Positions 1-64,000 of a stretch of DNA of 64,000 bases are shown here, piece by piece. Below the pieces are notes generated by a model. That model worked only from the letters and a program-made list of their open reading frames with translations. It was not told where the DNA came from and did no database searches. The DNA is from Apostichopus japonicus (Eukaryota > Echinodermata > Holothuroidea > Aspidochirotida > Stichopodidae): NCBI RefSeq assembly GCF_037975245.1, contig NC_092579.1, positions 14,058,678 to 14,122,677 of the forward strand, written 5' to 3'. Within the stretch, counting starts at the first letter, position 1, and the number at the start of each line of letters is the position of its first letter. A program made the translations under genes and the position numbers.

Positions 1-3000
1 ACTTCCTGTACTAAAAATGTGTTATCAACAGGCCGTTTTTAACGTGATCAAATAATTCTGTTTCCTGTTAATTCAAAATGACCTTTGTGCCTTCCTAGAT
101 TGATCTTGACCTAACTTCTGGACATTGTGAAATAGCAAAACAGATGCACCAGGAAAAGGAAATCCTTTGTGTCATATTTATAGCTTTGCATTCAACCATA
201 TCTATAGCATTTAAAGGACAAACTTGGGAGACAAAAAACAACGAAGACATTTAGAAAAGTATAAAATGAATCTTTTAGAGACATGTTACCAGAATAAAGA
301 AGGCCTTTGTCCTCTTTTAGTGGGCTTCATTGACCTCTTCTTCCTCACTCTACAGCATATTTCTGATATAAATATTCTGTCCTGCATCAGATGCAGTGAC
401 AACTAGAAAGAGTTATACATGAAACAGACTTTCATAATTATTGTCAAATAGCTCACACCTACCCCCCAGCCCCCACCCCCCCCCTTAATTATCATTCCAC
501 AACACAAGGTATCTATTATAAACCCTTTGGTAGAATACCATGAATATTTGAGAATATAGATATTGTTTATACCACGATGGTGTAAATATCCCTCGATCAT
601 CAATGTTACATGTAGGTTTGTGTATGTACCCCTTACAGTTCCCACGTCTCTTCTTAAACATTCCCATCTACATCACATAATAATCAACTTGTCTTAAATC
701 TGTCGAGATTAATTTCACTTTCGATCATCGGAAAAAAATAAAAGCCAATATAATTCCTATTAATAGCAAGAAATGATTATTTCCACATGTTAAGCACAGC
801 TTGAAATCATTGGTCGGTTCATCATTGACCTAAACCTGAATCAGGGAGAGTTTAGAGTCCAGATGCTTTTAATAATTCCTTTTATATTTGACATGCCTTT
901 TAGACTTAGTTTTCCTGACAACATTTCAAAAATAGTTTCGTATTAAAGACAATTGATTATAGTTGGACAATTTGTTGTCTTTATAGTGTAGTATTCTTTC
1001 ATAAAAGTGACAGTATATCTCCGTGGCAGCCAAACCATTCTTGACCTTAACGTAAAATAGAGTATGCTATACTTTGGTTTTAAACCATTGGTAGAATTCA
1101 CAACAAATCAACACATCTGAAGGTGTACCTAGATGTTCCCTTTAACAAATGTGGAAATATAGTTAAAACCAGTCAACGCATGCTTACCTACACCTGCAGC
1201 CATTTTGTCAGTGATCGAATATATCCTCTTTTTCTACTGAGGTGGTATTCATGGTTTACCCCAACGTGTGCCAAAAATCTGATCCTATCAGTACACCTTG
1301 GTATTTCTGGTGAATGTTTTTCGCTCATTCAAAGGTTTTGTTCGTTTTGAAAGCTTGTTTTTTTCATCGATAACTTCTAACCTTTCTCTCCTTGTTTGAT
1401 CTGGCTTTAGTCCTTTCCGTTTGCCCCCCACATCCCTTTCTGCATCATTCTCCTTTCTGGACTCTGGGTCACCACTATCATTGTTCATTTACTGTTCTTG
1501 GTTACTTCAGCATGTCATCTGATCTTTGTTACTCACATGTCCATTGTGATGTTATCAACCATTGTGTCAATGCATGAAAATGAATCAACTGTCAACTCCT
1601 GGAGATGGTGGTTTCATTTCTCGGTCTAGAGGTCCATAGGTTACCAGGAATTGCCCATGTTCCTTTCTATTTCACCTGTGAAAGTCCTTCAGTCAACACC
1701 AGTCCTCTCTTTTCTACACCATCAGTAGTTTTATTTTGTAGTCTTCAACAGCCAATTATAAAAAAAAAGTTGGGTGCAGATAAAGCACCGGACCATTAAT
1801 ATTTTCAGCTGACGTATGTTACTCAAATTATGGTATGGTACCATTAAAGCCATCAGGGTGTGGATCTCTGGACCTAGGAAGCCCCTGCTTAAATCTGCAG
1901 GGAGAATTTACAAATCCCCCCACCCAAATTCTCCCCCCCCCCCCTTCTACCAAGCTTTCGACCCTGTGCATGTCACTGATATATAAGACAAGGTTTTTTC
2001 ACAAGGTTTTTCAATATTTCATTGCTAGAACACCTGTCATAGCAGTACAAATACATTTAAATGAAAATTTATAAAATGACACAATTTTTAACTTCAGCAT
2101 ACAATATTTGAAAAAAACTGGACAAGTCTGTTATTGAATACCATAAAAAAGAATATTAAAAAAGTTAATGCAAAAATCTGTCTGGAGTTTGGTGTAGAGG
2201 AACTTTAAAACACACCTTATCATAAAAAACTTAGGTTGTTTGTACGCTGTTGTGCATGAGACAATGTCAACAGCTTTATTAAACTCCTTTAAAACACCTA
2301 TTCCAAACAGAAATGTCCAAACACTCCTGTCTTCCTCATCTTTGAAGCAAGTTTTGTAAGATTATACGGAATTGGAGCAACAAATCATGGTTATTCATGA
2401 TGATAACTTTCAAAAGAGTTCACAATATAGGTTAATATAAAACAGAGAAATAATAGGGCAGTAGCTTTCATAAAAAATATAACCATTGTCCCAAATGGAA
2501 AGGTGTTCTTTGATGACATGGTCCTTAAAAATATGCCGGTCCAAAAGAACAAATATATTTATTCATGACATATCATCAAGGGATTAAGAATTAATTTAAT
2601 TAGTTTTCAAAGGAGAATTGACAGCTCAGTGTCTTTAAACTTTCCCAGTGATGAAAGCTTACACCATACCCACAACAATATTAGCAATTAAAATTCTGTT
2701 TCATTATCTTTGAGACAAAGTATATATCTAGCCAATCCGCATCATGTTTATTAATGAAAATAATATCACCAAGGGAATAAATTTACTGTTAATTAGATTT
2801 CAGAATCAGATCAATTGACAGTTCTCTGTCGTACAACTGTGAAAGTGTCGAAATCTTATCACTTTGCCCATAATTAGCATGACAAATTATTCATTTTTCC
2901 TTCTGTTTGAGACCAAACTACCAAAGTATCTTACAGTTTTTAGTTTTGTGATATACATTCTTAAGACTAAAAGTAAATAAGAGATTAGTTAGAGATGACC

Positions 3001-3132
3001 AATATTATTATCTTTAGAATATCTATTAAATTCAATTTAATAATCTGTCATATGGAAGGGTTGTCTGATTATCAGGCAATCTTGTGCTCGTATTCAAACT
3101 TGAAACTAACTCTCTCCCTTCTGTTTTCACAG
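1..3132. other. No exon recognised; probably intron of the BAIAP2-like gene
   Basis: AT-rich non-coding sequence with short homopolymer tracts (poly-C near 468-484 and 1928-1944). Open frames here are short and have no recognisable domain. Because the first recognised exon starts at a splice acceptor at 3133, this stretch is most simply the intron (or introns) separating it from I-BAR exons that lie outside the window. I looked for I-BAR-like peptides and saw none. Confidence 0.5.
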
Positions 3133-3572
3133 TCGAGACCAGTTAGTTTAGCCAGCCAGGAATTGGATCGCCCTCTATCGGTGGAAGTAGAGGCAACACC
3201 GCCCCCCTCCCAGTACGTCCCACCTGTATCTCAGCCACCGATGACCGAACCCCCTCCAGAACCAAATCAGATGATGAAGATGGACCCTATGAATCAAGCC
3301 CCCCAGATGGGGTACATGAGTGCAACCTTACCCAACAGAGGAAAGGCAGCAGGGGGTCTAAAATACTCAAAATCTGTCATGCACAATAGTCCAGGTATAT
3401 ATATATATATATACGACCTTCCTTACCGGTTTCGAGCCTCTGGACATACAATCAGCGTCCATAGCCTAGTTGGTTAGGGTGTCCAAAGCGGGAGGCCCGG
3501 GGTCGAATCCCGGAAGTTTTTTCACTGTTCTGGATTTTCCTTCTCATTAGGTTTTCAATTATATATATAAAT

Positions 3573-3607
<35 letters not shown>

Positions 3608-6600
3608 CAGACAGATGAGTCAGTTCCTCAGATGCAACACAAAGCTACAACAAAATCTCTACAGTAGGAAAAGTTCACTTAGCGTTATAAGATGTTATAA
3701 ACCAACTTAATATTGACAGGCTCTCATCTATGTCTAGTGAGTTTTGTGTTAGAAATATGGCCCCATCAGCCCATCCCACCCCACCCCCTAGGGCTTCACT
3801 TAAACATTGGGCCCATCGTTTTCCTAAAGCGAAACACTAACTTGAAATTTTACTTTACTTGCAAGTTTCAATTTCGTTCTCCCCAGGTTCAAAGTTCAGA
3901 CCCCAAATGCAGAGACATTCTTCGGAGTCAGGGGACGAGAAGCAAGTTCCCAAAGTCAGGTGCTTGTACAACCACATAGCAGCTGGAGAGACCCAGTTGA
4001 ACTTCCAAGAGGTACTGTTAGACTCCCACCATTCTGTACAAAGTACTGCATATAAATCAGAACTAACATTTTCACTTAATCATTAAGTCATTGAGAAAAG
4101 GTTACAGTTTCATTCCCCCCCCCACCCCACCCCAGTGTTAACAGTCCGTAAACGAACTGCGGTGTTTCCAAAACAAAATGTTGAGTTTTGTCTCATCTGA
4201 AAAAGGCCATCCGCTTGTTGTTTTAAAGATACAGCAAATCGAACAAAACTTAGTTTGCAACTTGGCTTATTAAAACTAAACTGATTTTGAAAATGGAATT
4301 CTCCCTCATGACAAATATTTCAAAAACAAGCTCCTCTATTTTAGTTACAGAAATAAATTAGAATGGATGTGTCATCTTTTGCTAATTTTCTTTGATCTCT
4401 ACCGCATCATTTGCTTTCAGGGGGACATAGTTGCACTTATTGGACCTCACAACAACGGCTGGTATTTCGGTCATAACTACAGAACCAAAAAGAATGGCTG
4501 GTTTCCAATTTCTTTCACCCAACAATTAGAGAATGGAATTTCTCATTCCAATGGTTCAATGTGAGTAGTAAATCGCTCGTATGAAATTCTCAAGAGTGTT
4601 GAATCTGAGGAGGATACAGATTCATCTTCATTATAAACTTGTTCTTTACCATTTGGAATTATGATTGTTGTGCAAGTTTTTTGAAGAAAACCTTTACATG
4701 ATGGCAATGTTCTACCTCCATTTGACGAAGGAACTCTGAATTTTGACTGTATCTGGCGATTTATGTTATTAGTAGTGTAGCTATGTGAATGAGTTGTCTA
4801 CCAACATGATCCTTGTGATGAGTGGTTTAGGCTAAGTGTATGTGATACGTATATCTGTGGTGTAGGCCAATGCAGTATATGCTTACATGATATGTGTGAC
4901 TTGTGACGTAGGCTATGCAGTATATGCTTACATGATGTGTGCGTGAACTGTGATGTGTGTGAACTGTGATGTAGGCTAATGCAGTGTATGCTTACATGAT
5001 ATGTGTGACTTGTGATGTAGGCAATGCAGTATATGCTTACATGATATGTGTGAATTGTGATGTAGGCTAATGCAGTATACCTGTATGCTTACATGATGTG
5101 TGTGAACTGCGATTTAGGCTAATGCAGTGTATGCTTACATGATATGTGTGACTTCTGATGTATGCTATGCAGTATATGCTTACATGATGTGTGAATTGTG
5201 GTGTAGACTAATGCCGTGTATGCTTTCGTGATGTGTGTGAATTGTCACGGTTGTATAGGCTAACACAGTGTGTATGCATTCATGATATGTGTGAACTGTG
5301 ATGTAGGCTATGCAGTATATGCTTACATGATATGTGTGACTTGTGATGTAGGCTATGCAGTATATGCTTACATGATATGTGGGACTTGTGGTGTAACGTA
5401 ATGCCGTGTATGCTTTCGTGATGTGTGTGAACTGTGATGAAGGCTAACACAGTATATGATTACATAATGTGTGTGAATTGTGATGTAGGCTAATGCAGTA
5501 TATGCTTACATGATGTGTGCAAATTTTGTGTGATGTAGGCTAATGCAGTATATGCTTACATGATATGTGTGACTTACTACAGTAGTACTATTGTGACCTT
5601 ATTTGTGACTGAATAGTAATTTTGTTAATATATATAAGTTAATGCATGCAGTGTATAGGCTTATTTTATGGTGTAGGCTATTACAAACTATTGCCAAATT
5701 AAAAGTGACTGAACAGTACTTTGAAGTGTATTTATGGAAGAATAGCTGCACAGACCTCAAAGGCATTATTTGATAACTCCAGTACTAGTCAAATAAAAAG
5801 AAAAACTAATATGTGCTTTCTTAAATGAAAGAATTAACGTGTCAATGTGACTATCAATTAGCCTATATAAGTCCATTGTTTTGGAATAGTGCACACTTCA
5901 GAACAATTTATTGTCAAGGTAGGTTCTTCAAATTCTCTATTCTGCTTCACTCACCGAATCAATGAGCCGCCTCTAAACTGTTTCACTTTCAGGCCATTTG
6001 TATCTTTTTGTTTCAATATCACACTCTCGTTGTTTACAACTGTTTGCATTATTTTTAGTTTGTGACGTGTCTTTTATCGATTTCGGTTTCTTTGATTGAA
6101 TTATCTGCTTGTGCCATCATTCTGAGAGGTCAAATAAATGAAGGTCTTTGAAACAAGTCCATTAAGTAACGGTTCTCCTTTCACTCTTAAATGCCAAGTG
6201 ATATAACAGTCTGTTCAACACGCACATGTTGTACAGGGATGTATGATTCCATGACAGGCTATGTATGATAATTATCTGGAAGACGTAACCTTTGCTAGTC
6301 GAGGATTTCATTTCAATATCTCTAGTTAAGATTAGTTAATGGACAGCAATTCTTTCTTCTGATAGACTCATCTTTTCCTTACTCTTGTGTCTATGATATC
6401 ATCATACTGCATATTCTCCATAACTGCTACTTTCCCTTTTGTAATCTTGTCGTTGATTTCAATGTTTTCTTCTTAAAATTTGATACATGCATATCGAATG
6501 TATCATAGTCGTCTATTTTTACCTGAATTCAAGGTATTCAAATGTTAGTTGAGAAAGTTGTCTTTGTCAGTAAACGATTCAACTTAAACAAGGAAACCGA

Positions 6601-7691
6601 GATAGGTTTAGTTTCATTATCATGCTGATGATGTCAATGATGTCATTCATAAAATCTCGAAAATTTAAAACTGTGATCTTTTCCAAAACATCAGGATTTA
6701 TGTCTGACATAGAAATGTAGAAAATGACAACAAAGTCCTGGAAATATCAACATTTGCAGCAGGAACATCCTTTTAAAGATGACGTAAAGAAAATTTAAAG
6801 TCATGGATCACGAGTTTTCCATTTATCTGACAAGCAATGTCCTCTAATGAAGTCTCCCTCTCCCAGTGTGATAATGTTTTCTTTCATACTATTACTGCTA
6901 CTTTTGTTAACATTTTTATGTAATAAACATTTAAATTATGTGATTACCATCTTCTGATTATACCCAATCCTCTTAGTCCCCTCAACAGAAAACTTCATGA
7001 CATATTTCGGATCTAATGTTAGTTTTGTCACTGTTTGATTTACCCTTGCAGGCAACCTCCCACTCCTCCTGTGGTCCCCTACCCCCAGCCGAATATGCAC
7101 AACCCCCAGTTACAGCAACAGCAGCAACAGCAGCAACAACAGCAACAACGTCAGGACCCTCTGAACATGCCCGGGAGGAAAGCCATGAGCGTCAGTTCTG
7201 AGAACCTGGCCCGGACCAACGGTGACAACTACCCAAGTCCCGACTATTCGGTCAACGACAGTCCGGGCCACATGAAATTCTTCTCCGGTACCCCACCACC
7301 GCCTAGTCAGACCCACGGTGGGCTACTGATTACCACATCTCAGCAGTCCTTGCCCTCCACCATCGACTCATCATCTGGATCCCAGCTTAGCTCAGGATCA
7401 CTCGTGAGTAACTCTCCCTTCTGGTGAAATCTGCGCAGTATTTCTTCTAAAAAAAACAACAAAAACAGGAAATTGAAAAACAAGCATAATCTTGTAGATG
7501 CTATTCAACTATATTGAATGTGTCTCATACGTGACCCAGAATGTCATTTTATTATTACAACCACAGACACAGCAGAACAGCTCTGGCATGAATGAAGCTG
7601 CTTTAGAGAAACCGAGCACCCCCACCCACTCCCCACCTCCACCGCCTTCAGAAGGGGGCGCTAAACAACCTTTTGATGCTGGAGACACAGG
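3133..7691 (+). CDS. BAIAP2: IRSp53/BAIAP2-like adaptor, 3' part of gene (SH3 domain and proline-rich tail), partial
   Basis: Five exons keep one frame: 3133-3394, 3887-4011, 4421-4560, 7052-7403, 7567-7691, each with AG/GT boundaries (about 334 residues). Residues 1-88 are proline-rich. Residues 109-166 form an SH3 domain: KVRCLYNH at the start, GDIVALI at 130-136, the W143 of NNGWYFGH, and GWFPISFTQ at 155-163, a pattern characteristic of the IRSp53 SH3. A poly-glutamine run and low-complexity Pro/Ser/Thr sequence follow. In the family, an N-terminal I-BAR domain bends membrane and the SH3 recruits WAVE, Mena and Eps8 to make filopodia; that I-BAR part is upstream of the window. The last exon ends in a strong donor (GG|GTGAGT) that also contains an in-frame TGA at 7693-7695, so the protein either stops here or continues into an exon I could not find. 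BAIAP2L1/L2-type is the alternative assignment. Confidence 0.78.
3395..3412. repeat. (TA)n microsatellite forming the 5' splice site
   Basis: The tract begins at the GT of the donor after the exon ending at 3394, so the splice site reads CCAG|GTATATATAT and continues as pure TA until the tRNA-bearing element begins. Confidence 0.85.
3413..3559 (+). mobile_element. tRNA-bearing TA-bounded element, copy 1 (5'-truncated, diverged)
   Basis: Matches the copies at 49547-49813 and 62180-62503 from CTTCCTTACCGGTTTCGA to the shared 3' end, with a degraded tRNA-like core starting at 3454 (GCGTCCATAGCCTAG, B-box GGTCGAATCC). It has an extra T in the D-loop, lacks several bases of the anticodon arm, and has lost the 3' acceptor strand. 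It lies between TA tracts (3395-3412 and 3560-3607) in the intron of the BAIAP2-like gene. The 5' end starts about 100 bases later than in copy 2. Confidence 0.8.
3560..3607. repeat. (TA)n microsatellite, 3' tail of tRNA-bearing element copy 1
   Basis: Interrupted TA tract directly following the element end (GTTTTCAATTATATATA). All three copies of the element are followed by such a tract. Confidence 0.85.
4858..5580. repeat. Degenerate ~46-bp minisatellite
   Basis: About 15 diverged copies of a unit built around GCAGTATATGCTTACATGAT, GTGTGA and TGTGATGTAGGCTAAT. Unit length varies by insertions and deletions of a few bases. It lies in the large intron (4561-7051) of the BAIAP2-like gene and has no coding potential that I can see. 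Confidence 0.85.
7115..7149 (+). repeat. CAG/CAA tract encoding poly-glutamine
   Basis: A mixed run of CAG and CAA codons inside the exon 7052-7403 encodes 11 to 12 consecutive glutamines, ending at CGT (Arg). The CAA interruptions make the tract less prone to slippage than pure CAG. Confidence 0.9.
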
Positions 7692-9020
7692 GTGAGTTTA
7701 TCCTACAGGGAAAGAAAGGTGTACTATCTGCAAGTAATCATTTATGAATGAAGAAAATTGAATAACAAAATATATAGAATTTCTTGATGGAGAACAAATT
7801 TTTATATATTTACTAGTCACTCAAAACTGATGTTGTTATTTTTGGGTTTTTTTTAATTGGGGGGGGGGGCTGAAAATCTACCACTATCTAGGATTTCATA
7901 AGAATTGTCTAAGTTTGCTCAGGTATGTGTTCTTGTAGTGAGTGATACATATTAGGTTTAGGTACAAAAGATTGCAAATAACAGGCCACCTTAAACTCTC
8001 AATAAAAAAAAAAACCCAAAAGCAAAAAAAATTGGTCTGTCTTGATATTAAAGGTAAAGTATTGGAAATGCATCTGAGAATTTGCACATAATGGAACAAT
8101 GCCATCAAAACAATATTAGACTTTTTTTCAAAACACTGGCAAAAGTTCAATTTTAGAACTGTGCTTTTGTTATTCAGCATTTTTGTTTTATAGTACAAAT
8201 TCAAAGTAATTTCACAAAGTGAATTCAAACTATTAAACAGTAATGTCCCATATATCTTTATTTGTGTTTGTTTTTGTGTGTGTTGTAGCTAATAAAGGAG
8301 AGAAAAACACTCTTTTTCCGAAGGGAAAAAGATAGCCCCTTTATCGAGTGACACATAATTATCGGCATATTCTGAAAGTAATACACATATTGTTTATACT
8401 TCATTAGTCTGGTATCCACTCTATCTGACTCTATTGTTTCCTAGAAACCAATTGCTGCTAAAATATAACAGGGTCTTTGGACTTATTTGAAATAGCCCTG
8501 CTTTTCGTTTCAGTATTTTGTTTAGAATGTAATCAAAACAGTTTTTTTAAGATACTACGCATGGCTGATGATGTAAATGAAGGATTATGACATTTTATTA
8601 CCAATTGAGAGTTTATAATAACCATACGAGAGAAGATAAATCTTAGGTCGGTTTTATGAGAATGGTTCACATTAAATGGAGGTAATACTTCCCTTCCAAA
8701 GTGCATTTATTGTTGGAATGGTCACATGACAACTAGTGTGTTGCTACACAATCAACCTGTGCATGTTTCATTTGAAATTGAAACCTTAAAAACTGTGTTT
8801 TATGTCAGGTTTTGACTTTGACCAGACCATGTTAAAATTCACAAAATAATCGGTTATTACCTAAGAGGTCTCTTTAGTTAACTCAGAAGGTAGATCAGAA
8901 TTTATTTGATAAATGTAGGCCCTAATGCTGTACTTTTGTATACAGATCAGGCTATATGCCTACATCCAATATTCCTGCACGTGGGATTTTGGTGATCTTA
9001 AATAAAATATTATGTTTTCA
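7692..9020. other. No gene recognised
   Basis: AT-rich sequence after the last recognised exon of the BAIAP2-like gene, with a poly-G tract at 7860-7869 and poly-A/T runs. No coding exon, RNA or complete mobile element was seen. Confidence 0.5.
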
Positions 9021-9570
9021 GTTACCTGCAGGTATTCTAGTATCCTGCAGGTATTCTTGGTATCCTGCAGGTATTCAGATATCCTGAGGTATTCAGATAT
9101 CCTGCAGTTTTTCTGGTATTCTACAGGTATTCAGGTATCCTGCAGGTATTCGGGTATCCTGCAGGTATTCAAATATCCTGCAGGTATTCAGATATCCTGC
9201 AGGTATCCAGATATCCTGCAGGTATTCAGATGTCTTGCAGGTGTTCAGATATCCCACAGGTATTTAGATACCCTGCAGGTATTCAGATGTCCTGCAGGTA
9301 TTCTACAGGTATTCAGATAATCTGCAGATATTCAGGTGTCCTTCATGTAGTCAGGTGTCCTACAGGTATTCAGGGATCCTGCAGGTATTCAGATATCCTG
9401 AGGTATTCAGATATCCTTCAGTTTTCTGGTATTTTACAGGTATTTAGATATCCTTCAGGTATTTCAGATATCCTGTAGGTATCCAGATAATCTGCAGGTA
9501 TTCAGATGTCTTGCAGGTATCCTGGTATTCTACAGGTCTTCAGATATACTGCAGGTGTTCTGCAGGTATC
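9021..9570. repeat. 19-bp minisatellite (unit TCCTGCAGGTATTCAGATA)
   Basis: Roughly 28 tandem copies of a 19-bp unit, most carrying CTGCAG. Some units are shortened or fused. Because 19 is not a multiple of three, consecutive units are read in all three frames, which explains the long open frames here; they are not genes. Confidence 0.92.
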
Positions 9571-10512
9571 GTTCATTCAGTGGAGAAGTATGGCACCACA
9601 AGATTGTGACAATAATCATTACAGTCAAAATACTATGTTAATACTTTATCAACTTTCTTGTTATGCAGCAATGACATACTGTACATGCTTGTGTGGTATA
9701 GCTAGCTATTGTTAATACTAATATATGCAATTAATGCTTGTCTTGCTATCGTGAATGTCTATAGTTGCAAGAAAAAGGATTGTAGATGCAACTTCCACTT
9801 GTTTCTATTAATACAATTAGCTTCCAGCTACAACATGTTGCCAGTAATTGCTGTAACTACCACCCCCCCCCCCTCCCCACCCGAATGTCCGATGTCCCTA
9901 CCTGAAATTCCACTCCTTTTATAAATTTGACTAAATAGCACAGGTACAAAAGGGTTGTTATTTCTAAATTACAAGAAGTTGTAATTCTTCGTTAATGATT
10001 TGACGTGATGATTTCATCCTTTATGTCAAGCTCATAAACTATAACAAATTGACGACTTCCTGATGTTCCAGATTCATTGGATCATTTTTTTTTATAAAAT
10101 GTTGATCTCATTTTTTATATTCCATGTGGTATCAGGGTTTCTCCTGGCGTTCATCTTGGTGAGGTGGTCGCCTCTCTGTTTCTTGTGACCCCCTCCCAAA
10201 AATATTACCAACAGTCACCGCCTCACTGCTTCAGAAAAGGAAGAAAAAATGCAATGATTGCAATCCAATTTTATTTAACCCATAACAACATCTGACATCT
10301 GCAAAATTGTCTGTAATCATTAAATGATAGCAACCAATAGAAAGTTCTTCTGCCTATTTAACAGAGCATTTTTATCTAATTTGTTGCTAGGATGATTGAT
10401 GTTAGGATGTTTAACAAAATTCTCCAAGTGACCAACCCCCCAGCCCCCCTCCCCCAGATATTCTCACACACCCTAGTGTCAAAAACACCCCATAAGAAAT
10501 CCCAGGTGAATC
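9571..10512. other. No gene recognised
   Basis: Non-coding sequence with a poly-C tract near 9862-9872 and C-rich stretches near 10432-10455. A weak terminal-inverted-repeat pair at 10133 and 10515 was considered and not accepted. Confidence 0.45.
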
Positions 10513-10578
10513 CTGTGATGTCATAAATATATTACTGTGATGTCATAATTAAATAACTGTGATGTCATAATTAAATTA
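10513..10578. repeat. 22-bp tandem repeat, three copies, each with TGATGTCA
   Basis: Units start at 10513, 10535 and 10557 and share CTGTGATGTCATAA. The core TGATGTCA differs by one base from the CRE palindrome TGACGTCA. Confidence 0.85.
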
Positions 10579-10778
10579 CTACAAATATTGTAAATGAATC
10601 CATCTCATGATTTGATCTAATGAACAATTTTCTGCCAAGTATCTTGATAAACATGATGCAATAGAGTGCTTTATTAGCTTCAATTCAAAATGATTTAGAT
10701 ACTTGTTCAGGTAATTCATTTCTAAATGAAAATGAAAAGCTTGTTGCTAAATGAATACAATTTCGTTCGTCCAACAAA

Positions 10779-11040
10779 TTGTATTTAACTGTTCCTAAAC
10801 CACGCTTGAAGACATATGGTTACAGAAGCTTCGAATACTCTGGCTCTTATCTCTGGAACAATTTACCAGATCACATTCGAACATGCTCTAAATTTTCTAC
10901 ATTCAAAAGTCTACTTAAGACCCATCTTTTCACTTGTTCTTTTGTAAATTAATCTGTTTTCTTTGTAAAGCGCCTTGAGCAGTGGCTTTTGTCTACTGAT
11001 TTGGCGCTATATATGTCTCATTTATTATTATTATTATTAT
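10779..11040 (+). mobile_element. LINE 3' fragment (CR1/L2-like), 5'-truncated
   Basis: Reading frame 10779-10952 encodes the typical C-terminus of CR1/L2-group reverse-transcriptase proteins (YGYRSFEYSGSYLWNNLP followed by a STFKSLLKTHLF block) and ends in TAA at 10950. The 3' UTR carries a short stem (GCGCC ... GGCGC, about 10969-11006) and ends in an (ATT)n tail at about 11024-11040. It is clearly a different family from the full LINE at 35-38 kb but has the same end layout. Confidence 0.8.
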
Positions 11041-11588
11041 AACTTGAAAGTCAATATGGTAGAAGTTTCCTGAGAGCGTATATAATGACACGGTGAGATT
11101 CATTCTAGGAGAGAAAACTAACTAGATTAATATCTCGCCGTGGCGTAAAAGAGTTCATCCAAAGCACATGATATTGAAGAAGTAACTTTAGTATTGTAGG
11201 ATCATTCCTTTAACCTAAATTAGCTATGAGAAATATTTCTAGTTTCCTGATGGTGGGCTGAACCAGATATTATCCTGAAAGTATCATTAAACAAGAAACT
11301 AACAAAATCAAAATATGGTTTTGAAAGTGTTATCAAAGCTATGAAACTCCACCAGAGTAACTAAGGTTTCCTTCAAGTATGAATTGCATTGTTCTATGTG
11401 TACATGGTCCCACTCTGCCCAAAGAAGGTGTGATCATTTGATATTTTGTAGACATGAAGCTAGTCAGTGTTTATACTAATATTTAACCTGTAATTATACT
11501 GTACTTAAGTCGTAGCAGGTGCATGTTTGTTATGAAGTGTAGATATGTGTTGCAATATGTTACACACTTACACTAATGCTTTAATATA
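11041..11588. other. No gene recognised
   Basis: AT-rich single-copy-looking sequence between the LINE fragment and the 37-bp minisatellite; no feature seen. Confidence 0.45.
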
Positions 11589-12290
11589 GCCTCATACCCC
11601 TACTAAACCAAGGGAATTCTACTTGTACTCATACTGGTACTAAACCAAGGGAATTCTACTTGTACTCATACTGGTACTAAACCAAGGGAATTCTACTTGT
11701 ACTCATACTGGTACTAAACCAAGGGAAATCTACTTGTACTCATACTGGTACTAAACCAAGGGATTCTACTTGTACTCATACCCATACTAAACCAAGGGAA
11801 TTCTACTTGTACTCATACCCATACTAAACCAAGGGAATTCTACTTGTACTTATACTGGTACTAAACCAAGGGAATTCTACTTGTACTCATACCCGTACTC
11901 ATACTCGTATTAAACCAAGGGAATTCTACTTTTACTCATACTGGTACTCAAGCCAAGGGGAATTATACTTGTACTCATACTGGTACTCAAAGCAAGGGGA
12001 ATTCTAGTTGTACTCTATCATGTCGGTTCTCAAGCCAAGGGGAATTATGCTTGTACTCATACCCATACTCGAACCAAGGGGAGTTCTACTTGTACTCCAA
12101 ACAAGGGGAATTCTAGTTGTACTCATACAGGTACTCAAGCCAAGGGGAATTCTAGTTGTACTCATACTGGTACTCCAACCAAGGGGAATTCTAGTTGTAC
12201 TCCAACCAAGGGGAAATTCTAGTACTCCAACCAAGGGGAATTCTAGTTGTACTCATACCCATATTAAAATCAAGGGCAATTCTACTTGTA
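11589..12290. repeat. ~37-bp minisatellite rich in GAATTC
   Basis: About 19 copies of a unit containing ACCAAGGGAATTCTACTTGT followed by ACTCATACTGGTACT. Units in the second half change to CAAGGGGAATTCTAGTTGTA, showing at least two sub-families that spread in blocks. Open frames on both strands here come from the repeat. Confidence 0.9.
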
Positions 12291-15200
12291 CTCCTATTCC
12301 AGTTGTTGTACCTTCTACTACAAGTCTGATATTAAGACCGATCTCATGAATGACGCTAGCTTCCGCCCATAATCTTATATGTAACTTAGATTTGACTTAC
12401 TTGCATCTGCTGTTAACTTCATGCAGGCCAAGGCTAATTGTTTCTATATATGTTTTCATTTTAATAGCAACAGATCTTCCAGAGGTATTTAATGATAAAG
12501 TGTTGACTAACAAAGAAAGAAAAGTAAACAGGGAGAGCTTAACTAACCATTTAATACTCAACTATTTGCATGACAATGGACTAAACATTGCACAATGTAC
12601 AAAACTGGCAATTAACACCCAGAATACGATCTCTTTGTTCAATAAAGCAGCAACTTATAACCTAATAGCTATGTTACCCTCTGCATATATACCAATCCTG
12701 ATCCCCTCAGAAATCCTCTACTGAATTTCAACCTACGCAAGACGGTAACAGACGACCGATCTGCACCACAGATTCCTAGAGATTACAGTCTCAACCACTG
12801 AACACATCACTACCACTGACAGATTGACAGACAGACATACCTGAGGTATTACTACTGGCATACCATTTCTTATGTCTTCTAATTAGGTTCTCACTCCATT
12901 CCTTACCTGCCTGTCTCCAATCAACAAAATGCTCTCTTCCTTAAATATGCAAATATTATGCAAAGATGTGTTAAATTTTGCAAGTTTGAAAATTTCTGTG
13001 AAATAAGGACTTGTTTCTTCTTTTTTTTTCTTTGTGTTGATTTTTGTCACCAGTAAAGAAGTGCAGTTAAAGGATCAATGTAGGCACAAAATTAGTCTTG
13101 ACGTAACATAAACGTAACGATAACGTAAGCCATTAAAAGAAAATCACTGATTGTAATTCTGTACCACTTTTATCCTTTTAGAAATGATTTCTTTGATCAA
13201 CAGAGGCTTATCAATTAAAGTTGCTTCACTATACTTATCTAACACACAGAGACCATTATATCAGTTCCGCAGACGCAACAGAAAACTAAGAAAATCAGTC
13301 GTGTAGGACCCCAGATAACATGTTTACTGTGTGCTAAGCCATCGTTAAGGACGAACGGTGTTCAAATGTTATCTGAGCATATCATTAAGGAAAATGGTGT
13401 TCAAATGTTATTTATGTTTGTTCTGCTGGTTATGTGAAGTTGAAAAGAACATGTTTTGTGTAATAATCTGGTGATTTGACAAAGTTTGCTGGAAATTGAC
13501 AATCAAATACAGAAAGTATCATTTTATACTTTTATGATCTGTTCACATCGTTCTGGTTTTGGTCAAGGGCGTCCTGTATTGATATCGTCTCGTTTTTTTC
13601 TATTTGTTTCAGACAATAAATTTCAGTGGTGCTCGGTGTTGCAATGTATTTTTGGTGCTATGAGAAATTTGGAACACCGAGGAGAGAGAGAGGATGAGGA
13701 CAAGTCTTAATAAATACATAAGTGTACTTACCTCAGAGTACCTCGGAGAGTAGAGAAATGAAAATGAAACTATGCAGTTTAGAAGAAAAGATCCGTGTTT
13801 CTTTGGAGAAAATAAAAACGAGTCACCGGAAAAGACCGACTCTGATCAAGATTTTCTCTCCAGTAGCTCCGAACTTTTCCAGCGAGATTTTTGAGGCTCT
13901 TATCATATTAATCTAGATTCCAAACTTAAGTTTTTTTGTTTACTTCTTGAAAAGACCGGGGAGAGTATACGACAAGCTTTAAAGGTGGACAGGTCTTTGA
14001 ATCTCAGTTTTATCCAATCAAGACATCTTTTGTTGAGAAATTTGGTCTCTTTTAGAGGTTGGAAAAAATTAAAATAACCAAAGTTTTGAAAGTTGCTCTT
14101 AATTCAGATATATATGATTTCCCGACAACAATTGTGCATGATTATTGGTCAGCTGGTTTTACTAATATCATAACTACTTTATAACAGTTTCTCCTTTTTT
14201 TTGTGTGTGTATATTTCTGTGCTACAATTGGAAAGAATCGATAAAAGAAATTTGATATTTTATGGGAACGCTATTAAAATATTTTGGTCCTGGTTTTGTG
14301 GATCCAGTGTCTTTCCAATGCCACTTAAACTTTGTCCTTTTTAGTTTACTACATTCCAAACAATCCATTCCTTGAAGTTAAAAAAAAAAAAGCATTTGCT
14401 GTGATACATTGGACTTTCAAGGGATTATCCATGTTAGTATCTAAGATTAGCATAAAACATAAGAAAGAGGAGAAAAAGTTACATCTTTGCCTATTCAGCA
14501 TCGATATCTTGATTGTTTTACGTGGTAACTTGTAGGTCACAAACGATGCATTAGTATTATGGCTATGGAGTAAGACAAAGTTTGATTGGTGAGAATCCAA
14601 ATGGTATTGTTTCATATAATTTTCAATTTGTAAGACATCATACAGCCCACCAAGCCAACTATTGGAGAGGTTTGGGCTAATAGATGGCGCTATTCTGGAA
14701 TAGGCTTTAATGACATAAAATTTATTGTGCTTCTGGAAGCATTGGCATTCATATCTGAAAGAAGTGAAAAGGATCATAAATGAATATTGTAGGATTAAAC
14801 AAACATATATGTTAGAGGTACTAACATTAAATCCCTAGCAGTTTGATTAACCTGAAACATAAAGGACACAAAACATTGGTTTCTTCAGTTCATGGAGAGG
14901 TAATTTAGTTACGTCTGACCCCATATATCTGCTATTAATCTGTTTTTATTGTGTCTTATTTCAAAGAGGCTAAATCTGTTTAAATGGTTGGTTGGTTTTT
15001 GTATTTCTTGGATACAAGGGTAAACAGCAATAAAATGTATAACTTTGTTTTTTTTGTTTTTTTAATATTAATAAAGACTTTATTTTGTTTATGTTCTAGT
15101 GTATACTGTTTCATTATTGGATAAATACATTATTACCTCCTCATCAAATCTTACCATAATTTAATAGTTTATGCATGAATTTTGTTTTAATATCAAATTT

Positions 15201-18200
15201 AATAAACCTGTTTAGAGCAACGACAACCAGTTAAGGAGTGTATTGTGTTAAACTCATTCTGTCAAAAATATGAACAGTTTCGTTGTCGCTGGTTTTGTTG
15301 GCTCTTTTTAATTTTCTCAAATTTACCTTACTCTGTATGTAGAGTTCATGTATAATTAAGCACTTTACATGTGTACTGTTAATAGAGTACACATCTTTAA
15401 GAAATATTCTCATAATAAAAACTCTCTCTTTCTATAGCTCTTCTAATGTAATATTTTTTGCATGTTTTTTGGTTTTGTTTGGCATGTATGCAATTATTGT
15501 CTGGTCTATGTCACAAATTTATTTGGTGTTGTAAATTTTCTCCTTTCTTCAAAACTTTCTCAAATATTATTATTACAGTAACTCTTAACATGTTTTGTAA
15601 ATCTTTGCACTGAGCTTAAAGAAAACACAACAAAAAAAAGATGCAAAAAATGTTCTACCATTTTGAAATTTAAACAACTTCAATATTTTTTTTTCTTCTC
15701 TCTCTTTAGTAGTATAAAATTTAAAGTGCATTTCATATTTTGCTGAAATTTGTTTTGGTTTTCCTGCTTATTATACTTTGCATTGAAAGTATTTTCCATA
15801 CTTATGTATTAAACTGCAAGGAGGAAAAGAAGAAGAAGAAGAAGAAAGAGAGAAAGAAATGGGGAAAATATCTCCAACAATTCTTAGCACAGCCCTGTAA
15901 AGCACAATATAACATATTTTATGAAAACTATGTAGTTTGTTTAAACAAAAAAAAATCAATAGTTATATCAATGTGACATTTTGGAGCAGCTGTTTTTGGT
16001 CACAATTTTTTTTAATTTTATTATTTGTGTCGTGAAACATGAATAGAGATGCTACTAAATTACCTGTTAAATTTGAGTACCATCTAATGATACTATAAAT
16101 TGACCAAAATCAATGCAAATCATCTCGTTAAAAGCAATGAGGCAATTAGAAATTAACTTGTTGTTGTTTTGCACCAACAAAGTTTAATTGTATTGCAAAA
16201 TATATTGATACTTTGTACTATAAGTATGTCCAAACAGGTGATGAAAGCCTCCAAACGTTTCTTACATTTTTTATCAAAATTTTTGTTTTTATCAAAATTA
16301 AATATCAAAGTCTTAGATATCCCTTGCTATATCTGCTGGTTATGAAGTGTTCAGCACTACACACACATGAGAGCATTTGAAATGACATAAGATAATGATA
16401 AGAACTTGAGGAGGCAATGTCTTGAATTTGTTCTTGGGTAGGATGAATTCTATGGAGTGGTGTACAGTTGAACTGGGCATCTGTGTCAGAGGGGAGAATA
16501 AATCATCAAAGGTAAAGGGTGAGTCGTAGCAGGTAATCATTTTCGTGATCTTGTTTCAGAATATGAATCTGAGAGGTAAGCTTTCAATGACTATATTTTC
16601 ATAGTTAATGTTAGGGTACAGTCACGGTTGAACCATGTGAAATGTGCGGAAGTGGAAATTTGCTGTGAATGGGAAATATGTGCTGGGAAATTTGCTGGGA
16701 TTGAGTGCTATTGGTAAATGGAGGTATAAGTCTTGCCAGGGTATTGGTAACTTCTGTGTGCTATTTAGAGAGATCGGGCTAATGTGTGGGTCAGACAGTT
16801 GTACGTTTGATGTCACAGAGTGGGTGTGGAAGGGGGAATGGGGGGGGGGCAGTTAGATGCAATGGAAAGGGAGTGATCATACATTCATAGGGACTCTTCA
16901 GTGATGATATTAACAGTCTGCTTTATCAGGTATCAAAACAAGTAGCCCAGGGTGGGGCAAGGGGATGGAGGTTCCATCTACATTAAAGAAAAGGATACCT
17001 TGTCATAAAGTAGATGGAAAAATTTAACTTAAAAACTGAGACAAAGAATATGTCATGTGGAAGGGAGACTCCACATAAGGGGGAAATGTGGTCCTTTTTT
17101 GTTAGTCCTTGTACTATGAGCAACAATTCTAGAGAGAAAAGTTACATTAATGTTTTTAACTCTGGGTAGCAGAGTTACTCGTAGTAACTTCCATGCAGAA
17201 GCTCTCTTGTTGTTTCTTGCGGTAAAAATTATGGCTAAAACTGTATCGCAGCACTTGTGTCAGTGATGTTATATTGAACTTTATTTGGGTGGCTCGAGTT
17301 ATGAAAATGTAATGATTTTCGAGAATTTAAGTTGCTATCTTTAAACTCGATCACTTTAAGAATAAAAGCTTACATAATCTCAACCTGTGGCTAGAGGAAT
17401 GACGGATTGATAAAACTGTTGGATTTAATTATTGTTTTGGTTTATTGTTGGTTCAACGAAATAACTCCATGCGAAATTCAGTTTATAATCTTAAAGTCTT
17501 TTTCATTTGGTAATGTTTACACGTGAAGTTAAGTTGGTGATGAAAAAAAAGTGCATGATATTAATATATAATTACTTGGGACACCGATTTTTTTTTCTAT
17601 TTTTTTTTCATTTACACTTTCATAACTGGAGGAAATAAAAAAAATCAAATGATTTTGCTGGGAAAGAATGGTAATATAAACACAATTGTTCATATTAAGA
17701 ATAAAATTTTGCACAGTTTCAAAAATCAGATATGTTGTTGATAGTGTTACTTTCTATTTGTCTCGCAGTATTAATTAAAAAACAAATGAAAGGGATTATA
17801 TGATAATATGATAATTTGTGACGTATATAGTAGGTAACTTAATGCCACTACAATTAAGGTTGTATTTCACTCTTTAAACATCACAGCCTCATCAGTCAAA
17901 ATCCCTTAAAGGCATTGAAGACTCGCCCCAAACCGCGTGCCGCGCTCTGAAAAAGTTAACTTCCTTTGCTTTCAAGTGAAGTTTTCTTCTTGTGACTACA
18001 AAATGCAGACAGTAATGAGACGTGATACCTTGTTATCTTTTATCCAGACCTGAGATGTCCATCGCTGCTATGTACGCTGTACTGTGGGTATTGACCGCAG
18101 CTGTATGTATTGACTGTCCACTAGTGTCTGGTTACCGATGGTAGCAAGCTGTGTGTGTATTTTCTGGGATCGATGGTGGTGTCTAACACTTCTGTTACAC

Positions 18201-18327
18201 CTCATTCGAAACTAGCTCAGATTACCGGCATGAGACGTTTCTTTGTGCGCGAGTCTTCACACCCTTTAAAGCAACATTCCATACATTAGTTGATTTAAAG
18301 ATCAATATGTCAATTTTTCCTGTTCTA
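12291..18327. other. Long AT-rich stretch without a recognised gene
   Basis: Holds a 40-bp tandem duplication (13341-13420), poly-T/A tracts and short open frames. Two pieces look slightly protein-like: 12468-12724 (open frame after an AG) and 13757-13891, a frame of about 44 codons ending in TGA that is rich in Ser, Glu and Asp. Neither has a recognisable domain or joins in phase to the last known exon of the BAIAP2-like gene in a convincing way. A missing 3' exon of that gene could lie here. Confidence 0.4.
13341..13420. repeat. 40-bp direct duplication
   Basis: Two consecutive copies start at 13341 (ATCGTTAAGG) and 13381 (ATCATTAAGG) and share GGTGTTCAAATGTTAT. The second copy diverges toward its end. 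Confidence 0.7.
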
Positions 18328-18727
18328 CACTATGAGGGCATTGTGGTCAAGTGGTTAAGGCAGTGGACTTGTGATCTAAGGATTACAGTTTTGAGCCCTG
18401 GCCAGATCATTGCGTTGTGTCCTTGGGCAAGGCGCATTATCTCTCCATTGCCTCTCATTACCCAGGTGTATAAATGGGGACTTGCAAGGTAACTTGTAAA
18501 TATAGTTGCATGCGCCGGTTTGTGGCTGCACCCTATGGAAAGTCCCCCGGGGGACACATGGTTGTGGTGCACTGTGGTGCCCCAGGAGAGATTGATAGAA
18601 TTGTGCACACTTTGGTGTGTAGGTGTGACAAGTTACCAATGACCAATGAACAATGGGTTAAGTTGTAAAAGTCGTGTGAAAGGGCCTTGGCCCTGTACAA
18701 GACTGTAAACCTAAAATAATAATAATG
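18328..18727 (+). mobile_element. tRNA-derived SINE, about 400 bp
   Basis: The 5' part looks like a tRNA gene: an A-box-like TGGTCAAGTGGTTAAGG at about 18348 and a degenerate B-box TTTTGAGCCC at about 18390. A central GTGTCCTTGGGCAAGGCGC block at 18417 follows, a motif common in SINEs of aquatic animals, then a GTGTATAAATGGGGAC block. The 3' end is an (AAT)n tail at about 18714-18727, the kind of tail made by CR1/L2-type LINE machinery. No clear target duplication was found, so the exact ends are approximate. Confidence 0.75.
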
Positions 18728-19323
18728 ACATATCGATACTAGAAGGCAGTGCAATGTGTTACGTGAAGTGTTAACTGGTGGCGCTATTTTGCATTATCTG
18801 AATCTCATGGTAGGCCTTGTTGTGAAAACAGCGTCCTGTTTGATCAAAGGTTAATTTTTACCCAGAAAGGCAAATAATTAACTCCAAACGTTTATTTGGA
18901 GTTGTCTTCTTTATCACACGAAAAACCACGCAACCCATTTATAAAGGGAGTTAGTGCATTATAGGTTTCGCAGTCTGATACACACATAGAGAAAAGTGTG
19001 TTATGTGCATTACGTTGTGCGTTTTGGTAAAACCATTCATCACCTAAGAAGATGACGTTTAATTATCGGGAATTGCGTTAACACGGCGAAACATTCTATA
19101 GCTGTTTCTTATCACAAACAAAAGAGTCTGATATAGTTAAAAGTATGAAGAAAGAAAAACTAGAAGCAATGACGAGCTTTTAATGCTAGCAGAACCACTA
19201 CATTTGGACAATCAGTACAGGACAATCACTTCAGTGACGGCTGAATGTACACATGGAACAATCGAACGTTATTCATCTACGATATCTAACATCTGCGGGG
19301 AACTAACCCAAAAACCAAGAAAT
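18728..19323. promoter_or_regulatory. Upstream region of the sialyltransferase gene
   Basis: Non-coding sequence just before the coding start. It contains a perfect inverted repeat at 18880-18903 (AACTCCAAA, 6-base loop, TTTGGAGTT). No TATA box or other promoter element could be assigned, and the transcription start is unknown. An in-frame upstream ATG at 19183 has a poor context (T at -3). Confidence 0.3.
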
Positions 19324-22300
19324 ATGGCGCCAAAACTGTTTCAGAGCAGACGACATGTGATTTTGTTTTTGTTAACATGTCTTTGTATATTTTCGATGTA
19401 TCTTCTTGTTTTCGAAGTGGAAATCACCAGACAGTGTCATCGGTTATGCAGCGGGTAATTTTTTAATGCAGGGCCAGTCTCATCTATAGTAAAGTCAAGT
19501 TAAAGCAGACTTTAACGATGATACTATACTAGATGAGATTATGCCCTTTTGAATATTCTATTTGTCCCATAGTGATTATATACTTCATGTTCATAAAGAT
19601 ATTTGTCATACTATAGGTATGAGATGGTATTTCTAGAAAATAAACTTAGGTTTATAGATTTAAGCTTAGCATGTGGTGGATTGGTCAACCGGGTCACCGG
19701 GTCGGAATCGCCTGATCCGATGCGTCGATGGTTTCTTCTTGGTCGCAAACGATATGCTCCATTTCATCCGAGTCCTCAAATGTAACGCGTGTTTCAATGG
19801 CCCATTGCTTCCCCGGCCCGTGGTCACTTAGTAGCAATTTATGCCCCAATACGCCCTGCTCTACATGCAGGCACCCTACTGTTGTGGAAATCCATTCCAA
19901 ATGTCACGAAATGAGGGTCGCAATTACACTGCTATTGACATAAACAGAATGAAATCAAGGCTCAGTCTACCCACTGACAGAATATTACAAAATTATATTC
20001 TAATGTACAGTACATAAATATAACATGTACGGGACTACCTAGATAGTTGAAAAGCCTTCGAGATTGTTTTTAAGTGTTGCAATCTATAGCATCATTTTGC
20101 ATTCAAGCACCCTGCATTTTAGCTTCATTTTTTTTACATGGGAGGGACCAACACTAACCCAGGACGACATAGCAGTATTAAAAAATTCATCGTTTCAACA
20201 GTGAGTATATCATTGTAGCACTAACTTCCATCTGAGCACCCTTCAATCATATCAAATTTCTCAAAGGGGATGGGTTTTCCTCTCCCCCTGATACCCCTGC
20301 CCTAGGACGCCATGACATCTTCGCCCCCCCCCCCCCCCAACCCACTACCACCACAGTATATTAGTTCAAATGAGACTTGAACTATAGGAAGGTTTCCCAA
20401 GTATAGGAAGATTTGAAATGTTAGTTGACATGGGGACATAGTGTAGTGTATGCCAGTTGCGTGTATGGGTGTGTGGGGGAGGGGAGGGGCATGGGGCTTG
20501 GGCGTTAAACGAGGATTTGGCTTAAGCTGGTTAAGCAATAACATTTCATAGAATGCTGAAAAGGTAAAGGTGATTGCATGGAGAATGGTTTTTGAAGTAT
20601 GCTAAAAAGTGACTATTGATTGACTTTTTAGCATATTGGGGACAGAAATGATGACCTCTAGGCTGCTAGTAATGATATGAGGAATATTAGGTTTCCCACA
20701 TTACAGAGCCCTAAATGGCATCTCCCTAACCCTAGATAATGATGTCCTGGCTGCAAACGCCCCTTTAGACGCCTACTTCTGCATGAACGCTCAACCAAAA
20801 CCAAGTTAGGATACCCGACGACTATACACTGTACTGTGTGGTCTGGTGGTATTAAAACTTTTATAATTATATCTATATTTTCTTAACAGTGATATTAATG
20901 GACCTTGCTATAAGAAGAACTATGCAGTCTTGATTTACACTGATGAAACACCAGCCGAAGAAATGTACTTCGAGCAGTCTGTCTTGCCGAAATTAGGTTT
21001 CAGTGAATTAATCAAGGAATTTTTTACAGGAAAGATTTCTCATGAGAATTGTATCGTTCAAGATTATTATCCCACAAGACGAACCATCGACAGACAACAG
21101 ACATGCGCAATCGTCGGAAATGGAGGACTCTTATTAAATAGTCGCTGTGGTCGTGAAATTAATTCATACGACTTTGTCATGAGAGCCAATTTAGCGCCAA
21201 TCAAACCTTTCGCTGAAGATGTAGGCATCAAGACCAACTTAACCATTTTAAACTACGAAAGTTTGCACTCCCTGTATCATTCACTGTATACTTTCGAATT
21301 TAAACTGGACCATCACGATGAATTATTAAGCAGACTGCGGTTTTTGAATGATTCAGTCATGTGGTTTTCTAAATCCATGAACTTTAAGGAGACGAGGAAT
21401 TACCTCAAATCGGTAGCTTATGTTCTGAAATCCCACTATTCTTTACCATTGAGGGTGGCCTATACCTGGCAATCTGTGTCCATTGAAAGGTAAGCAATAA
21501 TGCTTTAATTATCATTATCGCGGACATGCATGCAGCTCCTTCGAATGTTAATGAAAACAATTTCTCTAATATGGAATCAGGAAAAGTGATTATACCTAGC
21601 AGGCGAGGGTCCATGCGTGTGGGGGTATATGTCCCCCCCCCCCCCCGCTCCTTTCCTAAAGTTGAGAAACTCATTGTATTTCATATTAATCTTGTATACA
21701 CGAACTTCTTTTCAAGTCTTGCGTTTGAATGATCAGATTAGAACAATTACCATCCTGTCACGTCGTGTCGAAATTTCTGAATTTAAGGATTAGTGAAGGG
21801 TCACAGTATTTTTTTTTGTGTGGTATTATGGGATCTTCATATTACGTCCTTGATAGTATAAACGAGGTAGGACATTGTCCAGTAAGCTGGGTATAAGCTG
21901 CAGGATACATTAGCTGTGAAAATAAATCCGGTATTACTTTTGGCATAAACCTTACTTCGAATTTAAGGACATCTCTTTCCTATCCTATAATGTCAGCAAC
22001 TCAATAGATGTAGCAAAGGGTATATCGGGTATTTAAAGGATGTCTTTGGGTACAAAAGTAAGTTCACTATGTTGGAGACCAGTAAAAAAAATCATTATTG
22101 CCAGTCCCGGGTTCATTTCTAGACCAGGTTTCATTTTTTGAGAAATCACCAGCTTTAAAGCCGGGAATCCACTAATTTTAAAGTTAAACTTAGTTCAACA
22201 CACCGGTCAGTTCCTCCGATTCAACGCAAAACTCAATCGGAAGACATAAGCAAACAGTTTTATGTCCTTATGTCCATACAATGTATAACATATTTGTCGA

Positions 22301-23120
22301 GGACAAAATTTTGTTCAATATTCACTCTGAGGCCCTGTTGTCTGCATGAAGTTCAACGAACATATTTTGGTTGAGTTATTAGAATCGATGGAACAGTGTT
22401 TAGAACCACATCGAGAAGCTGACGTCATCACTTATGTAACCCTTACACGGGTATTCCAGAGCATAGTTTAAATGTGAATATCTGGAGGGGAAAAAAAGAG
22501 AATAGTTATAGAGAAATGAATCTAGCAATCAAATTCGATCTTGTTTTCTGTATTGCATGATAGGAGTAGAATATTAGCATGGCATAACACAATTACTTTT
22601 CCAACTCAAAAGCGGCTGATATTAACTTCAAATAGAAGATACATCATACATTCAAGATTATTCAATTTTCATTGTTCTACAATTCTATATATTTGTTTTC
22701 ATTATCAGATACTGGAGATTGAAGCATTACGCAAGCAGTGGTTTTAACCTCTTTGCAGTCGCTCAAACCTTTTGCTCTGAAATAACCTTGTACGGCTTTT
22801 ATCCTTTTGAAAAGGATGAAAACGGTTTTCGAATACGTCACCATTATTACGATGCCGAACCGTCAGATTTTTTTACCAGCGTTCATAATATGCCAGCTGA
22901 ATATGAACTCCTTACGCGTTTGCAAGACGAAGGACAGATACGATTGGTGATTGATCGATGCTCTACAAATGACGTCAACTCAAATGAACCAATCAGAAAC
23001 GAGGAAGATGAGGAAAAATTAGTTGATCCAGCGAGATTATTCACTAGTAAAAACCAAACGAAGGAAGATTCAATAACAAACGACAGCAGACAGAAAAATG
23101 GTCAAGAAGGTGCATTATAA
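19324..23120 (+). CDS. Alpha-2,8-sialyltransferase (ST8Sia-like), complete, three coding exons
   Basis: Exons 19324-19454, 20890-21489 and 22709-23120 join in frame to give 380 residues. It should transfer sialic acid from CMP-sialic acid to glycans in the Golgi (CAZy family GT29). Residues 12-30 are a single membrane anchor after a short basic tail, the usual type II layout. The large sialylmotif starts at C116 (CAIVGNGGLLLNSRCGREIN); the small motif includes FCSEITLYGFYPF at 265-277; motif III is HHYYD at 288-292; the very small motif is HNMPAEYELL at 303-312. I chose the ATG at 19324 because it has A at -3 and G at +4 and leaves a short cytoplasmic tail; ATG 19183 would add 47 residues. 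Odd points: R142-A-N where many relatives have R-C-N, and a hydrophilic tail of about 50 residues after C328, where relatives usually end. The exact ST8Sia subfamily is undetermined. Confidence 0.9.
19455..20889. other. Intron 1 of the sialyltransferase gene
   Basis: Donor CGG|GTAATT and acceptor CTTAACAG. Contains a long poly-C run near 20323-20338 and a perfect 13-bp inverted repeat at 20598-20635. No other feature was recognised. Confidence 0.8.
20598..20635. repeat. Perfect 13-bp inverted repeat
   Basis: Arms TATGCTAAAAAGT (20598-20610) and ACTTTTTAGCATA (20623-20635) with a 12-base loop, in intron 1 of the sialyltransferase gene. Confidence 0.9.
21490..22708. other. Intron 2 of the sialyltransferase gene
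   Basis: Donor AAG|GTAAGC and acceptor ATTATCAG; both splice phases agree with the protein frame. A poly-C tract lies near 21632-21645. Nothing else was recognised. Confidence 0.8.
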
Positions 23121-23155
23121 AAATCATCCGAATTCTGCTCAGAATGAACTAAGAA

Positions 23156-23161
23156 AATAAA
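23156..23161 (+). terminator. Possible polyadenylation signal AATAAA for the sialyltransferase gene
   Basis: AATAAA lies about 36 bases after the stop codon. The 3' UTR would be short; no downstream evidence supports the site beyond the hexamer. Confidence 0.4.
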
Positions 23162-23601
23162 AGCGACGTTAACTCATGTTTAAGCTTCAGTAAGCATTTT
23201 ACTAGTGCGCATGACTCAACAATTTATATTTTATTGAGTCATTTAGCCGGTTGTCTCATGACACTCCTCAACATCCGAGGATAGATTTCAAGAAAAAATA
23301 GAACTTCATGGAATTCATAATTTTTGCAGTTTTAGTATGCGGCCATTTCTGGGCTCTTACTGACGATTTTAGCATGCTTTTGTAAACAAATTTCGTTAAA
23401 CTCATTTCTTAAAGGAATGTTGAGTATGGTAGTACAATTTATGTATTGAAACTTTTGCAATGGTGGCCATAATTTGACTTTGTACATATTTGGAGTCAAT
23501 ATCGATGCCGATATATACTACGTATACTACGTGGGAAACCTCGATGAGCCATGAATAATGTATCGTACATTAAAACAGGAGGCTACAGCGCTTTTATATA
23601 T

Positions 23602-23700
23602 TTCTTTTTCTCTTGTAGCGAATTTAAAACATAAAATACGAGAGAGAGGGGTGGGGGGAGGAGGAGAGAGAGGTGGAGAGAGAGGAATCCTATTTCTCTC
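23602..23700. repeat. GA-rich dispersed repeat related to the units upstream of the LINE
   Basis: TTTCTTTTTCTCTTGTAGCG, then AATTTAAAACATAAAATACG and a GAGAGAGG-rich stretch, resembling blocks at 34320-34390, 34465-34540 and 34755-34810. Confidence 0.5.
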
Positions 23701-23956
23701 TGGAATGTATTGTTAAGTTTGAGTTGACAACACTATCATTCTAAGAATTCTAAACAACCAGTATCAAGTTATGCCTTATTCTGCATGGTTGTAGTTATGC
23801 CTTCTGCAAGATATGCCTTATTCTGCATGCTTATGTATAGCAACGTACAAACGTTTTAGCTGAGCGCCCTCCCTTTTAATCTTCTGAATAATTCGTGTAC
23901 AAGCTGTAGCAGTTTCATAAAAACGCCCTGGTTTAACACTCATATTGCCGTGTTAA

Positions 23957-24020
23957 CAGTGGCGTAGCTAGGGCGGGGGGTCAAAGGGGGGGGGGGACAC
24001 GTGCCCCGGGCGCCGGGTTT
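23957..24020. mobile_element. Solo hAT-like MITE end
   Basis: CAGTGGCGTAGCTAGGGCGG is the typical left end of the hAT-like MITEs in this window, followed by G-rich sequence. No matching right end or target duplication was found, so this is an end fragment. Confidence 0.4.
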
Positions 24021-24192
24021 AGGGGAGAGTAAAAAAATAAGCACTTTTTAGAAAAACATGACGAAATTGATGTATGTCGTCAGGCATGAATATTTTCCAG
24101 TTACTAATAAGAATCTGAACTGAATGTAGTTGTTTTTGTTAGCAAATTTATATATAGATTGTGATTTCTTTTCAGGTTATATGAACAATTAC

Positions 24193-24375
24193 CATTTGGT
24201 TGAAATTTGCTACAGTTACATAAAGAACCATACGGTACCATAACGTTTCCATGCATAGTTTTCCAGTGTATAGACGGAATCACCAACCTTGACTTGCTGT
24301 AGTCTGAGATATAATTTGCGTTCCAGCTATACCAGTTCCACTGATTATAGTTGCCTATCCGTTCGATACATCCAG
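24193..24375 (-). other. Possible coding exon of an unrecognised minus-strand gene
   Basis: On the minus strand a pyrimidine-rich stretch and TACAG acceptor precede a 183-base open segment ending at a GTAATT donor. Both boundaries are phase 1, and the roughly 60 residues start GCIERIGNYNQWNWYSW and end with three cysteines in all (one near the start, CNC near the end). Phase 1-1 exons often encode extracellular modules. Further open frames lie upstream on the same strand (24355-24764), one also cysteine-rich, but I could not join them. The family is unknown and this may be chance. Confidence 0.22.
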
Positions 24376-24928
24376 CTGTACACAAAAAAAGACAGGGTAC
24401 CGGTAAAATAAATACATCAGATACCATCTGAGACTTGAAAATGTGAAATAGTACACCGTTTCAACTTGTAATTTGACACAATGAAAAGTTTTACGAAGGT
24501 TACACGAAACGGTTCCATCGGATATTTTAACCAGGGAGATATAGTTGCGAGTTTTATGCTCCCGTTGCTCTGTCATTCGATGCCACAGCGGAAAGAATTA
24601 CTGACGCCACAGTATTGACATAACGGAAGGCCACAATATAAATATTGTACAGTTATGCGTGGTATAGAGCTGGTTGTTTGTGTTTCTTTTTCGAGGAGAA
24701 ACCCAGGATTTAGCCTACTTTGCAAAAAGATTCCAGCAGTGTATGTAACCCAGCGATCTTTCAATCTTTAAATTTCTTGCTTTACTTCTATCCTTTCTCT
24801 ATTTCTTCCTTTTCCTTTTTTACGGCCGATAGATTCAATAAAACGTTTTAATGTTGTTTTTGCTATAGCGTCATGTATATACACCTGCATGTGTATGTAT
24901 ATTTTAATGTCTGTATTTATATGCATTA

Positions 24929-24932
<4 letters not shown>

Positions 24933-24982
<50 letters not shown>

Positions 24983-25013
24983 ATATATATATATTTATAT
25001 ATATATATATATA
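24933..25013. repeat. (TA)n microsatellite
   Basis: TA tract with a few GTA and TTTA interruptions. Confidence 0.9.
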
Positions 25014-25178
25014 TACCGGCAGAACAATACACTAACAACCGCATAATCCCCGGTAATCCCGACGAGGATCCTATATATTCATGGAGCATAACTTGAAGCT
25101 ACCAGTTGTCTGACGATCGCTATAACGCGTGAAACTTCGAGTTACAACTACTAGTGTTCCACTAGTCTCATCTAGTAT

Positions 25179-25182
<4 letters not shown>

Positions 25183-25215
<33 letters not shown>
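25183..25215. repeat. (TA)n microsatellite
   Basis: TA tract followed by an A-rich stretch (25216-25300). With the tract at 24933-25013 it brackets 169 bases of non-repetitive sequence. Confidence 0.85.
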
Positions 25216-25221
<6 letters not shown>

Positions 25222-25467
25222 AAAAAATAAAAAAATATTTTATATTATAATAAAATATAAAAAGATATAAAAGTAAAAAAAATAAAAAATATAATACCAC
25301 TACGATTTACTGCATTGTATTGTATCTTTAACATATCTAGCTCTCGCATGCTCCCAAACATAACACGTGTTAGTGTGTTATAACACCCTGGCATATAAAT
25401 GCATAATATGCTACACGTTAAGAACAAATATAAGCTCACACCTTTTCGGCTTGGGTGCATATACAAT

Positions 25468-26036
25468 TTGGAGGTTGTTCATCCTGGAACGCCATTTTCA
25501 TGCTCACTGATATGATGTGATATCTGCTGTATGCTTTACAAATTCGAGTAATTGAAAACAAAAGACTGAAATAAATAACTTTTATCTGTTTATTGTGCGA
25601 TGCCCCACATTATTTTCATTTCGAAAGATGCACAGTTTCAAGTTCATTACATACTGAAGGCATCGGTTCTCTATCTGCCTTCAGTTTAGGGTAGATCTTG
25701 GGATTTTCATACCTAGATATTGCTAGATATCCATACAGTTCAGTGTCCTTAGCATTTTTCGGGGCCTGATCTTGGAAATTGCAAAATCGGGAGTGGTCAC
25801 ACTCCATGTAGGTCAGTGGACGTCGACCTCTAGACGTCACTAATACACAACCCGATCACTTGTTATCGATGAAGTGGTGTGTTGCCGGATTTTGTCAAGG
25901 TCTTGGTACAACGGGCAAAAGTCATTCATCTGGAAGCGATCAGAAGGGCTGGGCGTAGGGTTCTGGGGTTGTGGGGCGCGCGTTTTTATGCAGATGGGAA
26001 CAATCTCAAGGAGTGAAGGGTGCGTCCGCCCCCCCC
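25468..26036. repeat. Duplicated segment, copy 1 (uninterrupted)
   Basis: Matches 28543-28677 and 29165-29585 over its whole length (for example CGCCATTTTCATGCTCACTG and CACTTGTTATCGATGAAGTG are shared). Here the segment is continuous; it ends in a G-rich stretch and a poly-C tract. No coding function is apparent. Confidence 0.75.
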
Positions 26037-28542
26037 CCCCTCCATTACATGATATTCACAAGAGAATTATTTTTAGATTCCTTGTACGAGTTACGGTACT
26101 AGATTTAAGGGTAACAATTAGCATTCAGGTCGGAGTGTATAGCATTTTATCTTTGGATGACAGTGTTGCATCGAAGGACAAAGGTCTAGTGCAGTTCGCA
26201 TATAGATCCTGGTCTAATACCGAAAATGTTCGAGACCAGCCACAGTTGGTTTCATAACACAATTGTACAATTGTTTACGGCGTCCATACACACACGCGTA
26301 ATAGACCATATATGGTATAATTATATGCATTAGTGAGAGAGGAAAAATGGAAACGTCAAAATGGAGTTGTCGGTGTAAGGGGTAGGCTGAGGCGTACGCC
26401 CCTTCCGAAATCCTCGATCCGTCACTGGCTACCCTGTGTATATAATAGGGATCGGTGCTGTAATTATGTCACTGTTCCTCTTTCTCTTCCCGGTGTCGTA
26501 GCGTTGTTTCTGTGTCATGACATATTCAGACCCGTCACATCATGACTTGAGGGGTTGTTGTTATTGTAAGAGTGTTACATACATTAAACTTAATACTCAG
26601 CAGTACAATAATCAATGTGATGATTGTGTGTTTAACATGGTGAATGTAACATTTACTACACAAACAGTAACATGAAATTGATATACTGTCATAGCATTCA
26701 GTGTCCCAAGAATGCTAATGGTCAGTTTAATAAAAATATGTTTCAGGTCACAAAGTTCACTATTTTTCCATTTTCTTTCAAGAAGATTATATCGGCTCAT
26801 TTCATTCTTCATTCTTTATTTGGTACTGGTTAATTGTTGACTCTTAATTGAAATTAAACTATTATCTGCAGCAGATTATGAAAATGCTGCTCATATATGG
26901 GTACAGGAAGAGTTGTATTTTTGTAATTGTCTTCAAAACCGACAGTTGATTATGATTTAACTTTAGCTATTAAATGATGTTTACTATAAACGTTGAAAAG
27001 GTGGGGTATTTATGTGAAAAGAGAAGGAAACTAATTTCTTAACTGGCTAATACCAAATAAACAAGATCCTTCAACTTACTTGAGGATGTTTAAGTATTGA
27101 TCCATTGTGCTTTATAGTATTATATCATAACCCTATCAAAGCGCTGATAGTAAGTTTTACTTGTTGGAAAAGTACTAGAATGCTCTTTATATACCAGCAA
27201 TTTTAAGTTGCAAAGCTCATATGACATAGAACGATAATCATGTTTCTTGTAATAAAATTTTTTGTTATTGAAACTAAAGTAACCATGAACAGATCATTTA
27301 CGTATCCATGCAAGAGATTTTAGTTACTGCTGCGCGTAGAGTTGAATCTTTGCCAAATTTTGCAATCAGACAGTTGATTATGTTAATTTTTGGGAGCTTT
27401 CAACTATTTTTACATGTTGAGGTAGTTGGGTGAAAATTCCTAAGTCGACCAATGCTTTTTTGTACATGCATCTTAGAAACTAAAAAGGAAATTATTTAAA
27501 TTTTCGTAAGCATGCACCTTTAAGAGATAGTACCTTGATACCTTGCCATCCATAACTGGACACAAAGGTTAAAATATCATGACTGTAGTTTACTATTCAT
27601 GCATGATTGTAGATGCTCGGGAAACCCTCTTAAGTGTTGAAATAAAAGGTTGAATTCATCAAAATATTCTGAATTATTTGTGTTGTCATTCCTCTTTGTT
27701 GTCTCTTAAATGTGCTTTTCTGTTGTGATCTACTTAAAAAACAAGGAATCAAGCTGCTTTTAATAATTAACGTATGAAACACTTATGAACGGGTGCTATG
27801 TTGAAATCGCTGGCAAAATTGTACATAAAAATTTTGTAGTTGCGTTACATGCTGATCATGTAAAACTTTACAAAACAGCAGTTATGTAAATTCAAGTAAA
27901 TTTTACTTAAATGTTTTAGTGTTCTTATTTGACATGAACATCAAGTAAAATTTTAACCTTCGTACAACATTTTCTGAATGTATGTACTTTCAAAAGCAAG
28001 ACAAGCATGATTCCTGCCACGTTGGCAGTACATCTAATGAAAAGAGTTTCCTTCAGGCATATTTACAGTTTTTGTTAATAAAAAACATTCAAAAGTAAAA
28101 TCTGAAATATAAAATTTTCGGACTAGCTTTTTAATATGATATGAGAACAATCAGTGACGATGCTGTGCATGATCGTATGCATTTCTGGTTTTGATACCCC
28201 CCCCCCCACCCAGCCCCACTTTTTAAGGTTTTAAGCTTATTTTTTTGTTCAAAATTGGATAAATTCACTTCAAATCATACCCTTAATGTTGCACAAAAAT
28301 TTCATCTATGGACAACCAATATAGAAAAATCTCCTTCAACCCCACACAGACCGGTTAAAATTGCACTAGTAGAGGGAAGTATGGAGAAGAATGTTGGTGA
28401 GGGAAGTTTAGAAAATTCAGACACAGTTAAGTTATTGGTGTACAAATATTAAAACCTCTTATAACAGCTACTATAAAACTTCGTTGAAGGAAATGAAAAC
28501 ATACCAGATATTTCCGGAACCGAACACTACGCACATCTACAG
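26037..28542. other. AT-rich stretch, no gene recognised
   Basis: Low-complexity-poor, AT-rich sequence with no exon-like frame. Around 26414-26438 a transposon-end-like CGATCCGTCACTGG occurs without a recognisable partner. Confidence 0.45.
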
Positions 28543-29585
28543 TTGGAGGCTGTTCATCCCGGGACGCCATTTTCATGCTCACTGATATGATGTGATATCT
28601 GTTTGCTTTAAAAATTCGAATAATTGAAATGAGACTGAAATAAATAACTATTATCTGTTTATTGTGCAATGCTCCACCAGTGGCGTAACGATGAGCCTGG
28701 GGGTGGCTCCTGGCCCAGAGGGCCCCCATTAGGAGGCCTAGCAAGGGCGTCCGCAGAAATGTAGTACAAGGGGGGTCAGTAGGTCATATAGGTGTAACAC
28801 ACTACTTGATACTATCTAAGCGGAGCGCCACCATCGGTTGGCGCGGAGCGTACGACGATTTTTTTTGCCAAAAAATACTCCTATCGTCGGAAAAGACACT
28901 TCCCGTTTACACAACGGTTATTTTGAGATCTCATGTCTTAGGATTTTGACTTTCAGTAATGCATTATGGGTCAGTATGCAATGAACATAACTAGAGAACT
29001 GTTGGCTGGGGGAAATCATTGAAATGTCAAATGCTTAGCTTTTTTTTAATTTCCAGGGGTGAACAAGTGCCCCCCCCCCCCTACTGTTTGGAGTATAATC
29101 GAGACTACTGCACAAATACAGTTATCAAACCTAAGCATCGGGCCCATAGGAGCCCATAGGAGTTGCGCCCCACATTCTTTTCATTTCGAAAGACGCACAG
29201 TTTCAAGTTCATTACACACCGAAGGCTTCGATTCTCTATCTGCTTTCAGTTTAGGGAAGATCTCTAGATTTTCATCTGTAGATATCGCTAGATACTGCTA
29301 GATGTTCATACAGTACAGTGCCCTTTGGATTTTTTCGGGGCCTGATCTTGGGAAATCATGTAGGTCAGTGCACGACCTCCAGACGTCATTAATACACAAC
29401 CCAATCACTTGTTATCGATGAAGTGGTGTGTTGCTGGATTTTGCCAAGAGGTCTTGGTACTACGGGCAAAGGTCATTAATTAAGTTTCGTAACTCATCGG
29501 GCAGTGATGAGAGGGGTTGGGCGTAGGGTTGTGGGCGCGCGTTTTCATGCACATGGGAACAATCTCAAGAAGTGGTGGGTTCGTC
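28543..29585. repeat. Duplicated segment, copy 2, split by a ~490-bp insertion
   Basis: 28543-28677 and 29165-29585 match the continuous copy at 25468-26036. Between them lies sequence absent from copy 1, starting CAGTGGCGTAACGATG, which looks like a hAT-like MITE left end. The right end does not show a clear inverted partner; the flanks (TGCTCCAC and a degraded GCCCCAC) are compatible with an 8-bp duplication but not decisive. Confidence 0.65.
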
Positions 29586-29745
29586 CTTTTCTCCTTTTTC
29601 TCTTTCTTCTTTTTCTTATCCGTCCTTCCTCTCCTTCCTCCTCTTTTCCCCCTCTTTTTTCCCTTTTTTCTTCTCTTTTTTCCCTCTCCTCTTTTTCTTA
29701 CCCGGGGGGCGCGCGCCCCCAACGCCCCCCTGGATACGCGCCTGC
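29586..29745. repeat. Pyrimidine-rich low-complexity tract and a MITE right end
   Basis: A T/C tract of about 115 bases is followed by GGGGGGCGCGCGCCCCC and CTGGATACGCGCCTG, which resembles a hAT-like right end. The long frames here reflect base composition. Confidence 0.5.
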
Positions 29746-30163
29746 TATAGGTCACTGTCATTAAATCCACATTAACATCTATACAAGTTCTTGTTTTTAT
29801 CCCTCTCTTATTCGGTTATTTATATGTACTACGAAAAAGAAACATGAACATCGGTCGCCCTTCTACAAAACGAATAGCTTAATAATATTGCATGCGCGTA
29901 AGCTGTTAATGATAGAGGAGTTTAATTAACCTTTTCAATTAGTTTTTTAATTAGTTTTTTTCTCATGTTTTTAAGTTCATAATGAGACCTTCATACATCT
30001 TGTCCATACTGATAAACTTTACAACGAAGTAGTCGTGTATATAACCTCTGTTTTGGCACTAGATACTTGACTTCTGATATAAATGGAACCATATAGCTGT
30101 AATATTTTGCAGTACTAAAATTTCCCCCTGGATATGTAACAGATATGTCGTATGCCTCTTAAC

Positions 30164-30265
30164 TCGGGACTGTGACTGTGTGATCATCGTCGGGTGTGCA
30201 TCACCATTCTCCTCCAAAAGGAACAGATACTACACAAGATCTTAGCCAAAAGGCCGAAAAGCGTA
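30164..30265 (-). mobile_element. U2-snRNA-headed retroposon, copy 1 (lacks the 3' half)
   Basis: On the minus strand it reads CGCTTTTCGGCCTTTTGGCT, then AAGATCTTGTGTAGTATCTG, nearly the 5' end of U2 snRNA including the branch-site-pairing GTAGTA. It continues with the same non-U2 body as copies 2 and 3 (GATGCACACCCGACGATGAT, CAGTCCCGA) and then diverges. No poly-A tail or target duplication was seen, so this copy is rearranged or deleted at its 3' side. Confidence 0.75.
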
Positions 30266-30857
30266 TAGATAGTTAGTGCCATGTAATAACATACATGTCG
30301 AACCGCTAATAAGCTTGCCGAAAACGTACGTATGCACTGGTTGAGCAAGCTTCGTTGTTATACTGAATATGCATTACAGTGTGTTCTCTCATTGGCTTGT
30401 TTAAATCAAGTGGCATGGCGTACCAGCATACATGAATGAAATATGATTTCAGCGGATAATTTTTTCGTTACTTTGGAATATCAATTTCTTGATAAATGAA
30501 ACGTTTTTTGGCAAAATTAACTTGATGAAACCTCATTTTTCATGGTTCGTCAGATAAGCAGGTTAAACGAAAGTTCCATTTTATGAAAATCAACAATGTT
30601 ATGTATTTCTTATTTCGAAACGCACGGAATCACTTTAAATCACAGATAAACGACAAGAGCAGACCATAACCAAAACTACAATATGAAATATTTCCCCCGA
30701 AAGGTGAATTAGGGCGGTATTGAAGAACTCAGCATGCATACAGAGCAAGATTTGTCACAGGGGTTCTATACTCGTATTCTGTATATGGTTGGCTGGTAAT
30801 ATGCATTTGTGAGTAGTCCAATGGGAACTTTATTTCAGAATACATAATAATAATAAT

Positions 30858-30893
<36 letters not shown>

Positions 30894-30934
30894 ATATATA
30901 TATATCAATATATATATATATATATATATATATC

Positions 30935-31015
<81 letters not shown>

Positions 31016-31803
31016 ATATATGTTCCTTATACGTCATCTGCCGTACAATCAGTTGTTTCGTTATAGGTATATATTCAATTTTGGTTTTAAGTTAAAGCCA
31101 ACTTACGTTACCCCTATCAACAAAATGGACTAACCTACAAAGCTTCAGGTACATGGTCTGTCTATTGTATCAACATTTTTTTGTTTAACAAATTTCTGTG
31201 TCTAAAACGCAGTATATTTTAACATTTAAAGACATGTTAACTACATGACATTATTCGCCTAGGCTCCATGAAGCGACTTACGACGGAACCAGCAATGTAC
31301 AAGACAAATCGTATCATCGTCATCACGGCATTGTATACCAGAAACACTCCGTACCTTCAACTGTTGCGTATTCGCGAATGCATCTGCTCCTCCTCTTAAG
31401 GACTGTGACGACACCTTCTAAACAGACAGTTTTTTTCGGGAATATGCCATAGAAAATGCCAAATGCAAAGCCCGCGCTGAAACATTGACGAACTAAACTC
31501 GTAATACCAACTCCAAAACGGTATACCATTGGTTACCATATTCAACACTGATCCGCTCCTACCACTGGCAAATATCATTCAGAAGAATGTTTTTACATAC
31601 TTCAAAGCACCCGTCTGAAATCAGTTTCTCAGTGCATAACCACCTGTCATGTCATTGACGAGACCTACGAGACCGATAGTACGAGACCATTTCATTTACG
31701 AGACCCTATCTACTGGACATCTGAGTTCGGGCAACTGTTCAGGATACCACCTCATTACAGGCAAACAACGCACTAGAAAATACATAGGCATCGCCCTTTA
31801 CAC
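30266..31803. other. No gene recognised; contains long TA tracts
   Basis: AT-rich sequence. A large compound TA/CA microsatellite occupies 30847-31020. Short minus-strand open frames at 31323-31578 have no recognisable family. Confidence 0.45.
30847..31020. repeat. Compound (AAT)n/(TA)n/(CACATA) microsatellite
   Basis: AAT repeats, then about 160 bases of TA with periodic TCTATA and AAATA interruptions and two ACACACATACATATA blocks. Confidence 0.92.
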
Positions 31804-32186
31804 CAGGGGTTCCCTGACTGGGGTGCATGAACCCCCATGGGGTGTGTGAGTCCATCCCAGGGGGTTCGTGAGACGTTTCTGAAAGTCTAAACTAGAGTAC
31901 TTTTTGTTGAACTAAAATCTGATGTATCATATAATTTAGTAATGTACAAATGTCGTACCTATCGACAAACTCTTTCGCGTTCCATACGCTTATGGTGCCA
32001 TAGAAGTACCGTACCGTGCATTTTCATTACATTATTACACTATGAACTTGATCTTTTACGAAGCACTGTTATCATTGCGTATTATAGTATAATAATGACT
32101 CAGATCGTGTTTCGAAAAAATGGGGGATTCGTGGACAAATCTGACATCCACAGGGGTTCGTGTGCGATAAAGTTAGGGAAACCCTG
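31804..32186. mobile_element. hAT-like MITE, 383 bp
   Basis: Inverted ends CAGGGGTTCCCTGAC and (complement of the right end) CAGGGTTTCCCTAAC. Flanks CTTTACAC (31796-31803) and CTCTACAC (32187-32194) agree at 7 of 8 positions, the 8-bp target duplication expected for hAT elements. No transposase frame, so non-autonomous. Confidence 0.82.
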
Positions 32187-34245
32187 CTCTACACACAATT
32201 GCAAGACGCGCTTACTTGTCGATTCTACCGGGGTCTTTCAAATAACAACAAAACTATAACACGCACGTTCAAAATCCGGCGGGATATGAACTGTCTCTCT
32301 AAAAATGTCATTTACTGAAACATTTGCAACGTAAACTACGTTGAAGAGTCGAAAAAAACACTTTAAGAATGAGAATGACTCAATATAGTTGGCCATCCAA
32401 ACCAAGCAAGATCAATCGACCTGTTGCAAATCACTTCAATGTCCGAAATCAATCGATTGAGATTTCTAGAAAAAAATCTAGAAAAGGAAAAGGATATTTC
32501 TGGGAACTAGTAAATCTCAAACCCACGGCACCAACTGCCCTCCCAGTTTAATCAAGGCAAATTCTTTGAAGTTACAACATAATCGGATTAAAATAATCCG
32601 ACATAGACAGAGCCTTAAAAACATGATCCAGTAGAGCTCAATACGACCCAGTCAGACTTCACAGCCAGGCCGACACTCTTCTCTATGAAAAAAGAAGAAG
32701 TTTAAATTACCTCTCATTGTCACTGTTTGGTTTTAGCAGAACTTTCCAGCAAAACTATAGTTCTTCTACAGTGCATGATCACCGAAACTGATTGTTAGCC
32801 AGTTGTAACCTAAAACCAAACATTGGCTGCTTTACTTCCAATCTCTCACTTAATTTAATTTTTGTAAATCTCACTCGAGATGAAGCCATTCTCTAAATGC
32901 AGCATATTTTGTTCATCAGTTTTTTCTTATCTGTATTCATATCGCTCTTAAATTTCTTCAGTCTTTGTGTGTAAAGTAACATTAAAATCTGTGATATCTC
33001 CAAATTAAATCAAATTTGCTTCAGCTGTCTGTGACGTTGTTGCAACTACAATGCCCTACTACGACTAGCAGTACTTCGTAGTCTGAATGCAGTCGTTTGG
33101 GGAAACTGAGAAGAAAACAACAGAAACATTAATTTATTGAAACGAAAGTAGAAATAAGACGGACTTTTCTGGCAAGTTTTGATCTTCTGTCTGGTCAATA
33201 CTGGATGCCTTGTTTCTTCTGTAGTATGTATTTTAGATCCTCCTGCAAGCAGGAACTCGCGAAGAAGCCTCATTGGCTTATCAAAGACGCAAGCTGACCG
33301 AAGTCAATTGTCAATTGTCAACAACTCTGTAACTGGACGACATACATTAATCTTGGAGTGACTCCAACCATGTCTGTTTTTACCTCCATGCTCCAACCTA
33401 CGTTTTTATTCCCTGAAGCTCTCTTCGCAAAACAGAATAGTTGCAGGTAGGAAATATGATACAATCATTCAGGCCGCTGAGCCAACATTGCCATAGGTGA
33501 AAATATTCTTAGCAACTCCGTCCAACTGCAGTTTTAACGAATGGTCTCGCGGTGGTATGTGAATATCATGAATATTAATTTTACACGGATCACAGCTTCT
33601 AATCACAGCAGTGTTGCTTCATAGACGATAACATAGAAACCTTGAAGATACGTTACTTGGTTGAAGTTGTGTCATTTACCATAGCCCACATCAACACAAA
33701 CAGGTTCTCAATTCTATTAATCTGTGACTGAAAACCCACCAGGACATTATATCTGGGTAAGTTCTCTTCAGAGTTATATTTCTGTAATACTTTGTCTAAA
33801 ATAAAATATGTAGGAAAGAACATGTTTTCCAGAAAACATAGGGTCCTTGATGGGGACTTAACATATAGGGTCCTTGATGGGGACTTCAGTGTCCCTCCTG
33901 ATCCTTTTTTTCTTTCTACTAAACTAAACTAGAAAACGATTTGATAACGCCAGTCGCGATTCAACGTATACAGCTTGAGTAGACACATTAATCAGAGCGT
34001 ATATTCACCATTTTTCAAGAAGGTGGGAGGGGGGGTGAGTGGGGGAGTTGTTGCCCGATTTCGAGACCGACTTGCTTTTAAGACCGATGTAGAGTTTCCA
34101 GAAGAAAACCAAAAAAAATCGACCATTTGTTTTCGAATTACAACTGCGCGTTGATACTGGCTGAGAATACAGCGGGTTAGACCGAGTCCACGGAAGCTGC
34201 AGTATTTCAACATATATCAGAGTGAGGATTTACTTTAACATTTTA
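32187..34245. other. No gene recognised
   Basis: Non-coding sequence with a 27-bp direct duplication at 33838-33886 (AGGGTCCTTGATGGGGACTT twice). Short open frames lack any recognised domain. Confidence 0.45.
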
Positions 34246-34810
34246 TGGAATGTATGTAACAAAAACTCAAAACGAGAATAAGTGTGGGCTTTCAATTGTT
34301 CTGGAAAGCCCCAAAGTTCCATCGTTTCGAAGTATTTCTTGTTCTCTCGGAGAGAGTTTAAAGCACAAAATATACGTGAGAGGGAGAGGCATTCAGTTTT
34401 TCTGGAATGTGCTTCAAAGCCCTGGTGGAGGGGTCGAGAGTGAAAATGCTTCCGAAGCGTTTTGTTATATTTCTTGTTCTCTCCTAGCGAGTTTAGAGCA
34501 CACAAATACATGTGTGTGTGAGAGAGAGAGAGAGAGAGGTGGAGAGAGGGGTGGATAGCAAGGGTGGGGAGGGGGGGGGGAAGTAAAATTCTATAGATAA
34601 TGTATTTCAAAGCTCTTGTTGCTGTCCAGGCGACAGAGCCACACGAAGTACTGTGGTAGCGTTTATATGGAAAGTATCTAACAGAAAAATCAAAACGAGT
34701 ATGAGACTGGGCCTATAATTGTGCTGGAAAGCACCAAACCTCCATCGTTTTGAACTATTTCATCTTCTCTCGGAGTGAGTTCAAAGCACAAATATAAGAT
34801 AGAGAGAGGA
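34246..34810 (+). repeat. Direct repeat units upstream of the LINE ORF
   Basis: A ~145-bp unit at 34246-34390 recurs at 34668-34810, sharing TATCTAAC/TATGTAAC, TCAAAACGAG, CTGGAAAGC, CCATCGTTT and CTCTCGGAG ... GTTTAAAGCACAAA; a partial third copy is at 34465-34502. The units sit 280 bases to 840 bases before the ORF and could be part of the LINE 5' region or an older repeat it landed in. Confidence 0.6.
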
Positions 34811-34899
34811 ATACAAATCCTCTGGGATGAGAGGAATACAAATCCTCTCTATATATATATCGTATAGCACCCTGTGAGGTTGCATATGTTTCGCAGCTC

Positions 34900-37800
34900 C
34901 TGTTTACATCGATTTTTTGGCAGAAGTTATTCATCATACAATTTTGTAGAATGGACTGTTGTTTTTCGAAATATCAGAGAGTCTGTACATAACATCATTT
35001 TTCAATTTGACGGACTAGAAAGTGCATATTTATGTGGTTTTCTTCAAGTTATACGTCTTCGATTCTGCCACGGTTGACTGCCTTCCAACATGCTTAAGTA
35101 TACCAGCGCACAACTGCTTAGTATCCGTGGATCTTTGACCAAGCCTTTGCTCCGGCTACCGATCCAAGTCTACAACACTCTCAAAAGAAATGGAATAAGT
35201 GCTGTTAAGCCAACCAGCCGGGGCACAAAGGGGATTAAAAGGAGAAGAATACCTGTGAGACTGACAAACACACTGGCCAGACAAGTGATTAAACAACGCT
35301 CAGCCAACTATGATAACCTTATCAGCCTGGTCAGGGGTCAAGGTCATCCAGGGCCGGACAAAAACAACAACAACAACACAGATCAGCTGATTGGTTCCTT
35401 CTCTACTAACTCTATGCCATTGAAACTCTGCCTGATTAACCCTTGCTCCGTGTGCAACAAAGCTACAGAACTTTGTGATTTCACCATGGACAATGCTTTG
35501 GATGCATGTGTTATTACTGAGACATGGCTTAAAGGTGATGAGCGAGATGAGGTCATTCTGGCAGAGCTAAAGCCACCAGGTTATCATGTGAAGCATGTCC
35601 CCAGGAAAGGTAGAGGAGGGGGCATTGCTGTCATGCACAGAGACTCTATCTTATTGGTACCCAATACATCTAATAGTTACCAATCATTTGAGTGCCTGGA
35701 ATGTGTGATGCAGACTACTCCTCCTGTGCGCCTAGTGACCATCTACAGGCCACCACCATCAAAGACAAATGGTAACAGCTTTAGAACTTTTATGGAGGAA
35801 ATAACTGCTTATTTTGAACTTCTCGTCATATCCACCGGTATTCTCCTTGTCCTCGGAGACTTTAATCTACACATTGACAAGCCAGCAGATAAGGAGGGAG
35901 CAGAGTTCATTTCCTTAGTGGAGTCACTTGGAATGACTCAACATGTGACTGGGGCTACGCATCGTGGTGGGCACACGCTGGATTTGGTACTGACCAGGAA
36001 CATGGATAACATTGTGCCACGTGTTGCTGTTGAGGATAAATGTCTCTCTGATCATTACCCCGTGTTCTGTGTGCTACCCCTACACTGCCCTATGCCTAAA
36101 ACACAGGTAATCACCTACAGAAGGACAAAGGCCATTCAGCCTGACAGCTTCATCTGTGATATTAGTGCCTCATCTCTTGCTTCAATTTCTAGTGACACTC
36201 CAGCAGACAATGCCATCAGTCTGTATAACTCTGTCCTATCTTCCATCGTGGACAGTCATGCCCCAAAGAAGACCAGACGCGTTCCGGCGCGTTCACAGCC
36301 AGACTGGTATACGGCTCTGATAAGAGAGGCCAAGCAGCAGCGGAGGCAGTGTGAGCGGCTGTGGCGAAAGACCAGGCTTACTGTGCACAGAGATATGTTC
36401 ATCGAAGCTAAGCGAAAAGTTAACATCATGATAGCAGAAGCAAAGTCAAGTCATTTCCACAACATCATCTCTGAAAATAGCGGTGACTCCAAGAAGCTCT
36501 TTTCTGTTGTTAGCAATCTCCTGGGTAGGAAGGCAACACCAACATTACCCCCCGACAAGGATTCTAAGGACCTTGTGCATGAGTTTAGCACATTTTTCAT
36601 TGACAAGATCACCAGAATTAGAGCCAGTATAGTCAGTGAAGGGAAGTCAAAATCCTTCTCGTTGACAGTGCAGAAACCGCCATCTTGTGCACTAGATATG
36701 TGGGAGCCAGCTACAGAGGATGAACTGAAGCGGAGCATAATGGCCTCCCCGTCTAAGAGCTGTGGCCTTGATCCGCTGCCTACAAATCTCCTTAAGCAGT
36801 GTGTGACACCTCTCTTGCCAGTTATCAGCACTATTGTGAACAACTCCCTCATAACTGGCGATGTACCATCCGCTTTCAAGCTCGCCCATGTGACGCCACT
36901 CATCAAGAAACCCTCGCTGGATCCTACCGTTCTCTCAAATTATAGGCCAGTGTCAAACCTTCCATTTGTTTCAAAGATTCTAGAAAAAGTTGTGTCATCC
37001 CGTCTTACATCCTATCTTGAACACAATGGTCTACAGGAGACTCATCAATCTGCATATAGGAAACACCACAGCACCGAGACTGCCCTCGTGCGCATTCAGA
37101 ATGATGTGATGGTAGCTCTTGGAGGTCAGAAAGCGTGCCTGATGGTTCTGTTAGACCTTTCGGCCGCTTTTGATACGGTTGACCACCTCCAGCTTCTTAC
37201 TACACTCAGTGACCTTGGTGTTAAAAGTACCGCCTTAAAGTGGATGACATCATACCTCAGTGATCGCCAACAGATTGTGTGCCTGGGAAAGGATTCTTCT
37301 GACCCTCAGACGTTAGAATGTGGCGTGCCCCAGGGTTCGGTCCTGGGGCCTGTGCTCTTCACGGTATACACGTCTTCACTGGGTCAGCTACTTCGCTCAC
37401 AGGACATGGACTATCACTTCTATGCAGACGACTCGAGTCTCTATCTTATGTTCCATCCCAATGACATTACTATCACTGTGCACCGTCTAGAGAAGTGCAT
37501 AACCTCAGTTCGGCAATGGATGTCACACAAATGCCTGAAAATGAATGACTCAAAGACTGAGGTGCTTCTAATATCATCAAAGCATCTGGCCAGAAAGATA
37601 GAGTGTCCAAGCCTCATTATTGGTGACCATCAGGTGGAGCCTAGTGATGTGGCAAAGAGCATCGGTGTCATAATGGACAAGCATGCCTCTATGGAAGACC
37701 ATATAACATCTGTGTGTCGGTCTGCTCAGTACCATCTCTACAACATCGGAAGAATACGAAAATACCTCACCAGAGAAGCCACAGAGCAGTTAATCCATGC

Positions 37801-38483
37801 TTTCATAACATCTAAACTGGATTATTGCAATGCACTTTTATGTGGACTACCAGTTAAACAAATAAAACGACTGCAAAGGCTTCAAAACATAGCAGCAAGG
37901 ATCGTTACACTAACAAAAACATCTAGTCATATTACCCCAATATTGCATGAACTTCATTGGCTGCCAGTATCACAGCGGATTAGATTCAAAGTCCTTCTTC
38001 TTGTGTTCAAGTGCCAGAACAACATGGCACCTCCATACCTGCAAGATCTGATCCGTCTTTATCAGCCAACAAGAGCCCTACGTTCTTCTGGTCATAGTCG
38101 TCTGGAGGTTCCGATCACCAAGACAAACAGCTATGGGAACAGAGCGTTTTGCGTGGCTGGGCCACGCCTCTGGAACGAGCTGCCAGCTGAACTTAGAACT
38201 GTTTCTAGTCTAACGACCTTTAAATCAAAGCTGAAAACCTTCCTTTTTAGACAGCATTTTTGCAATATTTAAACTGTGTATTTTAAATTCCTTTCATGTG
38301 CAATACTCAAACGTGCATGCTTTTTATTTTTTCATACTCATTTATATTGTATTTAATTCTGCATTTTTTACTACATATTTTGTGTCATATTTTTATATTT
38401 CTTTATTTGCTGTTCATAGCGTTTTAGAGCACTTTTGTGGATTTTACGCTTTACAAAATAAATTATTATTATTATTATTATGT
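34900..38483 (+). mobile_element. CR1/L2-like LINE, apparently full-length coding copy
   Basis: Contains the ORF at 35090-38272, a 3' UTR of about 190 bases with a short stem (AGCGT 38418-38422, ACGCT 38446-38450), and an (ATT)n tail at about 38461-38480. The 5' boundary is uncertain; the start given is approximate. No target duplication could be identified. Confidence 0.75.
35090..38272 (+). CDS. LINE endonuclease/reverse transcriptase, intact 1060-residue ORF
   Basis: A non-LTR retrotransposon polyprotein that nicks target DNA and copies its RNA there. Residues 1-110 are basic with no recognised domain. Residues 111-330 are an APE-type endonuclease: N117 in LCLINPC, E144 in VITETWL, TIYRPP at 217-222, D257 and N259 in LGDFNLH, and S320-D321-H322. 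The reverse transcriptase covers about 570-850: SNYRPVSNL, D689 in LLDLSAAFDTVD, GVPQGSVLGP near 743, and YADD at 778-781. The C-terminal block ending near residue 1055 (LHELHWLPV, FKSKLKTFLF) is typical of the CR1/L2 group. The ORF has no stop or frameshift, all catalytic residues are present, and codon use is that of a normal gene, so the copy is young and could be active. No separate ORF1 was found upstream. Confidence 0.92.
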   Translation: MLKYTSAQLLSIRGSLTKPLLRLPIQVYNTLKRNGISAVKPTSRGTKGIKRRRIPVRLTNTLARQVIKQRSANYDNLISLVRGQGHPGPDKNNNNNTDQLIGSFSTNSMPLKLCLINPCSVCNKATELCDFTMDNALDACVITETWLKGDERDEVILAELKPPGYHVKHVPRKGRGGGIAVMHRDSILLVPNTSNSYQSFECLECVMQTTPPVRLVTIYRPPPSKTNGNSFRTFMEEITAYFELLVISTGILLVLGDFNLHIDKPADKEGAEFISLVESLGMTQHVTGATHRGGHTLDLVLTRNMDNIVPRVAVEDKCLSDHYPVFCVLPLHCPMPKTQVITYRRTKAIQPDSFICDISASSLASISSDTPADNAISLYNSVLSSIVDSHAPKKTRRVPARSQPDWYTALIREAKQQRRQCERLWRKTRLTVHRDMFIEAKRKVNIMIAEAKSSHFHNIISENSGDSKKLFSVVSNLLGRKATPTLPPDKDSKDLVHEFSTFFIDKITRIRASIVSEGKSKSFSLTVQKPPSCALDMWEPATEDELKRSIMASPSKSCGLDPLPTNLLKQCVTPLLPVISTIVNNSLITGDVPSAFKLAHVTPLIKKPSLDPTVLSNYRPVSNLPFVSKILEKVVSSRLTSYLEHNGLQETHQSAYRKHHSTETALVRIQNDVMVALGGQKACLMVLLDLSAAFDTVDHLQLLTTLSDLGVKSTALKWMTSYLSDRQQIVCLGKDSSDPQTLECGVPQGSVLGPVLFTVYTSSLGQLLRSQDMDYHFYADDSSLYLMFHPNDITITVHRLEKCITSVRQWMSHKCLKMNDSKTEVLLISSKHLARKIECPSLIIGDHQVEPSDVAKSIGVIMDKHASMEDHITSVCRSAQYHLYNIGRIRKYLTREATEQLIHAFITSKLDYCNALLCGLPVKQIKRLQRLQNIAARIVTLTKTSSHITPILHELHWLPVSQRIRFKVLLLVFKCQNNMAPPYLQDLIRLYQPTRALRSSGHSRLEVPITKTNSYGNRAFCVAGPRLWNELPAELRTVSSLTTFKSKLKTFLFRQHFCNI

Positions 38484-40331
38484 ATTTTATAGCCCTATAA
38501 TGAGGGTGGTCCTGGGGATTTTTTTTAAATTTATTTATTTCATATTTTTAGGAGGGAACGATTTTGTTTTGTTTCTCATCATTATTGTTTATTACTCTTA
38601 CGTTCATCGGTATAAGACCAATTTGAGACCGACCGTAGCGACAATTGGAGACTGACATATGATTTTCACAGCGGGGGAGGGGGGGGGGGGGGTGGGGGAG
38701 CGGGTAATTGACACCTCCACCTCCCCATATATGTACGCTTCTGACAGTAATGTAATATGGAACCTGCGAACGAAAGCTATATTTGATAATGAAGCTCATT
38801 GCATCAGTTGATCTTTCATCTCACATGAAAAATCGAATTCTGCAGTGTTATGGATGTTCGTTAGTTTGACGATGTTGCCACGTAAGAGAGGAGGGAACGG
38901 TGTGTCAGGGTGGGTCGGACAACAACAACAACAAAAAGGAGCTTACCCCTGTTCGACCTCGCAATAGGTCCTACGGGGATAATAGATGGTTTAGTAGAAT
39001 AGACACCTTTTTTTTTTCTTTTTTTCTTCTAGGGAAAGTTGTCTATTATTCAAACAGGGAGATGCTGAGAAGTGAAGTATTGTGCAATAACATTGTGTAG
39101 AAGCCATAAATAAACAAGAGGTAGGAGCTGAAGAGCCAATTAGGTAGGGATTACTAAAGGGTAGGAATTTCTAAGTAAATGGGATATGGAGACAGAGCGG
39201 TTTCTATTATTTGGGTCGGAAGTGGTTGCTACTTTGTCGGAATTTTTGAGTTGTTCTTAGTGTGTAAATGGGTCGGACGGAAGAGGTGCTCATCTATAAA
39301 ATGTGTAAAGTTAAGAGTCCCCTGTTACCTCAGTTTCATGATTGAATTGCATTCTATGCATGCGGTTGTATCATCTATAACGTGTACTGTGGAGAATACA
39401 GTGCCACTGACAGGGAGAAGGGAAGCAGTTCAAGTTGGTGTCTCAAATGTGACTCTTTCTCTACAAAGCGTAAACTTCAATTTCAGTCGTTCTTTATCAT
39501 GGTAATTATTTTTGCCATATTGACAGCGCCTAATATACTATAATAATTGCCTCTGGTGTATTCCCCTATGTACATTTACTACCTTTCAATGAATTGGTTT
39601 AGCGGTGTTTCTAGAGTGGTCGTTGCAATGAGATCTGTTTCCTCCGTTTCAGGATCCAACATGTTATTATAGATTGGTTATTGGTTTTTGCATTATTATA
39701 TAGTTAATCATGTAGAATCAGTATTATTGTTTGTATTTATTGGTATTGACCCTACACAGGGTACTTACTATTGTGAGGATAGCACTAAAATATTGACGTC
39801 CCATCAGGGCTTACATTTAAGCATGGAGGTCTCCATGATTTAAGGTAGCATACGCCCATTAAAAGCCCCATTGACTTACACACTAAATCACAAAAGTAAT
39901 GTGGTCTCTAAGTCTAGATAGAAGTTTTCACTAGCTAAACGCTACACATCACCGGATAGCTGACAAGTTGGCCTTTCATGGCACCATCAATTTTCCGTAC
40001 CATGACCATGCGGATTATTTGCTATCCGAGCCGGAAGTTTTCGTCAACAAACCTCTTCACTCAGTGGTAAACAATTTTCCTACGCTGCTCCTGGGAGGCC
40101 TAACGGAGTCTAAAATTGCCTCAATTGACCCAATTTTCTCACCACATTTACTTCCATTCATGCTCTTCAACATGCAAGCCATGAAAAACTAGATTATGAT
40201 TGATAACAGGTCAAAAAAGATGTTCTCCATGCTGCTTTTTGGCACTTTTCCTGAGATAGGAGAACAATCGAGCGCGGATGGATGGATATAGACTCTAATA
40301 GGAGTATGCCACTACATAGGCCTAGCGTCAT
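38484..40331. other. No gene recognised
   Basis: Non-coding; G-rich tract at 38671-38705. The piece from about 38955 (GACCTCGCAATAGGTCCTAC) resembles the start of another piece near 51490 (GACCTCGCAAGAGGTCCTGC), suggesting two old copies of one dispersed repeat. Confidence 0.4.
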
Positions 40332-40984
40332 CGAGGTAAATGAATCTGGAGAAACTATCACACAGTTAATTCGCGCGTACGCGCGTACCATGCATGGAGG
40401 GTCATGTGATGTGTTCCAGGGTGGTACTAATATATTACTCTCCCCATAACGCATGATGATTTCATCCAACTAGTACGTAAATGTGTATGCGTGCTTAGAG
40501 CAGCAGACGACACCCGTTACCTAGCAATAACCGTGCTTGTAGCCTAACGTGATAGCTATATTTCCGTCGAGCAGCATTAGGCTCTGTTCCATGGAGAATT
40601 CCGTGGTTGCACTGAACTAAACATTTCCCCACATTTCATTCACTTATAGCGTGTTGTAATAACGTTAGGCCATATGAGACAAAGCTTGCCTCTAGAGCTG
40701 TATTAATAAGTAAGATCTATTATGTAGAAGGCCTGCCTTCATTCAAGAGAATAAGGTTGAACGTTAGCATTAGCACTATTTCGTAGGCCTGAAGTACCAG
40801 TACCTTCTTATGCCGTTAGTTCCCATGTCCGAACCGACCAATCTTTCACGAAGTCACTAACACTGTTCTCGAACTGCTACAGAGAAATATCAGTATAGTA
40901 CCACCCTGGAACACATCACATGACCCTCCATACATGGTACGCGCGCACCCAATTGACATGAATCCTCCAGATTCATTTACCTCG
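40332..40984. mobile_element. Foldback-type repeat with ~90-bp inverted arms
   Basis: The left arm (40332-40430) starts CGAGGTAAATGAATCTGGAG and ends TTCCAGGGTGGTACTA. The right arm (40896-40984) is its reverse complement with a few changes. The 465-base centre has no recognised coding content. The outer flanks do not show a clear target duplication. Confidence 0.65.
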
Positions 40985-41227
40985 TTGCCTAGCGTACGGC
41001 ATCTTCTAATTGAAAGGCAAAGCTGTTCACGCGTCAAAGGATTTAATCCTTAAATTCACCAGGCAGGTAACATTCCACGAAAACGAATTTAGAACAATAA
41101 TATCAAAGGATTGTTTTGAAAGTCCTCGTCCAAGAAAGGGAGTGGGACAATAATCTTCTCGTATCGTTCCGTCTCCATTGCGTATAGCTTTAATAGCCTA
41201 CTACTGAAGCGAGTAACAATAACTATT

Positions 41228-41427
41228 CTCGCTTCTCAGCCTTTTAGCTAAGATCATGCGTAGTATCTGTTCCCTTTCGAGGGGAATTGTGATGCACACC
41301 CGACGATGATCACACAGCCACAGTCCCGATGCAAGGGGACTGGGGTTGAGAGCGGATCAGTCGTTCGGTAGTTTGATTTTCGTGCCCAGGTTCTTTCCTG
41401 GGCGACTTTTCCTTAACAAAAAAAAAC
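41228..41427 (+). mobile_element. U2-snRNA-headed retroposon, copy 2
   Basis: Starts TCGCTTCTCAGCCTTTTAGC, then TAAGATCATGCGTAGTATCT, closely matching the first ~45 bases of U2 snRNA. A shared non-U2 body follows (GATGCACACCCGACGATGAT, CAGTCCCGATGCAAGGGGAC, GGTTGAGAGCGGATCAGTCG, GTGCCCAGGTTCTTTCC) and an A-rich tail (41415-41426). ACTATT flanks both sides (41222-41227 and 41428-41433), a short target duplication. It is about 200 bp long. Confidence 0.85.
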
Positions 41428-41433
41428 ACTATT

Positions 41434-42530
41434 CAGGAACCTGTCGGCACCACCGAGAAATGTACATCTGTGCATATATCTCTCCAATTTCTGTTGTAGT
41501 GTGTATAGGCTATGTAGCCTATATAGGCTAAAAACTACCGTACCGTCCTCCAAACATTTCTCTTCACAGAGTTAGGTTCAGTTCTATAAATGAACTTCTC
41601 AATCGGAATAAGGAATAGGTTTGGAGGGTCCACCCACACCATGAGTTGGACGTTTGAAATCTTTCGACAGATGTTATTGCCCTAAACTGATCATATAGTT
41701 CAGTTGGATCCAAAGTTGTGTACCTTCCAGTTTTGTGTTAAACTACGTACAAAACTGTGGGGGTGGGGAAGGAGGGTGGGGAAAAGGGTGGGCAGGGTGG
41801 TGGGAACAAATAAAGGAAAAACCACTGAAGGTTGCTCTTTTATATCATTTGGGGTAATAACGCGGTATCCACAAGAAACGCGGCGGCTCTTTGATCAAAG
41901 GAGATGAATTGTCTATATGGACATATACAAGGGGAAGGGGAGGTCACCATCGAAGGGGCGAATAAAATATCTACGGTGCTTTGTAAATCTATCAAGGACA
42001 AATATTGTTAGAAATTCGAATGGAAGGAACCTGGCACTTTATATCAATGTTTAATTTACCCTTCCCAAAGATGTTTTGGAAATATTGAGAAGATGCAGTT
42101 AATACTGGGTATATACAGTTGTATAAAATGCTAAATCCCCCCCCCCCCCCCTTTCTATGTAGAGTTCCAGATGTTATTAAGAAAATCATCTTCGTACTTG
42201 TTAAGTTACAGTAGGATATATAAATATATGCAACGATTGAATTGGATCAAGTAAACACAGACCTGTATTACCAGCATTAATTAACACATCTCGTAATGAA
42301 TCGACATAGACATTACATTATACTGTGTTACATTGTTTAGAAAAGTATAGGGTATATAACCCAACAGGATATCATTTTATGCTTTTGATTGTTCCTCAAT
42401 TAGCAGATATGGCATCATGTAACATATGTTCATAAAAGTTATTGCTTGGGGTGTGCTTTTGTTGCTATGATACAGTAGTATAAATATTAGCACTTGATAT
42501 AGGCTATGGATTAAACAGTCTATACTGTTT
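41434..42530. other. No gene recognised
   Basis: Non-coding sequence with G-rich (41757-41800) and poly-C (42138-42151) tracts; no exon or complete repeat recognised. Confidence 0.45.
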
Positions 42531-42538
42531 GTGGTAAG

Positions 42539-42836
42539 CAGGCACGTAGCCAAGGGGGTGAAGGGGCAGCCGCCCCCCCTCACTTGAGCATACTTTTTTG
42601 TATGTTTTTATGATATCGCTAGTAATTTCAAAGAGAAAATGCTAAGATGCAACTTACAAGGCTTGGGAAGTGCCATTTCCAGTGATCTGGGAGGCATTTT
42701 CAGCCAAAATGTTCTTGTACGCTTCGCGCCAACTCATGGTGGCTACGCTTACATAGTTTGTATTGCCGTATCTACGGCCCTGAAAGTTTGCCTACAGTTT
42801 CGCCCCTCCCTTGGCAAATTCCTCGCTACGCGCCTG
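42539..42836. mobile_element. hAT-like MITE, 298 bp, family A copy 1
   Basis: Ends CAGGCACGTAGCCAAGG and, in reverse complement, CAGGCGCGTAGCGAGG. Flanks GTGGTAAG (42531-42538) and GTGGGAAG (42837-42844) match at 7 of 8. The interior matches the MITE at 44819-45101, sharing GATATCGCTAGTAATTTCAAA, ATGCAACTTACAAGGC and TTTCGCC/TTCGTCC blocks. Confidence 0.85.
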
Positions 42837-42844
42837 GTGGGAAG

Positions 42845-43858
42845 TGGTGTAAATGTAACCGTTGTTTATTGTTCTTGGTATGATTGAAGAATATAATGGG
42901 AAGAACGACGCGTACTATCACGATTATCCATAGAAACACACACACACGCACATATTTGCATACACACACACACGCATGTTGAGCGCGTGCTTGGCTTTGC
43001 ATGCGTCATAATGGCAGTCATGCAGTGTTTCATCTACAACAAACAGTATTTCCGCATATAGTCCTCTCCGCTGCGCGCGGTCATAAGTCAGTGTACTTTT
43101 TTTACTTTGCATCAGGAACGCACAAGGGGACGATTCCGTCTGATGATTTACGCATTGAAACGTATACCGGCACTTTCCACGTCGATAGAGCAAAACAAAA
43201 TTTTACGTATTTCAAAATGGACAACTGCAGTATATAGAAATCATAGATAAAATCAAATGAGATGAATTTTCCCATCGTACGTGTATGACTTTTCTTTGGT
43301 AATAAATTGATATATTACCAGTATATACTGGATACGATTTGAGATACAGCGTCGACTGACTAACATCGCATGCTGAGAGCATTAACCCCACCCCACAAAA
43401 AGTAATCAACTTTAGAAAAGTGCATGTAACATTATGTAGTGAAACAATATAATACAATAGTGAAATCCTTCGTTTTCAGATTATAAAGAAAGAGACATTA
43501 ATCGAATTGGTTTGTACTATAAATAATATACAAATCCGACCACAAATCGACTTTGATTGAAGGCCGGAGAAAATACATCCAATCTTTTGGCCCTTGTCGA
43601 CATTTTGCGGCTTATATACCTTCACTAATACAGCGACTTGAATTTAAATAACTTTCAGAGATGGTTCCTTCTTCTTCTTCTCCCTCACAATATACTCTGT
43701 GCAATTTCAAGGACCAATGGTCCAATTGTTTGTTACATAACCAAATATTCCCACTCCCCCATCCCATGTACGAGTGACTTTCTGCAGTTACGTATAACGG
43801 ACGATTACACGTTTGATAACATCGTGCTACATCTCTTATAGTATAGGTTCAATCCCTT
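42845..43858. other. No gene recognised
   Basis: Non-coding; short CA repeats at 42936-42975. No exon recognised. Confidence 0.45.
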
Positions 43859-43875
43859 TATTTTACACGTGTACA

Positions 43876-44069
43876 TCGCTTCTCGGACTTTTGGCTAAGA
43901 TCATGTGTAGTATCTGTTCCCTTTCGAGGTGAATAGTGATGCACACCTGATGAAGTTCACACAGTCACAGTCCCGATGCAAGGGGACTGGGGTTGAGAGC
44001 GGATCAGTCGTTGGTAGTTTGGTTTTCGTGCCCAGGTTCTTTCCAGGGCGACTTTTCCTTAAAAAAAAG
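43876..44069 (+). mobile_element. U2-snRNA-headed retroposon, copy 3 (complete, with 17-bp target duplication)
   Basis: Starts TCGCTTCTCGGACTTTTGGC, then TAAGATCATGTGTAGTATCT, matching U2 snRNA from its second base, and continues with the same body as copy 2. It ends in eight A's at 44061-44068. Flanks TATTTTACACGTGTACA (43859-43875) and TATTTTAGACGTGTACA (44070-44086) agree at 16 of 17, the mark of LINE-type retroposition. The element is about 194 bp. Confidence 0.92.
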
Positions 44070-44281
44070 TATTTTAGACGTGTACAAGTTCCTCGCAGGA
44101 TGGCAATGGAGGTCCAAAACGTAGGAATACCTGATTTATCCGGAACACTGCTACACCAAAACCTTCATTATCCGTAGGTATATCTAATATTCAATCATTC
44201 TTACAAAACACTGAATATGTATTGCCACAGTGATACTACTTCCAATACAGTGGGGGGGGGGGGGTGGAGGACTGGAGTTCA

Positions 44282-44674
44282 CAGTGGCGGAGCGTCCATA
44301 CAGTCAGGGGGCGGATGCCCCCCCCCCCTGACGGACTCAAATGGACTGCTGGCGCCCTTTTCAGCTTTTTACTACTTTTTACTTATTATCGAATATTGAC
44401 TTTTTTTATTGCTCTCATATCTACCTATTGACATTTGTCACATTTTGTTGGTGTAATTTTCTGACAAAATGCTCTAACGGCTATTTATACTTCGTTATCT
44501 GCAAATTAGCAATACCCGGAAAGGGTCATTTCCGGCGATCTAGGGAGTATCTCTACTCAAAAAAAATCTGTAGGCTCCGCCCCAACCTGTGGTGGCGCTC
44601 CGCTAAGATAGTGTCGAAAGCGCCCCTACAGATCATTCTCACCCCTCTGACCAATACCCCTAGCTCCGCCACTG
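44282..44674. mobile_element. hAT-like MITE, 393 bp
   Basis: Ends CAGTGGCGGAGCG and GCTCCGCCACTG, flanked by perfect 8-bp duplications GGAGTTCA (44274-44281 and 44675-44682). No transposase. It carries GATCTAGGGAGTATCTCTAC and GGTGGCGCTCCGCTAAGAT, which resemble parts of family A. Confidence 0.93.
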
Positions 44675-44818
44675 GGAGTTCATGTGACCTACCCTCTTTC
44701 TTTAGTATGCCGGTGCTATTGTGTGTCACCTTAGAGACAGATCCCCAAGATGACACTCCATGTCAGTCACAATGATGCTTTGGGCGCATGGACCCTGCAC
44801 AAGGACCCTGCTGCTCCT

Positions 44819-45101
44819 CAGGCGCGTAGACAAGGAGAGGGGGCGAAGGTGGCGCCCGCCCTCCCCCACTTGAGTATGTTTTTTCATTTTTTTTAATGAT
44901 ATCGCTAGTAATTTCAAAATAGAAAACGCTTAGATGCAACTTACAAGGCCTGTGAAGTACCATTTCCAGCGATCTGCATTGGGAGGCATATTCGGCCAAA
45001 ATTTTCTTGTACGCTTTGCGCCAACTTATGGTGGCGCTACGCTTAGATAATTTGCCTACAGGCTTCGTCCCTTCCTTGGCAAATGCCTCGCTACGCGCCT
45101 G
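44819..45101. mobile_element. hAT-like MITE, 283 bp, family A copy 2
   Basis: Ends CAGGCGCGTAGACAAGG and, in reverse complement, CAGGCGCGTAGCGAGG. Flanks CTGCTCCT (44811-44818) and ATGCTCCT (45102-45109) match at 7 of 8. The interior aligns with 42539-42836 throughout. Confidence 0.88.
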
Positions 45102-45109
45102 ATGCTCCT

Positions 45110-45410
45110 TGCTACACCACAGACTATAGAAAACACAACATCGAAACATGCTTCAATTCGAATTAACTAAAAATCAGAAAAGAAAAAGAAAACGTGTTTA
45201 CGTGAAGTGCCTATTCACTCTAACTTATAAGAAAATATCCGCCTATATGTGTAAGAGTTACGATACGTAATTTGCATAAATGCTCTCCACTTAAAATATC
45301 TATTTCCAATCTCTTTGACGTCTTTGTCTCTCTTTCAGATTTTCTTTATTCTTTCTGGTGTTTTTTTTTTTGGAGAGGGAGTCGAAGACTACACCAAGCT
45401 CTGAATAAAG
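45110..45410. promoter_or_regulatory. Upstream region of the PLA2G6-like gene
   Basis: The 300 bases between the MITE and the coding start are AT-rich with a poly-T run at 45361-45371. No TATA box or initiator could be assigned. The MITE at 44819-45101 therefore sits very close to the gene's 5' end. Confidence 0.3.
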
Positions 45411-60445
<15,035 letters not shown>

Positions 60446-60678
60446 CGGTATGTATTTGTTTTCTATATCATACAACACATTGGCGATATGTGCATGTCTT
60501 AGTTAATTCCCCCCACAAAAAAAAGGCTAGATATGTCGAAATGGTCACAATGTTGAAAAAAATGGTTTATCATTTTAAGCATCGTTTAAAATATTGGAAT
60601 ATGCTTATCTGTGTGCATTGTATATGTAATTGTATGATAATTTTTGTTTTCACAATTCGCAATGATGTAAAAAGAAAA

Positions 60679-60770
60679 AGGTCATAGGTCATATATCTAC
60701 ATAACAACAAGGTCATAGGTCATATATCTACCTAACAACAAGGTCAGAGGTCATATATCTACCTAACAAA
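60679..60770. promoter_or_regulatory. Three tandem 31-bp units, each with a perfect DR1 nuclear-receptor motif
   Basis: AGGTCATAGGTCA at 60679-60691 and 60710-60722, and AGGTCAGAGGTCA at 60741-60753: two AGGTCA half-sites in direct repeat with a one-base spacer. DR1 is the site type used by RXR heterodimers, HNF4 and COUP-TF. The array begins 234 bases after the PLA2G6 stop codon, so it is in the 3' UTR or just downstream. Whether it is a regulatory element or a chance tandem repeat is undetermined. Confidence 0.55.
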
Positions 60771-62105
60771 TATAAAGGGTAATGAATGTGTAGCATACTA
60801 ATCACACATTGTTATATGATCTTGGTGTTCTCTAATGATCGATAACTAATGCCACTTATGTTTTTAGGATTATAAGCCTCATAGAATATTTTTGCTGTAT
60901 TATGCAGTTTTTCTGAAAGAAATATCACAATAGTGACGTGCACTGGATTAGTTGAAAGGGTTGGGGAAGGGAATTATGAAATCCCCTGATCGATCTTGGG
61001 AATGTCATGACCTTCTTGGAACGGTGTACTGGTCCCCAAGGGGTGTACATTTTTTCCTGACTGGATGTAAGATATCCCCTACTGGACTTTTTACCCCCGC
61101 TCATAACAATGGAGCTGGGGGTATCCCAGTTATTTCATTTATACTGTATGATCAGTCATCCAATGCAAATATCATTGATTCGATATTAGCCACTCTTTTC
61201 GCTGTATCATATAAAGTATTTCTAATAGCAACAAAATAATAATAATAATAATAATAATAAACAAAAAATGATACACTTTAACTAGAGTCGTGACGTCATT
61301 GCCGGAATAGGCCTTACAGAACATGCTATAGGTCCAAATGTGTATTAGAAAGTCAAATTCTGTTTCCACATATTTGAACTCGTTCAAGGTTAATTCAAAT
61401 CAGTTAGACTTCGACGAATAGGGTCAGTGCTTTTCCAGGAAAATATTATCACAAGTTGAATCGATCGATCGATCGATTGATGAGTGGGTATAACGGTAAC
61501 GATAGGAATTGCGCTAAATAATGAACCGCATTGTTTAAATATTTTTTTATATAAAAATACCATAGGAAATGGAAAAAGTAGGCCTATACTATCAATATAC
61601 AAGAGTAATCGATTCTTTTACCACGAACATTTCTCTGCAACTTGTGTTGCTCAAATCATTTTTCGAAAAGCACGTGGTCAGATATTGCAGTCGGTCAAAA
61701 AAATCTCGAAAGTCTCGAAATCGGGCTGCGCCCCATAAGATATAAGGCACTTCGCCGATTTAGTCTGTGATCGGATGTAACGCTATGTAACGCTATACAC
61801 AGGGTTACGTGGCGCTAAAGTGAATAGCGCCCGCTATTAATTGGTAGGCAAACGACCCGATTATAATTATCGGTAAGCACGTTAAGTTCAAATTTCTTTT
61901 AGAAGTGGGAAAATGTAAAAAAAAAATAAAGTTCATATTTCGTATAATCCTTGATATTTAATTTGATTTGTAAAAAAAAGGAAAAAAGTCACACGTATAC
62001 TATTTGCGTTTATGGTTTCTTTATTGCTATTTCCCTTTATTAATTCATGTCATTCATTGAAGTTATTTGCATATAATTCATTGAATAAATACGATGAGAA
62101 AACAG

Positions 62106-62109
<4 letters not shown>
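60771..62109. other. No gene recognised
   Basis: AT-rich sequence with an (AAT)n tract at 61236-61261, a (TCGA)n tract at 61462-61478 and a small perfect stem GGCGCTA/TAGCGCC at 61811-61831. Open frames lack recognisable domains. Confidence 0.45.

Positions 62110-62179
<70 letters not shown>
62110..62179. repeat. (TA)n microsatellite, 5' flank of tRNA-bearing element copy 3
   Basis: TA tract of about 70 bases. Confidence 0.95.
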
Positions 62180-62183
<4 letters not shown>

Positions 62184-62499
62184 GTTCTAAGTATCTCTTT
62201 CGAGATCCGGCTTTAGGAATCACAAATGATTTTCGAGTTGGATAGCATCATGTTTGATCTCTAGAGTAGGGCAAAATATGTCACCAAAAACAGAACTAGT
62301 ATTGTTCGATATAGGTGACAAACGCCTACAGTGGAATTACGATCTTCCTTACCGGTTTCGAACCTCTGGACATACAATCAGCGTCCATAGCCTAGTGGTT
62401 AGGGTGTCCGCGTACAGAGCGGGAGGCCCGTGGTTCGAATCCCGGTGGAGGCTGAAAGTTTTTTCACTGTTCTTGATTTTCCAACTCATTACGATTTTC

Positions 62500-62503
<4 letters not shown>
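62180..62503 (+). mobile_element. tRNA-bearing TA-bounded element, copy 3 (longest)
   Basis: From 62237 to 62503 it matches copy 2 at about 98 percent with no length change; 57 further bases (62180-62236) extend it on the 5' side. The tRNA-like segment is at 62381-62453 and identical to copy 2. A TA tract follows at 62504-62534. Confidence 0.9.

Positions 62504-62534
<31 letters not shown>
62504..62534. repeat. (TA)n microsatellite, 3' tail of tRNA-bearing element copy 3
   Basis: TA tract directly after GATTTTCATT, as in copy 2. Confidence 0.93.
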
Positions 62535-62537
<3 letters not shown>

Positions 62538-64000
62538 TTATATATATTATTATTTTTGGTAAAAGTAACTTCTCTATAGATGAAATTTAAGGGTCTCCTG
62601 ATCTTATATCACTGCCGGTATATTTTTTACATTTTTGTTTCCCGAAGGAAAAACTATGTAATTACTCTCACCGACCTCTCCAACGCATTAGGACAAAATA
62701 AAAGTGTGTGCAGATGCACAGTAGTTACAAGTAACGAAAATAGTACACAAATTTATAAAAAGAGTCACAAACCTTGACGATCCTTCCCTCATTTTGCATG
62801 CCTTTTTCATTTCCCTTTTCTCTCTCTCTTTTTGGTGGGGTGGGGGGGTGGGGAGGGGATCACCCTCTCTCTCCCTCTTGGGGGGGGGTTTAGTAAGAAG
62901 AAAGTAAGATCTACTCCGGTGAAAACCAATTAAAAATTAATAAAACAAAAGAAAGCAAAGCAAAGAAAGGAAAATGACATATCCTTAATTTGTCACATTA
63001 CTTTATCGACCAAATTCCATAACAATTAAATCATAAGAATCGATATTTTCACTTCCAGACTTTTTTTTACCTCAATTAGTCTACGCACAACCTACACTTT
63101 TGTTAACGACACAGCATAATTTATCAATCCATAATGTACGTTCGTAGCATGACGTACAGCTAAACTTATCGATCTATATTGCTAGTGCAGTTCAAAGTTC
63201 TTTGATTTTTTTCTCTTTTGAAATGATACGATTTTTGACTGTACGGATTTATTAAAATATATAGTCATTCTCATAATTAAACTGTTATATACACTGAACC
63301 ATATTTTGTAAATTTAGGTCAAAATTTGAGACTGACATCCTCGTTCCCACCACCCCCCCCCCCCCCCCGCCCGGTTCCTTCTACCATGTATTGCAAAAAT
63401 ACATTGCATTTGATCATACTCATCTATGTTATTTTACAGCTGGACTTTTCGTGCCCTTTTCTATGCAAAACCAGTAAATTGTCAGGCTGGTTTCATTATG
63501 TCATACTACAATTCGCACAATTCAGCTAGTACATTCCTTATTCTAACATTGTTTTAATACATTTTGACAAAAAGAACGTACCGTACTACGGTAAGTGGGG
63601 ACCATGGACGGACAAGCTGTACCTTGAGTTACTTGTCGTGAAAACATACTTCCTCGAATCCAGCTGAATTATTTGGGACCATGTGAAGTTAACTACGGTA
63701 ATGCGAGTGTTCAAAGATGATCAACTTTGTCGGTGAGGTCTCGTGAAATGTTAGGCATCACCGTGAGCATTCAAGTTACTAGACATATTCGTTGGTTGAT
63801 ACCCCTGCTAGAAACCTCTAGTCGCACACCCAGAACCCTATTCCCACCTTCCCCCACCCCATGTTCCCCCAATTGAACAAGATAAGCTAAATGAAACCCA
63901 ATGCAAATGTTTGGTACAACACTAAGTGTCATACATGATATAGAATATTTGCTAGTGATTATCTGTGTTGGGGAAGCATATACTTGAACCTTGACATTTT
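62535..64000. other. No gene recognised
   Basis: Non-coding sequence with G-rich (62837-62888) and poly-C (63350-63368) tracts. No exon, RNA gene or complete mobile element was seen. Confidence 0.45.

Follow-up and report, generated by a model that had tools for sequence, protein, structure and literature searches.

A Short Retroposon Resident in the U2 snRNA Genes of Apostichopus japonicus and Its Dispersed U2-Headed Copies

A short retroposon of Apostichopus japonicus, three copies of which lie in a stretch of 64,000 nucleotides (the window; C19:14058678-14122677), is resident in the U2 snRNA genes of its host, and the U2-derived "head" carried by its scattered copies is the 5' half of the target U2 gene, namely the 5' flank of the insertion site. 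It is probable that the element is a U2-targeted non-autonomous retroposon, which relies on the U2 promoter for co-transcription and on a U2-specific LINE of the Keno-like kind for its mobility, and which leaks genome-wide. An earlier sequence-only reading of the window had described a short retroposon with a U2 snRNA-derived head and likened it to SINEs with snRNA heads; the U2 part is, however, not a promoter-bearing SINE head but the flank of a target site.

Copies in the Window

One window copy, read on the + strand, is composed of a head corresponding to U2 nt 1-45 (43875..43919), a non-U2 body of about 141 nt (43920..44060), and an A8 run (44061-44068) followed by a G, which together (44061..44069) are read as the remnant of an A(n)-GTA 3' end. 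It is enclosed by a 5' target-site duplication TATTTTACACGTGTACA (43859..43875, +), the last A of which also serves as U2 nt 1, and a 3' duplication TATTTTAGACGTGTACA (44070..44086, +) of 17 bp with one mismatch against TATTTTACACGTGTACA, while the G after A8 is absent from the target, where a T stood. The head shows a single difference from host U2 (C13 to A) and reached 45.0 bits (E 9.2e-06) against the Rfam U2 model, slightly below the gathering score of 46. The body starts with a hairpin spanning the U2/body junction, which reads TTCCC..GGGAA in most copies, and ends with a 3' hairpin, GCCCAGG..CCTGGGC, followed by GACTTTTCCTT.

The second copy (41229..41426, +) is full length and 92% identical, has the tail AACAAAAAAAAA without GTA, and is flanked by a candidate 7-bp duplication, ACTATTC, recognised by eye at 41222-41228 and 41428-41434. 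The third (30164..30263, -), 89% identical over 100 nt, consists of the head and the first ~55 nt of the body, being 3'-truncated and devoid of an A-run. The junction TCTGTTC/CNTTT is common to all three. Thus, the U2 derivation of the head, the imperfect 17-bp duplication, and the single junction shared by three copies, all of which the sequence-only reading had put forward, were borne out. The density in the window must not be extrapolated to a copy number, since a random 60 kb of the genome held no young copy and only one or two old relics (L109), and the window may be rich in the element; an estimate from three copies in 64 kb was rejected for this reason. The window also contains two identical tRNA-like sequences (49690-49764 and 62380-62454; 47.2 bits against the Rfam tRNA model), which lie inside a longer duplicated stretch including their flanks and are probably part of a repeat.

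Host U2 Genes and Resident Copies

The U2 genes of the host are arranged in a 645-bp tandem array, located on C16 (~30.96-31.17 Mb), and four more lie on C15 among the 46 scored. The host U2 sequence (...GATCATGTGTAGTATCTGTTC) has an unusual U at position 30, giving AUCAU against AUCAA in the Rfam consensus, and the same unusual U is carried by the head of the element. The scored matches comprised 39 uninterrupted U2 genes, 22 U2 3' halves from which the 5' half is missing, and 6 U2 genes with the element; the C16 array, although its genes are essential, has thus been invaded heavily.

Six genes of this array house seven bodies in total. Single residents were located at C16:31131968, C16:31133411, C16:31134209, and C16:31058951, two tandem bodies share the gene at C16:31021288 (L082), and at C16:31006433 a resident follows a LINE within one U2 gene. 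The full-length resident form runs from U2 1-45 through the body, CCTTAGGGAATGG...TTCTTAAAAA, into GTATCTGTTC TTTTCAGC..., in which GTATCTGTTC is a second copy of U2 36-45 and constitutes a 10-bp target duplication. The 3' junction, AAAAA/GTATCTGTTC, is identical in 7/7 resident bodies. Four bodies are full length and begin after nt 45 with CCTTAGGG, CCCTCGGG, or CCCTAGGG, their junction-spanning hairpins having TTA, CTC, or CTA as loop variants, and the truncated ones exhibit three truncation points (starting with CTGACGATG, GGATCAG, and AGTCCCGATGC), two of the three being accompanied by a longer duplication, GTATCTGTTCTTTTCAGC. Several different 5' ends among the residents imply more than one insertion event, and one 3' junction combined with varied 5' ends is the outcome of repeated target-primed insertion at one nick.

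The regions upstream of the invaded genes are preserved: over 350 nt, the SINE-bearing U2 units showed 0-2 differences from the commonest intact unit in five readings covering four genes, a figure that counts readings in overlapping loci and not genes. In addition, the predicted fold of the resident unit, taken as U2 1-45 together with the body, is better than that of 200/200 shuffles (z -4.06); it includes stem-loop I of U2 as well as the hairpins at the junction and at the 3' end.

Dispersed Copies of the Family

At least 45 matches were obtained across the genome, which comprises 671.6 Mb in 35 contigs, from the best 40 scored of 1,661 first-look candidates, and 39 rows ranking below the window copy, among the best matches listed, had 93-95% identity over nearly the full length. 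Because sampling took the best matches to two queries, young and full-length copies are over-represented in it. Two rows occupying the same places as others (L041 and L042, equal to L004 and L007) and the window copy itself (L001) were removed. The head and junction were examined in 52 copies selected because their alignment spans both head and body, and matches starting past position 8 or ending before 180 were excluded from the head consensus. This consensus is identical to host U2 nt 2-45, the unusual AUCAU included, and nt 1 is kept in at least 21/52 copies. The location of the junction is constant in 52/52 of these copies, which show point changes there and mainly two forms of the loop, CCTTTCGAGGGG and CCTTAGGG/CCTTCGGG. 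A real multi-copy family had been proposed from the window, and agreement of its head with the host U2 genes had been named beforehand as the check; both expectations were confirmed. Being short, non-coding, and dispersed, with an A-rich end and target-site duplications, the family has these features of a classical SINE.

Seven dispersed loci are near-identical to the residents. Two of them, C9:6410317 and C7:23737974, match at 100% from U2 nt 1 through GTATCT past the A-run; six of the seven begin at U2 nt 1-2 and carry neither the U2 upstream region nor its promoter, and the seventh, on C6, has a disturbed 5' end.

The 3' ends of the dispersed copies carry a corresponding signature. The A-run, mostly 4-11 long where uninterrupted, is directly followed by GTA in 39/52 external tails (expected 1.9%, p about 4e-56), and T comes next, as in U2, in 25 of these 39 (p 1.5e-5). 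GTA is lacking from the remaining 13/52, as it is from the window copy at 41229, which stands outside the 52. The poly-A end ascribed to the body by the sequence-only reading is thus present as an A-run, but it is not a plain poly-A tail, because it is short and usually followed by GTA. Matches that did not reach consensus position 175 were excluded from the duplication and tail counts, together with three copies having no recognised tail (L033, the second L077, and the window copy at 41229), and the tail count further omits five internal U2 junctions (L073, L074, L076, L077, and L080).

A duplication could be resolved in 33/60 copies and none in the other 27, and among the resolved ones those of 7-8 bp may be due to chance. 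For 21 of these 33 copies, the target lacks the bases that directly follow the A-run, and 16 of the 21 non-target tails consist of G, GT, GTA, GTAT, or GTATC; such bases probably came with the RNA. The 3' GTA(TC) of the dispersed copies matches the 3' flank of the U2 insertion site.

Dispersed dimers were also encountered. In L076, L077, and L080, the whole of U2 36-45 lies between two bodies, and L076 is surrounded by a single 15-bp duplication, which indicates that both bodies were mobilised together, in keeping with an origin from a gene such as the tandem resident; the outer duplications of L077 and L080 are only 5 and 4 bp and are unconvincing. L074 contains an internal U2 36-50. In the diverged L073, the U2 head and the body are followed by the entire remaining 3' half of U2 and sequence beyond it; instead of a retrocopy, L073 may represent a U2 gene that was displaced long ago. 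Head-to-tail clusters of mostly full-headed copies exist outside U2 as well (L015, L018, L023, and L074), which seem to have arisen by nesting, a new copy having inserted where an older one ends in GTA.

Older relatives, 70-82% identical, are also present in the genome. Twenty-one old copies were studied, consisting of 20 fetched out of 39 matches besides the query, plus that of L002. Usable upstream sequence was available for 19/21, and a match to U2 1-34 at p<0.01 against shuffles was detected in 9 of these 19. Some old copies are arranged as U2 1-31, a segment of ~50 nt, U2 25-45, and the body, while others have no recognisable U2 start; the former layout looks like the product of repeated insertion within U2. 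The association of the element with U2 is therefore old, though perhaps not constant. Two comparisons of head with body, designed to reveal a head that follows U2 while the body evolves, went in the predicted direction without reaching significance, namely subfamily-specific columns (0/38 in the head vs 11/140 in the body, p 0.12) and mismatches among the old copies (p 0.14).

LINEs at the U2 Site

Several LINEs share the U2 array with the element, and L1/Tx1-type LINEs with open frames are found at its very site. LINE A is complete in L084, where ORF1 (496 aa, with a CCHC zinc knuckle) and ORF2 (1,150 aa) are both open. Its ORF2 contains an APE endonuclease, an RT, and a zf-RVT domain, and its best solved relatives are LINE-1 ORF2. 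The 3' 741 nt of LINE A have seven matches in the genome, 7/7 of which lie in the U2 array, and six open copies of its ORF2 are found in the array. Moreover, LINE A duplicates U2 36-45, up to 50, which are the same bases as those duplicated by the element. Residence in a tandem RNA gene at the site of a LINE, a feature of SIDEs, is observed here. LINE B has its 5' junction near U2 nt 30 and its 3' junction at nt 38. LINE C, 51% identical to LINE A, has three copies in the array with open ORF2 frames; a duplication could not be established for it, as the ends present in L046 derive from separate insertions. Another LINE family, 47% identical, has two array copies with open ORF2 (C16:31077838 and C16:31089140).

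The LINE with a shared 3' end, for which the sequence-only reading had advised looking, was not found among these: comparison of the body with full-length LINE A revealed no similarity beyond chance (15/100 shuffles scored equally well), and against the 3' ends of LINE A, B, and C, 57, 212, and 81 of 300 shuffles, respectively, were as good. The link between element and LINE rests on a common insertion site and not on a common tail. An A-rich end is nearly all that L1-group LINEs require, as with the LINE mobilising Alu, and for this reason the absence of shared sequence does not exclude them. LINE A was found only in U2 and the retroposon mostly outside it, which means that another enzyme may serve the dispersed insertions.

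Further LINEs were encountered away from the array. The window itself holds one at 35090-38272 (+), with an uninterrupted 1060-aa frame including an APE endonuclease and an RT, which we take to be of another kind, CR1/L2-like by its tail; it was rejected as a partner on account of its (ATT)n 3' end. LINE family D, 47% identical to LINE A (loci L111-L115 and L117-L119), was likewise rejected, as its 3' end looks different and it is located elsewhere, at C18:7753012, C15:7600751, C11:472228, C13:14829270, C8:3938313, and C9:24947201. At three of these six places, family D adjoins tRNA genes recognised by ARAGORN (four Gly on C15, Leu on C13, and two Ser on C18), and at the C8 and C9 places tandem repeats with tRNA-like text were noticed by eye; it is possibly a tRNA-array-targeting LINE. 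A more distant family of LINEs, which has mostly open frames and 37-38% identity to the ORF2 of LINE A, was encountered on C17, C11, C16, and C7, making up 20 of the best 40 scored places, 14 of them on C17.

Proposed Mechanism and Alternative Explanations

According to the mechanism we propose, the body would enter U2 by target-primed reverse transcription at one site, with its 3' junction at U2 nt 36-39 and its 5' junction usually after nt 45. The U2 promoter would subsequently drive transcription of the resident within a chimeric RNA, in which U2 1-45 and the body would be followed by A5 and then by GUAUCUG and the sequence after it. Reverse transcription of this chimeric RNA from A5-GUA would be carried out by a U2-specific and presumably Keno-like member of the L1/Tx1 group of LINEs, and would also take place at T-rich sites elsewhere. 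Copying of the RNA from A5-GUA at other sites would leave scattered copies that span U2 +1 to GTA(TC) and lack a promoter. For RNA re-entering U2, the head may align with U2 upstream of the nick, and the same junction would thereby be restored.

As far as tested, the element fits neither a Pol III SINE nor an internally deleted form of the tested LINEs (LINE A, and the 3' ends of LINE B and C). A conventional SINE with an internal Pol III promoter, in which the dispersed copies would be the sources and the residents occasional dead ends arising from the preference of the LINE for U2, is unlikely. The dispersed copies are indeed vastly more numerous than the residents, U2 nt 18-29 resemble an A box with two mismatches, and full-headed clusters such as L015 exist outside U2. 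However, A- and B-box matches in the consensus remained at the level of shuffles (987 and 995 of 1,000 were as good), and the U2 36-45 in the dimers, the U2 36-50 in L074, and the non-target GTATC are hard to derive from dispersed sources. An Sm site in the consensus was no better than in shuffles either.

The view of the element as a SIDE, a short internally deleted form of a U2-specific LINE, draws on the site and duplicated bases that it shares with LINE A and on its short, non-coding, and apparently co-transcribed nature, and the 47%-identical LINE in the array or other LINEs could still be the parent; we nevertheless judge it highly improbable, since no ends are held in common with LINE A or with the 3' ends of LINE B and C beyond the level of shuffles. 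Chimeric retrocopies, generated when the RT of a LINE switches template from the body RNA to U2 snRNA, have a precedent in the jumps to snRNAs described in the accessible parts of PMC13174262 (U6/L1) and PMC3414825 (R2 to snU12). This account is already largely refuted by the resident copies and hardly deserves belief, because the same junction occurs with a duplication in genomic U2 genes, the 3' bases are U2-like, and the junction is fixed in all 52 copies, albeit copies chosen for aligning across it. Transcription from the U2 promoter followed by LINE-driven leakage is the preferred reading.

Beyond this, we lean, with some reserve, towards a broader interpretation, in which the element would be the first SINE-size retroposon resident at a fixed snRNA-gene site and using a Pol II promoter. 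In this broader interpretation, the snRNA heads of dispersed SINEs, those of SINEU included, would be target flanks and not captured promoters, the head would act as a homology arm on re-entry into U2, and residents with different 5' junctions would be the successive master genes of genome-wide subfamilies. The promoters of snRNA genes lie upstream of the transcript, and it is therefore not obvious how an snRNA-headed SINE could be expressed at new places. If the interpretation is true, the U2 gene would be the promoter and the head its transcribed 5' half, which would answer this expression problem. It would also provide parasites of LINEs with a third route of expression, beside the Pol III promoters of SINEs and the rRNA co-transcription with ribozyme release of R2 SIDEs, and it predicts that resident bodies should be present in the U1/U2 genes of crocodilians harbouring SINEU.

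Relationship to Known Systems

SINEU, attributed to Kojima in 2015, reportedly bears U1 or U2 snRNA heads, and a LINE of the Tx1 group is said to have been proposed as its mobiliser; in SINEU-1, U2 pieces are reported to have been added repeatedly at the 5' end. The resemblance to SINEU that the sequence-only reading had pointed out is right in that the head comes from U2 snRNA. Both systems combine a U2 (or U1) head with a small composite body, and the repeated 5' addition ascribed to SINEU-1 resembles the old subfamily described above. They differ in that the body is resident in U2 genes here, which points to the origin of the head. The work on SINEU, the snRNA-headed SINEs of crocodilians, is cited in the accessible text of PMC7245038, PMC5753468, PMC8010984, and PMC13174262. 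The accessible part of PMC4640811 cites the SINEU paper for the distribution of Keno, and that paper may accordingly discuss a link between SINEU and Keno.

Keno possesses an APE-type endonuclease and, in the portion of PMC4640811 available, shares the U2 3' flank as its target with Utopia. LINE A resembles Keno in both respects, namely its APE-type endonuclease and its insertion at the U2 site of Keno and Utopia, while the retroposon itself differs from Keno in being non-coding and is unrelated in sequence to LINE A. Utopia has the same target site and likewise forms tandem insertions in U2 (accessible part of PMC4640811), but it employs a restriction-like endonuclease, in place of which LINE A has an APE.

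In the literature covered, consisting mostly of papers available without subscription and in the portions accessible, no description of a SINE residing in U2, or in any other RNA gene, was recognised except in the work on R2 SIDEs. According to the accessible text of PMC3414825, the R2 SIDEs of Drosophila rDNA were named SIDEs and not SINEs because Pol III is not used; as far as tested, and by the usage in that text, the present element would be neither a SINE, a name reserved there for Pol III-transcribed elements, nor a SIDE. It is similar to the R2 and R2/R1 hybrid SIDEs in being non-autonomous, site-specific in a tandem RNA gene, and presumably dependent on co-transcription, as these are portrayed there. 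In contrast, the same text presents R2 SIDEs as deletion derivatives of a LINE that keep the LINE ends and are released by a ribozyme, whereas no ends common to the element from Apostichopus japonicus and the tested LINEs were found, and the element keeps its host-derived 5' sequence and takes it along on insertion elsewhere.
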